Below are positions 1 to 64,000 of a stretch of DNA of 64,000 nt, in pieces (within the stretch, counting starts at the first letter, position 1; each line of letters opens with the position of its first letter). The notes beneath the pieces are model-generated. The model had not been told where the DNA came from. It worked only from the letters and a program-made list of their open reading frames with translations, and searched no databases. A program made the position numbers and the translations under genes. Location of the stretch: assembly GCF_003201475.1 (NCBI RefSeq), contig NZ_QJJK01000001.1:74501-138500 (forward strand), read 5' to 3'. This DNA comes from Chelatococcus asaccharovorans. Its GTDB lineage: Bacteria; Pseudomonadota; Alphaproteobacteria; Rhizobiales; Beijerinckiaceae.

Positions 1-114
1 GGCCGCCCGTATCGCGAAGAACCCGGCTGACTGGAACACCCCGGGCTCAGCCGCGACCCACAGCAGCGATACGAGGGCGAGGATGCCAACAAGGACCTGC
101 TTGATGTGTCTCAT
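1..114 (-). CDS. Ferric-reductase-like transmembrane protein, N-terminal 38 residues (partial)
   Basis: This reading frame starts at an ATG at 114, preceded by a GGGAG ribosome-binding site five bases upstream, and runs off the left edge of the window. The visible part has a basic start (MRHIKQ), a hydrophobic helix of about 17 residues and then AEPGVFQSAGFFAIRAA. That pattern resembles the first helix of ferric-reductase-like b-type haem membrane proteins. It lies just downstream of, and in the same direction as, the ApbE and PepSY-flavoprotein genes, so a role in transmembrane electron transfer fits. The family call rests on 38 residues only; the gene itself is more certain than its name. 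Confidence 0.5.
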   Translation of the reverse strand, partial: MRHIKQVLVGILALVSLLWVAAEPGVFQSAGFFAIRAA

Positions 115-274
115 GTCTCCCGTTCCCTTTCACACCCCGACGGTTCTGCATTGATCCCGAGCGGGCACCTCCACCGGGAAGAACACCCGGAAACGGCAGC
201 GGCCGCATTGAGAGGACGCAAGGGAATGGACCCGGGGGCCAGGATTGCGCCGCCAGTCCATGCGGCATGGTTGG

Positions 275-1231
275 TCACGGCCATGTCGCCACCACCTCTC
301 CGTCGCTCCCGACGAACAGCGCGGCGAGGCCGAGCCGGCGGGCGAGGGCCGGGCCGTCCTGCGCACCGCGCACCAACAGCGCCGTCGCCCAGGCATCGGC
401 GGCCATGCAGGTGTCGCTGAGCACGGTGACGGCGGCGAGGTCGTTCTCCAATGGCGCGCCGCGAGAGGGGTCCATGGTGTGGGAGAGCCTCCTGCCCGCC
501 ACCTCCACCTGATGGCGATAGCTGCCAGAGGTTGCGACGGCGGCACCGGACAACTCCAGCACCCCGAGGACTTCCCGCACGCCGGGGACTGGCGCCTCGT
601 GGGCGACGACCCAGGGGCGGCCATCCGGCTTCGTGCCCGCCGCGCGCATCTCCCCGTCGATGCCCACGAGCCAGGCGGAAAAGCCCGCCTCCGTCATCTC
701 CCGCGCCAGGTCGTCCACGCCGAAGCCCTTGGCGATGCCGGACAGATCGAGCCGCAGCGGCGCCAGGCGGCGCGCGCGGCAGCCTGCCGGATCGAGCTGC
801 AGGGTCTTTGGCGGCTCGAAGGAGGGACGCCCCGCAAGCGCAGCGATGCGTCCGCCGTCGGGCACGCGCGTGCCGCACCCGAAGCCCCAGGCCTGGACCA
901 GATCGCCCACGCCGATGTCGAACGCGCCCCCCGACAGGCGGCCGATCTCGAGGGCCGCAGCGAGCACGCCCATCAGTTCGCAGGGAATGGCCACCCAGGT
1001 GCCGAGGGGGGCGGCGTTGAGCTGCTCCAGGTCGGAATCCGGCCGCCAGGTGGACATCTGGCGCTCGACACGGTCGAGGGTGCCCTGAAGGCGGCGGGTG
1101 AGCGCCCCCTCGTCCACGCCGCCTACGGCGAAAAACACCGCCGACCAGCGCGCGCCCATGGCGGGGCCGCTGAGGGCGTGGCGGCGGGGCTCCAGCGCGC
1201 CTTGAGCTGAATCAGTAGACATCTTCGACAT
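275..1231 (-). CDS. apbE: FAD:protein FMN transferase (ApbE family)
   Basis: ApbE enzymes move FMN from FAD onto a Thr or Ser of a target protein. The protein (318 aa) shows the family signposts in order: a PAMGARW start of domain, STWRPDSDL, GGAFDIGVGDLVQAWGFG, an LSGIAKGFGVD nucleotide-binding stretch, HTMDPSRGAP, and CMAADAWATALLV near the end with the metal-binding Asp. The start at 1231 lies inside the last codons of the upstream flavoprotein gene, so the two are coupled; an ATG at 1222 is equally possible. No signal peptide or lipobox is visible, so the enzyme seems to be cytoplasmic, unlike many periplasmic ApbEs. The likely substrate is the secreted DUF2271 protein encoded two genes upstream. 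Confidence 0.9.
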   Translation of the reverse strand: MSKMSTDSAQGALEPRRHALSGPAMGARWSAVFFAVGGVDEGALTRRLQGTLDRVERQMSTWRPDSDLEQLNAAPLGTWVAIPCELMGVLAAALEIGRLSGGAFDIGVGDLVQAWGFGCGTRVPDGGRIAALAGRPSFEPPKTLQLDPAGCRARRLAPLRLDLSGIAKGFGVDDLAREMTEAGFSAWLVGIDGEMRAAGTKPDGRPWVVAHEAPVPGVREVLGVLELSGAAVATSGSYRHQVEVAGRRLSHTMDPSRGAPLENDLAAVTVLSDTCMAADAWATALLVRGAQDGPALARRLGLAALFVGSDGEVVATWP

Positions 1232-3398
1232 AGCGTCCAGACGACTTGAGGGTGGGAAGGTCGAGGCCGAGTGGCCGCACGATCGGATCGAGTGCCCAGG
1301 TCACGGCCTGGGCCATGTCACGGCCGCCGCACACCAGGATTTGCGCGCCCTGCCGGATCAGCTCGCGCAGGCGAGGCGCGTCGGCGGCGATGCGATCCTG
1401 CACATAGGCGCCGCCATCCGGACCGCGTGAGAAGGCGGTCTGGAGCGAGGTCAGGCGTTTCTCGGCGAGATGCTGGGCCAGTTCGTGCTCGTAGAGAAAA
1501 TCCGACGACGGGCTGCGGCCGCCCCAGTAGAGGTGGACCGGGCGACCGGCCGCATTGGCGCGCACCAGGCCGGCGAGTGGACCGATGCCGGCGCCGGCGC
1601 CGATCAGGATGAGCGGCGCCCGTCCCGCGGCCGGCCGGAAGGTCGGGTTGGCGCGGATGAAAGCCTCCACGCGATCGCCGGGAGCGAGAGCGTGCAGGAA
1701 GGTCGAGCAGAGCCCGCCTGCGCGCAGGCGGACGCAGATCTCCAGCATCCCGTCGCACGACGACGACGCCAGCGAATAGAAGCGCGGCATCGGATGGCCC
1801 GGCGGCAGGATGCCGACGAGGTCGCCGGGCTCGAACGACGGCAGGCGTCCGGCCTTGCCGTCCGTTCCTGGCCTCCGGAAGCGCAGGATCGCCACCGGCG
1901 CGCCGACGGCCACGCCATAGTCCTCGCGTTCGACGAGTTCGAGCGCGACCGTCTTCGGCGGCTCGGCGACGTGCTCTAGCTTGAGGTCGTGACCAAGCAC
2001 GGTACCGAGGTCGCGGCCCCATTGGGCGAACTCCTGCGCAGAACGCCGATCGATGCGCTTCATCGGCAGGAGCTGCGGCCAGCCGTTCGCCGTGAGCGCA
2101 GCCAACATCTCCTCGGCGTAGCCGCAGAAATGCGGAAAGCAGCGGTCGCCGAAGCCGAGCACCGCCACCGGCACGCGGCGTTCCTGCCGCGCGAGCCGGG
2201 ACAGGAACGCCGTCGCCGAGGCGGGCGCCGCTCCGTCGCCATGGGTCGCGGCCAAGAGCAGCAGGCGTTCGGTGACGGCGGAAAACGGCTGAAGATCGTT
2301 CATGGCCGCGGTGTGGACATGGTGGCCGGCGCGGGTCAGCGCGTCGTGCAGCGTCGCGGCGAAGCCCCAGGTGGAATTGCCTTCGCTGCCCACCAGGAGG
2401 ACGGTGTCGGCAGCACGGGCGGGCGCGTTCATCGCGATGCGCGGCCGGGCGGCGCGGCGGCGCCACCACATTGCGATGCCGGTCGCGCCGAGCACCGGAA
2501 CCGCCGCCGCCGAAAGGCCGAGCACGAGCCCGAGCACCCAGGCGCCCTGGCCGGTGTGGAGGGTACGGATCATGCCGTTCAGGCGGTCGAGCGTCGTCGC
2601 CGGGGTGAAGGACAGCTCCGCGCCCGTCGCCGCATCGATCTGCGCCTCGCCCCGGCTTGTCCGCAGGCCGTAGGTGTCGGTCGGATCGTCGGGTGCCGGG
2701 AAGGTCAGCTCGAGCAGGCTCGCCACATCGGTCGCCCTGAGCGCCGCCAGCGTGCCGGCCGGAGCAGGCGCGCCGCCGCTCGCCGACACCATGGGCGCGG
2801 CGGCTTCGTGTTCGGGGATGAGGCCGAAGCTGCTCGCCGACATCCACGCGCCCGTGAGGGATGAGAGGACGAGGCCGGCGGCAGCGAAACGGCCGAGCTC
2901 GCCGTGCCAGCGCTGGGCCGGTGTGCCTCGGATGGACTGCAGCAGCGCGCCCGCTCCGCCGAGGCGGCGGGCGAGGAGGAGGGTGCCGGAGACGGTGAGC
3001 ACGAGCATGGCGAGCGCGCCGGCGCCGGTGGCGGCCCGCCCCGCATCTCCGGTCAGAAACGCGCGATGCAGATTCGTGATGACGCGTGTCGTTTCTGAGA
3101 CATGGTAGGGACCAAGCCCGGCCCCGGTCGCCGGATCGACCCGCTCCACGCCGCGCGTTTCGCCGTCGGTGAAGGCGACCGTGACGGCGCCGTCCGGCCG
3201 CACGCGGATCGAATCGATGCCCTGGTGACGCGCCGCCACCGCCTCGGCGAGGGCGGCGACGCTGGTGCCGACCGGAATCGCCGGTGATGCGAGACGGTCG
3301 AGCGCCGGCTGCACGGAAAGCGCCACGCCGGTGAGGGCCATGACGGTAAGGCCGAGCGCGAGCACGACGCCCGGCAGCGCATGAATGCGACGAAGCAT
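1212..3398 (-). CDS. PepSY membrane domain fused to flavodoxin and NADPH-flavin reductase
   Basis: A 728-residue fusion. The N-terminal 310 or so residues form a PepSY-associated membrane domain: a first helix at residues 8-30 (GVVLALGLTVMALTGVALSV), three more hydrophobic helices, and extracytoplasmic loops. A short basic linker (MWWRRRAARPR) leads to a flavodoxin domain (VLLVGSEGNSTWGFA) and then a CysJ-like FAD/NADPH reductase. The reductase shows RFYSLASSS, GAGAGIGPLAG, YWGGRSP and a C-terminal aromatic end (SGRYVEDVY). The layout suggests electrons pass from cytosolic NADPH through FAD and FMN to the membrane domain and then outward. Its ApbE and DUF2271 neighbours support a periplasmic flavin acceptor. 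The final acceptor is unknown. Confidence 0.88.
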   Translation of the reverse strand: MLRRIHALPGVVLALGLTVMALTGVALSVQPALDRLASPAIPVGTSVAALAEAVAARHQGIDSIRVRPDGAVTVAFTDGETRGVERVDPATGAGLGPYHVSETTRVITNLHRAFLTGDAGRAATGAGALAMLVLTVSGTLLLARRLGGAGALLQSIRGTPAQRWHGELGRFAAAGLVLSSLTGAWMSASSFGLIPEHEAAAPMVSASGGAPAPAGTLAALRATDVASLLELTFPAPDDPTDTYGLRTSRGEAQIDAATGAELSFTPATTLDRLNGMIRTLHTGQGAWVLGLVLGLSAAAVPVLGATGIAMWWRRRAARPRIAMNAPARAADTVLLVGSEGNSTWGFAATLHDALTRAGHHVHTAAMNDLQPFSAVTERLLLLAATHGDGAAPASATAFLSRLARQERRVPVAVLGFGDRCFPHFCGYAEEMLAALTANGWPQLLPMKRIDRRSAQEFAQWGRDLGTVLGHDLKLEHVAEPPKTVALELVEREDYGVAVGAPVAILRFRRPGTDGKAGRLPSFEPGDLVGILPPGHPMPRFYSLASSSCDGMLEICVRLRAGGLCSTFLHALAPGDRVEAFIRANPTFRPAAGRAPLILIGAGAGIGPLAGLVRANAAGRPVHLYWGGRSPSSDFLYEHELAQHLAEKRLTSLQTAFSRGPDGGAYVQDRIAADAPRLRELIRQGAQILVCGGRDMAQAVTWALDPIVRPLGLDLPTLKSSGRYVEDVY

Positions 3399-3416
3399 GG
3401 ATCAGGTCCGATCGCT

Positions 3417-3887
3417 TCAGAAGGTGACCGTGAAGGATTTGACGTAGCCCTTGCCCGGCGCCGGCTTGCCGGAGGCCGCGGTATCGAGGGGCACGACCAC
3501 CTCGGAGGGATTGTCCATGCCGTCCTCCACGGCGGTGTCGACATGGACCTTGTATCCGGCGTCGATCATGGCATCGGCGAGGTCGAGGCTGATCTTCAGC
3601 GTCCTGCCCGAGCCGATGCTGGCGCCGGTGATGCCGTCGATCTCGGTCGGTCGCCCGCCGGAGACGCGCTGCCAGTCGCTGAGGTGGCGATAGTACTTCG
3701 CCTTGCCGCCGGCCATCCACAAGGTGCCCTTGTAGACGCCGGCGGCATCGGTGACGTAGAGCACCACATAGGCGCCGTTGCCGCCATAGGCCTTGAGGGT
3801 GGTCTCGAAGGTGACTTGGCGGGCCTCGGCGACCACCGGGGCGATCAAGGCGGTGGTGGCGGCCACGGCGGAGAGGACGAATTTCAT
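3417..3887 (-). CDS. DUF2271 secreted protein with ApbE flavinylation motif
   Basis: A 156-aa protein with a Sec signal peptide (MKFVLSAVAATTALIAPVVAEA). The mature part matches the DUF2271 family (YVVLYVTDAAGVYKGTLWM, LSDWQRV). At residues 84-90 it carries DGITGAS, which fits the D-G-x-T-G-A-[S/T] motif where ApbE attaches FMN; Ser90 would be the acceptor. The start at 3887 is set by a GAGGA site seven bases upstream; upstream in-frame codons give a poor N-terminus. It sits 18 bases before the PepSY-flavoprotein gene. I infer it is a periplasmic flavoprotein taking electrons from that membrane reductase. Flavinylation is predicted from the motif, not shown. Confidence 0.82.
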   Translation of the reverse strand: MKFVLSAVAATTALIAPVVAEARQVTFETTLKAYGGNGAYVVLYVTDAAGVYKGTLWMAGGKAKYYRHLSDWQRVSGGRPTEIDGITGASIGSGRTLKISLDLADAMIDAGYKVHVDTAVEDGMDNPSEVVVPLDTAASGKPAPGKGYVKSFTVTF

Positions 3888-3931
3888 CGGTCTGTTCCTC
3901 AATGGAGAGAAGGTCGGGCGCCGCGAGGTGC

Positions 3932-4291
3932 TCATTGCACCTCGACCTTGGGACGGGCTTTGCCGTTGAAGAGGCCGTTGTCGGGCGCCGGCGCATTGGG
4001 ATCGGCCGGGCCGGCCTGCGGGATTGCGCCGCGGCGGCCACCCTCGTCGTCTTCGCCTTCGTCCTCATCGTCATCGTGGTGGCGGCGTCCGCGATGCTCG
4101 CCGTCACGACGCCGCTCATAGGACTCTTCGGCGAAGCGGATCGGGCGCCCCTCGATGGCGGATGACGTCACGCCATCGAGCCGTTCGTGATGGCTTGAGG
4201 TCAGGTGATCAGCCTCTGCCGCCGCCAGTGCGACGCCGATACCCGTGGTGGAAAGCAGGAGCGCCGCTCCGATCAGGGTGCGCGTCTTCAT
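3932..4291 (-). CDS. Secreted acidic/His-rich hypothetical protein
   Basis: A 119-residue protein with a clear signal peptide (KTRTLIGAALLLSTTGIGVALA) and a strongly charged middle: SHHERLD, YERRRDGEHRGRRHH, then DDDEDEGEDDEGG. No family is recognised. The run of His, Asp and Glu could bind divalent cations in the periplasm. ATG 4291 has a GGGAGATGG site next to it. It is the first gene of a leftward group leading into the DUF2271, PepSY-flavoprotein and ApbE genes. Paired TTCAG/GTCAG repeats lie just upstream, so the two-component system to its right may control it. Confidence 0.7.
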   Translation of the reverse strand: MKTRTLIGAALLLSTTGIGVALAAAEADHLTSSHHERLDGVTSSAIEGRPIRFAEESYERRRDGEHRGRRHHDDDEDEGEDDEGGRRGAIPQAGPADPNAPAPDNGLFNGKARPKVEVQ

Positions 4292-4336
4292 TGGCCATCT
4301 CCCGGTTGGTGTTGACCGGAAGCACCCTCGCTTTCG

Positions 4337-4357
4337 CACCTGACGGCCACCTGAAGC
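4337..4357 (-). promoter_or_regulatory. Candidate response-regulator box (11-bp direct repeat)
   Basis: Read on the minus strand, this site is TTCAG-N6-GTCAG followed by GTG, with the half-sites 11 bp apart, the spacing used by OmpR/PhoB-type regulators. It lies about 45 bp upstream of the start of the acidic secreted protein. Nearly the same sequence occurs at 6494-6515 upstream of the small PepSY gene. A weaker TTCAG-N6-GTCAG pair lies at 4372-4387 on the plus strand. The likely binder is the response regulator encoded at 5749-6420; this is inference. Confidence 0.45.
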
Positions 4358-4384
4358 CGATGCGGATCTCCGTTCAGCTTCCCG

Positions 4385-5752
4385 TCAGGCTTGAGGCACG
4401 GCCGCGAAGCGCACCCTGGCACGGAAGCCGTCGGCTTCGCCCGGGATCGGCGAGGCGAGGTCGAGGGTCAGGCCAGCGCCGCGGCAGATGGCGGCGACGA
4501 TGGCAAGGCCGAGGCCGGAGCCCTCCGCCCCCGTCGGGCCGCGCTCGAACGGGCGGATCAGGCGCGCCAGCCGGTCGGCCGGCACCACGGGGCCGCCATT
4601 GGAGACCTCGAACAGGCCGTCGGCCAGCCGCAGCCGCACGGGCGTGCCGGGCGTGCCGTGCTTCAACGCATTCTCGATGAGATTGCGGGCGAGGATGGCG
4701 AAGGCGTCCGGATCGAGGTCGCAGACAAGGCCGCTGTCCGGCGGGATTTCGACCATCAGGTCCTCGCCCCGGTCAGTCAGCCGGTCGATGTCCGCGATCA
4801 CGTGGCGCAGCACCGGCGCGAGGGGCGTCGGGGTTTCGGCGAGGAGGCCGCCGCCCTCGGCCTTGGCCAGCTGCAGCAGCTTCTCGGACAAGCGCGAGAG
4901 ACGCTTCAGGGCGACCGCCACTGAACGGGCCCGTTCCCGGGGCGCGCCGCCCGGCAGTTCAGCGACGAGGCGCTGGGTCTGCGCCAGTGCGGCGGCGATG
5001 GGCGTCCGGAGCTCATGGGCGCTGTTGGCGGTGAAGCCGCGCTCGGCTTCGAGCGCACCGCGCAGGCGTTCCAGCAGGGCGTTGACCGATGTCGCGACGG
5101 GTGCGATCTCCTCCGGCAGCCCCACCGCTGCGACCGGCGCGAGATTGCCGCGGCCCCGTTCCTCGATCGCCGAGCGAAAGGTGATGACGGGCCTCAAGGA
5201 CAGGCGGACGGAAAGCCACACCCCGACGAGCGCGATGGGCACCAGGGCGACAAGGGGCCAGATCAGGGCGACCACCGCGCGTCGGACCGCCGCGCGGCGA
5301 TGGCCGAGGTCCTCGGCGGTGGTCACCAGGATTGTGCCCCTGACGGCCGCCTCGGTGTAGGTGCGCAGCCGCTCCGTGCTGTGGAAGCCCGGCGGGAGGC
5401 CGCGGGGGATCTGCATCAGGTCGGCGTCGCTCGACTGGAGCAGCTCGCGGCCGTCCGCGTCGCGGACCACGTAGGTGATGTATTCCCGGTGGGGGCCGAT
5501 AGGTGCCATGTGCTGGGTCGCGCTGCCTCCGTCCCGCGAGAGCAGTTCGGCATAGGCCAGCGGCAGCACCCGCTGCGCCACCTCCTGCAGGGCACTGTCG
5601 AATACCTCGCCGATCTCGCGGCGCAGCACCAGCCCGGCCACGGTGGCGGCGGCGAGCCACAGGGCGGTGACCGCCAGCGCCAGCCACAATCCCAAGCGCA
5701 GGCGCAGGCTCCACCCGCTACCGCGGCGGCCGTCGCCCACCGCCTCGTTCAT
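4385..5752 (-). CDS. Two-component sensor histidine kinase
   Basis: A 455-aa membrane sensor kinase. There is a transmembrane helix at residues 21-44, a periplasmic domain of roughly 110 residues and a second helix at about 160-185. A HAMP-type linker is followed by the dimerisation domain with phospho-acceptor His246 (ANSAHELRTP). The ATPase domain shows NLIENALKHG and GSGLGLAIV. It overlaps its response regulator by four bases (ATGA). The group resembles QseC/PmrB-type kinases. The stimulus is unknown, but the flanking secreted acidic, PepSY and redox genes suggest a divalent or redox-active metal. Confidence 0.92.
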   Translation of the reverse strand: MNEAVGDGRRGSGWSLRLRLGLWLALAVTALWLAAATVAGLVLRREIGEVFDSALQEVAQRVLPLAYAELLSRDGGSATQHMAPIGPHREYITYVVRDADGRELLQSSDADLMQIPRGLPPGFHSTERLRTYTEAAVRGTILVTTAEDLGHRRAAVRRAVVALIWPLVALVPIALVGVWLSVRLSLRPVITFRSAIEERGRGNLAPVAAVGLPEEIAPVATSVNALLERLRGALEAERGFTANSAHELRTPIAAALAQTQRLVAELPGGAPRERARSVAVALKRLSRLSEKLLQLAKAEGGGLLAETPTPLAPVLRHVIADIDRLTDRGEDLMVEIPPDSGLVCDLDPDAFAILARNLIENALKHGTPGTPVRLRLADGLFEVSNGGPVVPADRLARLIRPFERGPTGAEGSGLGLAIVAAICRGAGLTLDLASPIPGEADGFRARVRFAAVPQA

Positions 5753-6420
5753 GCGCCCGCCTCAGGCGGGCCGAGGCGATAGCCCATGCCGCGCACCGTC
5801 TCGATCACCTCCGCCCCGAGCTTCTTGCGCAGGCGGGCGATGTAGACCTCGATGGTGTTGCTCTCCACCTCGGCGTCGAAGGAATAGAGCCGCTCCTCGA
5901 GCTGCGGCTTCGACATGAGCTGGTGGGGCCGTTGCACGAACGCCTCGAACAGCGACCATTCGCGGCCGGTCAGCGCCACAGGCCGTCCCGCTCGCCGCAC
6001 CGAGCGGGCCGCAAGATCCACCTCAATGTCGCCGAGGGACACCAGAGGATTGGGATTGCCGGCATAGCGCCGCCCCACCGCCCGGATCCGCGCGCTGAGC
6101 TCGAACAGGTCGAACGGCTTGACCAGGTAATCGTCGGCGCCGGCATCGAGCGCCGCGATGCGGTCCGAGATCTGGTCCCGCGCCGTCAGTACGATGATGG
6201 GCGTGACGTCGCCCGCCACCCTCAGACGCTTCAGGAAATCGAGCCCGCGCCCGTCCGGCAACATCAGGTCGAGCAGGACCAGATCGAAGGCTGCGGCATG
6301 GATCGCCTCGGTGGCGTCGTCGAGACGGGTCACCCAGTCGGGTGTATGCCCGTCGGCGACGATCTGGTCGCGCACGGCCATCCCAAGGACAGGGTCGTCT
6401 TCCACCAGAAGGATCCGCAT
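5749..6420 (-). CDS. OmpR-family response regulator
   Basis: A 223-aa regulator with a receiver domain (MRILLVEDDP start, phospho-acceptor Asp51 in LLDLMLPDG, KPFD loop) and a C-terminal winged helix (VALTGREWSLFEAF, SNTIEVYIARLRKKL, IETVRGMGYRL). I chose ATG 6420 because the receiver domain begins there; the in-frame extension to 6489 has no family similarity. It is the first gene of the kinase pair and is divergent from the PepSY gene at 6559. The paired repeat at 6494-6515 lies between them, so autoregulation is likely. Confidence 0.93.
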   Translation of the reverse strand: MRILLVEDDPVLGMAVRDQIVADGHTPDWVTRLDDATEAIHAAAFDLVLLDLMLPDGRGLDFLKRLRVAGDVTPIIVLTARDQISDRIAALDAGADDYLVKPFDLFELSARIRAVGRRYAGNPNPLVSLGDIEVDLAARSVRRAGRPVALTGREWSLFEAFVQRPHQLMSKPQLEERLYSFDAEVESNTIEVYIARLRKKLGAEVIETVRGMGYRLGPPEAGA

Positions 6421-6493
6421 GTGTCGCCTCGGCGTGTTCCGTGCCAATTTAGCGCGCGAGACGAGCCGATGGGGCCCGATAATTTGCATGAGC

Positions 6494-6515
6494 GTTCAGG
6501 TGGGCGTCAGTTGGG
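6494..6515 (+). promoter_or_regulatory. Candidate response-regulator box in divergent promoter
   Basis: Two direct repeats, TTCAG and GTCAG, each followed by a TGGG-type half (TTCAGGTGGG, GTCAGTTGGG), 11 bp apart. The site lies between the response regulator (start 6420, leftward) and the small PepSY gene (start 6559, rightward). The match to the box at 4337-4357 on the opposite strand is close over both half-sites. It is the best candidate operator for the adjacent OmpR-family regulator. Confidence 0.5.
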
Positions 6516-6558
6516 CGTGCTTTCTATTTCGCGGGCTGCACACGTCGGAGGATCTTTG

Positions 6559-6846
6559 GTGAGACGCACGCGGGTTGCCGCGATTTTGGTCTTCGCCGCG
6601 TGCCTCGGCGCGGGACCGGCGGCGGCCGATAGGGCTTGCAACGTGCCGCTGGCCGACTGGCAGCCACGCGACGCGCTCCAGAAGAAGCTGGAGGGCGAGG
6701 GGTGGACCGTGCTCTCGATCCGCTCCGACGACGGCTGCTACAAGGTCAGGGCGACCAACGTGCGCGGCGACAGCCTGAAGGCGAAGTACGACCCCGCCAG
6801 CCTGGAACAGATCCGGCGGAAGCACGGCGATGAAGACGACGACTGA
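6559..6846 (+). CDS. Small secreted PepSY-domain protein
   Basis: A 95-aa protein with an N-terminal signal peptide (RVAAILVFAACLGAGPAAA) followed by one PepSY domain (WQPRDALQKKLEGEGWTVLSIRSDDGCYKVRATN) and an acidic tail. The start is a GTG at 6559 with a GGAG site eight bases upstream. Genes of this type often lie beside QseBC/PmrAB-like two-component systems. It is divergent from such a pair here, with the candidate operator between, so it is probably a target of that regulator. Confidence 0.83.
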   Translation: MRRTRVAAILVFAACLGAGPAAADRACNVPLADWQPRDALQKKLEGEGWTVLSIRSDDGCYKVRATNVRGDSLKAKYDPASLEQIRRKHGDEDDD

Positions 6847-6955
6847 TGCGACGGCGACGATGTGCGAGGGTCCGGATTGCGCCGGCAATCCTGATGCAAA
6901 TGCTATCGGGGTGACGTGTCCCATCAGCTCGCGCGGCGAGAAATCCGGCACCAGC

Positions 6956-7216
6956 ATGATCCGGCGTTTCCTTTCCTATGCAACGCAGTCCGGCATTCCG
7001 CGCCGCTCCTTCCTGGTGGCGGTGGTCGTCGGCACCATCCTCAATCTCATCAACCAGGGCGATGCCGCCGTGGGCGGCGGCTCGGTCAACTGGACCAAGA
7101 TAGGCTTGACGTTCCTGGTCCCCTATTGCGTCGCCACCTACGGCGCCGTCTCGTATCGGCTGCGCCAAGAGCGCGAGACCAGGCCGTCGCCGTCAGTTTC
7201 TTCCGAACAGCCTTGA
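6956..7216 (+). CDS. NrtS-like small membrane protein
   Basis: An 86-residue protein with two membrane segments: RRSFLVAVVVGTILNLINQG and, after a short hydrophilic turn (GGGSVNWTKI), a second helix GLTFLVPYCVATYGAVSY. The LNLINQG and VPYCVATYGA motifs match the NrtS family, described as a small nitrate/nitrite transporter. The start is uncertain. Frames open from 6830 (overlapping the PepSY gene) and 6860, but similarity begins near the ATG at 6956. The ribosome-binding sites for all three are weak. The context here is metal and redox, not nitrate assimilation, so the substrate should not be assumed. Confidence 0.65.
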   Translation: MIRRFLSYATQSGIPRRSFLVAVVVGTILNLINQGDAAVGGGSVNWTKIGLTFLVPYCVATYGAVSYRLRQERETRPSPSVSSEQP

Positions 7217-7342
7217 GCCGCCGCTCCAAGCCTCCGCATGCATGAAGATGCAGTGTGCCGGCGGGGCCGACGGACTGTGCGCACAATCCTGCGACACCTC
7301 ATCGCCGAAAAGCCGCTTGATGGCCGATTCTAAACGGGCTGC

Positions 7343-7362
7343 GTCAGTCTTCCGTCAGCTTC
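7343..7362 (+). promoter_or_regulatory. Candidate GTCAG direct-repeat box upstream of VIT1-like gene
   Basis: GTCAG-N6-GTCAG, an 11-bp direct repeat, lies about 120 bp upstream of the VIT1/CCC1-like gene. The spacing and half-sites match the boxes at 4337-4357 and 6494-6515, although the bases between them differ. It could place the transporter in the same regulon. Confidence is low because the motif is short. Confidence 0.3.
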
Positions 7363-7481
7363 GTTTGCCAGATTGCAGCCGCGATTGGCCGAGTGGCACG
7401 ACCTCCGTCGAAGGTTCCAATACGTCAAGCCTCATCCATCGGATGGGCTTTCTCGATAACCGTCAAAAAGGACCCTTATCA

Positions 7482-8177
7482 ATGCCGACCACTCCGCATA
7501 TCGAAAAACATTTTAGCGGCTCGGAGATCGTCCGCGACGTCGTCATCGGCATGTCGGACGGCCTGACGGTTCCTTTTGCCCTGGCCGCTGGTTTGTCTGC
7601 CGCCGTCAGTGACACCGGAGTGATCGTGACTGCGGGCCTTGCCGAGATCGCCGCCGGCGCCATCGCGATGGGGCTTGGCGGTTATCTCGCCGCGCATACG
7701 GACATTGAGCATTTCAAGTCGGAGGAAGCGCGTGAAACTTGGGAAATCGAGCATAAGCGCGATTTCGAGGTAAACGAGGTGAGGCAGATATTTGAAACCT
7801 ACGGCCTTGAGGGCGCCGCTCTGACGAACGTGGTTGACGCGATCAGCGCCAATCCCCGGCGCTGGACGGATTTCATGATGCGCTTCGAGCTCGGCCTTGA
7901 ACAGCCGGATCCGAAACGCGCTCCGCTGAGCGCTGCGACCATCGCGATCGCTTATCTCGTTGGCGGGTTCATCCCGCTTGCGCCTTATATCGCCGTATCG
8001 AACATCCCTGATGCCTTGAAGATGTCCGTGCTCACTACGGGGATCGCGCTGGCGATTTTCGGTGCAATCAAAGGCCGCTTCACGGGGGTAAACCCCTTCA
8101 GGTCCGCCGTGCAGACTTTGTTGGTTGGCGGTCTCGCGGCAGGTGCAGCCTATTGGCTGGCGCATCTTCTCGGCTGA
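7482..8177 (+). CDS. VIT1/CCC1-family transporter
   Basis: A 231-aa membrane protein of the VIT1/CCC1 family, which exports or stores Fe2+ and Mn2+. The first helix carries the family pattern (VVIGMSDGLTVPFALAAGLS), followed by VTAGLAEIAAGAIAMGLGGYLA. A cytosolic segment rich in Glu (KSEEARETWEIEHKRDFEVNEV) resembles the metal-binding domain between helices 2 and 3, and three C-terminal helices complete the fold. The start at 7482 has an AAGGA site nine bases upstream. It stands alone between the NrtS-like and SRPBCC genes. Iron or manganese detoxification fits the island. Confidence 0.88.
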   Translation: MPTTPHIEKHFSGSEIVRDVVIGMSDGLTVPFALAAGLSAAVSDTGVIVTAGLAEIAAGAIAMGLGGYLAAHTDIEHFKSEEARETWEIEHKRDFEVNEVRQIFETYGLEGAALTNVVDAISANPRRWTDFMMRFELGLEQPDPKRAPLSAATIAIAYLVGGFIPLAPYIAVSNIPDALKMSVLTTGIALAIFGAIKGRFTGVNPFRSAVQTLLVGGLAAGAAYWLAHLLG

Positions 8178-8508
8178 TAGGGAAGAAATGTTGGCGGGAA
8201 AACGCGCCGCGCTTGTCAACTCGGAGCTGGGTCTCGCCTGTCGTGCGCCTGTTGATTTCCGTGCTGGCCACCCACCTGCGTCCTCGAATGGATTGGGTCT
8301 GGGCCGGACACTTCACGAGGTCCCCCACTCCCGAGTGGGGCTTCGTCATGCCCATGGTCGCCACCGCGCTCTGAAAAGACGCGCCTTTCGGATGTCGCGT
8401 TTTGATTTCTGGTATGGGTGTGAGCCGACGTCGGCAGCGCAGTTGAATTCAGGCCAAATCGCTGTAGCCGTCCACGGTGGGGGACGGGGTGCCGAAGGAT
8501 TCCGATTC
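8178..8508. other. Non-coding gap, no supported gene
   Basis: This 331-base stretch lies between the VIT1-like gene and the SRPBCC gene. Short open frames exist but have no recognisable family, signal peptide or good ribosome-binding site. No clear terminator or repeat was seen. It presumably holds the promoter of the SRPBCC gene. Confidence 0.4.
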
Positions 8509-8988
8509 ATGAAAGGCGTATCGGGAGGACAAAGGACTGACTCGGCGACGCGGGTGATTGCCGCGTCGCCGCAGTCCCTCTACCGAGCATTCCTAGACCC
8601 GGAGGCATGGGTGAAGTGGCTCCCGCCCGAGGGAATGACGGGACACATCTACAAATTCGAACCGCGCCAGGGCGGAGCCTACGGGATGGCGCTGACCTAT
8701 GCCAAAGGAGATCGATCTACCCACGGTAAGACCTCGGAAGACACTGATGTCGTCGAAGGGTGTTTCCTGGAGTTGGCTCCGGACGAGCAGATCGTCCATC
8801 TTGTCAGGCTCCAATCAAACGATCCGGCCTTCGCGGGCGAGATGAAGATGAAGTGGAGCCTTTCGCCCGTTCCCGGAGGAGCCAGGGTGACTATCACCTG
8901 CGAAAATGTTCCGGAAGGGGTACAGCAGGAAGACCACAACGCCGGGCTGCAATCTACGCTCAAGAATCTCTCGATCTTGGTCGAATGA
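8509..8988 (+). CDS. SRPBCC / AHSA1-like domain protein
   Basis: A 159-aa protein of the START/Bet v1-like fold. It has the usual AHSA1-type beginning (RVIAASPQSLYRAFLDPEAWVKWLPPEGMTG), a central strand region (GGAYGMALTY), and a C-terminal helix (NAGLQSTLKNLSILVE). The start at 8509 has an AAGGA site about ten bases upstream; a longer open frame upstream has no similarity. The ligand and role are unknown. It has no obvious operon partner, and the next gene (RcnR) has its own promoter. Confidence 0.8.
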   Translation: MKGVSGGQRTDSATRVIAASPQSLYRAFLDPEAWVKWLPPEGMTGHIYKFEPRQGGAYGMALTYAKGDRSTHGKTSEDTDVVEGCFLELAPDEQIVHLVRLQSNDPAFAGEMKMKWSLSPVPGGARVTITCENVPEGVQQEDHNAGLQSTLKNLSILVE

Positions 8989-9273
8989 ACATTCTCGGCT
9001 GTGGCCAAATGTGGGCAATGTCTGGAATGTTAGGCCCGCTCTCGGGTCGCAAATTCGGGAAACGGGACATTCCCTTGGCAGAAACACTTGACGACACCGT
9101 CCGAGGGACCGGCATCGTCATCCGATGTTGCGTCAGCGGATGACAGGTCGGGCCCACGGCGCCAAGCTGTTAGCCCCGTTCAAGTCCCCACATCGATCGA
9201 GGGTCACCGGGCTCCCGGCCTCGACATAGGCCCAGAATGGTCCGGCAGACGAAGGGGAGTGGTTTACATACGG
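8989..9273. other. Non-coding gap upstream of rcnR
   Basis: This gap of nearly 300 bases separates the SRPBCC gene from the rcnR operator. I see no convincing gene in it. The right end carries the rcnR promoter region next to the C-tract operator. Confidence 0.4.
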
Positions 9274-9285
9274 TACCCCCCTATA
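9274..9285 (+). promoter_or_regulatory. C-tract operator for RcnR
   Basis: TAC, a run of six C in total, then TATA lies 14 bases upstream of the rcnR start. RcnR/CsoR-family repressors bind TAC-(G/C)-tract-type A-form sequences flanked by AT-rich inverted repeats, so this is a good candidate for the autoregulatory Ni/Co operator controlling rcnR and rcnA. Confidence 0.65.
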
Positions 9286-9295
9286 TTATAAATCC

Positions 9296-9577
9296 GTGAT
9301 GGCCCATACGATCAAGCACAAGACCAAGCTTCTCGCCCGCATTCGCCGGATCAAGGGGCAGGCCGAAGCCGTGGAGCGCGCGCTGGAGGCCGAGCTCGGC
9401 TGCACCGACGTGCTCATGCTGGTCGCCTCCATGCGCGGCGCCATCAACGGACTGACGGCGGAGCTGATGGAGGATCACATCCGCCATCACGTGGTGAACC
9501 CGGACGCCGAGCCGGACCCCGAGCGTGCCAAAGGCGCCGCCGACCTGATCGAGGTTGTCCGCACCTATCTCAAGTGA
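9296..9577 (+). CDS. rcnR: Nickel/cobalt-responsive repressor RcnR
   Basis: A protein of about 92 residues in the CsoR/RcnR (DUF156) family. Counting from the ATG at 9299, the residues used by Escherichia coli RcnR to bind Ni2+/Co2+ are all present: His3 (AHTIKHK), Cys35 (LGCTDVL), His60 and His64 (EDHIRHH). That pattern separates it from copper-sensing CsoR (Cys-His-Cys) and formaldehyde-sensing FrmR. The start is a GTG at 9296 or the next codon, ATG 9299. The gene sits just upstream of rcnA and just downstream of a C-tract operator, as expected for a self-regulated efflux operon. Confidence 0.92.
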   Translation: MMAHTIKHKTKLLARIRRIKGQAEAVERALEAELGCTDVLMLVASMRGAINGLTAELMEDHIRHHVVNPDAEPDPERAKGAADLIEVVRTYLK

Positions 9578-9589
9578 CCCGAGAGCAAC

Positions 9590-10720
9590 ATGACCGCGTT
9601 TACAGACCTGCTCCAGCAGGGGGCCGCGCACGCCTGGCTGTTCATCCCCTCGGCCGTGCTGCTCGGTGCGCTGCACGGGCTCGAGCCGGGTCATTCCAAG
9701 ACGATGATGGCCGCCTTCATCATCGCCATCCGCGGCACGCTCACCCAGGCCGTCCTGCTGGGCCTCGCCGCAACGGCGTCGCACACGGCGGTGGTCTGGC
9801 TCATTGCTCTCGGCGGCCTGTATTTCGGGCAGCAATGGGGTGCTGAGGCGAGCGAAACTTATTTTCAGCTGGCTTCGGCCGTGGCCATCATCGCCATCGC
9901 CACCTGGATGGCCTGGCGGACGTGGCACGAGCAAAGCGACGCGCATCACCACCACCATGAGGACGAGACCCGTCTCGTCCCGACCGCGGAGGGGGAACTG
10001 GCGCTCGGCATCTTCGAGGACGGCGTGCCGCCGCGCTGGCGCATCTCCAGCCTTGCCGGGCGTGCGCTTCCCGACGCAGGACGCGTCGTTCTCGAAACGC
10101 TGAGGCCCGGGGGCGGCCGTCAGGTCTTCCCGTTCGTGAACCGGGGCGCATTCCTCGAAAGCGCGCAAGACATTCCCGAGCCCCATGCCTTTTCAGCGGA
10201 GCTGCGACTGCGCCTCGCCGATGGAGGGGAGGAGGTCCATGCCCTTGCCTTCGAGGAGCATGACCACGCCCACATGACTCTCGGCGACGAGGACGACGCC
10301 CACGCACGCGCCCACGCCGCCGATATCCGCAGTCGCTTTGCCGGCCGCCCGGTGACGACCTGGCAGATCGTGGTCTTCGGACTGACGGGCGGGCTGATCC
10401 CGTGCCCGGCGGCGATCACCGTTCTGTTGATCTGCATGCAGCTGAAGGCGTTCAGCCTCGGCTTCGTGCTGGTGCTGTGCTTCAGCATCGGCCTGGCGCT
10501 CACGCTGGTGTCCGCCGGCGTGCTCGCCGCGCTCAGCGTCCGGCACGTCTCGCAACGCTGGTCGGGCTTCAGCGCGCTCGCCCGGCGCGCGCCCTATGCC
10601 TCCGCCGCGCTGATCCTGATGGTCGGTCTTTATACCGGCTGGCTCGGCTGGCATGGTCTTTCGCGGGACCACGCCCCATCGGCGGCCATCGGCGAGCAGG
10701 CTCCGAGCCGCCGGGCTTGA
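9590..10720 (+). CDS. rcnA: Nickel/cobalt efflux transporter RcnA
   Basis: A 376-aa inner-membrane exporter of the NicO/RcnA family. The N-terminal helix pair contains LLGALHGLEPGHSKTMMAAF (the family HGLEPGHSK signature). There is a His-rich cytoplasmic segment (SDAHHHHHEDE) after about residue 115, an acidic/His-rich loop (EEHDHAHMTLGDEDDAHARAH) before the second half, and a GLIPCPAAITVLLICM helix. It begins 12 bases after rcnR. The long middle domain between the two helical halves (residues ~125-250) is larger than in E. coli RcnA, as is common in alphaproteobacteria. Confidence 0.93.
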   Translation: MTAFTDLLQQGAAHAWLFIPSAVLLGALHGLEPGHSKTMMAAFIIAIRGTLTQAVLLGLAATASHTAVVWLIALGGLYFGQQWGAEASETYFQLASAVAIIAIATWMAWRTWHEQSDAHHHHHEDETRLVPTAEGELALGIFEDGVPPRWRISSLAGRALPDAGRVVLETLRPGGGRQVFPFVNRGAFLESAQDIPEPHAFSAELRLRLADGGEEVHALAFEEHDHAHMTLGDEDDAHARAHAADIRSRFAGRPVTTWQIVVFGLTGGLIPCPAAITVLLICMQLKAFSLGFVLVLCFSIGLALTLVSAGVLAALSVRHVSQRWSGFSALARRAPYASAALILMVGLYTGWLGWHGLSRDHAPSAAIGEQAPSRRA

Positions 10721-10823
10721 CCGGGCATCGGCGTATCGCGAAGCACGCGGGCTGGGATAAAAGGGCCTGTCCGTGGAGCCGCGGTTCCGCCCCGCGGAGT
10801 GCCTCTCAGGAGTCCGTCACCCC

Positions 10824-11537
10824 GTGTCCCCCGAAGGCCATATCCTGATCGTCGACGACGATGCCGAGATCCGGCGCCTCGCCGGCAAGTTCCTGCGCGA
10901 GCACGGGCACAAGGTCACCGCGGCCCAGGATGCCCGCGAGATGCGGGAGGCGATGAAGGCCGGGCCGGTGGATCTCGTCATCCTCGACATCATGCTGCCG
11001 GGCGTGAGCGGGCTGGACCTGTGCCGGGACATCCGCCGCACCTCGGACGTGCCCATCATCATGCTCACCGCGCGCGGCAGCGACGTGGACCGGATCGTGG
11101 GCCTGGAACTCGGCGCGGACGACTATCTGGCGAAGCCGTTCAATCCGCGCGAGCTGCTCGCCCGCATCCACGCGGTGCTGCGACGCATGCGGCCTCCGGG
11201 CGGCGCCACGGCTTCCGGGGGCACCCTGCTCGCCTTTTCCGGCTGGATGCTCGACACCCGCCGGCGCGAGCTGACCAATCCCGAAACCGTGGTGGTGGAC
11301 CTCTCCACCGGGGAATATGACCTGCTCCTGACCTTCCTCGAACATCCACAAAGGGTGCTGACGCGCGACCAGCTGATGGACGCCGCCAAGAACCGCACCG
11401 CCACGGGCTTCGACCGCGCCATCGACATCCAGGTCAGCCGGCTGCGCAAGAAGCTGGAGTCCCACGGCGGACCGGAGATGGTGAAGACCGTGCGCGGCGC
11501 CGGCTATTTCTTCGCACCGGAGGTGGAGCGCTCGTGA
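10824..11537 (+). CDS. OmpR-family response regulator for the RND cluster
   Basis: A 237-aa response regulator. The receiver domain has the acidic pocket DDD near residue 12, phospho-acceptor Asp55 (VILDIMLPG) and a K at AKPFNPREL. A C-terminal winged helix follows (FDRAIDIQVSRLRKKL, VKTVRGAGYFF). The start is taken as GTG 10824, with an AGGAG site 11 bases upstream, because the receiver fold begins just after it; an ATG at 10773 is in frame. It overlaps the kinase gene by four bases and precedes the metal RND operon, so it probably activates that efflux system. Confidence 0.9.
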   Translation: MSPEGHILIVDDDAEIRRLAGKFLREHGHKVTAAQDAREMREAMKAGPVDLVILDIMLPGVSGLDLCRDIRRTSDVPIIMLTARGSDVDRIVGLELGADDYLAKPFNPRELLARIHAVLRRMRPPGGATASGGTLLAFSGWMLDTRRRELTNPETVVVDLSTGEYDLLLTFLEHPQRVLTRDQLMDAAKNRTATGFDRAIDIQVSRLRKKLESHGGPEMVKTVRGAGYFFAPEVERS

Positions 11538-12868
11538 TCCGCGCCCTGATCCGAGCCTCGGACAGCCTCGCCGTGCGCACCGCCGTGGTGGCCGTGCTGG
11601 GCATCGTCGTGGTTCACGTGCTGAGCCTGTGGACCTACGAGCACGCCATGGAGCGTGAGCGCCACGCGGCCCACGCCATCCGCCTCGCCGACCAGATCGT
11701 CGCGCTGCGCCGTTCGCTCATGGCGGCGGCGGCGGAGAAGCGGGAGGACGTGGCCCATGACTTGTCCGGCGGCGCCATCGACGCCCACTGGAGCCGGGAG
11801 GCCATGGCCGCTCCCGGCGCCCGTGCCGCGGAGCGATGGCAGCGCCTCGCAGACGACGTGCGCACGCTGGCGCCCGACCTGCGGCCGCAGGATGTGCTGG
11901 TGGGCGCGGGCACCGACCCGCACCTCAGCCTTGTCGCCGTTCGCCTGCCGGACGGCAGCTGGCTGAACGCCCGCCTGTTCGCCTCCGTCCCGCAGGCGGC
12001 CGGGGCGCACGGATCGGTGCTGTCCACGACCCTCATGGCGTCGGGCGTGCTGCTGTTGTCCCTCGCCATCGCCGCCTGGCTGACGCGGCCGCTCCGGGCC
12101 ATGGCGCGGACGGTGGCGACCTTGCCTCCGGCGGCCCCTCTCGTGCGGCTTCCGGAGAGTGGCCCCAAGGAGGTGCGGGAGCTGGCCCACGCCTTCAACG
12201 GCATGCAGGCCCGCATCGCCGATCTGATGGAGCGGCGCACCCGGGCCCTCGCCGCCGTCTCCCACGATCTGCGCACGCCCATGACGCGCCTGCGCTTCCG
12301 CATGGAGGACGTGGGCGACCCCATCCTGCGCGAGGCCATGACGGCGGATGTGGCGGAGATGGAGCAGATGGTGGACGCCACCCTGTCCTACCTGCGCGGC
12401 GAGGCCAGCGAAGAGGCCGTGCGCCCGCTCGACCTCGTGGCGCTGGTGGAGACGCTGGTGGACAATGCCCGCGACCGGGGCCTCGCCGCCGATCTTTCCG
12501 CCCCGCCGCGCCTCGTGGTGGCGGGACGCCTGGTCAGCCTGAAGCGGATGGTGTCAAACCTGCTGGAGAACGCGCTTCTTTATGGTGGCGCCGCGCATGT
12601 CGTGCTCGCGGAGGAGGGGGGCGAGGCCGTGCTGACGGTGCGGGACGAGGGCCCCGGCATTCCGGAGGCGCAGCTGACCGCCGTGCTCGAACCCTTCGTC
12701 CGGCTCGAATCCTCCCGCAGCCGCTCCACCGGCGGGGTGGGGCTTGGCCTTCCCATCGCCCGCGCGGTGGCTGAGGCCCATGGCGGCGCCTTGAGCCTCG
12801 TCAACGGCGTCGGTGGAGGGCTCGTCGCCACGGTGCGCCTGCCTAAGCTCCAGGCTGAAACAAACTGA
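11534..12868 (+). CDS. Sensor histidine kinase for the RND cluster
   Basis: A 444-aa membrane kinase: first helix at residues 14-32 (VRTAVVAVLGIVVVHVLSL), a periplasmic domain to about 160, a second helix at 163-182, then HAMP, HisKA with His244 (AVSHDLRTPM) and an HATPase domain (NLLENALLYGG, GVGLGLPIAR). It is translationally coupled to its regulator and ends 78 bases before the RND adaptor gene. EnvZ/CusS-type kinases with this layout sense periplasmic metals; which metal cannot be read from the sequence. Confidence 0.91.
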   Translation: MIRALIRASDSLAVRTAVVAVLGIVVVHVLSLWTYEHAMERERHAAHAIRLADQIVALRRSLMAAAAEKREDVAHDLSGGAIDAHWSREAMAAPGARAAERWQRLADDVRTLAPDLRPQDVLVGAGTDPHLSLVAVRLPDGSWLNARLFASVPQAAGAHGSVLSTTLMASGVLLLSLAIAAWLTRPLRAMARTVATLPPAAPLVRLPESGPKEVRELAHAFNGMQARIADLMERRTRALAAVSHDLRTPMTRLRFRMEDVGDPILREAMTADVAEMEQMVDATLSYLRGEASEEAVRPLDLVALVETLVDNARDRGLAADLSAPPRLVVAGRLVSLKRMVSNLLENALLYGGAAHVVLAEEGGEAVLTVRDEGPGIPEAQLTAVLEPFVRLESSRSRSTGGVGLGLPIARAVAEAHGGALSLVNGVGGGLVATVRLPKLQAETN

Positions 12869-12882
12869 TACAGAAGCGATAC
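12867..12882 (+). promoter_or_regulatory. Candidate response-regulator repeat before RND operon
   Basis: GATAC-N6-GATAC, an 11-bp direct repeat, begins just at the stop codon of the kinase gene and lies about 65 bp upstream of the RND adaptor start. The spacing fits an OmpR/PhoB-type dimer. The adjacent response regulator (10824-11537) is the natural candidate binder. Confidence 0.33.
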
Positions 12883-12946
12883 GCGGCGTGACACCCCGTG
12901 CGCTATCTGGCTCCCGTACCGGATTTACCAACGGACGGGTTGAAGC

Positions 12947-14599
12947 ATGGCATGCCATTTGGTGCGGAGGGGGAGCCTTGGTCCGTGCGGCCTTCTCGTC
13001 GGCCTCGGGCTCGCCGGCCTCGTGCTGGCGACGGGCGCGTGGGCGCACGAGGGCCATGACCACGGTGCGCCCGCCACGCCCCAGGTAACGACCCTCGCCC
13101 CCCGCGCCGAGGCGGCTTCCGCCGATTTCGAGCTGGTGGCGGTGCTGCGCGACGGCACGCTCACCCTCCACCTCGACCGCTTCGCAGACAATGCGCCGGT
13201 GGACGGCGCGACCATCGAAATGGACACGCCCGAAGGCTCGCAGGCCGCGAAACCCGTGGCGCCCGGCACCTATGTGGTGCCGGCGCCGTTCGCCGCGAGG
13301 CCGGGCGCGCACGACCTCGCCTTCACCATCACGGCAGGCGATACGGTAGACGTGCTCGCCGGTACTTTGACCGTTCCCGCCGCAGCAGCATCATCCGACA
13401 CGCAGACGCCAGCGCCGGCGGCGCTGGCGCAGTTCGGCGGCCTGCCGGTGGGCGCTCTGGCGGGTCTTCTCATCGGCTTTCTGGCCGGGGCGCTCGTCAT
13501 GTCCCGGCGGCGGGCGGCCGCCCTCCTCGTCCTCGGAACACTCGGCGTCGCGCTCGCCGGAGCACCGCAGGGCGCACGAGCCGCGGACACGCCGAAGCCT
13601 CCCGTCCGCGATGCCGCCCAGCGCCTGCCCGACGGCTCGGTGATCCTGCCGAAGCCGAGCCAGCGCATCCTCGGCGTGCGCACCATCGTCACCGCGTCAG
13701 CCAGCCACGTCGGCGTCGTGGAATTGCCCGGACGCGTGGTGCCGGATGCCAATGCCAGCGGGCTTGTGCAGACGGCGGTGGGCGGGCGGCTGGCGCCGCC
13801 ACAGGGCGGCTTCAAGCCGCTCGGCACGAAGGTCGCGGCCGGCGAGATCCTGGCTTTCGTGCACCCGCCCATCGGCGCCTCGGACCTGAAGGACCTGGAA
13901 CAGCAGGGCTACGAGCTCGACCAGCAGATCGCCATCGTGAAGCGCCGCTACGAGCGCCTCTCCGCTATCCAGAACGCCGTCACCCGCCGCGAGGTGGAGG
14001 AGACGGAGATCGAACTGAAGGGTCTCCAGACCCGCCGCGCCAATCTGGAGCGGGTGCAGCGCGAACCCGAGGCGCTGCGGGCGCCCGTTGCCGGCGTCAT
14101 CGCCACCTCCGATGCGATGGCCGGGCAGATGGCGGACCCGAACACGGTGGTGTTCCGCATCATCGATCCCGACCGGCTGTGGGTGGAGGCGCTGGGTTTC
14201 TCGCCGGATGTCGGCCGGTCGGGGGCTTCCGGGCGGCTGCCCGACGGCCGTTCCGTCACGCTCACCTTCCTCGGCGCCGGAATGTCCGACCGCAGTCAGG
14301 CCCTTCCGCTCCAGTTTTCCGTAACCGCGGGTGCCGAGCAGCTACGCGCCGGCCAGTTTCTCACGGTGCTCGCGGAGGCCGGCGCCCCGCGCACGGGCAT
14401 TGCCATCCCACGCACGGCGGTGGTGCGCGGGGCGAACGGCCAGACCATCGTCTATGAACATGTCACCGCCGAGCGCTTCATGGCGCGCGAAGTGAAGACG
14501 GAGCCGCTCGATGCCGGCCGCGTGCTGGTGGTGGCCGGCTTGCCGCCCGGTCGCCGCGTGGTCACCGAGGGCGCCGAGCTCATCGAGCAGATCCGCTGA
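12947..14599 (+). CDS. HME-RND periplasmic adaptor with N-terminal extension
   Basis: A 550-aa adaptor (membrane-fusion) subunit. After a hydrophobic leader and HEGHDHG there is an extra beta-rich domain (about residues 45-145) and a second hydrophobic segment (LAGLLIGFLAGALVMS, then a signal-like stretch ending GARA near residue 210). The adaptor proper follows: barrel-sandwich halves (GGRLAPPQGGFKPLG, RAPVAGVIATSDAMAGQMADPN), a coiled-coil hairpin (QGYELDQQIAIVKRRYERLS) and a C-terminal beta-barrel. The extra N-terminal domain makes it much longer than the usual 380-420 aa. It ends 9 bases before the pump gene. Confidence 0.88.
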   Translation: MACHLVRRGSLGPCGLLVGLGLAGLVLATGAWAHEGHDHGAPATPQVTTLAPRAEAASADFELVAVLRDGTLTLHLDRFADNAPVDGATIEMDTPEGSQAAKPVAPGTYVVPAPFAARPGAHDLAFTITAGDTVDVLAGTLTVPAAAASSDTQTPAPAALAQFGGLPVGALAGLLIGFLAGALVMSRRRAAALLVLGTLGVALAGAPQGARAADTPKPPVRDAAQRLPDGSVILPKPSQRILGVRTIVTASASHVGVVELPGRVVPDANASGLVQTAVGGRLAPPQGGFKPLGTKVAAGEILAFVHPPIGASDLKDLEQQGYELDQQIAIVKRRYERLSAIQNAVTRREVEETEIELKGLQTRRANLERVQREPEALRAPVAGVIATSDAMAGQMADPNTVVFRIIDPDRLWVEALGFSPDVGRSGASGRLPDGRSVTLTFLGAGMSDRSQALPLQFSVTAGAEQLRAGQFLTVLAEAGAPRTGIAIPRTAVVRGANGQTIVYEHVTAERFMAREVKTEPLDAGRVLVVAGLPPGRRVVTEGAELIEQIR

Positions 14600-14608
14600 G
14601 GCCGGCCG

Positions 14609-17600
14609 ATGTTCACCTTCCTCGTCACCCAGTCCCTGCGCAACCGCCTGCTGGTGCTGGCGCTCGCCCTCGTGCTGGTGCTCTACGGCGCCTACGCGGT
14701 CACCCGCCTGCCGGTGGACGTGCTGCCGGACCTCAACCGGCCCACCGTCACCATCATGACCGAGGCGGAGGGCCTCGCCCCTGCCGAGGTGGAGCAACTC
14801 GTCACCTTCCCGCTGGAGACGGCGATGAACGGCCTGCCCGGTCTCATCCGCCTGCGCTCGGTGTCGGGCGTCGGCCTCTCCGTGATCTACGTGGAGTTCG
14901 ACTTCGGCACCGACATCTTCCGTGATCGCCAGCAGATCGCCGAGCGCCTCGCCCTCGTGCGGGACCGGCTGCCGGCGAACGTCTCCCCGCAGATGGGCCC
15001 CATCAGCTCCATCATGGGGCAGATCCTGATGTTCGGCGTGACGAGCGACACGGCCTCCCCCATGGCGGTGCGGGAGGCGGCGGACTTCGTCATCCGCCCG
15101 CGGCTGCTCGCCATCCCCGGCATCGCGCAGGTCATCCCCATGGGCGGGGAGGTGCGGCAGTTCCGCGTCTCCCCAGACCTTGCCGCCATGCGCGCCTACG
15201 GCATCACGCTCGATGCGCTGGAAAAGGCGCTCGCCCAGTTCGGCACCAATTCCGGTGGCGGCTTCACCGACCATGGCGGGCGCGAGTTCCTCATCCGCAA
15301 CATCGGCCGCACCCTCAGCCTCGACGACCTGAAGGGGCTCGTGCTGCCGCGCGCCACCGGGGGCACCATCTTCCTGCACCAGATTGCTCAGGTGGACTAC
15401 GCGGCCCGCCTCAAGCGGGGCGACGCCGGCTACATGGGTCGGCCCGCCGTGATCGTCTCGGTGGAGAAGCAGCCGGAGGTGGACACCCTCGCCCTCACCC
15501 GCGCGGTGGAAGAGGCGGTGGCAGACCTCAACCGCACGCTGCCCGACGGCATCCACATCTCACCCCCGGTTTTCCGGCAGGCGGACTTCATCGCCGCCTC
15601 CATCGGCAACGTGGAGAAGGTGCTGATGGAGGCCATGGCGGTAGTGGCCGTGGTGCTGTTCCTCTTCCTGCTGAACTGGCGCACCACGCTCATCTCGCTT
15701 ACCGCCATCCCGGTGTCGATCCTCACCACGGCCATCGTGTTCCACGCCTTCGGCCTCTCCATCAACACCATGACTCTGGGCGGCATCGCCATCGCCATCG
15801 GCGAGCTGGTGGACGATGCGGTGGTGGACGTCGAGAACATCTTCCGCCGCCTGCGCGAGAACGCCGCCGCGGCAGTGCCGAGGCCGGTGTTCGACGTGGT
15901 GGTGGCGGCGAGCCGGGAGGTGCGCTCCGGCATCGTCTACGCCACCCTCATCATCGTGCTGGTGTTCGTGCCTTTGTTCGCGCTGCCGGGCATTGAGGGG
16001 CGGCTGTTCGCGCCGCTGGGGCAGGCCTATATCGTTTCCATCCTGGCGAGCCTTGCTACCTCCATCACGCTGACGCCGGTGCTGGCTTATTACCTGCTGC
16101 CGGCCCTCAGCCGGCATGTGGAGCGCGACGGCGCCCTGGTGCGCGGCCTCAAGGGCGGATACGCGGCGCTGCTCGCCTCCGCCTTCCGCCATCAACGTCT
16201 GGTATTGGCAGCGGTCGCCGTGCTCTTTCTTGCCGCCCTTGCCTCCGCCGCCAGCCTGCCACGCGCCTTCCTGCCGCCCTTCAACGAGGGCTCGCTCACC
16301 ATCTCCATGTCGTTCAGGCCGGGGCTCTCCCTCGCCGAGAGTCACCGCATGGGCCTTGTGGCCGAACAGCTCATCCTGGAGGTGCCGGAGGTGAAGGCCG
16401 TGGGCCGCCGCACCGGCCGGGCCGAGCTCGACGAGCATGCCGAGGGCGTCCACGCCTCCGAGATCGAGGTGGACCTTGCCCCCTCCCCCCGCAGCCGGGC
16501 CGAGATCACCGCCGACATCCGCGACCGCCTGTCCGTCCTGCCGGCCGCGTTCAATGTGGGCCAGCCCATCTCCCATCGGCTCGATCACATGCTCTCGGGC
16601 GTACGCGCCGAGATCGCCCTGAAGCTGTTCGGCGATGACCTCGACACCCTGCGCACCACGGCGGAGGACCTGCGCCGCCGCCTCGCCGACATTCCCGGCC
16701 TCGTCGACCTGCAGGTGGAGCGGCAGGTGCGCGTGCCGGAGGTCACCGTGCGCGTGGACTATGGCCGCGCCTCCCTCAACGGCCTCCAGCCCGCGCAGGT
16801 AACGGACGCCCTGGAGCGGCTCTCCAACGGCCGCGTGGTCTCCCGCCTCGTGGACGGCACGCGGCGCTTCGACGTGCTGGTCCGCCTGTCGGATGCGGCC
16901 CGCAACACGGAGGGGCTTTCGGCCCTGCTGATCGAGACGCCCTCCGGCTGGGTGCCGCTCTCGCAGGTCGCCGAGGTGAAGGAGACGGACGGGCCGAACC
17001 AGATCCTGCGCGAAGGCGGGCGCCGGCGCATCGTCGTTCTCGCCAACACCTCCGGCGGGCGCGACGTGGCAGCGGTGGTGGCCGACATGCGCCGGGCGAT
17101 CACGGCGGTGGCGCTGCCGGCGGGGGTCTCGGCAAGCCTCGAGGGCACCTTCGCGGCGCAGGAGGAGTCCATGCGCACCATCGGCGCGCTCTCCGCGGTG
17201 TCGCTGCTGCTCGTCTTCGCCATCCTCTACAGCCGCTACCGCTCGGCTTTGTTCGCGCTCGTCATCATGGGCAGCGTGCCGCTGGCGCTCATCGGCGCGG
17301 TGGTGGCGCTCCGGATCGCCGGGCAGCCCCTGTCGGTGGCCAGCATGATCGGCTTCGTGACGCTCACCGGCATCGCCGCGCGCAACGGCATCCTCAAGAT
17401 CAGCCACATCATCAACCTCGCCATCTCGGAGGGCATGCCGTTCGGCCCCGCGCTGGTGACGCGCGGCAGCCTGGAGCGGCTGACGCCGGTGCTGATGACC
17501 GCCGCGTCCGCCGGCATCGCTTTGCTGCCGCTCATGAGCGGGGCCGAGGTGCCGGGCAAGGAGATCCTCCACCCCGTCGCCATCACCATTTTCGGCGGCC

Positions 17601-17740
17601 TCGTCAGCGCCACGCTGCTCGATGCCGTCCTCACCCCCGTCCTCGTCCTCGCCTACGGCCGCCGCCCTCTGGAGCGGCTGGTGACGGCGGCGCGGGAGAC
17701 GCCCCCCTCCATTGCCGCTGCTCGCGCGGACGCCTTCTGA
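14609..17740 (+). CDS. Heavy-metal RND pump (CusA/CzcA family)
   Basis: A 1043-aa inner-membrane proton-driven pump. N-terminal LPVDVLPDLNRPTVTI, paired periplasmic domains and twelve predicted helices are typical of HME-RND proteins. In the fourth helix (residues ~391-412) it reads GIAIAIGELVDDAVVDVEN. The two adjacent Asp residues and DVEN place it among metal pumps, but neither the classic CzcA (divalent) nor the CusA (monovalent) motif is exact. No dedicated outer-membrane channel gene is next to it, so it must borrow one. With the Met-rich multicopper oxidase downstream, copper or silver export is my leading guess. Confidence 0.92.
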   Translation: MFTFLVTQSLRNRLLVLALALVLVLYGAYAVTRLPVDVLPDLNRPTVTIMTEAEGLAPAEVEQLVTFPLETAMNGLPGLIRLRSVSGVGLSVIYVEFDFGTDIFRDRQQIAERLALVRDRLPANVSPQMGPISSIMGQILMFGVTSDTASPMAVREAADFVIRPRLLAIPGIAQVIPMGGEVRQFRVSPDLAAMRAYGITLDALEKALAQFGTNSGGGFTDHGGREFLIRNIGRTLSLDDLKGLVLPRATGGTIFLHQIAQVDYAARLKRGDAGYMGRPAVIVSVEKQPEVDTLALTRAVEEAVADLNRTLPDGIHISPPVFRQADFIAASIGNVEKVLMEAMAVVAVVLFLFLLNWRTTLISLTAIPVSILTTAIVFHAFGLSINTMTLGGIAIAIGELVDDAVVDVENIFRRLRENAAAAVPRPVFDVVVAASREVRSGIVYATLIIVLVFVPLFALPGIEGRLFAPLGQAYIVSILASLATSITLTPVLAYYLLPALSRHVERDGALVRGLKGGYAALLASAFRHQRLVLAAVAVLFLAALASAASLPRAFLPPFNEGSLTISMSFRPGLSLAESHRMGLVAEQLILEVPEVKAVGRRTGRAELDEHAEGVHASEIEVDLAPSPRSRAEITADIRDRLSVLPAAFNVGQPISHRLDHMLSGVRAEIALKLFGDDLDTLRTTAEDLRRRLADIPGLVDLQVERQVRVPEVTVRVDYGRASLNGLQPAQVTDALERLSNGRVVSRLVDGTRRFDVLVRLSDAARNTEGLSALLIETPSGWVPLSQVAEVKETDGPNQILREGGRRRIVVLANTSGGRDVAAVVADMRRAITAVALPAGVSASLEGTFAAQEESMRTIGALSAVSLLLVFAILYSRYRSALFALVIMGSVPLALIGAVVALRIAGQPLSVASMIGFVTLTGIAARNGILKISHIINLAISEGMPFGPALVTRGSLERLTPVLMTAASAGIALLPLMSGAEVPGKEILHPVAITIFGGLVSATLLDAVLTPVLVLAYGRRPLERLVTAARETPPSIAAARADAF

Positions 17741-17752
17741 TCGGAGCCTGTC

Positions 17753-18127
17753 ATGATCTCTCGCCACTTTCTGATGGCTGTCCTCAGTCTCCCGCTGGTC
17801 GCCTTGCCTGCCTTCGCCCACGAGCCCGGCGTGGGGGCGAACGGCGGAGTGCGGGTGGATGCCGGCCATTACCACGCGGAGCTGGTGGCCGACGGCACGC
17901 CCGCCATCTCGCTCTATCTGAGCGATGGCGCCGACAAGCCGGTGGCGGCCGAGGGCTTCAAGGCCAGTGCCATAATGATAGTAGATGGCAAGGCCCAGCG
18001 CTTTCCCCTCTCGCCCGCCGGCGGCAACCGGCTCGCCGGGACGGCGGCGGTTGCCATCCCCAGGGGCGTGAAGGGCGTGGTCCAGATCTCCGCGCCCGAC
18101 GGCGCCTCCGCGCAGGCCAAATATTGA
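17753..18127 (+). CDS. Small periplasmic hypothetical protein of metal-efflux operon
   Basis: A 124-aa protein with a Sec signal (MAVLSLPLVALPAFAHEPG) and a beta-rich mature part (GGVRVDAGHYHAELVADG, LYLSDGADKPVAA). It has three His residues near the start of the mature chain (HEPG, GHYHAE), which could bind a metal. It starts 12 bases after the pump gene, so it is in the same operon. Similar small proteins accompany HME-RND pumps, but I do not recognise a named family. Confidence 0.75.
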   Translation: MISRHFLMAVLSLPLVALPAFAHEPGVGANGGVRVDAGHYHAELVADGTPAISLYLSDGADKPVAAEGFKASAIMIVDGKAQRFPLSPAGGNRLAGTAAVAIPRGVKGVVQISAPDGASAQAKY

Positions 18128-18189
18128 ACACCACCCGAAACCCCTTCGCTTCGCCTCGTCTGTCCGGCGACGAGCCAAAGAGGCCGATC

Positions 18190-19752
18190 ATGACCCGACC
18201 CATGTTTGAACCTGCTCCCTCCCGCCGCACCGTTCTGGCCGGTGGCGCGGCACTCGGCGCGCTCGCCTTCTCCGGCGGCTGGCAGCAGGCCCTTGCCGCC
18301 CCGCTGCTCACGGTAGAAAGCCTCAGCCTCGACGTGAACGGCAAGGCGGCGAAGGTCTTCGCCGTGAAGGGCCCTTCCGGCGAAGGCGTGTTCGCGAAAG
18401 AAGGCGACCGGCTCACCGGCGCGGTGCTCAACGCCTCGCAGAGCCCGGCGGTGCTGCACTGGCACGGCCAGATCTTTATCCCGCCGGACCAGGATCGCGC
18501 CCGCCCGAACGGGGGTGAGCTGGCCGTCGGCGGAATGGACCAGGTGGATTTTCGCCTCACCCCCGGCACCCACTGGATGCACTCCCACACCTTGAGCGAG
18601 CAGCAATTGCTCGCGGCACCTCTCGTCACCCGCGAGGCGGATGCCGGGGACGTGCAGGACGTGGTGGTGATGTTGCACGACTTCTCCTTCCGCAGCCCGG
18701 AGGAGATCCTCGCCGGGCTCGGCGGCGCGGGTGCTCAAGGTGGCCACGCCATGGGCCAGCAGATGCAGGGTATGGAAACGCAGGGCGCGCCGATGCAGGG
18801 AATGGCGATGCCGGGCATGAACCATGCGGGCCACGCCATGAACGGCATGGCTCCGGTGGGCGGAGCCATGCCGGGCAGCGCGATGGGCAGCGCCGGCTAC
18901 AGCATGGGCGCGGCCGGAACCGGCGCTCCGGGCGGCGGCATGCCCATGGCGCACGCCAATGACGTCGCCTACGACGCCTTCCTCGCCAACCGCCGCACGC
19001 TGGCCGACCCGGAAGTGGTGCAAGTGGAGAAAGGCGGCCGGGTGCGGCTGCGCATCATCAATGGCGGCACGGCCACGGCCTTCTTCATCACCGTGCCCGG
19101 CCTGAAGCCCCGCTGCATCGCCGTCGACGGCACGCCTTGCGCCCCGGTGGAGGCGGAGGCCTTTCCCCTCGCCCAGGGCCAGCGCATCGACCTTTTGGTG
19201 GAGGTTCCGGCGAGCGGGGGCGCCTTCCCGGTGCTGGCGCAGGTGGAGGCCTCGACCCGCCGCACCGGCCTCGTGCTGGCGACGCCTGGCGCCTCTGTTG
19301 TCCGTATCGCCGAGGCGGCGGAAGCGCCAGCGGGCCTCCTCGACCTGACCTTCGAGGGGCGCCTCGCGGCGACGAAGCCGCTCGCTGTGCGCAAGGCCGA
19401 CAGGGTCTTTCCGGTCATGCTGGGCGAGGAGCCGGGCTATCGCTGGACTATCAACGGCCGCGTCTCCGGCGAGGCCGAACCCTTCACCGTGACGCAAGGC
19501 GAGCGGGTGGAGATGACCTTCATGAACCCCACCAGCATGGGGCATCCCATGCACCTGCACGGCCACCATTTCCAGGTGGTGGGCCTCGGTGGACGCCGCT
19601 TCTCCGGCGCGCTGCGCGACACGGTGATGGTGCCGCCGCACGCGCCGGTGACCATCGCCTTCGACGCCGGGCCGAAAGGGGACTGGTTCCTGCACTGCCA
19701 CCACCTCTATCATATGGCCGGGGGAATGATGGCCGTGGTGAAGGTGGCGTGA
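18190..19752 (+). CDS. Multicopper oxidase with Met-rich insert
   Basis: A 520-aa Tat-exported multicopper oxidase (signal SRRTVLAGGAALGALAFSGG). Copper-ligand motifs appear in order: LHWHGQ, HWMHSHT, then near the end HPMHLHGHHFQV and FLHCHHLYHMAGGM, covering type 1, 2 and 3 sites. Between them lies a Met/His-rich stretch (residues ~190-255: QQMQGMETQ, MAMPGMNHAGHAMNGM), similar in kind to CueO and PcoA inserts, which bind Cu+. ATG 18190 gives the Tat signal; an upstream TTG at 18124 is in frame but unlikely. It probably oxidises periplasmic Cu+, in operon with the RND pump. Confidence 0.92.
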   Translation: MTRPMFEPAPSRRTVLAGGAALGALAFSGGWQQALAAPLLTVESLSLDVNGKAAKVFAVKGPSGEGVFAKEGDRLTGAVLNASQSPAVLHWHGQIFIPPDQDRARPNGGELAVGGMDQVDFRLTPGTHWMHSHTLSEQQLLAAPLVTREADAGDVQDVVVMLHDFSFRSPEEILAGLGGAGAQGGHAMGQQMQGMETQGAPMQGMAMPGMNHAGHAMNGMAPVGGAMPGSAMGSAGYSMGAAGTGAPGGGMPMAHANDVAYDAFLANRRTLADPEVVQVEKGGRVRLRIINGGTATAFFITVPGLKPRCIAVDGTPCAPVEAEAFPLAQGQRIDLLVEVPASGGAFPVLAQVEASTRRTGLVLATPGASVVRIAEAAEAPAGLLDLTFEGRLAATKPLAVRKADRVFPVMLGEEPGYRWTINGRVSGEAEPFTVTQGERVEMTFMNPTSMGHPMHLHGHHFQVVGLGGRRFSGALRDTVMVPPHAPVTIAFDAGPKGDWFLHCHHLYHMAGGMMAVVKVA

Positions 19753-20978
19753 TGCACGACGCGGACGGGGCCCTGCCGGAAAGCCGCCCGGAGGCTGCAG
19801 GTCCGCGCCCCCCCATCCCGAGGACCGTCTGGGCCCTCGGCTTGGTCAGCATGTTCATGGACATCTCGTCCGAGATGATTCACGCGCTGCTGCCGCTCTT
19901 TCTCACCGGCACGCTCGGTGCGAGCGTCGCCATGGTGGGCCTGATCGAGGGCGTCGGGGAATCCACGGCGCAGATCGCGAAGGTCTTCTCGGGCTATTTG
20001 TCGGACCGCTTCGGTCGGCGCAAGCCGCTGATCCTGCTCGGTTACGGGCTCGGCGCCGCATCCAAGCCGTTCTTTGCCCTGGCCGGCGCTCCGGCGATGG
20101 TGTTCGCCGCGCGCTTCGCCGACCGCATCGGCAAGGGCATCCGGGGTGCGCCCCGCGATGCGCTCGTGGCCGACGTCACCCCGCTTGGGATCCGCGGACG
20201 CGCCTACGGCTTGCGCCAGGCCCTCGACACGGTGGGCGCCTTCGTCGGGCCGCTGCTTGCCGTCGCGCTGATGGCGCTGTTCGCCGACGACATGCGGGCG
20301 GTCTTCTGGGTCGCTCTCGTTCCCGGCTCTCTTGCCGTGCTCTGCGTCGTCCTCGGCGTCGAGGATCGGTCCGTGGGCACGGTTGGAACAGGCCGACCTC
20401 CACCGGTGCGGATCGCGGATCTCAGGCGCCTCGAACGTCCCTTCCTTGTCGTTGTGGCCATCGGTGTCGTCTTCACGCTCGCGCGCTTCAGCGAGGCCTT
20501 CCTCGTCCTGAAGGCCCACGACGAGGGACTGCCGCTGGCGTTCGCTCCGTTCGTGCTCGTCGCGATGAATGTCGTCTATTCCCTCGGCGCCTATCCTGCC
20601 GGCGCCTGGTCGGATCAGGCTCCGCCGGAGCGGCTTTTGCTCAGCGGCCTTGCCGTGCTGGTGGCGGCCGACCTCACCCTCGCCTTCGTCCCGGGCCTGT
20701 GGGGAGCATTCCTCGGCATCGGCCTGTGGGGCGTGCACATGGCGCTCACCCAGGGCCTCCTCGCCAAGCTCGTGGCCCAGAACGCCCCGGCGACGCTGCG
20801 CGGATCAGCCTTCGGCCTGTTCAATCTCGCCACCGGCCTCGCGACGCTGGCAGCGAGCCTCGCCGCCGGTCTCCTGTGGGACGTCAGCGGCGCCCGGACG
20901 ACGTTCATCGCCGGAGCCGTCTTCGCCCTCCTCGCATCCGCGCTCGTGATCACCTTCGATCTCAGCCGGAAGTCCTGA
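19752..20978 (+). CDS. MFS transporter
   Basis: A 408-aa transporter with 11-12 predicted helices. Diagnostic pieces are MFMDISSEMIHALLPLFL, the loop 2-3 motif SGYLSDRFGRRKPLIL, and RFADRIGKGIRGAPRDALVAD. The last two match a subgroup of bacterial MFS transporters of unknown substrate. Its ATG overlaps the TGA of the multicopper oxidase by one base, so it is translationally coupled to copper handling. Nothing shows what it moves. Confidence 0.87.
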   Translation: MHDADGALPESRPEAAGPRPPIPRTVWALGLVSMFMDISSEMIHALLPLFLTGTLGASVAMVGLIEGVGESTAQIAKVFSGYLSDRFGRRKPLILLGYGLGAASKPFFALAGAPAMVFAARFADRIGKGIRGAPRDALVADVTPLGIRGRAYGLRQALDTVGAFVGPLLAVALMALFADDMRAVFWVALVPGSLAVLCVVLGVEDRSVGTVGTGRPPPVRIADLRRLERPFLVVVAIGVVFTLARFSEAFLVLKAHDEGLPLAFAPFVLVAMNVVYSLGAYPAGAWSDQAPPERLLLSGLAVLVAADLTLAFVPGLWGAFLGIGLWGVHMALTQGLLAKLVAQNAPATLRGSAFGLFNLATGLATLAASLAAGLLWDVSGARTTFIAGAVFALLASALVITFDLSRKS

Positions 20979-21042
20979 AGCGGTCCCGCCGATCATCGTC
21001 GCGAAACGCATGCCCACGGCGTCCGACCGGAGGGACGCGGTC

Positions 21043-21162
21043 TCATCGACCGAGATACTTGATGAGCGCCGCGATCCCGAGGACGACCAGCACCAGGATC
21101 AGGAGGCCGAACAGCCACATCCCCCACATGCCGGAGCCCATCATGCCGTCGAGATTCATCAT
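21043..21162 (-). CDS. Small Met/Gly-rich single-helix membrane protein
   Basis: A 39-residue protein (or 38 from the next ATG, 21159). It has a Met-rich N-terminus (NLDGMMGSGMWGM) followed by one transmembrane helix (LFGLLILVLVVLGIAALIKYL). A GGAGG site lies five bases upstream of the tandem ATGs. It sits downstream of the copper-type ATPase gene and on the same strand. Met-rich small membrane proteins of this sort occur in copper islands. No function is assigned. Confidence 0.6.
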   Translation of the reverse strand: MMNLDGMMGSGMWGMWLFGLLILVLVVLGIAALIKYLGR

Positions 21163-21214
21163 GGTTCCCTCCCTGGAGCCGGAGCCGTCTCTGCAATCCA
21201 CGAATGAGGACGCG

Positions 21215-23591
<2,377 letters not shown>

Positions 23592-23599
<8 letters not shown>

Positions 23600-24266
23600 G
23601 AAGGCCATCTCCGGAGCGAGGCGCTGTCGCGGATGAAATTCCGATACGGGGGAAAAAGGCGGGGACGCGGCTGGCATAATCATCCCACGCCGGCCCGAAC
23701 TCGGCGCGGGCGGCGGCTTCTTCCTGCCGTGCGAGCCGCGCATAGACCCAGACGAGAATGGGGAACATGGCGAGCGTGACCAATGTCGGCCACTGCAGCA
23801 GGAAGCCGAACATGATGACGACGAAGGCGGCGTACTGGGGATGCCGCACGCGGGAATAGGGACCTTCGGTCGCGAGGCGATGATCGCGCTGGGCCGCATA
23901 AAGCACGTTCCAGCTCGCCACGAGCAGCCAGAAGCCGCCGAAGATCAGAATATTGCTGAGGATGTGGAACGGCCCGAAATGGGGGTTCACGCGCCATCCG
24001 AACAAGGTCTCCAGCAGATGGCCGGCGTCATGGGACCAGAAATCGACACCGGGAAACTGCCGGCCAAGCCATCCCGACAGGAGATAGATGGTCAGCGGAA
24101 AGCCGTACATCTCGGTGAACAGGGCAAGGATGAAGGCCGAGAACGCCCCGAGCGTGCGCCAGTCCCGCGGTGTCTGCAGCCGGGTGAAGCTTGCCGCAAA
24201 CAGGATAAAGACCACCGAGTTGATGATCACGAGGCCCCACAGGCCATAAGCGGGGGTCTCGGTCAT
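23592..24266 (-). CDS. Isoprenylcysteine-carboxyl-methyltransferase-like membrane protein
   Basis: A 224-aa membrane protein. There are two N-terminal helices, two central helices ([28 protein letters not shown]) and the family C-terminal SAM-binding region ([31 protein letters not shown], followed by [17 protein letters not shown]). The family is ICMT/PEMT-like. Members occur repeatedly in copper and silver islands, but their substrate there is unknown. It is coupled both ways: ATGA overlap with the DUF2933 gene and an 8-base overlap with the ATPase. Confidence 0.85.
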
Positions 24267-24556
24267 CGGTTGCCCCCATCGGGGCCCGGCTGCCGTTCGC
24301 CTGGCTGGTGTCCCGCATGATGGCCGTGACCGTGATGCATGAACATGTGCATCAGCGGGCAGGCGAGCAGCAGGAGGAAGGGTAGATATCCCAGCACATG
24401 GGCGCGGTGCTCCGAGAACAAAAGAAAGGCCGCCGCGAGAAGGAAGCCGATGGCGACGATGCCGCCGGGCGAGCGCCAGAAGCTTCGGTGCGGGGCGCGC
24501 GTGCCGGTGTCGTTGCCGGGCCGCGGCATATGGCCGGTGTCGTCATGCCAGGACAT
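24263..24556 (-). CDS. DUF2933 small membrane protein
   Basis: A 97-aa protein with two hydrophobic segments ([17 protein letters not shown], and [19 protein letters not shown]) followed by a His-rich tail ([14 protein letters not shown]). The [13 protein letters not shown] signature is that of DUF2933. ATG 24556 has GGAGG eight bases upstream; an in-frame start at 24571 lacks one. It is in operon with the methyltransferase-like gene and the copper-type ATPase. The tail looks metal-binding. Confidence 0.82.
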
Positions 24557-24634
24557 TTGGTCCTCCTCCACTTGATCCGGGCGGGCCGGCCGCGATCGCC
24601 GACCCGCCTACGCGGCGCGACGCTCACATCGCGC

Positions 24635-25243
24635 TTACATGGGCCCCATTCCGCCCGGCATCATGAGCTGGTCCGCTGTGCGCTTCTGCGCTTCGTCGAA
24701 CGACGCGTAGAGCGGCCCGAGCGCGGCCTTGAGGCGGCGCACCGCTTCGAGGCGAGCGGCGAGCATGCGCTCGTGGCCCTCAATCCGCTGGATGAGGGTT
24801 GGGGCGGCGGCGCCCTGCGCAGCCATCATCATCTCCTGCATGTCCCCCATCATGGCGCGGTTGGTCTTGAGCGCCTCCGTGAATGCGTTCCACAGGGGCT
24901 GCTGGGCGTCGGTGATCTTCAGTTCGGCCTTCAGGAAGGCGATGCGCCCTGCGACGCGGCCTGGATCCATCATCTGGCCCATCCCCATGGCGCCCGCGGC
25001 GGCTCCGCCCATCATCCCCATGCCGGCCCCTGCGTTTCCACCGCCCATCATCCCCATCATGCCCGGCCCCATCATGCCTTGGGGGCCGCCGGGCGTCGGC
25101 GTGGCCTGAGACGGCTGCGGCGCCGGCGCGGGTGCCTGGGGCGCGGCAGGCTGGGCCTCCGGCGGGTGGTGCGCGTCCTCGGCGAAGCCTGGCGTGGCGA
25201 GCAACAGCGCGCCGGCGAGCATCAGATTGCGAAACGTCGTCAT
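24635..25243 (-). CDS. Spy/CpxP-family periplasmic protein, Met/His-rich
   Basis: A 202-aa exported protein (signal NLMLAGALLLATPGFAEDAHH) with a low-complexity Pro/Ala stretch and then Met/Gly-rich repeats (MMGPGMMGMMGGG, MGMMGGAAAGAMGMGQMM). The C-terminal helical half (RIAFLKAELKITDAQQPLWNAF ... ALGPLYASFDEAQKRTADQLM) carries the LTxxQ-type features of Spy/CpxP chaperones. The Met-rich part may bind Cu+. It lies between DUF3141 and the DUF2933/ATPase genes in one direction, so it probably serves the copper response. Confidence 0.85.
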   Translation of the reverse strand: MTTFRNLMLAGALLLATPGFAEDAHHPPEAQPAAPQAPAPAPQPSQATPTPGGPQGMMGPGMMGMMGGGNAGAGMGMMGGAAAGAMGMGQMMDPGRVAGRIAFLKAELKITDAQQPLWNAFTEALKTNRAMMGDMQEMMMAAQGAAAPTLIQRIEGHERMLAARLEAVRRLKAALGPLYASFDEAQKRTADQLMMPGGMGPM

Positions 25244-25245
25244 GG

Positions 25246-27144
25246 TCAGTTCCCTCCTGTCACTGCGGCGCGGCTGAGGCCGGCCGCCTGGAAATCCAAA
25301 CTGGTCCGTGTGTCTTGCGGCTGTGCTTCATCGATCGTGCCCTGGTGTTCCGGCGCGACGGGGCGGGTACTACCCACGCCGCCATAGATGCTGTCGAAGG
25401 CGCGCTCCCACAGGGCGTCCCGCAGGCGCCGTCCCTGCTCGATCCCCTCGGCGACACGCAAGACGACCCGCTCCTCCTCGACCTTGAAGGGATTGTCCGG
25501 AGCAACCGGATGCCGGTCCGCGTCGACGTGCTCCGCCAGCCATCGGACGCCGCGCATCCAGGGCATAAAGCCTTCGGACAGGAGGAGGCGGCTGGTGCGC
25601 ATGGGGTGCAGCGTCTCAAGCGCCGCCGCGGACCAGGGCGTCGTCAGCGCCCGGACCCAGGGGCTGACGAACGTGCGGTAGAAGGCTTCGTTGCGTTCCG
25701 ACAGGTCGCGCACGCGCTCGAAGGCAGGGTCCTGCCGGGGGAAGCGGATGTCCGACACCTCGCGCGCCTCGAAGCGGACCTGATAGCCGCCCTCACGGCA
25801 ATCGGGATCGCCGGACGGATTGTCGATCTTCATCTCGTAGAGGCCGGGCGGGAGCGTCTCGATCCGCGGCAGGCTCTCGAGGATGGCCCGATGTTCCAGC
25901 CGCGCAACCTTGGCGGAAACGAAGATGCCGAGGTGACCCACGTGGCGGTTGATGAGATAGACGATGCGCTGGCCCGCCGCCTTCAGGTCGTCCGTATCCT
26001 TGTACACGGCCGGTATCCAGCCAAGCGCCTGATGGGGCGGCGTGATGTTGTCGCCATAGGAGGCGAAGATCACGAGTGGATTGCGGATGCGCCTGAGGTC
26101 CGCATGGCACCCTTCGCAGATCTGGACACGACCCTGCTCCAACTTGTTACCGACGAAGAAATTCTCCACGATGGCGAGGATCTCTTCGCGGCTCAGGAAG
26201 TAATAGCCGCCCCACCAGCGCTCGAAGGCAAGGAACCGCTCGCGCTCGGTATCCATATGGGCATAGAGGTTCGCATACTTCTCCCACACGGCCTCTGGCT
26301 TCAGTCCCTCGAAGTTCTGCACCAGGAAGGCGCCGTCGAAGCGTCCGTCCCCGAGGTCGGAGAGGAGATGCGTCAGCCATGCCCCGCCCTCGAAACCGGC
26401 GGCGATGCGCATGGGGTTGATGCCGGTCTCGCCGGCCCAGTAGGACAGAGGGGTTCCGTTCAGCACGGTGGGTCCGGCCAGCCCCGCGCAGTCCGCGGCG
26501 AGCAGCGTCACCGCCCAGCCGGCCTGGCAATTCCCATAGAGCACAGGCGCGGCGCCGGAATGCCGATGGGACACCTCCTTTACGAACTGCCGCAGCGCAT
26601 GGAGCACGTCGGCGAGCGTCTGCCCCGCGGCAGGCTCGGGATAGAAGGTGACGAAATAGACCGGGTGCCCCTGGTGCAGGGCGACGCCGATCTCGGAGTC
26701 CTGCCTGAAGCCCCCGATCCCGGGGCCGTGGCCGGCGCGCGGATCGAGGATCACCACGGGTGGCTTGGCCGCGTCCAGGCAGTCTTCCAAACATTCGTCC
26801 CCGACGCGGGTCACGCGCAGGAGCGCATAGTTTGTCGGATGCTCGAACCGGCGGGCATCGAGCACGACCTCGTAGTCGAAGTCGAGCAGCGGCGGCTTTC
26901 CTGCGCGCTCGTGCGCCAGCATGTTGTCAGCCCGCTGGCGCAGCGTGTCCCAGAACAGGATCCAGCGCTCGGCCGCGTCTCTGCCATAGGACAGGAAATT
27001 GCGAGCGAACGTTCCGGGATCGCTGGAGAAGGCGCCCCCCTGGGCATTGCGGGTTTGCTGCCGGGCTCCGGTGCCAGTCAGTCCGGATTGCCCAGGCGCA
27101 GCCGTGCCGGCCATAGGCTCGGCAAGCGTGTCGCGACCGTACAT
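25246..27144 (-). CDS. DUF3141 (PHA-synthase-like alpha/beta hydrolase) protein
   Basis: A 632-aa protein of the DUF3141 family, which resembles polyhydroxyalkanoate synthase/depolymerase folds. A lipase-like box holding Cys appears in VLYGNCQAGWAV, with candidate Asp in FASYGDNITPP and His in NRHVGHLGIF, giving a Cys-Asp-His triad like that of PhaC. The C-terminal 200 residues are helical, with SPWVRALTTPWSAAALETLHP. No signal peptide is seen. ATG 27144 follows a GAGGA site. It ends two bases before the Spy-like gene begins. Why a PhaC-like enzyme sits in a copper island is not evident. Confidence 0.82.
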   Translation of the reverse strand: MYGRDTLAEPMAGTAAPGQSGLTGTGARQQTRNAQGGAFSSDPGTFARNFLSYGRDAAERWILFWDTLRQRADNMLAHERAGKPPLLDFDYEVVLDARRFEHPTNYALLRVTRVGDECLEDCLDAAKPPVVILDPRAGHGPGIGGFRQDSEIGVALHQGHPVYFVTFYPEPAAGQTLADVLHALRQFVKEVSHRHSGAAPVLYGNCQAGWAVTLLAADCAGLAGPTVLNGTPLSYWAGETGINPMRIAAGFEGGAWLTHLLSDLGDGRFDGAFLVQNFEGLKPEAVWEKYANLYAHMDTERERFLAFERWWGGYYFLSREEILAIVENFFVGNKLEQGRVQICEGCHADLRRIRNPLVIFASYGDNITPPHQALGWIPAVYKDTDDLKAAGQRIVYLINRHVGHLGIFVSAKVARLEHRAILESLPRIETLPPGLYEMKIDNPSGDPDCREGGYQVRFEAREVSDIRFPRQDPAFERVRDLSERNEAFYRTFVSPWVRALTTPWSAAALETLHPMRTSRLLLSEGFMPWMRGVRWLAEHVDADRHPVAPDNPFKVEEERVVLRVAEGIEQGRRLRDALWERAFDSIYGGVGSTRPVAPEHQGTIDEAQPQDTRTSLDFQAAGLSRAAVTGGN

Positions 27145-27281
27145 GGAAAGGTCCTCGTTTCCCCATCGGCACAAGGCCGACGCTGATGTCGGGGCATCTT
27201 CCGGCGCGTCGACGCGTCGGAACCCTCAACGGGTGCCGCTTCGCACGTCCGCCTCACGCCTGGAATGCGTTGAGACCGCTA

Positions 27282-27677
27282 TCAGCTCTGGAAACGAGGG
27301 GGATCGAGGCCGGGCAAGACCGCCAAGCCGTCCCCGGCCTGGTTGTCGAGATCAAAGGGCTGTCGCACAAAGACCAGATCCAGAACGTGGAGGTCCACGC
27401 CGTTTGCCACGGGCACATAGACGCTGCAGGAGACGCTGCAGCATTTTCCGTGGTCAGCGGTTTGGGTCGGCTCGTCCGGATGATGATCCGCGGGATCGGG
27501 CGAGGCGACCTGATGCGGATGATCCGCCGCAGCGGCGTATGCCGGGTCCCCGTCGTCGTGGCATGGCGCGGAATAGGCGCTGGCGATGGGTCCGAACAGC
27601 ATGGCCATTGCCACCAGGATCGCTGGCAGCACTTTCACCCACCCCGCTGCGGATCTAAGCCTAATCATATACCCCAT
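27282..27677 (-). CDS. Small His/Cys-rich exported hypothetical protein
   Basis: A 131-residue protein (or 128 from the ATG at 27668). The N-terminal signal or anchor is AGWVKVLPAILVAMAMLFGPIASAYS. The mature part is rich in His, Asp and Cys: CHDDGD, DHPHQ, DHHPDEP, DHGKCCSVSC. Size, signal and a Cys-rich C-terminal half resemble DUF2946/CopL-like copper proteins, though the match is loose. It is upstream of, and on the same strand as, the DUF3141 and Spy-like genes, with about 140 bases between. Confidence 0.65.
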   Translation of the reverse strand: MGYMIRLRSAAGWVKVLPAILVAMAMLFGPIASAYSAPCHDDGDPAYAAAADHPHQVASPDPADHHPDEPTQTADHGKCCSVSCSVYVPVANGVDLHVLDLVFVRQPFDLDNQAGDGLAVLPGLDPPRFQS

Positions 27678-27795
27678 CGCCTCACCGGCGAACTATGCCT
27701 CATCGTAGGTCCGCATGAAAGGACCGCCTTGAGCAGGATCAATGTGCGCGCCGACGAGGTCACCTGTGCGCGCATTGGTTTTCCCTGAACCACCA

Positions 27796-28605
27796 TCAGG
27801 CGGGTCCTTGTTCGTCCCGCACGATCGGGCAACTCTCGTCCTTCGCCCAGTCGGCAAAGCTCAAATAGTAGACTTGGACGTCGTCATAGCCCGCCCGCAA
27901 GGCGGCGAGAGCCGCAAGGGCCGCGCGCCCGCCGCCATCGCAATGGGTGACGATGTGGTCGCCGGGGCCGAACCCGGCAGCGGACAGCAGCGCGTGCAGG
28001 TCGGCAGCCGGCTTCAGGCGGCCCGAACCGAGGAGGTCGGCATGCGGCAGAAGCCGGGTACCGGGCAGATGCCCGCCTCTTGTGTTCTGGCGCAGGTCCT
28101 CGCCGCTGAATTCCGCCGAGGTCCGGGCGTCGAGGATGTGGACCTTGCTCAGGTTGCCCTTCAATTCGGTGCGGTTGACGAGTCCGACCGGTCCAGTGCC
28201 GGGATGGGCCCGGAACGCCGCGGTGGGGACCGCCGGGCGAATGCCGGCGAGGCGATCCGGATACCCGGAGAGGGTTGGCCCGCCGCCGTTCAGGACCAGG
28301 GCCTTCACCCCGAAATATTGCAGGATAAACCAGACGCGGGCCGAGTCCGTCATCCGGCCGTCATCGCTCACCACCACCGGAACCGCCGGATCGAGACCGA
28401 GCCCACGGATGGCGTCCTCCCAATAGGTGGACGTATCGAGGGAGGTCTCGGCGACACGGGCCGCCGCCTCCCACGCCGCGATGGGCACGCGGATGGCGCC
28501 CGGCGCATGGCCCTTTTCGAACGCGTCCGGGGAACGGACGTCGAGGAGATGGAAGGCGCCGAGAAAGGCCAAGGCCGACGGCTCGATGACCGGATCCTGT
28601 AACAT
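27796..28605 (-). CDS. Tandem-rhodanese sulfurtransferase
   Basis: A 269-aa protein with two rhodanese domains. The first (HLLDVRSPDAFEKGHAPGA) has Asp at the catalytic position (VVVSDDGRM) and so should be inactive. The second has the active-site Cys in VTHCDGGGRAA and the CH2A-like DARTSAEFSG. This arrangement is usual for thiosulfate or mercaptopyruvate sulfurtransferases. ATG 28605 is favoured over 28611 because GGGAG sits six bases upstream of it. The gene follows chrA by 20 bases on the same strand, suggesting a sulfur-related role in oxidative stress after chromate or copper exposure. Confidence 0.88.
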   Translation of the reverse strand: MLQDPVIEPSALAFLGAFHLLDVRSPDAFEKGHAPGAIRVPIAAWEAAARVAETSLDTSTYWEDAIRGLGLDPAVPVVVSDDGRMTDSARVWFILQYFGVKALVLNGGGPTLSGYPDRLAGIRPAVPTAAFRAHPGTGPVGLVNRTELKGNLSKVHILDARTSAEFSGEDLRQNTRGGHLPGTRLLPHADLLGSGRLKPAADLHALLSAAGFGPGDHIVTHCDGGGRAALAALAALRAGYDDVQVYYLSFADWAKDESCPIVRDEQGPA

Positions 28606-28625
28606 GGACATCTCCCGGATGGGTG

Positions 28626-29921
28626 TCAGGTCAAGGTGTGCCGCATGCCTCCAGCCGCGGCGAGCAGAAGCACCACGACGAGCGGTGGGACGCGCCACAC
28701 GGTGAGCAGCAGGAAGCCCGCCAGCGCCACCACGAAATCCGGGGCATCGAACACCGTGCCGGTGAAGACGGGGCTGTAGAGCGCGGCCCCGAGGATTCCC
28801 ACGACGGCCGCGTTCGCGCCGCGCATGGCGGCTTGGGCTAGGCTCTTGCGCCGCAGCGTGTCCCAGAACGGCAGCATGCCTGTCACGAGAAGGATGCCCG
28901 GCAGGAACACCGCCACGAGGGCGATGGCGGCGCCGACGATGCCGTTCGGTTCCGGCCGCATCACGGCGCCGAGCCATGCCGCGAAGGTGAAGAGCGGACC
29001 CGGCACCGCCTGGACGAGGCCGTAGCCGGCGAGGAAGTCGTCGGGCGTGACCCAGCCCGGTGCCACTAGCTCGGCTTGCAGGAGCGGCAGAACCACGTGG
29101 CCGCCGCCGAACACCAGGGCGCCCGAACGGTAGAAGGCGTCGAAGAGCGCCAGACCCTGGGATCCGGTCGCCGGCGCCAGGATCGGCGGCACCACCAGCA
29201 GCGCCGCGAAGGCAACGAGCAACAGCACCCCCGTCCGGCGGGACAGGGGCACCGGCGGGGCGTGGGACGGGTCCTGCGCGCCACGTCCCAAAGCGGTCTG
29301 GTCGCGGCACAGCACTAGGCCCGCCAGCGCCCCCACGGCAATGGCCGCGATCTGTCCGAAGGCGCCGCCGGCAAACACCACCAGGGCGATCGACGCGAGG
29401 GCGATGCCGGCCCTTGGCTGATCGGGGGTGAGCGTGCGCGCCATGCCCCAGACCGCCTGGGCCACCACCGCGACGGCGACGAGCTTCAACCCGTGCAGAA
29501 CGCCTTCGGCCGCAGGTCCTCCGAGGGCGGCGGCGCCCAGCGCGACCGCTACGAGCGCCACTGCAGAGGGAAGGGTGAAGCCGGCCCATGCGGCGATGCC
29601 GCCAAGGAACCCGCCGCCGCGGATCAGTCCCAGCGCGAAGCCCAGCTGGCTGGAGGCGGGGCCCGGCAAGAACTGGCACAGGGCCACGAGATCGGCATAG
29701 GCCTCGTCATCGAGCCAGCGGCGGCGCAGCACCAGCTCCTCCCGGAAATAGCCGAGATGGGCGATCGGCCCTCCGAAGCAGGTGAATCCAAGCTTCAGGA
29801 AGGCGACGAGGACCTCGAGCGGCGTGCCCCGCGTCGGAGTTGCAGGAATGGCGGCATCGGCGACGTCGTCCCGGCTCATGTTTCCCCGCTCATGCTTCCC
29901 GGCCCAGGTTTCCTGGCTCAT
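28626..29921 (-). CDS. chrA: Chromate transporter ChrA
   Basis: A 431-aa long-chain ChrA with two homologous halves. The first half has the family pattern LKLGFTCFGGPIAHLGYFREELV, LCQFLPGPASSQLGFALG. The second has SGALVFGGGHVVLPLL, YGLVQAVPGPLFTFAAWLG. ChrA exports chromate. The start is the ATG at 29921, whose ATGA overlaps the stop of the PadR gene; an internal ATG at 29879 is also possible. It is followed by the rhodanese gene. Control by the PadR-type regulator upstream, instead of ChrB, is implied by the coupling. Confidence 0.93.
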   Translation of the reverse strand: MSQETWAGKHERGNMSRDDVADAAIPATPTRGTPLEVLVAFLKLGFTCFGGPIAHLGYFREELVLRRRWLDDEAYADLVALCQFLPGPASSQLGFALGLIRGGGFLGGIAAWAGFTLPSAVALVAVALGAAALGGPAAEGVLHGLKLVAVAVVAQAVWGMARTLTPDQPRAGIALASIALVVFAGGAFGQIAAIAVGALAGLVLCRDQTALGRGAQDPSHAPPVPLSRRTGVLLLVAFAALLVVPPILAPATGSQGLALFDAFYRSGALVFGGGHVVLPLLQAELVAPGWVTPDDFLAGYGLVQAVPGPLFTFAAWLGAVMRPEPNGIVGAAIALVAVFLPGILLVTGMLPFWDTLRRKSLAQAAMRGANAAVVGILGAALYSPVFTGTVFDAPDFVVALAGFLLLTVWRVPPLVVVLLLAAAGGMRHTLT

Positions 29922-30244
29922 GGCTTCGTGGTCCCCGCTGGTGGGCTGGGCCGCATTTCCTTGAAGAGCTCGCTCACCTTCTGCCGCGCCGTCTCCAGGG
30001 CCTCGCGGCCGAGCGGCGTCGCGCAATAGAGCCGGCGGAGGGCACGTCCGTGGCGCTCTTCCCGCACGGCGAGATAGCCTTTGCGCTCCATGGCATGGAG
30101 CATCGGGTAAAGGGTCCCCGGGCTCAGCCGGTAGCCGTGGCGGGCGAGTTCCTCGATCATCCACTGGCCATAGACCTCGCCTTCCACCGCATGATGGAGG
30201 ATGTGCAGGCGAACGAGGCCGGACAGAAGCTCCTGATGCTCCAT
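29918..30244 (-). CDS. PadR-family transcriptional regulator
   Basis: A 108-aa PadR protein with the winged helix (VRLHILHHAVEGEVYGQWMIEELARHG, SPGTLYPMLHAMERKGYL) and a short C-terminal dimer helix (PLGREALETARQKVSELFKEM). The start at 30244 has an AAGGG site; 30256 is an in-frame alternative. Its stop overlaps the chrA start (ATGA). A 28-bp near-perfect palindrome lies just upstream (30266-30293), a good autoregulatory operator. I infer it controls chrA and perhaps the rhodanese. Confidence 0.88.
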   Translation of the reverse strand: MEHQELLSGLVRLHILHHAVEGEVYGQWMIEELARHGYRLSPGTLYPMLHAMERKGYLAVREERHGRALRRLYCATPLGREALETARQKVSELFKEMRPSPPAGTTKP

Positions 30245-30265
30245 CCACCCTTCCATCTCATACGA

Positions 30266-30293
30266 AATCGAATTTCGATATCGATATTCGATT
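30266..30293 (-). promoter_or_regulatory. 28-bp palindrome, candidate PadR operator
   Basis: An AT-rich inverted repeat centred on 30279/30280 with one mismatched pair over 14-bp arms (AATCGAATTTCGAT against its complement). It lies 22 bases upstream of the padR start and after the end of the MFS gene. Its size and place fit the ATAT/TCGA-type operators of PadR regulators. It also overlaps where the promoter should be, so binding would repress. Confidence 0.6.
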
Positions 30294-30340
30294 ATCTGGG
30301 CGGAGCGGTCAACTCCCGCGCCGAAGGGTTGGCCAAGAGG

Positions 30341-31570
30341 TCACCGCTCTTCCGGCGGCCTGATGTGCCGGAAGGCCCAGAGCAGACCGAAATCATAGAG
30401 GATCTTCAGCACCCCGCAGAGAATGAATGGCCAGGCCTCATGGCCGGCGGCGAACAGGGCGCCGGCCATGGCCGGGCTCAAGGCCGCGGCAAGGCTGCGC
30501 GGCACCGAGGTGATGCTCGCCGCCGCCGCGCGCTCGGGCGGCGTCACCACTGCCATCACATAGGAGGAGCGGGTCGGAACATCCATCTGCGACAGAGCGG
30601 AGCGCACCAGCAGCAGGACGAGGGCCACCTCAAGGCTCGGCACCACCGCGGCGAGGATCAGGCACAGGCTGGAGGGGATGTGGGTGAACACCATGGTGTT
30701 CACGAGCCCGATGCGTCGCGCGAGCCACGCCGCGACCGGGAAGGAGAAGGCGGACAGCACGCCGGAGATAAAGAAGAACGTGCCGGCTTCGGCGAGCGAC
30801 AGGCCGAAGCGCGTGAACAGCCAGAGCGCGAGAAGCGACTGCACCGCGAGCCCGCCGGCAAACGCATCGATGGAGAACAGCGCCGCAAGCCGGTAGACGA
30901 TGCCGCGCGACGGACCGAGGGCCGCGGCAGGCTTATCTTCGGTGGCAGAGACACGCGGGATGCGGGCATAGAAGAGACCGCCGGCCACGCCTAGCAGCGC
31001 ATAGAGCGTGAACATGGCTTCCAGCGCGCCGAGGCGTGAGATGCCGAACTCGGCCATCAGGTCCGGGCTCATAGCCGCCAGCGCGCCCACCGCGGCGGCG
31101 AGGGCCCCCACGAGGCTGTAGCGCGCGAAGGCCGAAGTCCGCGCCTTGTCCGCCACCAGATGGGACAGCGTCGCGTGCTCGATGGGTACGAAGATGCTTA
31201 CCGAGCCGGACGACGGGTTGATGGTGCCGCAGAAGGCCACCAACAACACGGCCCCGTAGCTTGCCGACTGGGTGAAGGCGAACCCCGTCGCCACCATGAG
31301 GCCCGACGCGGCGATCAGCAGCGTGCGCCGGTCGATGCGATGGCCAAGCAGCCCGATGGCGAGGGTCATCAGCGCCGAGCCAAACAACGCGGTGGTTGCC
31401 ACCACGCCGATCTCGAATGCGCCGAGTCCGAGGGCCGAGAGATAGACGGGAAGCAGCACGGCGACGAAGCCGTCGCCGAAATCCCGAAGGGCCCGCGCCG
31501 CATAAAGCGAGGAGACGGGGGAGAAGAGGCCGTGGCCCTCGACCGCCGGGCTGTTCAGGACTTGGGACAC
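30341..31570 (-). CDS. MFS transporter in chromate cluster
   Basis: A 409-aa transporter with 12 predicted helices. Helix 1-2 reads ALRDFGDGFVAVLLPVYLSALGLG, the first loop has LGHRIDRRTLL, and there is a central loop after helix 6. MFS genes often accompany chrB and chrA in alphaproteobacteria. It starts 16 bases after the ChrB C-terminal paralogue, so the two form an operon divergent from chrB. The substrate is unknown. Confidence 0.86.
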   Translation of the reverse strand: MSQVLNSPAVEGHGLFSPVSSLYAARALRDFGDGFVAVLLPVYLSALGLGAFEIGVVATTALFGSALMTLAIGLLGHRIDRRTLLIAASGLMVATGFAFTQSASYGAVLLVAFCGTINPSSGSVSIFVPIEHATLSHLVADKARTSAFARYSLVGALAAAVGALAAMSPDLMAEFGISRLGALEAMFTLYALLGVAGGLFYARIPRVSATEDKPAAALGPSRGIVYRLAALFSIDAFAGGLAVQSLLALWLFTRFGLSLAEAGTFFFISGVLSAFSFPVAAWLARRIGLVNTMVFTHIPSSLCLILAAVVPSLEVALVLLLVRSALSQMDVPTRSSYVMAVVTPPERAAAASITSVPRSLAAALSPAMAGALFAAGHEAWPFILCGVLKILYDFGLLWAFRHIRPPEER

Positions 31571-31586
31571 GGCAACCGCTCCCTCT

Positions 31587-32033
31587 TTAGGCCGCAGCCG
31601 GATATGTCGCGCTCTTTCCGCCGGCCCAGGCGTAGAGCGCGTCGTAAATGACGAAGCCGCGCTTCAGGAGGTCATGGTCGTCCGGCGTCACCTCACGCAG
31701 CCCCTTGGAGATGGCGAGCAGGCCCGCCGACTGGGGCGTGAGGTCCAGCCGGCTGGTGTCGGCGCCGCGCACGATGTCGGCGAGGGCGACGATGGCCGGA
31801 TCGCTCTGAAGGCCGTAGTGCGTCACGAAGGCGTCGAAGCTGCACTTGTCGCCCGCATGGCCGAACGCGACGCCGGGCACGTCGAACAGCGTAGCGCCGG
31901 TCTCCTCGGCCTGGCGGATCACATCCTCAGGCGGCGTGAACAGGAATTCGGGCGCCGCGTCGATGAAGCGCGCGATGAGCCAGGGGCAGGCGATACGGTC
32001 GATGACCGGGCGGGCGCGGGTGATCCATTTCAT
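31587..32033 (-). CDS. ChrB C-terminal-domain protein
   Basis: A 148-aa protein made only of the ChrB C-terminal domain: RIACPWLIARFIDAAPEFLF, DVPGVAFGHAGDKCSFDAFV, IVRGADTSRL. The neighbouring full ChrB carries the same motifs (RIACGWLIRRFIDP, EGDRCSFEVLL). It lacks the N-terminal DNA-binding-like region, so it is probably not a repressor by itself. The conserved C-x-W and D-x-C-S-F residues may bind a ligand or metal. ATG 32033 is picked by a GGAGA site; an in-frame start at 32081 is poorer. Confidence 0.87.
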   Translation of the reverse strand: MKWITRARPVIDRIACPWLIARFIDAAPEFLFTPPEDVIRQAEETGATLFDVPGVAFGHAGDKCSFDAFVTHYGLQSDPAIVALADIVRGADTSRLDLTPQSAGLLAISKGLREVTPDDHDLLKRGFVIYDALYAWAGGKSATYPAAA

Positions 32034-32107
32034 GAGCCGTCTCCTTGCCTGGCGCGGCGGCTTCTGATCACCACCGGCCACGTGGAGACGCTACGCCTAC
32101 ATCAATT

Positions 32108-32125
32108 ATGATACAAGTGTTGCAT
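32108..32125. promoter_or_regulatory. Imperfect dyad in divergent chr promoter
   Basis: ATGATAC and GTTGCAT flank a 4-base spacer (5 of 7 pairs). A second TGATAC occurs at 32139-32144, just before the chrB start. This AT-rich 120-bp gap separates two divergent operons, so ChrB autoregulation here is plausible. Confidence is low. Confidence 0.3.
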
Positions 32126-32153
32126 TTTTATTTTGGAGTGATACGGTTTACTC

Positions 32154-33146
32154 ATGAGCGACGATGAGACCTCTTCCGGGCAGCTTTGGCTGCTGCTGAT
32201 CCACCAGCTTCCGACCAAGCCGGCCTACTTCCGCGTGAAGATCTGGCGGCGGCTGCAGGGCATCGGCGCCGTGGCGGTGAAGAGCTCGGTCTATGCCCTG
32301 CCGGCCTCGGCCGAGACGCAGGAGGATTTCCAGTGGCTCGTAAAGGAGATCGCCGCCGGCAGCGGTGAGGCCATGGTCTGCGAGGCCAGACTCGTGGACG
32401 GACTGACGGATGCCCAGGTCCGTACCTTGTTCGATACCGCGCGAGACACCGATTACGGCGCGATCTCAGAGGAGGCGCGCGGCATCGCCGCCGCACTCGA
32501 TGCGGACGCCGGGGCCGAGAAGCGTGCCGAGGCGCGATCACAGACCGGTCGGCTGCGGCGACGCCTCGCCGACATCGCCGCGCTCGATTTCTTCGGCGCC
32601 ACGGGGCGGCTAGTTGCCGAAGGCCTCATCGCTGCCCTTGAGGCCCGAACCGCGGAGGACACAGCCATGGCATTCCCGCCCGCAACGTCACCCGTCAATC
32701 TCGATCCCCTTGCCGCGCTCAAGGGGCATGTGTGGGTGACACGGCGCGACGTGCATGTGGACCGCATCGCCTGCGGCTGGCTGATCCGGCGCTTCATCGA
32801 TCCAGATGCTCAGATCCGTTTCGTTCCTGGCAAGGGCTATGTGCCCAAACCCGAAGAGCTGCGCTTCGACATGTACGAGGGCGAGATCACCCATGAGGGC
32901 GATCGCTGCAGCTTCGAGGTGCTGCTCGGCCGCACCGGCCTTTCCGATCCCGCTTTGCAGGCGGTGGGCGAGATCGTCCACGACATCGACCTCAAGGACG
33001 GCAAGTTCGGCCGTGAGGAAGCCGGCGGCATCGCCAGCCTCATCACCGGCATCGTCTTGAGCGAACCCGACGATGCCCAGCGCCTCACCAAGGGCGCTGG
33101 AGTATTCGACACGCTCTACCAGTATTTCCGCGCCAGCCGCGCATGA
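32154..33146 (+). CDS. chrB: Chromate resistance regulator ChrB
   Basis: A 330-aa full-length ChrB. The N-terminal half (LWLLLIHQLPTKPAYFRVKIWRRLQGIGAVAVKSSVYALP) is the basic winged-helix-like region. A helical linker follows, and the C-terminal ChrB domain has RIACGWLIRRFIDP, FDMYEGEITHEGDRCSF and DGKFGREEAGGIASL. In Ochrobactrum, ChrB is a chromate-responsive repressor of chrA. Here chrA is not downstream; it belongs to a separate PadR-coupled unit 2.2 kb away. The divergent ChrB-domain/MFS operon is the nearest target. Confidence 0.92.
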   Translation: MSDDETSSGQLWLLLIHQLPTKPAYFRVKIWRRLQGIGAVAVKSSVYALPASAETQEDFQWLVKEIAAGSGEAMVCEARLVDGLTDAQVRTLFDTARDTDYGAISEEARGIAAALDADAGAEKRAEARSQTGRLRRRLADIAALDFFGATGRLVAEGLIAALEARTAEDTAMAFPPATSPVNLDPLAALKGHVWVTRRDVHVDRIACGWLIRRFIDPDAQIRFVPGKGYVPKPEELRFDMYEGEITHEGDRCSFEVLLGRTGLSDPALQAVGEIVHDIDLKDGKFGREEAGGIASLITGIVLSEPDDAQRLTKGAGVFDTLYQYFRASRA

Positions 33147-33313
33147 CCGAAACGAGGTCATCAGGGCAATCTGGATGGCGCCATCACGCTGCTGGTGAGT
33201 GCTCAGGGCATGTCTTCAGGAAGCGAGTTGCGCAGCCCCGGCGCGGTGGCATGTGACGGACCATCGGACTAACGTCCAGCCCGGTCAGGCGAGCATCGCC
33301 AGGGGGGACCAGG

Positions 33314-35608
33314 ATGGGACGTTTGCTCGACGAGCGCTTTTTGCGCAGGGCCCTCGCGGCGGCGGCCCTGGTTGGGCTTCTCGGTGGCCTTGCCGCGTGG
33401 GCGCTCGGCCATGGGGCCGTCGCCGGCCTGATCTGGACGGCCGGCACCATTCCCGTCGTCGCCTGGCTCACCGTCTCCATCGTGCGGGACCTTGTCGCCG
33501 GACGCATGGGCGTCGATGCGGTGGCGCTCCTCTCCATGAGCGGCGCCATAGCGCTCGGCGAGAGCCTCGCAGGTTCGGTCATCGCGGTGATGTATGCCGG
33601 CGGAAACCTCCTTGAGGACATCGCCATCGCGCGGGCAGAGCGGGATCTGCGATCGCTGGTCGATCGGGCGCCCCACATCGCCCATCGCCGCACCGGAGAG
33701 ACGATTGCGGACATTGCCATCGAGACCGTCGCGGTGGGCGACGTGCTGGTGGTGCGGGCCGGCGAGGTGGTGCCGGTGGACGGCCTCCTAATTGCCAATG
33801 CAGCCGCTTTGGACGAGGCGGCCCTGACCGGAGAGCCCATGCCGGTCGCGAAAGTGCGCGGCGCACCGGTGTTCAGCGGCACCGTCAATGCCGGCGAAAC
33901 CTTCGAGATCCGCGCCACCGCAGCAGCCGGCGACAGCACCTATGCCGGCATCGTGCGCATGGTGACGGCGGCACAGACGGCCAAGGCCCCGTTCATCCGG
34001 CTCGCCGACCGCTATGCGCTGCTGCTGCTGCCGGCAACGCTCGTCGTCGCAGGCCTGGCCTGGGCGCTGTCGGGCGACAAGATCCGCGCCCTCGCCGTGC
34101 TGGTCGCCTCGACGCCCTGTCCGCTGATCCTGGCGGCGCCGGTGGCCTTCATCGCCGGCATCTCCCGGGCGGCGCGGCTTGGCATTCTTGTCAAAGGCGG
34201 AAGCGCGCTGGAGGCGCTGGCGCGCACCCACACCGTCCTGTTCGACAAGACCGGCACGCTGACCGTGGGCGGCGCCCGTCTCGTCGCCGTGGAGACGGCG
34301 CCCGGCGAAAGTCCGGATGAGATCCTGCGGCTCGCGGCCTCGCTGGAGCAGGCCTCGCACCATGTGGTGGCGGAGGCCATCGTCCGTGCGGCTCGCGGGC
34401 GCGGCGTCGCGCTTGATCCGCCCGACGCGGTACGCGAAGCCATGGGATCAGGCCTGGAGGGCCGGGTCGACGGGCGCCTGGTGAAGGCGGGATCGTATGA
34501 GCTCGTCTGCGGCGCCTGTCATCGCGAGTCGTGGGCGCTGCGGGCCCTGCGGCGCGCCGCCTGGCGATCCGCCCTCAGCGTCTTCGTCTCCGTGGATGGG
34601 CAGCTGAAGGGCGCCATCCTGCTGGCCGACGAGCTGCGGCGGGAGACGCCGCGCGCGGTCCAGTCGCTGCGGGCCGCGGGCGTGGCGCGCATCGTCATGC
34701 TGACCGGCGACAATGCGGAGGCGGCGGAGACCATCGGCGCCGCTTTGGACCTCGATTGCGTCCTCGCCAACCGAACCCCGGGCGACAAGCTGGAAGCGGT
34801 CGCGGTGGAGCAGCGGCTCAACCCCACGCTGATGGTGGGCGACGGCATCAACGACGCGCCCGCCCTCGCCGCCGCCGACGTGGGCATCGCCATGGGTGCG
34901 CACGGCGCCAGCGCTTCGTCCGAAGCGGCCGATGTGGTCATCCTCGTGGATCAGCTGGACCGGGTGTCGGACGCCGTGACGATCGCCAAGCGCACGCGGC
35001 GCATCGCGCTCGAGAGCATCGGCGTCGGCATGGGGCTGTCTTGCCTCGCCATGATCGCGGCCGCCTTCGGCTGGCTGTCGCCGGTCGCCGGTGCGCTGAC
35101 CCAGGAGGCCATCGATGTCGCCGTCATCCTCAATGCCCTGCGCGCTTTGACGGCGGGTCACGGCTTCGGCCATCGTGCGCTGAAGCCGGGGTTCACCCTC
35201 GCCCTTCAGCAGGATCACCGGGAGCTGGAGGCAACCCTCGACCGGATGCGGGAGATCGCCGACAGTCTCGACGATACCACCGGCGCGGCCGCCGTCGCCT
35301 TGATCCAGGAGGCGAGCACGCTGGTGACGACACAGATCGCAGCCCACGAGCGGCTGGACGAGGAGAGCATCTACCCGCAGTTGCGCGAAGTCCTGCATGA
35401 CGGGGATGGTCTCGCCGCCATGAGCCGCGCCCACCGCGAGATCCTCCATCTCGCGCGGCTTCTGAGGCGCCTGGCGGACGGCCTCGGCGCGGACGATGCA
35501 GACCGCTATCTTATCCGCGACGCGCAGCGCATGGTGGAATCCATCGAGGCACTGGTGCGCATGCATAACGCGCAGGAGGAGGACATCTACGAGAACGTAG
35601 CGGCCTGA
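33314..35608 (+). CDS. P1B-5 ATPase (Nia-like) with C-terminal hemerythrin domain
   Basis: A 764-aa metal ATPase. The membrane signature is TPCP (about residues 267-270, VASTPCPLILAAP), not CPC. DKTGT lies near 310 and MVGDGINDAPAL near 515. After the last helices the final 130 residues form a hemerythrin-like four-helix domain with ligand-like QQDHRELEA, AAHERLDEESIYP, SRAHREILH and HNAQEEDIYE. TPCP plus a hemerythrin tail defines the P1B-5 group, whose Sinorhizobium member Nia exports Ni2+ and Fe2+. No N-terminal HMA domain is present. It is the last gene of the metal block. Confidence 0.92.
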   Translation: MGRLLDERFLRRALAAAALVGLLGGLAAWALGHGAVAGLIWTAGTIPVVAWLTVSIVRDLVAGRMGVDAVALLSMSGAIALGESLAGSVIAVMYAGGNLLEDIAIARAERDLRSLVDRAPHIAHRRTGETIADIAIETVAVGDVLVVRAGEVVPVDGLLIANAAALDEAALTGEPMPVAKVRGAPVFSGTVNAGETFEIRATAAAGDSTYAGIVRMVTAAQTAKAPFIRLADRYALLLLPATLVVAGLAWALSGDKIRALAVLVASTPCPLILAAPVAFIAGISRAARLGILVKGGSALEALARTHTVLFDKTGTLTVGGARLVAVETAPGESPDEILRLAASLEQASHHVVAEAIVRAARGRGVALDPPDAVREAMGSGLEGRVDGRLVKAGSYELVCGACHRESWALRALRRAAWRSALSVFVSVDGQLKGAILLADELRRETPRAVQSLRAAGVARIVMLTGDNAEAAETIGAALDLDCVLANRTPGDKLEAVAVEQRLNPTLMVGDGINDAPALAAADVGIAMGAHGASASSEAADVVILVDQLDRVSDAVTIAKRTRRIALESIGVGMGLSCLAMIAAAFGWLSPVAGALTQEAIDVAVILNALRALTAGHGFGHRALKPGFTLALQQDHRELEATLDRMREIADSLDDTTGAAAVALIQEASTLVTTQIAAHERLDEESIYPQLREVLHDGDGLAAMSRAHREILHLARLLRRLADGLGADDADRYLIRDAQRMVESIEALVRMHNAQEEDIYENVAA

Positions 35609-35673
35609 GCCTCGCAGCGAAGCCCCGGCACTTCATGCCAGACCTTGGCAGCTCAGCGCGCGAGTTTCTTGCT

Positions 35674-35853
35674 TCAGATCTTTGTAAGCACGGCGGTTAC
35701 GAATATGAAGCTGCCCGCGAAGATCAGGCCCGCTATTGCGCTCAGTGGCAGGCCATGGCGGAGCATACCTTCATACAGAACTCTTCTTCGATCATCCGCC
35801 GCCCCCAACCACCCAACCAAGACAGTTGCACGCGATAATTTTTTCCTCCACAA
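35674..35853 (-). CDS. Possible small membrane protein or gene remnant
   Basis: A 59-codon frame beginning at a TTG at 35853 ends with a convincing transmembrane helix (PLSAIAGLIFAGSFIFVTAVLTKI). A basic segment (DDRRRVLYEG) precedes it. No ATG opens it and no family is recognised. It may be the C-terminal remnant of a transporter or a small protein divergent from the 35887 gene. The left arm of the 35833-35874 inverted repeat lies within its first codons. Confidence 0.22.
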   Translation of the reverse strand: MWRKKLSRATVLVGWLGAADDRRRVLYEGMLRHGLPLSAIAGLIFAGSFIFVTAVLTKI

Positions 35854-35874
35854 ATGAGGTCAAGAAAATTATCG
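35833..35874. repeat. 10-bp inverted repeat upstream of ImmA/IrrE operon
   Basis: CGATAATTTT at 35833-35842 and AAAATTATCG at 35865-35874 are perfect inverted copies, with 22 bases between. They end 12 bases before the start of the next gene, right at its GGAG ribosome-binding site. The repeat could be an operator for the HTH protein encoded second in the operon, or an mRNA hairpin. Confidence 0.55.
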
Positions 35875-35886
35875 TGGAGCGATTCG

Positions 35887-36528
35887 ATGGCTGCGGTTCG
35901 CGTGCTTGCCGATCATCCTGAAGTTGATGCTCGCCTCGCCGAGTTCGGTGTCACGCGCCAGGCGCTGCTCGAGGTCGTGCGCGGCGTGGTCGCTGCGCGT
36001 GCCGACGCGATCGCCGATGATCCCGCTTCTGCTGAGGGGCTGCTCGCCTACATCTACGGCACCCGGTATGTGCGGCAACTTTTCCGGGCGATCGGCTGGG
36101 TCAATTATCGCGAGAACAACGTCGAATCCGTCAAGCATCCGGATAGCCCGCTCAAGGTGGTCTATCAAAGTGTCGACCATGCCGCCGACAAGTTGCACAG
36201 GCCGCAAGCGGTTTCCGGGAAAGGCTCCGGCGCCGACCGTATCATTGCGGTGGGACAGACCGGGCTGTTCCCCGAGGAAGAAATGTCCGCGGCGCGAGAT
36301 CAGGGGCTGGCGGAGCTCCGGACCGGCGTATGGTTCTTCTGCGTGTCGGTTCAAGGTGATGAGATCCGCGCCGAGCTCTCTCTGCCTTCGGGCATTTCCG
36401 GCGGCAATTTCGAGGGCTTCATCGAGCGCATCTTCATCCTCGGCGGTGGTGAATGGCCGGCGGATGCCATCCTTGATAGCGATCGTCCGGACGGCATTGA
36501 GTTCGAGCCTGCTGTTTTGCGTCGCTAG
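35887..36528 (+). CDS. Unknown protein paired with HTH-ImmA/IrrE gene
   Basis: A 213-aa soluble protein with no family I recognise. The first 50 residues are helical (RLAEFGVTRQALLEVVRGVVAARADA). The middle has YIYGTRYVRQLFRAIGWVNY and VKHPDSPLKVVYQSVDHAAD, and the C-terminal part looks beta-rich (GVWFFCVSVQGDEIRAELSLP). The start at 35887 has GGAG nine bases upstream; a longer frame from 35854 is less likely. It ends 3 bases before the HTH-metallopeptidase gene. Two-gene units of this form behave as toxin-antitoxin or stress-response pairs, with this protein as the effector or cleaved partner. That is inference. Confidence 0.72.
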   Translation: MAAVRVLADHPEVDARLAEFGVTRQALLEVVRGVVAARADAIADDPASAEGLLAYIYGTRYVRQLFRAIGWVNYRENNVESVKHPDSPLKVVYQSVDHAADKLHRPQAVSGKGSGADRIIAVGQTGLFPEEEMSAARDQGLAELRTGVWFFCVSVQGDEIRAELSLPSGISGGNFEGFIERIFILGGGEWPADAILDSDRPDGIEFEPAVLRR

Positions 36529-36531
36529 GCC

Positions 36532-37599
36532 ATGTTCAACATTGGCAGAATGGAGCTCGCGCGGAAGCGGCAGCGGTTGACCGCCAAGGCTCTCGCCGAG
36601 CAAGCCGGCATATCGCCGGTCACCCTGTCGCGTGTCGTCAACGGGCAGCAGGTTCCGGATGAAGACACTGTCGACGGCTTGGTGCGTGCGCTGGGATTTC
36701 CGCGGGAGTTCTTCTTCCGGGACGACGCGGCCCCGATCGGCGCTGATGCCGCCAGCTTCCGGAGCCTGACGGCGATGTCGGCGCGAGAGCGCGATGCGGC
36801 GCTCGCCGCCGGCTCATTGGCCTTCGAGATGTCAGCCTGGGTGCGGGAAAGGTTCGTTCTGCCGCAGCCAGACCTGCTCGACCTCAGCCATGAACGCGAT
36901 CCCGCCGGAGCCGCACGTGCGCTACGCCAGCATTGGGCGATCGGCGAGCGGCCGATCTCCCATATGATCAAGCTGCTTGAGACGAAGGGCGTCCGCGTCT
37001 TCTCGCTGGCCGAGAACACGAAGAATGTGGATGCCTTTTCCTGCTGGCATGATGGTGAACCGTATGTCTTCCTCAACACCTTCAAGACCACGGAGCGCAG
37101 TCGGTTCGACGCTGCTCATGAGCTGGCGCACCTTGTCCTGCACAAGCATGGCGGTCCCAATCAAGGGCGCGCTGCCGAACTGGAGGCACATGCGTTTGCA
37201 TCGTCGTTCCTGATGCCTCACGACGACGTCGTGGCGACGATCCCATTCGTCCGAAGCCTCGATCAATTGGTGCTCGCAAAGAGGCGGTGGGGCGTGTCCG
37301 TCGCTGCGCTTGCGCATCGCCTCCACCGGATCGGCCGGATCTCCGACTGGAACTACCGGACTTTCTGCATCCAGATAAACAAGCGGTTCGGCATCAACGA
37401 GCCTGACGGTCTCCCGCCAGAACGATCTGCAATATGGCAGCGTGTTCTCACAGAACTTTGGCGGGAAGGCGTGACGCGCCGGCACGTGGCGGCCCGCCTG
37501 GATATTCCTGAGGCAGAACTCGACAATCTTCTGTTCGGGCTTACCGGGGATGTGAATCCGCCATCCGTCGGTGGTTCGTCTCTCCGGCTAGTTCCGTGA
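36532..37599 (+). CDS. XRE-type HTH protein with ImmA/IrrE metallopeptidase domain
   Basis: A 355-aa protein. Residues ~5-60 form an XRE-type helix-turn-helix (RMELARKRQRLTAKALAEQAG, SPVTLSRVVNG). A COG2856 zinc-peptidase domain follows, with HELAH at residues 196-200 (HExxH) and a downstream Glu in AELEAHAFASSFLMP as third ligand. The C-terminal 60 residues are extra. ImmA/IrrE proteases cleave repressors on a signal. Here the HTH and protease are in one chain, so it may autoregulate and also control the unknown partner upstream. Confidence 0.86.
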   Translation: MFNIGRMELARKRQRLTAKALAEQAGISPVTLSRVVNGQQVPDEDTVDGLVRALGFPREFFFRDDAAPIGADAASFRSLTAMSARERDAALAAGSLAFEMSAWVRERFVLPQPDLLDLSHERDPAGAARALRQHWAIGERPISHMIKLLETKGVRVFSLAENTKNVDAFSCWHDGEPYVFLNTFKTTERSRFDAAHELAHLVLHKHGGPNQGRAAELEAHAFASSFLMPHDDVVATIPFVRSLDQLVLAKRRWGVSVAALAHRLHRIGRISDWNYRTFCIQINKRFGINEPDGLPPERSAIWQRVLTELWREGVTRRHVAARLDIPEAELDNLLFGLTGDVNPPSVGGSSLRLVP

Positions 37600-37647
37600 T
37601 TGTGCCTAGGGGGTTAAGCCTCCGAGATATCACGATTGGAAAAACGA

Positions 37648-38793
37648 TCATGGTTGCTCGCTCACCGAACTTTCGGATGCATCACCTGTCCCGACATTGA
37701 TCTCCATAAATGGAATGTCGAGCAAACTATCAAAATCGGCCGGTTCGGTGAGATATCGGAAACCCCACGGGCTTAGAAGGAGCAGGCTCCTCCGAGCCGG
37801 TTGCTCGAAACGAGGATCCCACAGTCCGTCACGCTCGACATGTTCCAAGAGTTTGAGCATTCGATCCTCGGGCAAAGCAATCTCGTTAGGGGCGAACCCG
37901 GCATCCCACATGTAAACAAGAAATTCCGCAGGCTGTCCGGCGGCTTGATCCGTGAACACCGCCAATACCTTTCCGCCAAGCTGACCATTGATCGCTTCCT
38001 GCCGTTGAAATTCGGGCGTTGTTACCGGGGCTGGCGCTGAACCGGATATTGAGAATGTGTGCCGCTCGGGATCGGCATGGATAGTCCAGGGTGCTGGAAA
38101 ATTTGCGCTAAAGCGGCCGATGATTGTACGTGCCGGATGAAAAGAGTGGATGGCTTCGGACATATAGGATCTATGGATGTCAAAAAAGCCAACGCCTTTT
38201 GTAAGAGCCACATTGACCTCGTCGAAAGTCAACCGAGTCGCATGACCGCCGTTCCGACGCCTGAGACGCAAGCCATCCTCCCAGATAACGTAATCGGCAT
38301 GATAAATGCCATTACGAATATCGTCTCTAAAGGCCTCTTCCAGCACCAATGCAAGACCCGGCATGCCAATCGCATGCGCGGTTCTAGCTAGATCTCTGAA
38401 CGTCGCATTTGCATTCGGCCCAATGACCCTAGCGGGTTGCTGTCTTACTCGAACAAGGTCTTGAAATGGCCAAAGCAAATAAGGTTTTAGCGTGACAATC
38501 CCCATCATATTCTTGAGGGTCTCATAGATGCCGCCTGCCTCAGCGAGCTGACAATAGAGAAACAGCAGGATACGAATTTCGGCCTTCGACCGTGGGCGGC
38601 TGTGTGCGGGGTGAGCGGAGATTTCCTCGAACACTTCGTGCGCTGTGATCGTAGTAGCCCAGCCGGCGTCCTGCATGCCGCGGAATTCTCCACCGAGCGA
38701 AGCGGCAAAGTCGAGTTCGTTGATTCTCCGAGCGAACGCCAACAGATATGAAAGATGCCGGGACAATTTCCTGAGATAAATCTGCGCTTCCAT
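37648..38793 (-). CDS. Orphan hypothetical protein in integrated element
   Basis: A 381-aa protein with no recognised domain. It looks soluble: a helical N-terminal 130 residues (LRKLSRHLSYLLAFARRINELDF), a middle with RTAHAIGMPGLALVLEEAFRDDIRNGIYHADYV, and a C-terminal part with several Trp and Tyr. The DIRNGIYHADYVIW stretch resembles the R-x(4)-H type motifs of some HEPN-like proteins, but I cannot confirm this. The DNA is visibly less GC-rich than its surroundings, suggesting transfer. It stands between the ImmA/IrrE pair and the integrase, pointing toward the pair. Confidence 0.72.
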   Translation of the reverse strand: MEAQIYLRKLSRHLSYLLAFARRINELDFAASLGGEFRGMQDAGWATTITAHEVFEEISAHPAHSRPRSKAEIRILLFLYCQLAEAGGIYETLKNMMGIVTLKPYLLWPFQDLVRVRQQPARVIGPNANATFRDLARTAHAIGMPGLALVLEEAFRDDIRNGIYHADYVIWEDGLRLRRRNGGHATRLTFDEVNVALTKGVGFFDIHRSYMSEAIHSFHPARTIIGRFSANFPAPWTIHADPERHTFSISGSAPAPVTTPEFQRQEAINGQLGGKVLAVFTDQAAGQPAEFLVYMWDAGFAPNEIALPEDRMLKLLEHVERDGLWDPRFEQPARRSLLLLSPWGFRYLTEPADFDSLLDIPFMEINVGTGDASESSVSEQP

Positions 38794-38820
38794 AATTAGT
38801 TCAACTTCAGTTTTGGCAGC

Positions 38821-40131
38821 CTAGTGTTCACGTGCATCCGATTGTTCGCTCTGAGCTGACACCTCACTCCTGCCTGCCAGTGCTTCAGCAATCTTTCCCG
38901 AAATCCGATTGGCCGCGCGACGCGAAGGATCATGTTGCACATGCGCGTAGATCGCTGTTGAGCGTGCATTCGCATGGCCAAGAATGGCTCCTGTCAGGGG
39001 CAACCCTTCGCCATAGGAGACGGCGGTGGATCCCATCGTATGCCTCAGCGTATGGGGGGTAACGCCAGGTAGTTCCGCTTTCGCGACGACCCTGGTCCAA
39101 ACGCCCTTTGTTCCCTGAAAATGGCCATCTCCCCGTTCCGCCGGGAATACGAAGTCGGAACCCGGCTTCCTTGTAATGCCACGCAGCAGCACGATTGCAG
39201 CCGCGCCAAGCGGCCGAATGGACTTTCCAGTCTTGCTGTCGTCCAAAACGAGAAGGCCGTGCTCGAAACTCACCTCATTCCATCGCAGCGCGGCGATCTC
39301 GTCGCGACGACAGCCGGTCAAAGCCCACAGGCGTGCAATGTTCAATGCTTTGGCGTTGACACCCTCCAGTTCCAGCGCGTCGAACGCCTTGCCGAGACGG
39401 CTGATCTCCTCGAGCGTCAAATACCTATCGCGCCTGTTGTCGGATTTTTTCACAGCAGCGATGTCGCAAGGATTGGAGGACACGATCTTGCGCCGCACAG
39501 CAAAGCTAAAAACGGCGGAGAGATCCTTTACGACCTTCCGCGCGGCTCCCTCGCCGCCGCGAACGATGATGCGTTTGCGAAACCCGATTTTCTCATCCTT
39601 GGCGGTCTTGCCGTTGGTCACATCCCGCACGAAGCGTTCGATCTCACCCGCACCAACCTCCGACACGCGCTTTCGTCCGAGCAGCGGCACGACATGGTGC
39701 CGTAAACGCGCGATCGTGTAAGCCTTGGTGCGGGGCTTCATGGGCTCGCCCTGCCGAATGCCGCGCTGAACGAAGCAGCCTTCTTCTTCATAAAGGTCGA
39801 TCAGCTCGGCCATCAGCATTTCGCGCCGCTTTGTCTGAAGCTCGCCAGCAGGGTCCTCACCTTTCGCGGCTGCGCCGAGCAGAATCTTCGCCTTCTTGCG
39901 TGCCTCGTCGACGGTCAAGTTTCCATAGCGGCCGACTGTCTGGAAACGCTTCGGCGCGTTCCGCCCGCCGCCGTTGGCGCGGTATCGAATGATGAAGGTC
40001 TTCGATCCGCTCGGGTCAGTACGGACCCCAAACCCGGATAACTCGCTGTCCCAAGCGAAGCAACGCTCACCGTTCGAGACGATGCTGTCGACCACCTTTT
40101 TAGTGAGCCTGACGGCGTTTTCTCTTGCCAT
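38821..40131 (-). CDS. Tyrosine-type site-specific integrase
   Basis: A 436-aa phage/island-type integrase. It has an N-terminal arm-binding region (RFQTVGRYGNLTVDEARKKAK) and a core-binding domain. The catalytic domain shows Arg (LTGCRRDEIAALRW), His-x-x-Arg (TPHTLRHTMGS), His (GAILGHANARS) and the nucleophile Tyr (TAIYAHVQHD). ATG 40131 fits the family start; the frame is open to 40230. It lies 173 bases from the tRNA-Gly fragment and is read away from it, as integrases next to their attachment site usually are. Confidence 0.93.
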   Translation of the reverse strand: MARENAVRLTKKVVDSIVSNGERCFAWDSELSGFGVRTDPSGSKTFIIRYRANGGGRNAPKRFQTVGRYGNLTVDEARKKAKILLGAAAKGEDPAGELQTKRREMLMAELIDLYEEEGCFVQRGIRQGEPMKPRTKAYTIARLRHHVVPLLGRKRVSEVGAGEIERFVRDVTNGKTAKDEKIGFRKRIIVRGGEGAARKVVKDLSAVFSFAVRRKIVSSNPCDIAAVKKSDNRRDRYLTLEEISRLGKAFDALELEGVNAKALNIARLWALTGCRRDEIAALRWNEVSFEHGLLVLDDSKTGKSIRPLGAAAIVLLRGITRKPGSDFVFPAERGDGHFQGTKGVWTRVVAKAELPGVTPHTLRHTMGSTAVSYGEGLPLTGAILGHANARSTAIYAHVQHDPSRRAANRISGKIAEALAGRSEVSAQSEQSDAREH

Positions 40132-40304
40132 TCCCGTGCCTTTCGATAGGTCGATGCCATCGAAGTTGGTGACCACCTGGTGACCACCGTGACGGAAAAT
40201 CTCATACCATGCCAGAAAGGCCAATATCAATAAGCCACTGAATAGTATTGATTTTTACAGGTCAGTCCAACTGAGGAAAACTCCGGATAACCCTGTCTCC
40301 AATT

Positions 40305-40349
40305 TTGCCAAGGTTGGGGTCGAGGGTTCGAATCCCTTCGCCCGCTCCA
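40305..40349 (+). other. 3' half of tRNA-Gly(GCC), attachment site
   Basis: The 45 bases from the anticodon loop (TTGCCAA) through the anticodon 3' arm, variable loop, T-arm (AGGGTTCGAATCCCT) and acceptor strand to CGCCCGCTCCA match the 3' half of an alphaproteobacterial tRNA-Gly(GCC). The sequence upstream of the anticodon has no D-arm or 5' acceptor strand, so this is not a working tRNA. A 3' fragment next to an integrase is the classic scar of integration. The intact tRNA should be at the other end of the element. Confidence 0.8.
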
Positions 40350-40381
40350 GTTTTTCTCTAGAAAATCCGATACTTAGCAAT

Positions 40382-40399
40382 CGCCCTTCGGGGCGTTTT
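40382..40399 (+). terminator. Rho-independent terminator after tRNA-Gly 3' end
   Basis: CGCCC, a TTC loop, then GGGGCG and TTTT form a short strong hairpin with a T tail about 33 bases after the tRNA fragment. It is probably the native terminator of the tRNA, which places ordinary chromosome to its right. Confidence 0.65.
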
Positions 40400-40567
40400 G
40401 TGCTTCCTTAGCCTTCGGCTGTGCCGCGTGGAAGCGGAATGGTGTAGCGCGACGAAAGTCGCCGGCTATCATGGCGGGCGGTCAGCGGCTCTCATTCAGC
40501 GCGGGCAAGTGAGAACCTGACCTCCTCCGCATTCAAGATCAGCCCCCGGCTTGGTGTAGCGTGCAAA

Positions 40568-40604
40568 ATCAGATGTCAGTGCGCGCAACATCAAATGTCA
40601 GCGC
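40568..40604. repeat. Short direct repeat
   Basis: Two copies of ATCA(G/A)ATGTCAG(T/C)GC, 22 bases apart, lie just after the 3' end of the amidohydrolase gene. The core ATCAAATGTCA also occurs inside the paired-hairpin repeat at 55221-55230. It may be a worn relative of that repeat. Confidence 0.35.
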
Positions 40605-40614
40605 CCGTCCTCGC

Positions 40615-41499
40615 CTATAGACGATAGACCCTCGCCGCCACGCCATGAAATACGTCGTCTTCGGCTGCCCCGCCGAATTGCGCGACGGCGCGTTTATGGG
40701 CGCCGATCAGGTCCGCATAGCTGGTCCAAATCTTCTCGATCGGAAAATTGGAGCCGAACATCAGGCGCCTGCTGCCGAACAGCTCGACCAGAGTTGCCAC
40801 GATATAGGCGATGAGATCGCCGTCGTTCCGATGAATGAACGTGCCAAGTCCGGACAGTTTCGCGTAGACGTTTGGCAAGGCGGCAAGCTTCGTCAGACCG
40901 GCGGTCCACGCCGCCGCATCGCGATCGGATCGGCCGGCCAGCATCCCGGCATGGACCAGAACGAACATCGTTTCCGGATTGTCCCCGACCACGCCGGCTG
41001 CCGCTTCCATCTGAGCGGGAAAGAGCTGGAGGTCGAAGCTGAGCCCGTAGTCCTTGAGCCGGGCGAGGTTCCTGCGGACCCTCGCGTCCAGGATGAGATC
41101 GGGAGCTTCCGCAAAGCGGAATTCGGAACGCTCGTGCCAGTGCAACTGCATGCGGACGCCGCGGACGAGGGGATAGCGCATCAGCCGGTCGAGCTGGGGC
41201 CGCACATCGTCGGCGGTCATATCCGCATAGGCGACGATGGCGTGGGGCCAACCGCTTTCGTTCGCGGTCTGCTGGACCCATGCGACTTCGTCCTCGAATA
41301 GCTCCTTCGGCCAGTTGGCCTGGACGTACACCGCCTGCCCGACGCCGGCGCCGGCGAGGTCGGCTTGAAATTCACCGATGAGGTAATCGCGCCGGATGTC
41401 CTCGTAGGGCCCGAAGATGCGCGGCACCATGGGCCCACGGAGCCAGGGCAGATCATCCTGACGCCAGATGTGGAAATGAGAATCGATTACCGGTCGCAT
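40615..41499 (-). CDS. Amidohydrolase-family (lactonase-like) metal hydrolase
   Basis: A 294-aa TIM-barrel hydrolase of the COG3618 type. The N-terminal metal motif is IDSHFHIWRQDDLPWL. Later are YVQANWPK, MQLHWHERSEF, FVLVHAGMLAG, YAKLSGL and, at the end, RRLMFGSNFPIEK with the metal-binding Asp position replaced by Asn (usually GSDxP). Related enzymes open lactones such as 2-pyrone-4,6-dicarboxylate. It overlaps the VWA gene by 13 bases and ends the molybdenum-hydroxylase operon, so it may act on that enzyme's product. Confidence 0.84.
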   Translation of the reverse strand: MRPVIDSHFHIWRQDDLPWLRGPMVPRIFGPYEDIRRDYLIGEFQADLAGAGVGQAVYVQANWPKELFEDEVAWVQQTANESGWPHAIVAYADMTADDVRPQLDRLMRYPLVRGVRMQLHWHERSEFRFAEAPDLILDARVRRNLARLKDYGLSFDLQLFPAQMEAAAGVVGDNPETMFVLVHAGMLAGRSDRDAAAWTAGLTKLAALPNVYAKLSGLGTFIHRNDGDLIAYIVATLVELFGSRRLMFGSNFPIEKIWTSYADLIGAHKRAVAQFGGAAEDDVFHGVAARVYRL

Positions 41500-42641
41500 T
41501 GCTCTCGCTTTCCTTTGTTCCGAGCCACCGCCCCCGGCGCGCCGAGGGCGAGAATGAAGCGCGTCAAGCTGGATATGGACGATCCGTCGATGAGATCGTC
41601 GAGGACGGGGAGGATGCCGCGCAACGCGGCCGTCTCGGGCTGGAATTGGGGATCGGCTGCAAGCGGGGTCGCGAGAGTCAGCCGGAAGGCTCGCCGGGCA
41701 AGCTGGCGGATCGCGCGTTCCATCTCCTCGTGGGAGCCGCGCTCCAGCCCATCGGACAGAATAAGGATGGCCGCGCCGCGGGCGAATGCAGCAAAGCGCG
41801 GGGTGGCGACAAGCGCGCCGAGGCTTGAGCCGATGCGCGTTCCGCCATCCCAGTCCGCGACGCAGTGGGAGACGCGCTCGAGGGCCTGAATGGGGCTCGC
41901 CGGGCGCAGCGCGGCGGTGATCCGCGTCAGGCGGGTGCCGAGCGTGAACACCTCGGCCCGGTCGGCACCTTGGACGATGGCATGGGCGACTTTCAGATAG
42001 TCGGCTGTATAAAGCTTCATCGAGCCGGAGATGTCGATGAGCAGCAGCAAGTTGCGCTGAACCCGCTTGCGTCGCTTCAGCCGCGGGCGCGGTATGTCCC
42101 CGTCGGTCCGGACCAGCGTGCGCAAGGAGCGGCGCAGGTCGAGCTGACCCCGCGCGCGGGCCGGCACTGTCCGGAAGGAGGCGCGGACCGGCAGCGAACG
42201 CCCGAGCAGCCTGCGGAAGCGGGAGAGCGCGCCGCGGCCTTCATCGTCGTCGTCCCAGTCCCGTGCGGCGAGAACCTCGTCCGCCGACGAGAGCGTCCCG
42301 CCCTTCTCCCGACGAACGTCGCGGGCGCGCCGCGCCACGGCGTCGTCCGCGTCTCCCCGCCGCGCCATCCCGCCCTTAACGCCGTCGTCGGGACCATCGA
42401 CCTCGCCGTAGAAATGGCGCCGGAACAGCAACGCGAACTCCTGGCGGCGGTCGGGAGACGGACCGAAGGTGGCGCGGGCGGCGTCGAACAGATGATCCAT
42501 GGATCGGGGGCCGAGCAGTGCCACCGCCTTCAGGAAGTCGGTGACCTGCTCGGACGAGATGGGAAATTCGCTTTGCCGCAGGAGCTCGGCGAACGCCACC
42601 AGAGGCGCCGCTGCACGCGGAAGACAGGGAGCCGCCATCAT
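41487..42641 (-). CDS. VWA-domain maturation protein (CoxE-like)
   Basis: A 384-aa VWA protein. The C-terminal domain has the MIDAS motif in LLIDISGSMKLY and later DWDGGTRIGSSLGAL and ILILSDGLERG. The N-terminal half is helical and charged (RRRHFYGEVDG-like segments, DDDEGRGALSRF). CoxE-type proteins work with a MoxR ATPase to insert the sulfur or copper ligand into the active site of molybdenum hydroxylases. The ATG at 42641 overlaps the MoxR stop (ATGA). Confidence 0.87.
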   Translation of the reverse strand: MMAAPCLPRAAAPLVAFAELLRQSEFPISSEQVTDFLKAVALLGPRSMDHLFDAARATFGPSPDRRQEFALLFRRHFYGEVDGPDDGVKGGMARRGDADDAVARRARDVRREKGGTLSSADEVLAARDWDDDDEGRGALSRFRRLLGRSLPVRASFRTVPARARGQLDLRRSLRTLVRTDGDIPRPRLKRRKRVQRNLLLLIDISGSMKLYTADYLKVAHAIVQGADRAEVFTLGTRLTRITAALRPASPIQALERVSHCVADWDGGTRIGSSLGALVATPRFAAFARGAAILILSDGLERGSHEEMERAIRQLARRAFRLTLATPLAADPQFQPETAALRGILPVLDDLIDGSSISSLTRFILALGAPGAVARNKGKREQCDR

Positions 42642-43534
42642 GAAAGGGCCGCTTCGACGATGTCCCCAAGCTCCGGGCCGAGGGTTGCAAGGTCCTCCTC
42701 GTCCTTGACCAGCATGCCGATCGCGCGGCGGAACGCCTCCGGCCAGGGGCTGCCGCCCTTCTCGAGGACGGTCGCCGCGTTGGCCCACTCGATCGCCTCG
42801 GCGATGCCGGGCGGCTTGGCGAGCGGCCGCGCGCGGATGTCCCGTACCGCCCTTGCGACGGCCCGCGCCGTCGCTTCGGCGACGTCCCCGGCCTGCAGCA
42901 TGATGATTGCCGCCTCGCGGGCTGCGTCGGGATATTCGATGTAGTGATAGACGCACCGCCGGCGCAGCGCCTCGGCGAGGTCTCGCGTCCGGTTCGATGT
43001 CAGGACCACGACCGGGCGCGACGTGGCGCAGAGCGTCCCGCGTTCCGGAATCGAGATCTGGAAATCGGAAAGGAATTCGAGCAGCAACGCCTCGAATTCA
43101 TGGTCTGCGCGATCGATCTCGTCCACCACCAGCACGCTGTCCTGCGGCGCCTTCAGGACCTTGAGCAGAGGGCGGGCGATCAGGAAGCGGTCGTCATAGA
43201 TGTCCACGTCCTTCTCGCCGGCCTGACGGATGGCGAGGAGCTGGCGCTGGTAGTTCCACTCGTAGAGCGCCTGCGCCGCATCGATGCCCTCGTAGCATTG
43301 CAGCCGAACGAGGTCGCGGCCGAGGATCTGAGCGATCGCCTTCGCCGCTTCGGTCTTGCCGACGCCCGGCGCGCCTTCCAGCAGCACCGGCTTACCGAGC
43401 CGCAGGGCCAGGAAGATCACCGTGGCGAGGCTCTGGTCGGCGATATAGGAGACGCTGGCGAGTTCCGCGGCGATTCTCTCGGGCGAGACGGCCCGCGCGG
43501 CAACACCCTCGTCCGGCGCAGCCTCCAGCCTCAT
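42638..43534 (-). CDS. MoxR-type AAA+ ATPase (CoxD-like)
   Basis: A 298-aa AAA+ protein. Walker A is LEGAPGVGKTEAAKA, Walker B is VLVVDEIDRADHEFEALLLEFL, sensor 1 is VVLTSNRTRDLAEALRRRC. MoxR ATPases of this size (CoxD) remodel CO-dehydrogenase-type molybdenum enzymes during cofactor maturation. ATGA overlaps link it to both the molybdenum subunit before it and the VWA gene after it. Confidence 0.92.
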   Translation of the reverse strand: MRLEAAPDEGVAARAVSPERIAAELASVSYIADQSLATVIFLALRLGKPVLLEGAPGVGKTEAAKAIAQILGRDLVRLQCYEGIDAAQALYEWNYQRQLLAIRQAGEKDVDIYDDRFLIARPLLKVLKAPQDSVLVVDEIDRADHEFEALLLEFLSDFQISIPERGTLCATSRPVVVLTSNRTRDLAEALRRRCVYHYIEYPDAAREAAIIMLQAGDVAEATARAVARAVRDIRARPLAKPPGIAEAIEWANAATVLEKGGSPWPEAFRRAIGMLVKDEEDLATLGPELGDIVEAALS

Positions 43535-44553
43535 GACGCGGCGCCCGGCGACGCGGCCGCCTTTTCCAGCAGAGCCTTGAGGATCCGCTCGGGGGTGATC
43601 GGCATGACGTCGATGCGTACGCCGACCGCATCGAAGATGGCATTGGCGATGGCTGGAATCTGCGGGTTCGCGCACATCTCGCCCGGCCCCTTCGCGCCAT
43701 AGGGGCCGTCGGCCGCGGGCCGTTCCAGGACATATGTCTCCGTCTGCGCCAGATCGCCGGGACCGGGCATGAGATATTCGTTGAAGTCGGTGGGGCCGTG
43801 CTCGCGGGAGGGATAGTAGGGCTCGGTGGTCTCGTAGAGGGCGTGGCTGATGCCCATCCATGAGCCGCCGACCAGTTGCTGCTCCACGATCTTCGGATTG
43901 AGCGCGCGGCCGACCTCGAACACGTTCTTCACCGCGAGCACACGCACCTCGCCGGTCTCGTCGTCCACCTCCACATCGGCGACGGTGCAGGCATGGGCAT
44001 AGCAGGTGGCGGGCTTCATGGCGCCGGTGGCGGCGTCGGGATAGGAACGCGGCACCAGGAAGATGCCGCGCCCGGAGATGGAGCGCCCCTGCTTGAAATG
44101 GGCGACGAGCGCCGTGTCCATGATCGAGATGGCGCGGGACGGCGCGCCCTTGACGTGGATGTTGCCCTGGCCGTCGGTGTCGAGGTCATCGGCATTGACC
44201 TCCAGCGCCGTCGCCGCAACCTCCAGCATCACCTGCCGCGCCTCCCGGGAAGCGGCAATCACCGCATTGCCGGCGCGGTGGGTGCCGCGCGAGGCGAAGG
44301 TGCCCATGCAATGGGGACCCGTGTCGGTGTCCGCCGTATCGACGATCACCCGTTCCGTCGGCACGCCGATGGTCTCGGCGCACAGCTGGGCCATGATGTG
44401 CTTCAGCCCCTGCCCGAGGTCGACGCTGGAGAGGCTCACCATGAAATTGCCGGTAGGGGTCGAATGCACCAGCGCCTGGGTCGGGTCGCCGCCCAGATTC
44501 ATGCCCGTGGGATAGTTGATCGCAGCCACGCCGCGGCCGTGCCGGAGCGCCAT
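43531..44553 (-). CDS. Molybdenum hydroxylase large subunit, C-terminal half
   Basis: A 340-aa protein matching the second molybdopterin-binding domain of the xanthine dehydrogenase family: VSLSSVDLGQGLKHIMAQLCAE, GTFASRGTHRAGNAVIAA, and near the end EHGPTDFNEYLMPG and GPYGAKGPGEMCANPQIPAIANAI, with the catalytic Glu in GAKGPGE. It starts six bases after the in-frame TGA that ends the other half. AGGAGG overlaps that stop, so it has its own ribosome-binding site. The halves should assemble into one subunit. Confidence 0.88.
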   Translation of the reverse strand: MALRHGRGVAAINYPTGMNLGGDPTQALVHSTPTGNFMVSLSSVDLGQGLKHIMAQLCAETIGVPTERVIVDTADTDTGPHCMGTFASRGTHRAGNAVIAASREARQVMLEVAATALEVNADDLDTDGQGNIHVKGAPSRAISIMDTALVAHFKQGRSISGRGIFLVPRSYPDAATGAMKPATCYAHACTVADVEVDDETGEVRVLAVKNVFEVGRALNPKIVEQQLVGGSWMGISHALYETTEPYYPSREHGPTDFNEYLMPGPGDLAQTETYVLERPAADGPYGAKGPGEMCANPQIPAIANAIFDAVGVRIDVMPITPERILKALLEKAAASPGAAS

Positions 44554-44556
44554 GGT

Positions 44557-45924
44557 TCAGTCCCTCCTCGTGCGCGACGACAGCTCGAAGAAGCGGTCGG
44601 CAATAGGCCAGTTCGTGACCCGCGACGCCTCCTGCATGCACTCGATGAGCGCCGCGCCCTCGGTAGGCTGGCGGTGGGCCTTGAGGTCGCCGTCGCGATA
44701 GGCGTTGATGAGCCTGAACTCGATGGGATCCATGCCGATGAGGCGCGCCAGCTTGTCCATCTGCACCTCCAGCGCGAAGTCGCCGATGGTGACGCCGAAC
44801 CCCCGCATGGCCGACGACGGCGTGCGGTTGGTGTAGACGCAGAAGGAATCGATGGAGACGTTGGGAATGGTGTAGGGGCCGGGGAAGTGGGCGGCGCCCT
44901 TCTGCGTGCCGTAGGGCGAGTGCCGCGAATAGGCGCCCGCGTCCACATAGCAGTGAACCTGCCGCGCGACGATGCGCCCGTCCCGCGTCACGCCGTCCTT
45001 CAGCACGATCCGCTCGGCAGCTCGCGGCGAGGAGATCTGCATCTCCTCCTCCCGCCCGTAGATGAACGACACCGGACGGCCCGTGAGCTTGGAGCCGAGG
45101 ATGGCGATCGGCTCGACGATGACGTCGACCTTGCCACCGAACCCGCCGCCCACCGTTCCGCCCACCATGTGCAGCTTGTGGCCGGGCATCTGCAGGATGA
45201 TGGAGGCGTTGTCGAGGGTGAAGAACATGGCCTGCGTATTGGTGTAGCAAGTGAATCGCTCGTTGCCCTCAGGGACGACGATGCATCCCGTGGTCTCGGT
45301 CGGCGCGTGCTCGATGGGCGCCGACGCGTAGGTCTGCTCCAGGATGTGGTCGGCCTGGCGGAAGCCGTCCTCGACGTCGCCCAGCCGGACCTTCCGGCTG
45401 CTGCCGCTGTCATAGTGATAATAGTTGCCGCCGTGGCGTTCGTTCACAAGGGGCGCACCGGGCGCGAGCGCCGCTTCCATGTCCAGCACCGCTGGCAGCG
45501 GCTCGTAGTCGATGCGCACCTTGGCGACGCCCTCGAAGGCGGCCCGCGGCGTCTCGGCGAGAACGGCCACCACCGCTTCCCCCTTCCAGCGGACCTTTTC
45601 CTCCGCGAGCACATGCTCGTCTTCCGGCCCCACCTGGATGAGCGACAGGACGGTGTAGAGGTTATGCGGCACGTCCTTCGCGGTCAGCACCCTGACCACA
45701 CCGGGGTGGCGCTCAGCCTCGGACGTGTCGATCGCGCGGATGCGGGCGTGATGATGGGGGCTGCGCACCATCTTGAGGTGGAGCGTCCCGGGGAAGGTGC
45801 GGTCGGCGAAGAAGGCCGTGCGCGCCGTCACATGGCCGAAGGCGTCCGAGCGCGGCCTGGATTGACCGATCTCCTTGAGGTCGTCACGCCGCTCGTCGGC
45901 GAAATAGGTTTTTCGCAGTTCCAT
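44557..45924 (-). CDS. Molybdenum hydroxylase large subunit, N-terminal half
   Basis: A 455-aa protein with the a/b hammerhead domain (RTFPGTLHLKMVRSPHHHARI, VRVLTAKDVPHN) and the first molybdopterin-binding domain (CIVVPEGNERFTCYTNTQAMFF, VGGTVGGGFGGKVDVIVEP, NRTPSSAMRGFGVTIGDFALE). It ends at a TGA exactly where the second cofactor-binding domain begins, in the same reading frame. ATG 45924 has GGAGG six bases upstream. The physical substrate is unknown; the SSAMRGFGV loop is of the xanthine/aldehyde oxidase sort, not the CO-dehydrogenase AYRCSFR loop. Confidence 0.88.
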   Translation of the reverse strand: MELRKTYFADERRDDLKEIGQSRPRSDAFGHVTARTAFFADRTFPGTLHLKMVRSPHHHARIRAIDTSEAERHPGVVRVLTAKDVPHNLYTVLSLIQVGPEDEHVLAEEKVRWKGEAVVAVLAETPRAAFEGVAKVRIDYEPLPAVLDMEAALAPGAPLVNERHGGNYYHYDSGSSRKVRLGDVEDGFRQADHILEQTYASAPIEHAPTETTGCIVVPEGNERFTCYTNTQAMFFTLDNASIILQMPGHKLHMVGGTVGGGFGGKVDVIVEPIAILGSKLTGRPVSFIYGREEEMQISSPRAAERIVLKDGVTRDGRIVARQVHCYVDAGAYSRHSPYGTQKGAAHFPGPYTIPNVSIDSFCVYTNRTPSSAMRGFGVTIGDFALEVQMDKLARLIGMDPIEFRLINAYRDGDLKAHRQPTEGAALIECMQEASRVTNWPIADRFFELSSRTRRD

Positions 45925-45935
45925 GGCGCGCCTCC

Positions 45936-46418
45936 TCAGGCCTTGTTGGTGGAATTGGCCCGCGCGGCGGCAAGCACCGCGCCGATGATCGGCTCGTAGC
46001 CCGTGCAGCGGCAGACGTTGCCGGAGATCGCCTCGATGACGTCCTCGCGGCTGGGTGCGGGGTTTCGGTCGAGCAGCGCCTTGGACGCCACGATCATTCC
46101 GCCGGTGCAGAAGCCGCACTGGGTGGCGAAGCCGTCGGCAAATGCGATCTGCAGCGGGTGCAGCACGCCGTCCTTCGCAAGGCCGCCCGCCGTCTCGATG
46201 GTGCAACCCTCGCAAGTCTCCGCGAGCGTCAGGCAGGCGAGCCGGATCTCGCCGTCGACCAGCACCGAGCAGGCGCCGCACGTCCCCTGGAGGCAACCCC
46301 CTTTCGGGGAGAAGTCGGCGAGCTTCTCGCGCAGAACATCCAGGAGCGTGGTTCCGCTCTCGACGAACTCCGCCTTCTCGCTGCCGTTCAATAAAAAACG
46401 AATGGCGACTTTTGCCAC
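45936..46418 (-). CDS. Molybdenum hydroxylase 2Fe-2S subunit
   Basis: A 160-aa small subunit. The plant-type cluster is CLQGTCGACSVLVDG plus LACLT; the second, C-terminal cluster is CGFCTGGM with NVCRCTGYEPI. I chose a GTG at 46418 with a GAGGGAG site nine bases upstream, which gives the normal family N-terminus. ATG 46454 and TTG 46463 are in-frame alternatives. It passes electrons from the molybdenum site to the FAD subunit, whose gene is just before it. Confidence 0.9.
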   Translation of the reverse strand: MAKVAIRFLLNGSEKAEFVESGTTLLDVLREKLADFSPKGGCLQGTCGACSVLVDGEIRLACLTLAETCEGCTIETAGGLAKDGVLHPLQIAFADGFATQCGFCTGGMIVASKALLDRNPAPSREDVIEAISGNVCRCTGYEPIIGAVLAAARANSTNKA

Positions 46419-46463
46419 CTTGGTTCTCCCTCTCACTGTTTTTGGTGCCGGCATATCCGGCAA

Positions 46464-47279
46464 TCAGGCGTCCGCCAGCAACAGCCGTCCGAGATGTACC
46501 GGCAGGACTGCGCCGCGATACCAGCCGCTCGCCACCGCATCGGTGATCGGCGTGGTGCCTTCAAGGGCCAACGCGAGGGCGGGCGCGATGCCTTCGGGCG
46601 TCTGGGCGCGGCCGATGAGGGCCGTCTCCGCCGCTCTCGCCCGCATCGGGCGATCTGCCAGACACCCCAGGGCGATGCGGGCGAACGAGATGAGCCCACC
46701 CCGCGTATCCAGGACGGCGGCGATGGTCACCACCGACAGCCCCTTGGGCCGGACACGGCTCGCCTTTATGAAGCGGAACGTGCCGTTGGCCGGCACCGCG
46801 AAGCTGACGGCAGTGACAATGGCCTTGGCGAAGGCCGTGCCGCGCTTCGCCAGGAAGTCCTCGACCGGCACGTCGCGTTCGCCCGAACGGCCGCCCAGGT
46901 GAACCACGGCATCGAGCGCCAGCAGTGCGACGGCGAAGTCACCATAGGGCGCGCGGGCGTAGAGATTTCCCCCGACGGTCGCCGCATTGCGGATGGCCGG
47001 GCCGCCGATCAGCCGTGCCGCGGTGCCGAGGAAATCGAGCCCGGGGTGCCGGAGGATCTCGCCCATGGTGACGCCGGCACCGATCCTTACCCTGCCGGGA
47101 CAGACCTCGATGGCTCTCAAAGCGGGATCGGCGAGACGGACGTAGTGAGTGAGCGCGACGTCGCCTTCGTTGGCCCGGCGCACGAGCAAGGAGCCGCCGC
47201 CGAGATAGGCCGCGCCAGGGGCAGCCAGGGCCGCAGCGGCGGCGGCGATGTCTGTGAAGGTCTCGAGTGTCACGCTCAT
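46464..47279 (-). CDS. Molybdenum hydroxylase FAD-binding subunit
   Basis: A 271-aa CoxM/XdhB-type subunit. FAD-binding stretches are AAYLGGGSLLVRRANEGD and GGPAIRNAATVGGNLYARAPYGD, with a C-terminal CO-dehydrogenase flavoprotein domain (AVSFAVPANGTFRFIKASRVR). It is the second gene of the leftward operon, 11 bases after the SRPBCC gene and before the 2Fe-2S gene. Confidence 0.9.
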   Translation of the reverse strand: MSVTLETFTDIAAAAAALAAPGAAYLGGGSLLVRRANEGDVALTHYVRLADPALRAIEVCPGRVRIGAGVTMGEILRHPGLDFLGTAARLIGGPAIRNAATVGGNLYARAPYGDFAVALLALDAVVHLGGRSGERDVPVEDFLAKRGTAFAKAIVTAVSFAVPANGTFRFIKASRVRPKGLSVVTIAAVLDTRGGLISFARIALGCLADRPMRARAAETALIGRAQTPEGIAPALALALEGTTPITDAVASGWYRGAVLPVHLGRLLLADA

Positions 47280-47289
47280 GCCGGCCCCC

Positions 47290-47733
47290 TCACGCGCCGC
47301 GCGAGAAACGCTGCTTCAGGGCGTTGAACCCGCCCTGGAACACGTTCTCGCCCATGGCGGCGGCGATCTTCTCCGCCTCGCCGGACGGTGCGTCGAACGT
47401 CGCCGACCATTCCACGAAGGTGCGCTCGCCGTCGGTCACTCGCGCGAGCCTCAGTGTGGCCACATGGTTGGAGATCGGCTGCGGCGTCTCCTCGATAGCG
47501 TAGCGGATGGAATGGTCGTGGTCGGACAGCGCTAGCAGCCGCTCGCGCAGCACCGCGCCGTTCACCAGCGTGAGCCGGCGCACGCATCCCACCCGATCGG
47601 CGACGGGGCCCGCCTCGATCACACTTTCGACCATACGCGGATGCCAGCCCGGCAACCCGTCGAAGTCGCGGATGACCTCCCACACCGCGTCGATCGGCGC
47701 CTCTATGATGCTTGAAACCGTCACGCTCGCCAT
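47290..47733 (-). CDS. SRPBCC protein (CoxG-like)
   Basis: A 147-aa Bet v1-like protein: VSSIIEAPIDAVWEVIRDFDGLPGWHP at the start, a middle containing VGCVRRLTLVNGAVLRERL, and FVEWSATFDAPSGEAEKIAAAM. Genes of this fold (CoxG) accompany CO-dehydrogenase-type enzymes and may anchor or escort them. This is the first gene of the molybdenum operon. ATG 47733 begins the fold; the frame is open further upstream without similarity. Confidence 0.85.
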   Translation of the reverse strand: MASVTVSSIIEAPIDAVWEVIRDFDGLPGWHPRMVESVIEAGPVADRVGCVRRLTLVNGAVLRERLLALSDHDHSIRYAIEETPQPISNHVATLRLARVTDGERTFVEWSATFDAPSGEAEKIAAAMGENVFQGGFNALKQRFSRGA

Positions 47734-47940
47734 GTCCCGTCGCCTTTTTCCTTTTTGCCTGCATAGAAAGACATAGGATCGGGGGGATTGCTTATCCGCC
47801 AGTCTCGAAATCGTATCGGACGGTCCGAATAAGCAGGAGACGGGGCGGTGCCGGCAGCACATGCGCGAGGCGCCGCCGCGGAAACGACAGCGCCTCGAGG
47901 CTATGGGCAATCCGCCTACGGATGCGATCAGAAGCGACCT

Positions 47941-48753
47941 CTATTGCTGGTGCTGGCTGGCCGAACGATAGGCCGTGGGGGTCACGCCAACATGGTCCCG
48001 GAAGAAGCGGGAAAAATTGCTCTGCTGGGTGAAGCCCACCTGATACGCGATGGAGGTGAGTGGCTCTCCCGATTGCAGCAGGCGAACGCTTTCCTCGACA
48101 CGCAAGGTGTTGAGATAGATATTCGGCGTCAGCTTCGTCTGGGATTTGAAAACCGCGAAGAAATGCGGGCGGGACATGCCCACGGACCGCGCCACGTCGT
48201 CGAAGGACGGCCGCGCACCCACGGCATGCTTCATCATCGCGATCGCCTTGCGAATGCGGAAATCACACACCCGTCCGTCGAAGGCCCTGGCCGCCGACAC
48301 GGCTTGGCCGGGCCGGCACAGGCTGTCCGCAAATCGCTCTATCTCATAGGCGGACAAGTCCCCCGGGTCCTCGCCGCCTTCGAGGAGCAGACGCATGCGC
48401 GCGGCGGTCGCCCGTTGCTCACCGCTCAACGGGAGATGCGGGTCGTCGAATGCGAATGCTCCTTCCGGCCTGTGCGCGCGCAGCCAGTCGAGGTCCAGGT
48501 AGAAAACCAGGAACAGCCCCGGCTCGCCCGCGGGCGGAAAGGCATGGCTGTGGGGCTCCAAGGGGTTGATCGCAATCGCCATTTCCGGACCGACGCAGGC
48601 GCTGCGACCGCCGACCGTCATCAGCCCGGGCTCTCCGCCGAGCCAGATGATGACATGCGCCTCACTGTGGGCGTGGGTCACGAAATCGCGTCTCACACGG
48701 ATCAGCGACATCCGTCCGAACGTACCGCGGAGCACCTTGATGGGCTCTCTCAT
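47941..48753 (-). CDS. AraC-family transcriptional regulator
   Basis: A 270-aa regulator with an N-terminal cupin-like sensing domain (FVTHAHSEAHVIIWLGG, VGPEMAIAINPLEPHSHAF) and a C-terminal pair of helix-turn-helices (SFDDVARSVGMSRPHFFAVFK, PLTSIAYQVGFTQQSNFSRFFRDHVGVTP). It lies directly upstream of the molybdenum hydroxylase operon on the same strand, with about 200 bases between, and is the natural activator for it. Confidence 0.92.
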   Translation of the reverse strand: MREPIKVLRGTFGRMSLIRVRRDFVTHAHSEAHVIIWLGGEPGLMTVGGRSACVGPEMAIAINPLEPHSHAFPPAGEPGLFLVFYLDLDWLRAHRPEGAFAFDDPHLPLSGEQRATAARMRLLLEGGEDPGDLSAYEIERFADSLCRPGQAVSAARAFDGRVCDFRIRKAIAMMKHAVGARPSFDDVARSVGMSRPHFFAVFKSQTKLTPNIYLNTLRVEESVRLLQSGEPLTSIAYQVGFTQQSNFSRFFRDHVGVTPTAYRSASQHQQ

Positions 48754-48874
48754 GCCTCTCCTCCCGGCTAACCTTTGTGTCGGATCCTTCTTTTTTTGGC
48801 CGCGACCCCAGCGTCACTCTCACTGACGCCGCGCCGGCCGGTGCCGTCAAGCGGGGCCGCGCCGGCCCGAGCCC

Positions 48875-49852
48875 TCAAATACCCGCAGCCGCGTGATTTT
48901 CCGACGCCACGATAACGGGCGGCGGCTGGAGGCCGGTGCGGATGGCCTCGCCCGCGCGGACAAAAAGACCGCCCGCGGCCGGCGCCACGCCGGCCATGTG
49001 GATGCAGCCATGCACCATGCCTTCAAGGAGGATGAGGCGCGTCGGGACGCCGCTCTCTGCGAGCTTGCGTGCATAGGCCTCGCCCTCGCTGCGCAGCGGA
49101 TCGTATTCGTTGACCATGACGGTCGACGGCGGCAGGTTCGACAGGTCCGCCCGGAGCGGCGCGGCATAGACGGGAGGCGAGGCGAGCCCTTCTCCCAGAT
49201 AGGCCTCCCAGCAAAAGCGCATCGTCTCGCGCGTGAGGTAGTATCCGTCGCCGAAGGCCTCGTAGGAGGCCGTTCCGAGATCCGTGTCCACCGGCGGATA
49301 GATGAGAAGCTGATGGGCGATGGACGGCCCACGGCGGTCCCGCGCCAGCAAGGCGGCCCCGGCGGCGAGGTTGGCGCCGGCGCTGTCGCCGGCGACCGCG
49401 ATGCGGCCGGCGTCGATCCCCAGCGCTTCGGCGTGATCGGCAACCCAGACGAGGGCGCGATAGAAATCCTCCAGCGGGGCCGGGTAGGGATGCTCCGGCG
49501 CCAGCCGGTAGTCGACCGAGAAGACGACGCAGCCGGTGGCGTTCGCGAGCGCGCGGCAAGGGGTATCGTAAGTCTCGAGCGAGACCAGACACCAGCCGCC
49601 CGCATGGGCGAAGACCAGGGCCGGCAGAGCCTGCCCGCGCGCCGATCCGGCCGGCCAATAGGCCCGGATTGGCACTGCAGCATTGCTCGCAGGATCGTCG
49701 GCCGCAAGATCCTCGATCCGGTCGACGGCTTCGGGCGCCCCCTGCAACGTGAGGAGCACCCGGTCAGTCTCGGCCCGGATCGCCTCGAGCGACGCGGGCT
49801 CGGGAGCGGGCAGGCGCGCCAGGAAGGCGGCGATATCGGCGTCGAGCGTCAT
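48875..49852 (-). CDS. Alpha/beta hydrolase of the hormone-sensitive-lipase family
   Basis: A 325-aa esterase-like protein. The oxyanion motif is FAHAGGWCLVS (HGGG-type, here HAGG), the nucleophile is Ser in AGDSAGANLAAG, the acid Asp is in VNEYDPLRSE, and the His in GMVHGCIHM. It has no signal peptide. The ATG at 49852 overlaps the stop of the second hydrolase (ATGA). Substrate unknown. Confidence 0.9.
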   Translation of the reverse strand: MTLDADIAAFLARLPAPEPASLEAIRAETDRVLLTLQGAPEAVDRIEDLAADDPASNAAVPIRAYWPAGSARGQALPALVFAHAGGWCLVSLETYDTPCRALANATGCVVFSVDYRLAPEHPYPAPLEDFYRALVWVADHAEALGIDAGRIAVAGDSAGANLAAGAALLARDRRGPSIAHQLLIYPPVDTDLGTASYEAFGDGYYLTRETMRFCWEAYLGEGLASPPVYAAPLRADLSNLPPSTVMVNEYDPLRSEGEAYARKLAESGVPTRLILLEGMVHGCIHMAGVAPAAGGLFVRAGEAIRTGLQPPPVIVASENHAAAGI

Positions 49853-50736
49853 CGGGCGGCCCCCTCCAGGAAGAAGGGGACGACCTGCGCGTTGAATTCC
49901 TCGGGCGTCTCTTCCATCACGAAATGGCCGCAGTCGGGGATGATCTCGCCCCTGAGGTCGGCAGCGTGGGGACGCAGCGTGGCGAGCGGCGCGTCGACGG
50001 TGGCGAACTCGGTGCCGATGGCCAGCACCGGCAGGGCGAGGGGCCGTTCCGCCCGCTTCAGGTTCTGCCGGATGGTCTCGGGAATGGCGCGGTAGTAGGC
50101 GAAGCCGGCACGGATGCCCCCGGGCGTCCCGTAGGCCTCGGCATAGACATCGGCCGCCACCCGGTCGCGCCGGTGGGACCATTTGTCGAACATGAAGCTG
50201 AGATATTCCTTCTCCCGGCCCGCCGTCAGGAATTCCGGCAGGTCCAGCACCTGGTTGAACATGAAGTGCCAGAGAAAGATGTTGTCGGCGGGTGGCACGA
50301 AAATCTGCGGCGCGGGAGCGAGTCCGGGAATGACGGCCTCGGTCAGCGCGATCCGCTCAACAGCCTCCGGAAAGTCGATCGCCAGCGCATAGCCGACCCA
50401 CATGCCCACATCATGGCCGGCGACGGCGTAGTGCGCGTGACCAAGCTGCAGCATCGCCTGGTGCAGGATTCGGGCGGCCGAGCCGGTGTCATATCCGGCA
50501 TCGGGCCGGGCTGAATACCCGGTGCCGACCGGATCGACGGCGATCGCCTCGAACCCGTTCTGCGCCAGCGCCGCCATGGTATGGCGCCAGGCGTACCAGG
50601 TCTGCGGCCAGCCGGGAATAAGCAGGATGGGCCGGCCGCTGCCGAGGATAGCGCAGTGGATCTTCTGCCCGTCCACGCGCAGGTAGCGGTGGACGAGGCC
50701 ATCGGCCAGGGCGTCGTTGGCGTTGAAGCGTGTCAT
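49849..50736 (-). CDS. Alpha/beta hydrolase (epoxide-hydrolase / dehalogenase type)
   Basis: A 295-aa hydrolase with PGWPQTWYAWR oxyanion region, Asp nucleophile in VAGHDVGMWVGY (not the Ser of esterases), and catalytic His in CGHFVMEETPEEF. An Asp nucleophile with a cap region points to epoxide hydrolases or haloalkane dehalogenases. It lies 24 bases after the epimerase-like gene in the same direction. ATG 50736 has an AGGGAAG site. Confidence 0.88.
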   Translation of the reverse strand: MTRFNANDALADGLVHRYLRVDGQKIHCAILGSGRPILLIPGWPQTWYAWRHTMAALAQNGFEAIAVDPVGTGYSARPDAGYDTGSAARILHQAMLQLGHAHYAVAGHDVGMWVGYALAIDFPEAVERIALTEAVIPGLAPAPQIFVPPADNIFLWHFMFNQVLDLPEFLTAGREKEYLSFMFDKWSHRRDRVAADVYAEAYGTPGGIRAGFAYYRAIPETIRQNLKRAERPLALPVLAIGTEFATVDAPLATLRPHAADLRGEIIPDCGHFVMEETPEEFNAQVVPFFLEGAAR

Positions 50737-50759
50737 GGTTTCTTCCCTGAGAAGGGGCA

Positions 50760-51815
50760 TCAAGCGATGCCGAGGATCGTTCTTGTCTCCGCCGGGCTCA
50801 GCGGGGTTCCTGCAAAATCGTCGAACACCTTGTCCGTCACGCGGATAATGTGATCGGTGATGAAGGCCGCCCCCTCGCGGGCGCCGTCCTCCTGGTCCTT
50901 GAGGCAGCATTCCCATTCGAGCGTCGCCCATCCCTCGAACCCGTACTGGGCGAATTTCGAGAAGATGGAGCGGAAATCGACCTGCCCGTCGCCGAGGGAG
51001 CGGAAGCGACCGGCACGGTCGATCCAGGACCGGTAGCCGCCGTACATGCCCTGGCGGCCGGTCGGGTTGAACTCCGCGTCCTTGACGTGGAACATGCCGA
51101 TCCGGTCGTGATAAATGTCTATGAAGTCGAGATATTTGAGCTGCTGCAGGACGAAGTGGCTGGGATCGTAGAGGAGACGGCAGCGCGGGTGCCCGCCGAC
51201 CCGGTCGAGCAGCACCTCGAAGCTGGTGCCGTCGTGCAGATCCTCGCTCGGGTGGAGCTCGAAGCACAGATCGACGCCGGCCTCGTCGCAGGCGTCGAGA
51301 ACGGGTCGCCAGCGCCGCGCCAATTCGTCGAAGGCCGCCTCCACCAGCCCCTCCGGGCGCTGGGGAAAGGGAAAGACATAGGGCCACAGAAACGAGCCCG
51401 AGAAGGTGCCCATGCTGGTCAGTCCGAGCCGGCGCGAGGCCCTGGCGGCCAGCTTGATCCGCTCCAGCGCCCATTCGCTGCGCGCCGCGGCATTGCCCCT
51501 CAGCGCCTCCGGTGTGAAGGCGTCGCACATGACATCATAGGCCGGGTGCACGGCGACGAGCTGGCCGAAGATATGCGTCGTCAGCTCACTGACGACGAGC
51601 CCGTGCCCGGCGAGCACGCCGGAAATTTCATCGCAATAGGTCTGGCTTTCGGCTGCGGTGCGAACGTCGAAGAGGCGCTCGTCCCATGCCGGAATCTGGA
51701 CCGCCCTGAAGCCCAGGCGGCTGGCCCACGCCGCGATGGTCTCAAGCTGGTCGAAGGGCGGCTGGGCGCCGCTGAACTGCGCTAAGTGGATACTCGGACC
51801 TTTGACGGTTTTCAT
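50760..51815 (-). CDS. Sugar phosphate isomerase/epimerase-like TIM-barrel protein
   Basis: A 351-aa AP-endonuclease-2 / xylose-isomerase-like barrel. Metal-binding positions appear in CFELHPSEDLHDG (Glu, His), RLLYDPSHFVLQ (Asp, His), MFHVKDAEF (His, Asp) and ATLEWECC (Glu). It is the first gene of the three-gene hydrolase operon and is divergent from the TetR regulator. The real substrate may not be a sugar. Confidence 0.87.
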   Translation of the reverse strand: MKTVKGPSIHLAQFSGAQPPFDQLETIAAWASRLGFRAVQIPAWDERLFDVRTAAESQTYCDEISGVLAGHGLVVSELTTHIFGQLVAVHPAYDVMCDAFTPEALRGNAAARSEWALERIKLAARASRRLGLTSMGTFSGSFLWPYVFPFPQRPEGLVEAAFDELARRWRPVLDACDEAGVDLCFELHPSEDLHDGTSFEVLLDRVGGHPRCRLLYDPSHFVLQQLKYLDFIDIYHDRIGMFHVKDAEFNPTGRQGMYGGYRSWIDRAGRFRSLGDGQVDFRSIFSKFAQYGFEGWATLEWECCLKDQEDGAREGAAFITDHIIRVTDKVFDDFAGTPLSPAETRTILGIA

Positions 51816-51829
51816 CGGCTCACCATTCT

Positions 51830-51847
51830 TTGTCGATCAATCAACAA
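51830..51847. promoter_or_regulatory. Candidate TetR operator in divergent promoter
   Basis: TTGT(C)GA and TC(A)ACAA arms around 4 bases form an 18-bp palindrome with one mismatch. It lies 15 bases before the epimerase-like gene start (leftward) and about 60 bases before the TetR start (rightward), so one dimer could control both. Confidence 0.4.
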
Positions 51848-51909
51848 TGCGAGCTTGCCCGCCCATGTCAAGCGTATTATTTGTCAATCGTTCTGGAATG
51901 GAGACGGGC

Positions 51910-52533
51910 ATGGCGGGACGGCCGAGAGAATTCGACAGGGGGGTTGCCCTCGAGCGCGCTCGCGACCTTTTTTGGGTGCGGGGCTATGAGGGAACCTCCA
52001 TGTCCGATCTCGTCGCCGCGCTCGGGATTGCGTCCGCACGGATCTATGCGGCTTTCGGCTCCAAGGAGGCGCTATTCCGCGAAGCCATTGCCCATTACGA
52101 GGCCGAGGAGGGAGGCTTCGCCGACCAGGCTCTCGGCGGTACGAAGGACGTGCGCACTGCCATCGAGGACATGTTTCGGAAGGCCATCAAGCTCTACACC
52201 GTGAAGCAGAGAGGGTGCATGGTCGTTTCGGCGGCGACCAACTGCGCGCCGGAGAACGCGGCGTTGGGTGCCTGGCTTGCAGATCATCGAAGAGCCCGGA
52301 CGCAATCACTCATTGACCGGTTGCGGCAGGCGAAGCAGGCGGGTGAGCTTCCGGCGAGCTTCGACGAAGTGGCCATCGGCGATTGCTGCGCCACGCTGCT
52401 TCATGGCCTTTCGGTGCAGGCGCGCGACGGGGTCAGCCGACGGCGGCTCGACGCGATGGTGAGTGTCTTCCTTCACGCGTTCGACGCCATGGCGGAAGGG
52501 AACGCGGAGCCGCCATCTCCAGGTAGGCGGTGA
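51910..52533 (+). CDS. TetR-family transcriptional regulator
   Basis: A 207-aa regulator with an N-terminal helix-turn-helix (GRPREFDRGVALERARDLFWVRGYEGTSMSDLVAALGIASARIYAAFGSKEALF) characteristic of TetR proteins and a C-terminal ligand domain (TNCAPENAALGAWLADHRRART). ATG 51910 is favoured by a nearby GGAG and by the fold; ATG 51898 is in frame. It is divergent from the three-gene hydrolase operon and probably represses it until a substrate is present. Confidence 0.9.
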   Translation: MAGRPREFDRGVALERARDLFWVRGYEGTSMSDLVAALGIASARIYAAFGSKEALFREAIAHYEAEEGGFADQALGGTKDVRTAIEDMFRKAIKLYTVKQRGCMVVSAATNCAPENAALGAWLADHRRARTQSLIDRLRQAKQAGELPASFDEVAIGDCCATLLHGLSVQARDGVSRRRLDAMVSVFLHAFDAMAEGNAEPPSPGRR

Positions 52534-52804
52534 CTTCGCGGGATACGCTCAATACGGACTAAAGTCGTGCTGCATTGCCCTGATGATTGGCGTCGACCTC
52601 CAAGGATGCGGAGATTGCGCCGTAGCCCGGCTGCTGGCGGGCAGCAACACTCACGGCCGGCCGGATCACCCAGGATGCGAGCGGTCAGGCCGGAAGAGAG
52701 CTTTGTCATCGGGCGCCGACGGCTGCGACGGCGCCCGGCTTTCCGGGTGGCGGCGACGAGCGGACGACGCTGCTTGCATATTAGCCGCCGCCACTCGGGG
52801 CGCG
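52534..52804. other. Gap with GC-rich hairpin, no supported gene
   Basis: Between the TetR gene and the barrel fragment I see no convincing gene. A perfect hairpin with GGGCGCC/GGCGCCC arms lies at 52711-52736. It has no T-run, so it is at best a weak terminator for the leftward fragment at 52805-53074. Confidence 0.35.
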
Positions 52805-53074
52805 TCAGAACTTCGCCGTCATGCCGGTCGCCGCGGCGTTCATCTTACGGCTGTTCGTGCTCACGCCGTGCAGCGTGCAGACATAGGGCGCCGAATCCGC
52901 CGGATTGCCGTATTGGTTCTGCCAGTAGCGGTAGGCGACCCACACATCCAGCGCATGAGAGCGCACCTCTCCGAACATGGCCTTGCCCGCGTGGAAGATC
53001 ATTCGGACCGGCTCCGCATTGACTTCGACCTGATACCCCTTGGATCCGGTGACATAGCCGGCAGCCCATTCCAC
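52805..53074 (-). pseudogene. C-terminal fragment resembling an outer-membrane beta-barrel protein
   Basis: An 89-codon frame shows alternating beta-strand patterns (VEWAAGYVTGSKGYQVEVN, SHALDVWVAYRYWQNQYG) and ends in a terminal Phe (MTAKF), typical of the last strands of an outer-membrane barrel. No signal peptide or N-terminal part can be found upstream. It is best read as a gene remnant. The family was not identified. Confidence 0.4.
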
Positions 53075-53314
53075 GGACCCTTGGGGCCGTAGATGTCCGC
53101 CCGGCCGCTGATCGAAAAATACCTCACGGACTCCGGTGTTTCTCGTTCTTCCTGATTTCAGCGATGGCGCGATGGTTCACCGAGCGCGTTGGACCTGTGA
53201 AGTATGCAAGAATGTCTTGGTCATTCGGCCAATCTGCTCGCGCTGCCGGGCGTGCTCGATTGGTCGATGGGCGTCTACAATCCCCGTGTCGACATCACCA
53301 AGGACACCACCACC

Positions 53315-53458
53315 CTCTATGCCTCTGACGCGCCGGCTGACGGCCGATTCCTGGACACCCAGAGCATCCGCAGCCTTCCGAAAGCTCCCGCACTCAGCGG
53401 CAGCGACGAAATACCTGAGATGCCGCAATTCGAAACGAATGTTTGCTCGCCGTGTCAC
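53315..53458 (-). pseudogene. Truncated LysR-type regulator (DNA-binding domain only)
   Basis: The first 48 codons from ATG 53458 read as a LysR helix-turn-helix (LRHLRYFVAAAECGSFRKAADALGVQESAVSRRVRGIE). The frame then continues 45 codons to 53177 with no LysR similarity and no effector domain. The join near 53314 looks like a deletion or insertion breakpoint. This is a remnant that marks a decayed segment between the TetR unit and the alcohol dehydrogenase. Confidence 0.6.
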
Positions 53459-53598
53459 AACTCCAATCCGCTGCCCAAATATTGGTAGCTGCGCTCGCGA
53501 TCAACAGGCACCGTTCGATGTGCACATATTGGTCGCTTCGAACGCCAATGCAGCGCGTTTCCAGGCGGCACGATCCGAAATCGAAGCATCTTGGTTTT

Positions 53599-54822
53599 TC
53601 ATATCGGATCGGCGAGGCAGACGCGGAAGATGCTCTCGGCTTGGCGAACCGTCATACGTCTGGGCGCAAAGCTCTCGATCACGGTGCCGTCCCCAATCTC
53701 CGCCTCGCGTAGGCGGGCGAGCCCTTCGGAACCGGCGTAGAGGCCAGGGACCGCCCGTTCGGCCATCTCGCGGAGGCGGTCGTGGGGAACTTGAGCTTCG
53801 GTCCAGGACAGGGGAAAGCCAATATCGATGTAAAGTTCTCTGAGCGCACGAACACTTGCCTGAATTGCTGCAGCCAGAGAGGCATCGCCCGGCAACCGGA
53901 CGCCAAGCGCCTCCGCGACCCGTATCGCCTTGTCGGGAAGCACTGTCAGGTTGAATGCCAGCACATGAGGCATGAGGACGCCGACGCCGAGCGTGTGGGG
54001 AAGATCCAGGAGGCTTTCCAGGGGCAGTGACAGGGTATGGGCATGCCCGAGGCGAGCATTGCCGCAGGCCATGTTGGCCATCGATGCCGCGACGATTGCT
54101 GCCGTTCGGGCGGCTTCTTCGGAAACGGCGCAGACGGAGGAGCGAAGGCCGCCGGCGAGCTGGCGGATGGCCTCCAGCGCCAGGCCGTCGGTGATCGGAG
54201 ACGAGGCGCCGCTCGTGAAGGCTTCGAGCGCATGCGTCAGAGCATCGACGCCCGTCGCCGCTGCCACCGACGGCGGAAGCGACGCGAGCACGGCGGGATC
54301 GAGGATCGCGACGTTGGGAAAACTGAGCGGCCCGCCGCAAACGAGCTTGTCGTGGTGGTCATCGTCCTTCACCACCGTCCATTGGGACACCTCCGAGCCC
54401 GATCCCGCCGTCGTCGGAACCATGATCATCGGCAGCGGCCTGTTCTTGAAGTTGGCGACGCCGCTGCACGCGCGCAGCGACGTTCCATTGGTGGCCACGA
54501 TAGCGATGCCCTTGCCCGCACACATGACGGACCCGCCGCCGATGCTGATGACGCCGTCGATGTTCTCGCGGCGCACCCGCTCGCCTTGCGCGTCGATCTG
54601 ACGGACACGCGCATCCACCTCGCAGTCCTCAAAGCGCAGGAGGTTCAGTCCGCTGGCTTCGAGCAGCGACAGGGCATCGGCATAATAGACTTGCCGGGAG
54701 ATGATCGGGTCCGACACCACGAGGACGCGCGTCATGCCGAGCTCGCCGGCCGCACGGCCGAGGACTTGCAGCGCGCCGGCGCCGGAAACCACTTTCGTGG
54801 GCATGAAGAAGACGGAGGTCAT
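53599..54822 (-). CDS. Iron-containing alcohol dehydrogenase
   Basis: A 407-aa type III (Fe-dependent) dehydrogenase. The nucleotide site is ISIGGGSVMCAGKG and VPTTAGSGSEVSQWTV. Metal ligands fit ILDPAVLASLPPSVAAATGVDALTHALEAF (Asp and His), NARLGHAHTLSLPLE and LDLPHTLGVGVLMPHV (His). Family members include alcohol dehydrogenases, lactaldehyde reductase and maleylacetate reductase; the sequence does not decide between them. The gene is flanked by decayed DNA on one side and repeats on the other. Confidence 0.9.
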   Translation of the reverse strand: MTSVFFMPTKVVSGAGALQVLGRAAGELGMTRVLVVSDPIISRQVYYADALSLLEASGLNLLRFEDCEVDARVRQIDAQGERVRRENIDGVISIGGGSVMCAGKGIAIVATNGTSLRACSGVANFKNRPLPMIMVPTTAGSGSEVSQWTVVKDDDHHDKLVCGGPLSFPNVAILDPAVLASLPPSVAAATGVDALTHALEAFTSGASSPITDGLALEAIRQLAGGLRSSVCAVSEEAARTAAIVAASMANMACGNARLGHAHTLSLPLESLLDLPHTLGVGVLMPHVLAFNLTVLPDKAIRVAEALGVRLPGDASLAAAIQASVRALRELYIDIGFPLSWTEAQVPHDRLREMAERAVPGLYAGSEGLARLREAEIGDGTVIESFAPRRMTVRQAESIFRVCLADPI

Positions 54823-54891
54823 GGACGAGTTCCTCGAATTGGGGGCACCGCGGCAGGCACGGTGGCAGAGGTCCGGCGCATCAGCGGGGGC

Positions 54892-55174
54892 CTAGGGTCA
54901 GGACCCATTCATCTGGTTGAAATGGTGTGAGGCCATTTGGCCGGATACAAGAAGCGGAGGTGAAGGAAGCCTTTCGGCTTTCGAGCCCTCCGCGACGCAG
55001 TTGCCGGCCAAATGGACCACATCCGAAGGACGCCGAAACGGCTGCGACCTGCGGCGTCGAGCCACTCGGCCGATGGAACCCCATCGACCTTCGCGTCTCT
55101 CCAGGAATCTCTTTTCGGCATCTCTTTGCCGTTTCAGGCGCCATTTCCATCAGATTAATGGGTCCTGACCCTAG
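54892..55174. mobile_element. 283-bp MITE-like element with CTAG-flanked inverted ends
   Basis: The ends are long inverted repeats: CTAGGGTCAGGACCCATT at the left and AATGGGTCCTGACCCTAG at the right, both beginning or ending with CTAG. The interior holds no gene for a transposase, only a weak internal inverted repeat around GGCCATTTGG and GGCCAAATGG. The CTAG at the right end is shared with the paired-hairpin repeat that follows, as if the element had inserted in that repeat's CTAG and duplicated it. It is probably mobilised by a transposase elsewhere. Confidence 0.65.
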
Positions 55175-55338
55175 TGGAGCGAATTTGACATGTGAGTCCC
55201 GCCTGACATGAGGCTCCAGATCAAATGTCAAATTCAAAAGCTCCACTAAACCATCAACTTGCTAGTGGTTCTCTTGACTTCGACATTGGCTCCAAGGCCC
55301 GTATCAGACGGATGCAAATGTCGACGACGAACCACTGG
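55172..55338. repeat. Paired-hairpin repeat, copy 1 (downstream of hyuB)
   Basis: Two long inverted repeats in tandem. Hairpin A has arms TAGTGGAGC (55172-55180) and GCTCCACTA (55240-55248) with inner ATTTGACAT / ATGTCAAAT. Hairpin B has CTAGTGGTT (55262-55270) and AACCACT (55330-55336) with inner CGACATT / AATGTCG. The same two-hairpin design occurs at 57661-57830. It lies 27 bases after the hyuB stop codon. Confidence 0.65.
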
Positions 55339-55364
55339 CCTCGCCGATGCACCGGATCGTTCAC

Positions 55365-57533
55365 TCAGTGGGTTTTCACGACGACCTGCGCATCGAGCGC
55401 AGTGCCGCAGCCGGGGCAGAAGTCCTCCCGCAGCATCACCAAGGGCTCGATATGCCTCGGGCGGACACGGACGTGCAGCTCCGCGAGGCGCTCTGAAGCC
55501 GGAGCCTCACGGGTGTGACAGTGATCGTGCCAATCACCTCCGACCCCCAGCTCGGTTCCGCAATGGAGGCAGACGTAGGCGCCGTCTCGAAGGGCCACAC
55601 CCTTCGAGACCGGTTCCGCGCCGGCCGGCAGCTCGACCTCGCTTGCGGCATCCCGGACCGGCCTGCCGATGCGCTGCCGACGCAGCTCCGCTCTCCGCCC
55701 GGCGGTCGCCTCCAGGTCGGCGACCTGGCCACCTTCCGCGAGCGCCACGCCGTACACGTCATAGGCGGCCGGTTCGGCAATGTAGCCGGACCGCAGGTCG
55801 CGTACCACGAGGGCCGGATCGCGCAGCAGGGGATCGCCATAACCGCCGCCGCCGGCAATGCGCTGCCAGAAGATGTCGCCGGCACGGATCGGGATGCCCT
55901 GGGCGCTCAGTTCGAGCAGCTCCTTCTTTTCGAACGCGATGTCTTCGAGGTGGCTGATGCCCCCGGCGCGCAGGGCCTGCATGATGTTGGTGTTGCGCAG
56001 AATCTGATGCTCGCTTCCGCCGCCGGGATAGCCGCCGCCGTATCCTTCCGCGGGTACCTGGGCGGTCGGCGCGAAAACCGTCTGGTGCGCATCCCGGCAA
56101 TCGTGAAGGGTCCAGGCGAAATCGAGCCCGAGGCCGCCGCGCTGGGCGCCCGGACCGCCGGTCTGGTAGTCGAGCCGGCGCCACAGATAGAGCACCGGGT
56201 ACATCAGTTCGTTCATCTCGACGTCCGGCAGCGTATGGCTCACCTGGCAGGTCATGCCGGAACAATCGAGCCCGTCGAGACGGGGCTGGGCGCCCGCGCC
56301 GTGGGCGCCTCCGTCCATGTTGAACAGCACGAAGAACGGTCCCTTCTCGCGTTCGCCGGCAGTGATGCCGCCAGTCCAGGAGTCCGGCCAGATGCCCTGC
56401 GTGCGTTCACGCAGCACCGGATCGTCGCTGCGCGACAGGACCATATTCATCAGCTTGACCACAAGGCGGACGACCCGCATGCCGGTTTCAATGTGGCCGT
56501 TGCTGATGGGCGATGGCGAGGTCGGATTCACGATCGTGTTCAACGGCGCCTTGATGGTGATGGGGCTGAAGACGCCGTGATTGAGGGGGGTGTCCCACGC
56601 AAGGATCGGGCTCAGCGCCGTCGCCACGGCGCCGACCGTGCTGCCCCAGGACGAGTTGACGAAGCCATCCGTCTGCGGGCTCGTTCCCGCGAAGTCCAGC
56701 GTCAGCCGGTCGCCGGCGATCGTCATCGCGCAGTGAATGCGATAGAGATCGTCCACGTGGCCGTTGTGCTCCTGCCATTCGTCCGCCTCGTAGACCCCAT
56801 CCGGCAGGCTGCGGATGCGGCTGCGGACCACATCTTCGGCCATGTCGAAGCCACGCTGCATGTAGCGGTCGAATTCATTCAGGCCAAATTCGTCCAGCGT
56901 CGCGCAGAGCCGCGCGGCGCCCACGTTGTTGGCCGCGACCAAACTGCGAATGTCGTTCCACAGTAGGACTGGAAGACGCACGTTGTTTGTAATCATCAGT
57001 CGCACGGAATCGACCGGGATGCCCCGCTCGAACACCTTCACGCCCGGCGGCATGCGCAGCGCCTCGGAGAAGCAGTCGTAAGCCGCGGGCGCGAACCCGC
57101 CAGGACCCATCCCGCCGACATCCATCAGGTGGGCCTGCGACTGGGCGAAGGCGACCGGCTTGCCCTCATAGAAGATCGGCGACACCACCGTCACATCTGG
57201 CGGATGCGTCGCGCCCGACGTATGCGGATCGTTGCTGATGTAGGCATCGCCCGGGTACATCTGCGAAAGAGGAACGGCTTCGAGCAGCTTCTTCACTGCC
57301 ACGCTGGCGGATCCGATATGAAGCTGGATATAGTCGGAATACGCGCACAGGCGCCCGGTGACGTCGAAAAGCGCGGTGTTGAAATCGCCCGCTTCGGTAA
57401 TGACCGGCGAGCCCGCCGTGCGCATCATCGCGATGCCCATTTCCGAAACGATGGTTTCGAGACGCATCCTCACAACTTCAACGGTGATCGGGTCGAAGTA
57501 TTCGGCTTCCTGTTTGGTGGCCAGATTGTGCAT
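55365..57533 (-). CDS. Hydantoinase B / oxoprolinase-like subunit with zinc-ribbon tail
   Basis: A 722-aa HyuB-type protein: FDPITVEVVRMRLETIVSEMGIAMMRTAGSPVITEAGDFNTALFD, DVGGMGPGGF, GTSPQTDGFVNSSWGS, GGGGYGDPL. The last 75 residues add two CxxC pairs, YVCLHCGTELG and DFCPGCGTALDA, and a HDHCHTREAP stretch. This is like the small zinc-binding gamma subunit of acetone carboxylases fused to the C-terminus. With HyuA upstream it should form an ATP-dependent amidohydrolase or ketone carboxylase. Confidence 0.9.
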   Translation of the reverse strand: MHNLATKQEAEYFDPITVEVVRMRLETIVSEMGIAMMRTAGSPVITEAGDFNTALFDVTGRLCAYSDYIQLHIGSASVAVKKLLEAVPLSQMYPGDAYISNDPHTSGATHPPDVTVVSPIFYEGKPVAFAQSQAHLMDVGGMGPGGFAPAAYDCFSEALRMPPGVKVFERGIPVDSVRLMITNNVRLPVLLWNDIRSLVAANNVGAARLCATLDEFGLNEFDRYMQRGFDMAEDVVRSRIRSLPDGVYEADEWQEHNGHVDDLYRIHCAMTIAGDRLTLDFAGTSPQTDGFVNSSWGSTVGAVATALSPILAWDTPLNHGVFSPITIKAPLNTIVNPTSPSPISNGHIETGMRVVRLVVKLMNMVLSRSDDPVLRERTQGIWPDSWTGGITAGEREKGPFFVLFNMDGGAHGAGAQPRLDGLDCSGMTCQVSHTLPDVEMNELMYPVLYLWRRLDYQTGGPGAQRGGLGLDFAWTLHDCRDAHQTVFAPTAQVPAEGYGGGYPGGGSEHQILRNTNIMQALRAGGISHLEDIAFEKKELLELSAQGIPIRAGDIFWQRIAGGGGYGDPLLRDPALVVRDLRSGYIAEPAAYDVYGVALAEGGQVADLEATAGRRAELRRQRIGRPVRDAASEVELPAGAEPVSKGVALRDGAYVCLHCGTELGVGGDWHDHCHTREAPASERLAELHVRVRPRHIEPLVMLREDFCPGCGTALDAQVVVKTH

Positions 57534-57555
57534 CTGAGATCTCCCTGGGTTCTGG

Positions 57556-57663
57556 AATTAGAGCATATCCGGTGAACTCCGGTTCCCCGGATATGCTCAA
57601 GGTCTTTGTTTTTACGCATTTTCTTCACGCGAACCGGTTCCCACTTCGCTCGAAAATGCTCTA
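57556..57663. repeat. Palindromic interspersed repeat, copy 1
   Basis: About 105 bp beginning AGAGCAT and ending ATGCTCT. It includes GAGCATATCCGG / CCGGATATGCTC as an internal palindrome and TTTGTTTTTACGCATTTTCTTCACGCGAACCGG-like middle parts, only partly quoted here. Elements of this look are scattered in Rhizobiales genomes. A worn second copy is at 59988-60073. It abuts the paired-hairpin repeat. Confidence 0.6.
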
Positions 57664-57830
57664 GTGGAATGAATTTGACATTCGGTACCCGCTCGACGTC
57701 GACCTCGAGACCGAATGTCAAACTCGGAAATTCCACTAGAATCATAAACATCCTAGTGGTTCTCCTGTTTCCAACATTTGCCCTCGGGGCCGATACAAGT
57801 GGGATGCAAATGTTGGAAACGAACCACTAG
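57661..57830. repeat. Paired-hairpin repeat, copy 2 (between hyuA and hyuB)
   Basis: Hairpin A has perfect 10-bp outer arms CTAGTGGAAT (57661-57670) and ATTCCACTAG (57730-57739) with inner 13-bp arms at 57674-57686 and 57710-57722. Hairpin B has outer arms CTAGTGGTTC (57753-57762) and GAACCACTAG (57821-57830) and inner arms TTTCCAACATTTG (57768-57780) and CAAATGTTGGAAA (57807-57819). The right arm of B supplies the TAG stop codon of hyuA. It differs from copy 1 mainly by compensating changes in the arms. Confidence 0.75.
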
Positions 57831-59914
57831 TGTTGCGCCGCGCTGCCGGACGACGAAGCAAGATCGATGACGTAGTTCGCGGAGTTGTCCCTGTGCACGG
57901 TGGCGCGCTCCGGCACGTAGATCGTCGTATCGGGCTCCTCGATGATGAGCGGCCCGTTTTCCATCTGGTCGATCGCGAGGCCGCGGAAGACCTGCACCTC
58001 GAAGGAGCCGCCGGTCATCGGGTCGGTGACGCGTCGGGTGCTCCACGGCTCTGTCTTCGCCAGTCCGTCGACTCCGGTGCGCACGGTCGCATTCGGAATC
58101 TCGAAGCGCCCGATGCCCTTGAGACGGGAGTTTGTCACGAGAAGATCCGACTCGGTCCAGGCCGTGCCGACGCCGAACTCCGCTTCGTAGTCCTGGACGA
58201 ACCGCTTGCGCACGTCCTCCTTCCTGTCATCGGAGAGGCGGACCGCGGGCATGCGAGTGGTCACGTCGAAGATCTGGCCGGCGAACTTCATGTCGGCTTC
58301 GCGGATGATCTCGCGGTCCGCCGTGGGAATGCCGTCTTCGTCGAACCAGGCCTGCACCAGCCCTTCCAGCCGCTCGAAGCCTTCCTCGAGCTTCTCGAGG
58401 TTCTGGGAGAACGAGAACGGGGTCGTCTGCACCACCGTGAACACCGAGTTCGAGTGCAGCAGCCCGTAAGCGGAGAACACCGAGGCCGTCACCGGGACAA
58501 TGACGCGGGAGACATCACACTCCCGCGCGATCGCCGCCGCGAACAGGCCGCAGGCGCCGCCGAACGAGACCATGGTGAAATCGCGGGGATCGTGTCCCCG
58601 GTTGATAGTGATGGTGCGGATCGCGTTCGCCATCTGGTGGACGGTCAGGCGATGAATGCCGGCGGCCGACTGCTCATCGCTCAGACCGAGAGGGCCGGAC
58701 AGCGTGGTCCTGATGGCTTCGACCGCCCTCGCCTTGTCGAGCTTGATCGCGCCGCCAAGGAAATAGTCCGGGTCGAGCAGTCCAAGCACGACCGAAGCAT
58801 CGGTAACGGTCGGGCGTGAGCCGCCCCGGCCGTAGCATGCGGGCCCCGGCTCCGATCCGGCGCTGTGCGGGCCGACCCGCATCAGACCGCGGCTGTCGAT
58901 CCACGCGATGCTTCCGCCGCCGGCGCCGATCGATGCAATGTCGACCGCCGTGAGCGTGGTGGGAAATTCGCCGAACTCGGCCCGTGGCAGAACACGATAT
59001 TCACCGTCGAGGATCACGGCGGCGTCGAAACTGGTGCCCCCCATATCGGCGGTGATGAGCCGGTCGACCGACAGCGCCTGGCTGAGACGGCGGGCGCCCT
59101 CCGCGCCTCCGGCCGGACCGGAGTTGAACATCTTGATCGGCGCCTTGCTGGCCTCCTCCGCCGAGACGAACCCGCCGTCGACCTGCATGATCTTGACGCT
59201 GGTTCGCAGGCCCCGGTTGCGGAGCGCCTCGACCAGCTCCTTGAAGTGGGTGGCGACGATGGGCTTTACCGCCGCGTCGAGAACGGTTGTGACCATTCTC
59301 TCGTACTCGCGGTAGACCGGCGCGATCTCCGAAGAAAGCGTGAAGGGGATGTGGGGGAATTCCTTGCGGATCAGTTCTCCGACCTGCGCTTCATGATCCA
59401 TATTCCGGAATGCCCAGAGGAAGCAGACCGCGAACGCCTTCACGCCGCTCGCAGCGAGCTGTTCCAGCTTGGCACGAACATCGTTCAGATCGAGCGGAAC
59501 GATGACCTCGCCCTTGGCATCGATCCGCTCGCGGATCTCAACGATATCGGTGCGATCGACGATGTCGGAGCGCGGCCGGATCTGGTGGGCGTCGCGGGAC
59601 GGGCCGCGGGACGATCGCGCGATGCGCAGCGTGTCGCGGAATCCGGCTGTCACCAGGAGGCCGACGCGGGCGAACTTCAGCTCGTCGACGGCATTGGTGA
59701 CGATGGTGTTGCCAAGTACGAACTTGGACACGTCCTTGAAGAAGGCCGCTTCGTCCGTAGCGCCGACTTGATCCTGCACCACGCGCAGGGCATTGAGTAT
59801 GCCGCTCGTCACGTCCTTGGTGGAATAGGCCTTGCCCCTGATGATCTCGCCGTCGATGGCGACGGCCGCATCGGTGAAGGTCCCCCCGACATCGACGCCA
59901 ATCTGAATACTCAT
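57827..59914 (-). CDS. Hydantoinase A / oxoprolinase-like subunit
   Basis: A 695-aa HyuA-type protein: IGVDVGGTFTDAAV ATP site, VTSGILNALRVV, TRIA-like RSSRGPSRDAHQIRP, MFNSGPAGGAEGARRL, ADMGGTSFDAAVIL, IGAGGGSIAWID, GSEPGPACYGRGG, and FGGACGLFAAAIA. These are the landmarks of the ATP-binding subunit of N-methylhydantoinase, acetone and acetophenone carboxylases. The stop codon lies in the arm of a hairpin repeat. ATG 59914 follows an AGGGAGAA site. Confidence 0.9.
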   Translation of the reverse strand: MSIQIGVDVGGTFTDAAVAIDGEIIRGKAYSTKDVTSGILNALRVVQDQVGATDEAAFFKDVSKFVLGNTIVTNAVDELKFARVGLLVTAGFRDTLRIARSSRGPSRDAHQIRPRSDIVDRTDIVEIRERIDAKGEVIVPLDLNDVRAKLEQLAASGVKAFAVCFLWAFRNMDHEAQVGELIRKEFPHIPFTLSSEIAPVYREYERMVTTVLDAAVKPIVATHFKELVEALRNRGLRTSVKIMQVDGGFVSAEEASKAPIKMFNSGPAGGAEGARRLSQALSVDRLITADMGGTSFDAAVILDGEYRVLPRAEFGEFPTTLTAVDIASIGAGGGSIAWIDSRGLMRVGPHSAGSEPGPACYGRGGSRPTVTDASVVLGLLDPDYFLGGAIKLDKARAVEAIRTTLSGPLGLSDEQSAAGIHRLTVHQMANAIRTITINRGHDPRDFTMVSFGGACGLFAAAIARECDVSRVIVPVTASVFSAYGLLHSNSVFTVVQTTPFSFSQNLEKLEEGFERLEGLVQAWFDEDGIPTADREIIREADMKFAGQIFDVTTRMPAVRLSDDRKEDVRKRFVQDYEAEFGVGTAWTESDLLVTNSRLKGIGRFEIPNATVRTGVDGLAKTEPWSTRRVTDPMTGGSFEVQVFRGLAIDQMENGPLIIEEPDTTIYVPERATVHRDNSANYVIDLASSSGSAAQH

Positions 59915-59987
59915 CGCGTTTCTCCCTGGTTTAAGTATTTCTGCAAATTGAGCTGGATATCCGCCCGTGCGTCTTGGCACGTTCCCG

Positions 59988-60073
59988 CTTAATTCCGGCT
60001 CGCCGGTAATGCTCTCAATCTTTGATTCCACGCTTTTCTTTACGCGAACCTGTCCACCTCGCTCGAAAAAGCC
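59988..60073. repeat. Palindromic interspersed repeat, worn copy 2
   Basis: This stretch keeps the order of the repeat at 57556-57663 (CCGG-GC-CCGG-AATGCTC, then ATCTTTG, ACGC-TTTTCTT-ACGCGAACC, CCACCTCGCTCGAAAA) but with several substitutions and small losses. It sits in the upstream region of hyuA. Confidence 0.5.
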
Positions 60074-60504
60074 CTGGAACTCCTGCGTTAGGCGAACGTG
60101 GCCCGTGAAGTCATCAAGAAAGCCGCCGGACGTGTTGAAGCCGCGCCGGATAAGGCCGAGCACCTGGACCGTTGGAGCGACGAATGTCGAGAGCGCGAGC
60201 CGATCCTGGTCCCTTTCAGTGCGTTGCCGGTCGCGAGCTCTTCGAGATACTCGGTGCCACTCAAGTATTTCGAAAAGCCGATGGAGGCCTGCAAGTCCGC
60301 AAAGCTGTAGAACAGGCAGAACGGGGACTGTAACGTCGTATCCTGCGAAAGCGCCTGCGATCCGCTGCCCGCGCTATTGTCGTCGCCGCACCAGATCGCT
60401 CTCCCAGCTACCCCGGAAAGACATTAGTGCGTAAATCGCTGTCGCGCTCTGTTGGTCGGCCGCAACTTTACGTATTTTTCCTCTTTCAGTTTGATTATTA
60501 AATC
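60074..60504. other. Gap upstream of hyuA, no supported gene
   Basis: More than 400 bases between the worn repeat and the aldehyde dehydrogenase end. Short frames on both strands have no recognisable family. It must contain the hyuA promoter or readthrough from the aldehyde dehydrogenase. No terminator was seen. Confidence 0.35.
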
Positions 60505-62058
60505 CTATTGCATGGTAAATGGGTTGGAGATTGAAGATATTCCGTTCAGGAATACGCTTTTTGGCTCCAGATATTCCATGATCGCCGCAGAGCCGTTCTC
60601 CCGGCCGATTCCGGAGTGCTTGACGCCGCCGAACGGGGCGAGATAGCTGACGACCCGGTAGGCGTTGACCCAGACCGTCCCGGCCTGGAGGCGCTTGGGC
60701 AGTTCGAGTGCCCGCGCCAGGCTGGTGGTCCAGAAGCCCGCCGCGAGGCCGTAGTCGGTGTCGTTGGCCATCGCAACCGCTTCGTCGTCGGTCTCGAACG
60801 TCAGCACGCAAAGCACAGGTCCGAAGACCTCCTCGCGCGCGATGCGCATATCGTTCCGAACGTTGGTGAAGATGGTCGGCTCGACGAACCAGCCTCGCGC
60901 GCAGTCGCCAGTCGTGACGCGGTTGCCGCCTAGAATGCAGGTCGCACCTTCTGCCTTGGCGATCTCGATATAGCTCAGTACCTTTTCAAGCTGGGGCTCG
61001 GTTGCGACGGGGCCGACATCGGTATCCGGGCGATTGGGGTCGCCGATCCGGGCCTGCTTCATCCGCTCCACCAGCTTGCCGATGAAGGCATCGGCGATCG
61101 ACCTGTGCAGCAGCACCCGCGATCCGGCCATGCATGTCTGGCCCGCAGCGGCGAAAATTCCCGAGATCACGCCCTTGACGGCGGCCTCGATGTCGGCATC
61201 GGCGAAGACGATGTGCGGGGATTTCCCCCCAAGTTCGAGGGACACACGCTTGAACTGGCGGGCGGCAGCCTCCGATATCTTGGCCCCCCCCAGGTCCGAG
61301 CCGGTGAAGGCGATGCGGCGCACCAGGGGATGCTCGACCACGGCCCGGCCGGCTTCGTCTCCGAAGCCCGTCACGACGTTGAGCACACCTGGCGGGAAGC
61401 CGGCCTCGTCAAACAGGCGGGCAAGCCCGAGCATCGAGGCAGTGGCGTGCTCGGAGGGCTTCACCACGATAGTGTTGCCGGCTGCCAGCGCCGGCGCGAG
61501 CTTCCATGCCGTGAGAAGGAGGGGGGAGTTCCACGGCGTTATTGCGCCGACCACGCCGACGGGCTCGTAAGCGACGTAGTGAAACATCCCCGCCTTATCG
61601 ATCGGGGTGACATGGCCCTCGATCTTGTCGGCTAGGCCGCCATAGTATTGGAACCAGCGGGGCAGATACCGCATCTGGCCCAACATCTCGGTCATCAGCT
61701 TGCCGTTGTCGCGGACCTCGAGATCGGCGAGATGCGTGGCATTGGCCGCGATCAGATCGCCGAGCCGATGCAACAGCAGGCCGCGATCGCTGGCGATCAT
61801 CTTGGACCATGGACCCGTGCGGAAAGCCTTGTCGGCAGCCTGAACGGCGCGGTCGACGTCGCTCGCATCCGCCCGCGGGAGGCGCGCCCACGCTTCGCCC
61901 GTGCAGGGGTTCTTCGATTCAAACCAGCGGCCGGCGCTGGAGCGGCACCATGCGCCGTTGATGAACATTTCGAGGGTCCGGAGGCCATCGTCCTCGTTCG
62001 CGTCATCGGCGGAGCCGGCGGAGGTGAGGAGGACCTTCTGTTTCGACCTGATATCCAT
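60505..62058 (-). CDS. NAD(P)+-dependent aldehyde dehydrogenase
   Basis: A 517-aa aldehyde dehydrogenase. Landmarks are TPWNSPLLLTAWKLAPALAAG, KPSEH (cofactor Lys), FTGSDLGG, catalytic Glu in LELGGKSPHIVF, catalytic Cys in AAGQTCMAGSR, and EVFGPVL. It is about 20 residues longer at the N-terminus than most. The start at 62058 is the best ATG, though the ribosome-binding site is weak. It lies downstream of the HMG-CoA-lyase-like and CoA-transferase genes and upstream of hyuA on the same strand, in a carbonyl-catabolic cluster. Confidence 0.9.
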   Translation of the reverse strand: MDIRSKQKVLLTSAGSADDANEDDGLRTLEMFINGAWCRSSAGRWFESKNPCTGEAWARLPRADASDVDRAVQAADKAFRTGPWSKMIASDRGLLLHRLGDLIAANATHLADLEVRDNGKLMTEMLGQMRYLPRWFQYYGGLADKIEGHVTPIDKAGMFHYVAYEPVGVVGAITPWNSPLLLTAWKLAPALAAGNTIVVKPSEHATASMLGLARLFDEAGFPPGVLNVVTGFGDEAGRAVVEHPLVRRIAFTGSDLGGAKISEAAARQFKRVSLELGGKSPHIVFADADIEAAVKGVISGIFAAAGQTCMAGSRVLLHRSIADAFIGKLVERMKQARIGDPNRPDTDVGPVATEPQLEKVLSYIEIAKAEGATCILGGNRVTTGDCARGWFVEPTIFTNVRNDMRIAREEVFGPVLCVLTFETDDEAVAMANDTDYGLAAGFWTTSLARALELPKRLQAGTVWVNAYRVVSYLAPFGGVKHSGIGRENGSAAIMEYLEPKSVFLNGISSISNPFTMQ

Positions 62059-62111
62059 CGTGAAATCCAATGCGATCGTGGTGCAACCGGCGGTGCGGCG
62101 GCGGGTGGGGT

Positions 62112-62978
62112 TCAGTGCGTGCGGCCCAGTTCCCGACGTATGAAGTCCCGGGCGCGACCGAGGGCGGAGAGGTCGATACCGGTGTCGAAGCCCAGCGCCG
62201 TCAGCCGGGCGACGAGTTTCTCCGTGGCAAGGTTTCCGGCCGCGCCGGGGGAATAGGGACACCCGCCAAGGCCGGCGATCGCGCTGTCCACCGTGGTGAT
62301 CCCCTGCTCGATCGCCCGTTCGGTATTGTCCAGCGCGCGGCCCCCGGTGTCGTGGAAATGAACAGCGAGGCGCGCGGCCGGAACCCGCGCCAGCGCAGCA
62401 GAGATCATCGCCTCAGCGCGCTCGGGTGTGCCCTGTCCGGTTGTGTCGCACAGCGAAACCTCGTAGCAGCCGAGTTCGACCAGCCGGGCGGCAAGATCTG
62501 CGGCGGCGTCAGGAGCAACCCATCCCTCGTAGGGACAATGCACTGCGCATGAAACGTAGCCGCGGACGCGCGCGCCACCGGCCATCGCCGCGGCGATGAC
62601 CTCGGCGAATCGCCCCATGGCGGTGGCCCGGTCGGCGTTCAGGTTCGCCCTCGAGAAACTTTCGGTCGCGGCGGCAAAGACCGCGACCGTTTCCGCCCCC
62701 GCGGCGCGCGCTGCCTCGAGCCCCTTGAGGTTGGGCACGAGAACCGGGAGCGCCACATCGCCATCCGGGTCGAGACCGGCGAGGACACGGTCCGTTCCCG
62801 CCATCTGGGGAACCCATCGCGGCGAAACGAAGCTTCCGGCCTCCACCGTCTTCAGGCCCGCGTCGATCAGGAGCCGGATCAGCGCGATCCGGGCTGCCAC
62901 CGGAACGATGGACGCCTCATTCTGGAGCCCGTCCCTGGGGCCCACTTCGACCACGCGGATGGTGTGGGCGATGCTCAT
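62112..62978 (-). CDS. HMG-CoA-lyase-like enzyme
   Basis: A 288-aa TIM-barrel lyase: VEVGPRDGLQNEASIV, GSFVSPRWVPQMAG, SLCDTTGQGTPERA, the HxH metal ligand pair in AVHFHDTGG, and GLGGCPYSPGAAGN with the conserved Cys. It cleaves acyl-CoAs of the hydroxymethylglutaryl type; related enzymes split other 3-hydroxy-3-methyl acyl-CoAs. The ATG overlaps the CoA-transferase stop (ATGA), which suggests the transferase makes its substrate. Confidence 0.92.
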   Translation of the reverse strand: MSIAHTIRVVEVGPRDGLQNEASIVPVAARIALIRLLIDAGLKTVEAGSFVSPRWVPQMAGTDRVLAGLDPDGDVALPVLVPNLKGLEAARAAGAETVAVFAAATESFSRANLNADRATAMGRFAEVIAAAMAGGARVRGYVSCAVHCPYEGWVAPDAAADLAARLVELGCYEVSLCDTTGQGTPERAEAMISAALARVPAARLAVHFHDTGGRALDNTERAIEQGITTVDSAIAGLGGCPYSPGAAGNLATEKLVARLTALGFDTGIDLSALGRARDFIRRELGRTH

Positions 62979-64000
62979 ATGATGCCTCCTGCGTGGAGGT
63001 TTTCGATGTCCTCTTCGCCGTAGCCGAGGCGCCGGGCCAGGATTTCGCGCGTATGTTCTCCCAGCCGAGGCCCGGTCCACCGCACGGCACCGGGTGTGCG
63101 GCCGAGGCGGGGGAAGGTGCCCTGCATGGTCACGGGGCCGATGTCCGGATCGGCGACCTCGATGATCGCGCTGCGGTCGCGGAAATGCGTATGCCGGGCA
63201 ACTTCAGCGGCGGTGTTCACCACGCCCGCAGGGATGCCATGGCGGTCCATCAGAGCCACGATGTCCGATTGAACGTGACCGGCGGTCCATTGTGCGACGA
63301 TCGCATCGATCTCGGCTTGATGACGGCCTCGGTCGATGTGCGATGCGAACCGCGGGTCCTGCGCCAGGTCGGGACGCCCCATGGCCGTGCACAAGGATCG
63401 AAAAAGGCCATCCGCATTGGCGGCAATAATCACCGACGTCCCGTCAGCGGTGGGGTAGAGGTTGGACGGGGCAATGCCAGGAAGTGCCATGCCCGCGCGC
63501 TGGCGGATGGCGCCGCTGTCGGCGTACTCGGCGATGATGCTTTCCATCACCCCCAGCACGCTTTCGGTGATGGCAACGTCCACATCCTGTCCGAAACCGC
63601 CGATGCGATCCCGGACGGCGAGCGCCGCCAGGATGCCGATGGCCGCATAGAGGCCGGCAAGAGAATCTCCGATCGAGATTCCCACCCGGACCGGCGGCCG
63701 GTCGGGGAAGCCAGTCAGGGTTCTCAGGCCCGCCTCCGCCTCCGCTACGGCGGCAAAGCCCGCCTTGTTCCGCAGGGGCCCCGTTTGACCGAAGCCTGAC
63801 ACGCGGGCGACGATCAATCCGGGATTGTCCCGGCGGAGCATCTCGGGTGCGAGGCCCCAGTCCTCCAGCACTCCCGGGCGGAAGTTCTCGATGAGCACGT
63901 CGGCTGTCCGCACGAGGTCGCGGAAGACAGCCTGACCTTCGGACCGACGCAGGTCGAGCGTCAGGCTCTGCTTGTTCCGCGAAATGACGGACCACCAGAG
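62975..64000 (-). CDS. CaiB/BaiF family CoA transferase (5' end beyond window)
   Basis: At least 341 residues of a class III CoA transferase, open to the right edge: WWSVISRNKQSLTLDLR, DVLIENFRPGVLEDWGL, RVSGFGQTGPLRNKAGFAAVAEAEAGL, SIGDSLAGLYAAIGILAAL, and HGIPAGVVNTAAEV. The reading frame continues upstream past a GTG at 63913, so that codon is internal and the N-terminus lies outside the window. With the lyase and aldehyde dehydrogenase it belongs to a branched acyl-CoA pathway. Confidence 0.92.
   Translation of the reverse strand, partial: LWWSVISRNKQSLTLDLRRSEGQAVFRDLVRTADVLIENFRPGVLEDWGLAPEMLRRDNPGLIVARVSGFGQTGPLRNKAGFAAVAEAEAGLRTLTGFPDRPPVRVGISIGDSLAGLYAAIGILAALAVRDRIGGFGQDVDVAITESVLGVMESIIAEYADSGAIRQRAGMALPGIAPSNLYPTADGTSVIIAANADGLFRSLCTAMGRPDLAQDPRFASHIDRGRHQAEIDAIVAQWTAGHVQSDIVALMDRHGIPAGVVNTAAEVARHTHFRDRSAIIEVADPDIGPVTMQGTFPRLGRTPGAVRWTGPRLGEHTREILARRLGYGEEDIENLHAGGII

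Follow-up and report, generated by a model that had tools for sequence, protein, structure and literature searches.

A putative PepSY/DUF2271 flavinylation module with an adjoining two-component system on an apparently mobile island of Chelatococcus asaccharovorans

The 64,000-nucleotide stretch analysed here (the window; Chelatococcus asaccharovorans, contig NZ_QJJK01000001.1) begins with a gene set that probably transfers electrons from inside the cell to a flavin-tagged exported protein; judged from its sequence, it is likely a putative iron-responsive periplasmic metal reductase. The balance of the evidence tips somewhat towards a mobile PepSY/DUF2271 flavinylation module that is under its own two-component system and works as proposed below. 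The basic kind of system is already known; what looks new is how it is controlled and that tagging apparently takes place inside the cell.

Gene Content and Mobility

The features are listed in Table 1. As the sequence-only reading had proposed, the genes for ApbE, a PepSY_TM-flavodoxin-FNR fusion, and a DUF2271 protein form one leftward run; the ferric-reductase-like gene placed with them does exist, although the window holds just its first 114 bases. The run described in that reading, up to position 4291, also includes a small exported protein not named there. The module further takes in the two-component system, PepSY_2, and VIT1, reaching position 8177.

Table 1: Features of the module and its surroundings (window coordinates unless stated).
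Feature	Position	Strand	Evidence or remark
Ferric-reductase-like gene, 5' part	1..114	-	PF01794 73 bits, whole protein
Ferric-reductase-like gene, whole	C1:73262-74614 = L002:7263-8615		Beyond the window except first 114 bases
ApbE, FAD:protein FMN transferase, no export signal	275..1231	-	PF02424 248 bits, full model length (Pfam)
PepSY_TM-flavodoxin-FNR fusion, membrane NADPH diflavin reductase	1212..3398	-	Pfam: PepSY_TM (PF03929) 125 bits, NAD_binding_1 41, Flavodoxin_1 38
DUF2271 protein, exported, predicted FMN acceptor at Ser90	3417..3887	-	PF10029 122 bits; 156 aa, ATG at 3887
Small exported His/Asp/Glu-rich protein	3932..4291	-	No Pfam/NCBIfam match
Operator pair, back-to-back, upstream of small protein-DUF2271-fusion-ApbE operon	4335..4393	4335-4358 minus, 4370-4393 plus	Weight-matrix scores 26.7, 23.3
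Sensor histidine kinase, RREIGE following first membrane helix	4385..5752	-	Pfam; NCBIfam nearest QseC, below cut-off
Response regulator, OmpR/PmrA-type	5749..6420	-	Pfam; NCBIfam nearest PmrA, below cut-off
Operator, regulator/PepSY_2 intergenic	6492..6515	+	Weight-matrix score 23.8
PepSY_2 protein, exported, probable kinase partner	6559..6846	+	PF13670 86 bits on 6595-6846; GTG start picked by eye
Operator upstream of VIT1	7340..7363	+	Weight-matrix score 22.9
VIT1-family Fe/Mn transporter	7482..8177	+	PF01988 230 bits on 7446-8177; start uncertain, 7443 possible
P-type ATPase with C-terminal haemerythrin domain	33314..35608	+	Pfam; membership in module here uncertain

Co-occurrence of the genes, which had been suggested as a check, was counted in the 57 class II loci that extend 6.5 kb or more to either side of DUF2271 (window included). 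The fusion was present in 57/57, counting L102, where its gene lies in broken pieces; ApbE was present in 53, and the regulator, the kinase, and PepSY_2 in 52 each. Because this content is conserved, the gene set is not a chance assembly. In the genome itself, ApbE, DUF2271, and PepSY_TM each gave one match at E 0.001, and FMN_bind gave none at that threshold. A ferric reductase lies near the module in 12/92 class II loci (5/57 of the 6.5-kb set) and was ruled out as a core part; in L101 and L195 it stands directly behind the operator. Relatives of the ATPase-haemerythrin protein adjoin the module in 9/57 loci.

Over 15 kb, the block shares 98% identity with a Xanthobacter from a different family, and it lies between conjugation genes and metal-resistance genes, indicating that the module is mobile and sits on an apparent metal-resistance island.

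Acceptor and Electron Route

DGITGAS was confirmed at residues 84-90 of the DUF2271 protein (T87-G-A-S90). Its core, [ST]GAS, was kept in 92/92 class II loci, and in this form the motif passes the refuting condition named in the sequence-only reading, a lack of conservation among homologues; the strict form DGxTGA[ST] was found in 63/92, its leading residue being Asp in 63 of these distinct loci, N in 18, S in 9, and A in 2. The N-terminus is hydrophobic and ends in A-x-A (by a hydrophobicity rule, not SignalP), and a hydrophobic N-terminal stretch was present in 94/94 class II DUF2271 proteins. The structure model had a pLDDT of 86.8, and a fold search of the PDB found nothing at or below E 0.001, the top hit having E 0.11. 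A DUF2271 protein has been demonstrated as an ApbE substrate, covalent FMN being published, in the part of PMC8238504 available to us, for the Amantichitinum ursilacus protein only; flavinylation of the window's protein, and its attachment site, are predictions by comparison.

The small acidic exported protein carries DGVTSSA, which lacks GA[ST], and has no [ST]GA[ST]; it was therefore rejected as a further flavin acceptor. Its C-terminal pattern was present in 37/84 loci scanned. In L020 and L044, a single frame seems to fuse PepSY_2-like sequence to the acidic tail (compare L009).

In the fusion, H6, H111, H165, and H281 were invariant in 40 sequences. Its structure model had a pLDDT of 87.6, and the PDB gave matches to diflavin reductases. 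A sequence search of the PDB with the PepSY half gave nothing up to E 1, and a viral library searched with the fusion gave, at or below E 0.001, a single match, to a flavodoxin. The best reading is still the one proposed at the outset, an ApbE-dependent flavin electron-transfer system. The proposed route from NADPH through FAD, FMN, and the PepSY haem domain to covalent FMN on DUF2271 fits the domains, the four invariant histidines, and the diflavin-reductase matches, with haem binding presumed and the electrons presumably running outward.

ApbE without an Export Signal

By the hydrophobicity rule (not SignalP), an export signal was absent from the ApbE of 85/85 class II loci, compared with 24/26 control ApbEs in which it was present, and many class II frames open just five codons upstream of the start, leaving no room for a signal. 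These proteins thus do not show the N-terminal (lipoprotein) export signal of canonical periplasmic ApbE lipoproteins. The property is not peculiar to class II, an idea that was ruled out when 21/26 class I/other loci with the DUF2271 hallmark also had no signal (the other 5: 2 intermediate, 1 signal, 2 without a start codon). Among 12 further loci without the hallmark, which include L102, the class II copy with the broken fusion gene, 4 had a signal, 2 were intermediate, 4 had none, and 2 had no start codon.

As the acceptor is exported although ApbE has no signal, flavinylation before Sec export is suggested, and FMN is probably attached to DUF2271 in the cytosol, a step that the sequence-only scheme does not address. 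Sec is described as tolerating precursors modified in the cytosol, so far as the accessible literature goes. ApbE is described as typically periplasmic, and the FAD supply there is called obscure, in the accessible text of a 2025 review (PMC12052999); flavinylation before export would remove the need for periplasmic FAD. ApbE might instead enter the periplasm with no recognisable signal and modify DUF2271 there, as in the textbook scheme. In favour of this, the same review describes most characterised ApbEs as lipoproteins of the periplasm and a periplasmic location as essential in Salmonella; we consider it unlikely in view of the uniformly signal-free class II N-termini and the short frames. 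Very improbable is a cytosolic ApbE target elsewhere in the genome, with DUF2271 not a substrate. It would suit an ApbE that itself looks cytosolic, as does the Klebsiella pneumoniae cytosolic ApbE, which is reported in that text to modify a cytosolic fumarate reductase. Against it, the DUF2271 motif is invariably kept, ApbE is next to DUF2271 in 53/57 loci, and [ST]GA[ST] was absent from the eight other module-set proteins scanned. A D-G-x-[ST]-G-A-[ST] DNA pattern, covering only NTN at the third codon, found two sites in the genome, the DUF2271 gene and one reading DGITGAR, and thus no other complete motif.

Two-Component System and Proposed Mechanism

TCAG-N7-TCAG was found in the divergent regulator/PepSY_2 promoter of 58/61 non-redundant relatives (shuffle mean 0.5); it was missing from 3/61, and L104 has none at all. 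The consensus, TTCAG-N6-GTCAG, consists of two pentamers 6 bp apart as direct repeats. Across 198.5 kb around the window, its weight matrix matched at three promoters only, those of the regulator, the DUF2271 operon, and VIT1, and the operator also precedes VIT1-containing runs in G001 and G063. The module is thus a predicted target of the neighbouring two-component system, whose regulator would bind these repeats. The window kinase carries RREIGE, and ExxE was present in 61/81 class II kinases and unmatched in 20/81. NCBIfam equivalog cut-offs were not reached (PmrA 202 of 330, QseB 177 of 345, QseC 146 of 475, PmrB 112 of 314 bits). Operator-like sites below the matrix threshold were seen upstream of a rubrerythrin and a THAP4-like gene and may belong to a second two-component system there.

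In the proposed mechanism, the kinase, with its periplasmic ExxE and PepSY_2 partner, would sense an envelope signal, most likely iron, and the PmrA/BqsR-like regulator would bind TTCAG-N6-GTCAG-type direct repeats at three promoters: those of regulator/PepSY_2, of the small acidic protein-DUF2271-fusion-ApbE operon, and of VIT1. Still in the cytosol, the DUF2271 precursor would receive FMN on Ser90 from cytosolic FAD through ApbE, and Sec would then export the modified precursor. The fusion would relay NADPH electrons via FAD, FMN, and membrane b haems to the DUF2271 FMN, which may reduce a metal in the periplasm, Fe(III) being the likeliest, and VIT1 would transport Fe(II)/Mn(II). The bacterial VIT1 relatives MbfA export iron, which fits poorly with uptake and counts against the mechanism.

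In favour of this mechanism, we counted the conserved gene content and [ST]GAS motif, the operators, the signal-less ApbE beside an exported acceptor, the diflavin reductase with its invariant histidines, the acceptance of cytosolically modified precursors by Sec, the proven DUF2271 substrate, the ExxE of most class II kinases, as in the Fe2+-sensing BqsS, and an operator layout like that of BqsR. Against it, we counted the kinases in which ExxE was unmatched, the presence of VIT1 near the module in just 20/57 loci, the iron-unresponsive DbfRS, and the operator gaps noted above. The identical electron relay could instead protect the envelope from metals that are toxic or from oxidants (copper, chromate, peroxide) rather than handle iron. 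That purpose would agree with the RND efflux, multicopper oxidase, Cu P-type ATPase, NicO, and chromate genes of the island, with the exported rubrerythrin and haem-binding protein immediately left of the module, and with two-component control here versus a Fur-linked Caulobacter relative (PMC3751524, as far as its available text goes). We rate it as a minority possibility, considering that the matrix gave no operator hit at the window's copper, nickel, or chromate genes, that VIT1 is co-controlled, and that rubrerythrin lies near the module in 3 loci only. As a candidate electron acceptor, the exported rubrerythrin was set aside, again lying near the module in 3 loci.

A further-reaching form of the iron-linked mechanism can be stated, if only tentatively: in PepSY/DUF2271 systems, ApbE may act in the cytosol and flavinylate the acceptor precursor ahead of Sec export, and class II may form a mobile, self-contained regulon whose iron-sensing two-component system switches on a pre-charged carrier together with VIT1. 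With a signal-less ApbE and a signal-bearing acceptor, the question of periplasmic FAD supply becomes directly testable. The operator offers a regulon handle for class II, distinct from the published Fur control of the Caulobacter relative, and ties VIT1 to the predicted flavinylated carrier through shared control, beyond mere nearness. The unit moves between bacterial families along with metal-resistance genes.

Comparison with Known Systems

The gene set and its acceptor had been called unfamiliar; this did not hold, as PepSY/DUF2271/ApbE clusters of this kind are already published and common (Meheust et al. 2021, PMC8238504, in the text accessible to us). There, a PepSY-like flavinylation system is a PF03929 or PF16357 protein in a flavinylation-associated cluster. 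Here, PF03929 (125 bits) stands beside ApbE and DUF2271, the latter carries TGAS at 87-90, and a signal peptide, required there on one or more of ApbE, FMN_bind, DUF2271, and DUF3570, is present on DUF2271 by the hydrophobicity rule. A PepSY_TM membrane protein, DUF2271 with [ST]GA[ST], and ApbE are common to both, and subsets are reported in which the PepSY protein bears an NAD-binding domain or which include VIT1 or MsrQ-like genes. The diflavin fusion, PepSY_2 and a two-component system with a conserved operator, and the small acidic exported protein set the module here apart; the available text of that paper mentions no two-component control, the term occurring once, in the title of a reference.

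Caulobacter CC_3059-3063 shares DUF2271, ApbE, a sulfite-reductase-type flavoprotein, and PepSY, but is listed as Fur-regulated and has DUF4198 in the portions of PMC3751524 and PMC11870441 available, whereas a two-component system is present here and a Pfam scan of the module proteins gave no DUF4198. The K. pneumoniae cytosolic ApbE resembles ours in having no signal peptide (PMC12052999, available text); the sole candidate acceptor found here, in contrast, is exported.

The control system is closest to BqsRS/CarRS of P. aeruginosa and DbfQRS of V. cholerae, in which, by the accessible parts of PMC12666569, PMC4682146, and PMC12714742, a PepSY-domain protein likewise adjoins the kinase and regulator. 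Periplasmic ExxE and two pentamers 6 bp apart, as in BqsRS/PmrAB-type systems, were both found here. According to the same texts, BqsS, with ExxE, senses Fe2+, and DbfRS gave no response to iron. The BqsR pentamer is TTAAG, compared with TTCAG/GTCAG here, and the predicted targets here are the flavinylation operon and VIT1.

Gene Organization and Electron Route

The features of the locus, which lies in a 7.25 Mb genome with the window at positions 74501-138500 of contig C1 (C1:74501-138500), are listed in the table; coordinates without a prefix are window positions. The sequence-only reading had placed an ApbE gene, a PepSY_TM-flavodoxin-FNR fusion, a ferric-reductase-like gene, and a DUF2271 gene in one leftward run, and the identity, order, and strand of all four were borne out. 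The DGITGAS motif was correctly placed at residues 84-90 of the DUF2271 protein.

Coordinates of genes and predicted operators at the window locus
Feature	Position	Strand	Remark
Ferric-reductase-like gene	start at 114, extends beyond window	minus	160-base gap after ApbE
ApbE	275-1231	minus	
PepSY_TM-flavodoxin-FNR fusion	1212-3398	minus	
DUF2271	3417-3887	minus	
Small exported acidic protein	3932-4291	minus	
Sensor kinase	4385-5752	minus	
Response regulator	5749-6420	minus	leftward run
PepSY_2 protein	ends 6846	plus	
VIT1-family transporter	ends 8177	plus	
Predicted operators	4335 and 4370		weight matrix; back to back, ahead of DUF2271 operon
Predicted operator	6492		weight matrix; between regulator and PepSY_2
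Predicted operator	7340		weight matrix; ahead of VIT1

Phmmer matches to nitric oxide synthase, sulfite reductase flavoprotein, and P450 reductase identify the C-terminal half of the fusion as a diflavin reductase; the same diflavin reductases were the PDB matches of the AlphaFold model (pLDDT 87.6). Comparison of 40 fusion sequences showed that S657 and R658 were invariant; in P450 reductase, a pair of this sort reads the NADPH phosphate. Four histidines of the N-terminal half (H6, H111, H165, and H281) were also invariant, and a P. aeruginosa PepSY-like structure is reported to have two haem sites, each with two conserved histidines (PMC11334425). Among 54 DUF2271 sequences, G85, G88, A89, and S90 were invariant, and in the DUF2271 model (pLDDT 86.8) the motif sits between helix 70-76 and strand 96-104.

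The small acidic protein had no match in Pfam or NCBIfam. It belongs to an exported Asp/His-rich family encoded directly upstream of DUF2271 and carrying a C-terminal NGL[FI]...PKV tail; the pattern was matched in 37 of 84 loci (in L029 by a fragment only), and the L024 and L025 proteins escaped it yet were similar to the family.

Distribution of the Module

Of 100 relatives, 10 had DUF2271, as did 70 of the 398 genomes sampled from the phylum (65 above the cut-off), and a scan of genome contigs yielded 70 loci. The locus set comprised 66 phylum-sample regions, 9 regions of relatives, 70 contigs, and 4 plasmid stretches, and was searched with models built from the first alpha-proteobacterial loci. 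Class I loci have a shorter PepSY protein, no close two-component relative, and, among loci parsed, mostly a ...GATR motif in DUF2271. Class II loci, the window's kind, carry the diflavin fusion; 94 were assigned by DUF2271 score, including the window, or 92 once two contigs fetched twice were dropped. [ST]GAS was conserved in 92/92, with the leading Asp in 63/92. Among the 57 class II loci with at least 6.5 kb on either side, the fusion was found in all 57 (in pieces in L102), ApbE in 53, the regulator, the kinase, and PepSY_2 in 52 each, VIT1 in 20, a TPC-type P-type ATPase in 9, and a ferric reductase in 5.

The Methylocapsa plasmid locus L102:11074-17604 has its kinase and fusion genes split into several frames, with the frames of DUF2271, the small protein, and ApbE intact. 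A Salmonella plasmid bears another class II copy (L101:11339-17541), with phosphonate/phosphite genes and mcr-9 close by, and no annotated ApbE was found within the 28 kb read; similar DUF2271 genes also occur on Klebsiella, Citrobacter, Enterobacter, and Raoultella plasmids.

A Predicted Operator Defines a Proposed Regulon

The module is of an ordinary kind, and what is new is its control; the best-supported new statement is a regulon defined by a predicted operator. The divergent regulator/PepSY_2 intergenic region was compared across 77 loci (61 non-redundant). TCAG-N7-TCAG occurred in 58 of the 61 non-redundant regions, whereas two-base-block shuffles gave 0.5 on average and at most 4, and each of nine alternative spacings (N3-N6, N8-N12) occurred in 0 to 5 of the 61. 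L104 wholly lacked the pattern. When a weight matrix built from these sites was used to scan 198.5 kb of the window's contig, partly masked, only the four sites in the table were matched, of which 6492 alone falls in a region used to build the matrix. In the 77 loci there were 93 further matches, the nearest gene being DUF2271 for 71, a regulator for 8, a PepSY_2 for 5, and VIT1 for 3, these last being in the window and in L024 and L025, both near-copies of it; 6 had no modelled gene nearby.

A looser pattern matched the whole genome at 17 sites, 6 of them in C1:68950-81858; its reversed form matched at 5. In G001, the sister genome, PepSY_2, VIT1, and P-type ATPase genes follow one another downstream of a site. 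G063 has sites in the gap between an additional regulator and adjoining PepSY_2 and VIT1 genes; the genes of both genomes were identified by eye. Sites also precede the ferric-reductase gene in L101 and L195. In 19 further genomes, nine regions were inspected among the matches listed, and several sites looked like chance.

To the left of the window, at L002:2413-6840 (C1:68412-72839), lies another two-component system that also has a PepSY_2 of its own; a cytochrome b561 and two exported proteins, a rubrerythrin and a THAP4-like haem-binding protein, are encoded in the same stretch. Sites of the TCAG-N7-TCAG type lie ahead of the THAP4-like gene and of the pair formed by rubrerythrin and PepSY_2. 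At L282 (G063:C5:60000-66000), an operator of the same type accompanies a two-component system and divergent PepSY_2 and VIT1 genes. DUF2271 was absent from the 6 kb read there, suggesting that the regulatory circuit may occur independently of flavinylation.

ApbE Lacks a Recognisable Export Signal

The most interesting new statement concerns the missing export signal of ApbE. Each protein was scored by its most hydrophobic 12-residue stretch from any possible start codon to the conserved core, with values of at least 1.9 taken as a signal and those from 1.5 as intermediate. No signal was found in 85/85 class II ApbEs (at least two contigs being counted double), whose maximum hydrophobicity was 1.08 in a separate scoring, and in many loci the frame opens just five codons ahead of the start. 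As a control, the best-scoring ApbEs were taken from 120 phylum genomes, giving 30 loci. Among the 26 controls with no DUF2271 hallmark nearby, 24 had a signal, L224 had none, and L229 was intermediate; L229 actually adjoins a DUF2271 gene in genome G121. The three control loci with DUF2271 nearby had no signal, and one locus was unparsed.

Of 26 class I and other ApbEs with a DUF2271 hallmark, 21 had no signal, 2 were intermediate, 2 had no start codon, and one (L151, with a lipobox) had a signal. Several signal-less class I ApbEs (e.g., L155, L160, L171, and L178) have a short N-terminal R-[VI]-[LA]-[IV]-P ahead of the core. L183, L184, L186, and L187, three scoring as signal-bearing and one as intermediate, are probably ApbE-DUF2271 fusions, because their DUF2271 frame spans 492-529 codons and the ApbE match begins inside the same stretch.

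N-terminal hydrophobicity of the class II DUF2271 proteins reached at least 1.5 in 94/94 and at least 1.9 in 72/94, and a twin arginine within the first 14 residues was found in none of the 79 listed. The simplest reading of these sequences is that a cytosolic ApbE would attach FMN to the DUF2271 precursor, which would then be exported by Sec. E. coli Sec is described as able to export carrier domains that had received their modification in the cytosol (PMC3418276). A 2025 review states that most ApbEs seem secreted, names cytosolic ones with intracellular targets, and calls FAD delivery obscure (PMC12052999). Among the matches listed from the open-licence literature, mostly titles and abstract openings, there was no report of a signal-less ApbE with an exported acceptor, nor of a two-component system linked to ApbE or PepSY. 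The place of flavin attachment is probably new too.

Mobility and Island Context

C1:67916-83057 matched Xanthobacter agilis L025 at 98.2% identity over 15,144 bases, and the match continued at 94.4% and 92.7% to C1:88432, the end of L025. Because Xanthobacter belongs to another family (Xanthobacteraceae), this identity indicates that the block moved recently between families. Conjugation and partition genes lie immediately left of the cargo at L096:8253-L097:7052 (C1:48253-67052), suggesting a likely integrative conjugative element or integrated plasmid. The genes on this side encode ParA, an S26 peptidase, a DUF3363 protein (presumably relaxase-type), a T4SS coupling protein, TrbL, CagX, and TrbI. 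Of 72,556 plasmid records, 97 carried DUF2271 relatives, and 71 of these were predicted to be conjugative.

Metal-resistance genes lie right of the module (9296-35608), encoding a CsoR-type repressor, NicO, RND efflux, a multicopper oxidase, a YHS-type P-type ATPase, a P-type ATPase with a haemerythrin tail, the chromate transporter ChrA, and ChrB.

Comparison with Known Systems

The central idea of the sequence-only reading, an ApbE-dependent extracytoplasmic flavin electron-transfer system, was right, and its kind is already in print, since flavinylation, PepSY-like clusters, and a Caulobacter counterpart have been described. Meheust et al. (2021, PMC8238504) report that, in E. coli, a DUF2271 protein was flavinylated by its own ApbE and was no longer flavinylated once a Thr at the motif was replaced by Ala. 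The same source counts 3220 PepSY-like clusters (2833 with DUF2271, 108 with MsrQ-like, and 167 with VIT1) and 1077 PepSY-like genes with an NAD-binding domain. In Caulobacter, a related cluster is described as iron-responsive and Fur-listed (PMC3751524), and it is assigned a fitness role under EDTA (PMC11870441). A role of the module in iron handling is a plausible hypothesis.

For the signal that the kinase senses, iron is the leading guess. The nearest NCBIfam names were PmrA for the regulator (202 bits) and QseC (146 bits), the heavy-metal kinase subfamily (117 bits), and PmrB (112 bits) for the kinase, all under their cut-offs. In V. cholerae, the kinase DbfS is described as controlled by the PepSY-domain protein DbfQ; the same account gives a more than 60-fold over-representation of PepSY/two-component adjacency, but no iron response of DbfRS (PMC12714742). 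In the window kinase, RREIGE follows the first membrane helix, and among 81 class II kinases 61 showed the pattern ExxE-x-[FLY]D, the remaining 20 being unmatched or unparsed. For P. aeruginosa BqsS, ExxE is linked to Fe2+ binding, with the second Glu alone essential, and in iron-sensing kinases ExxE is said to be often preceded by Arg or His (PMC12666569). The reported target of BqsR, TTAAG(N)6TTAAG (PMC4682146), has the same layout as the class II consensus TTCAG-N6-GTCAG.
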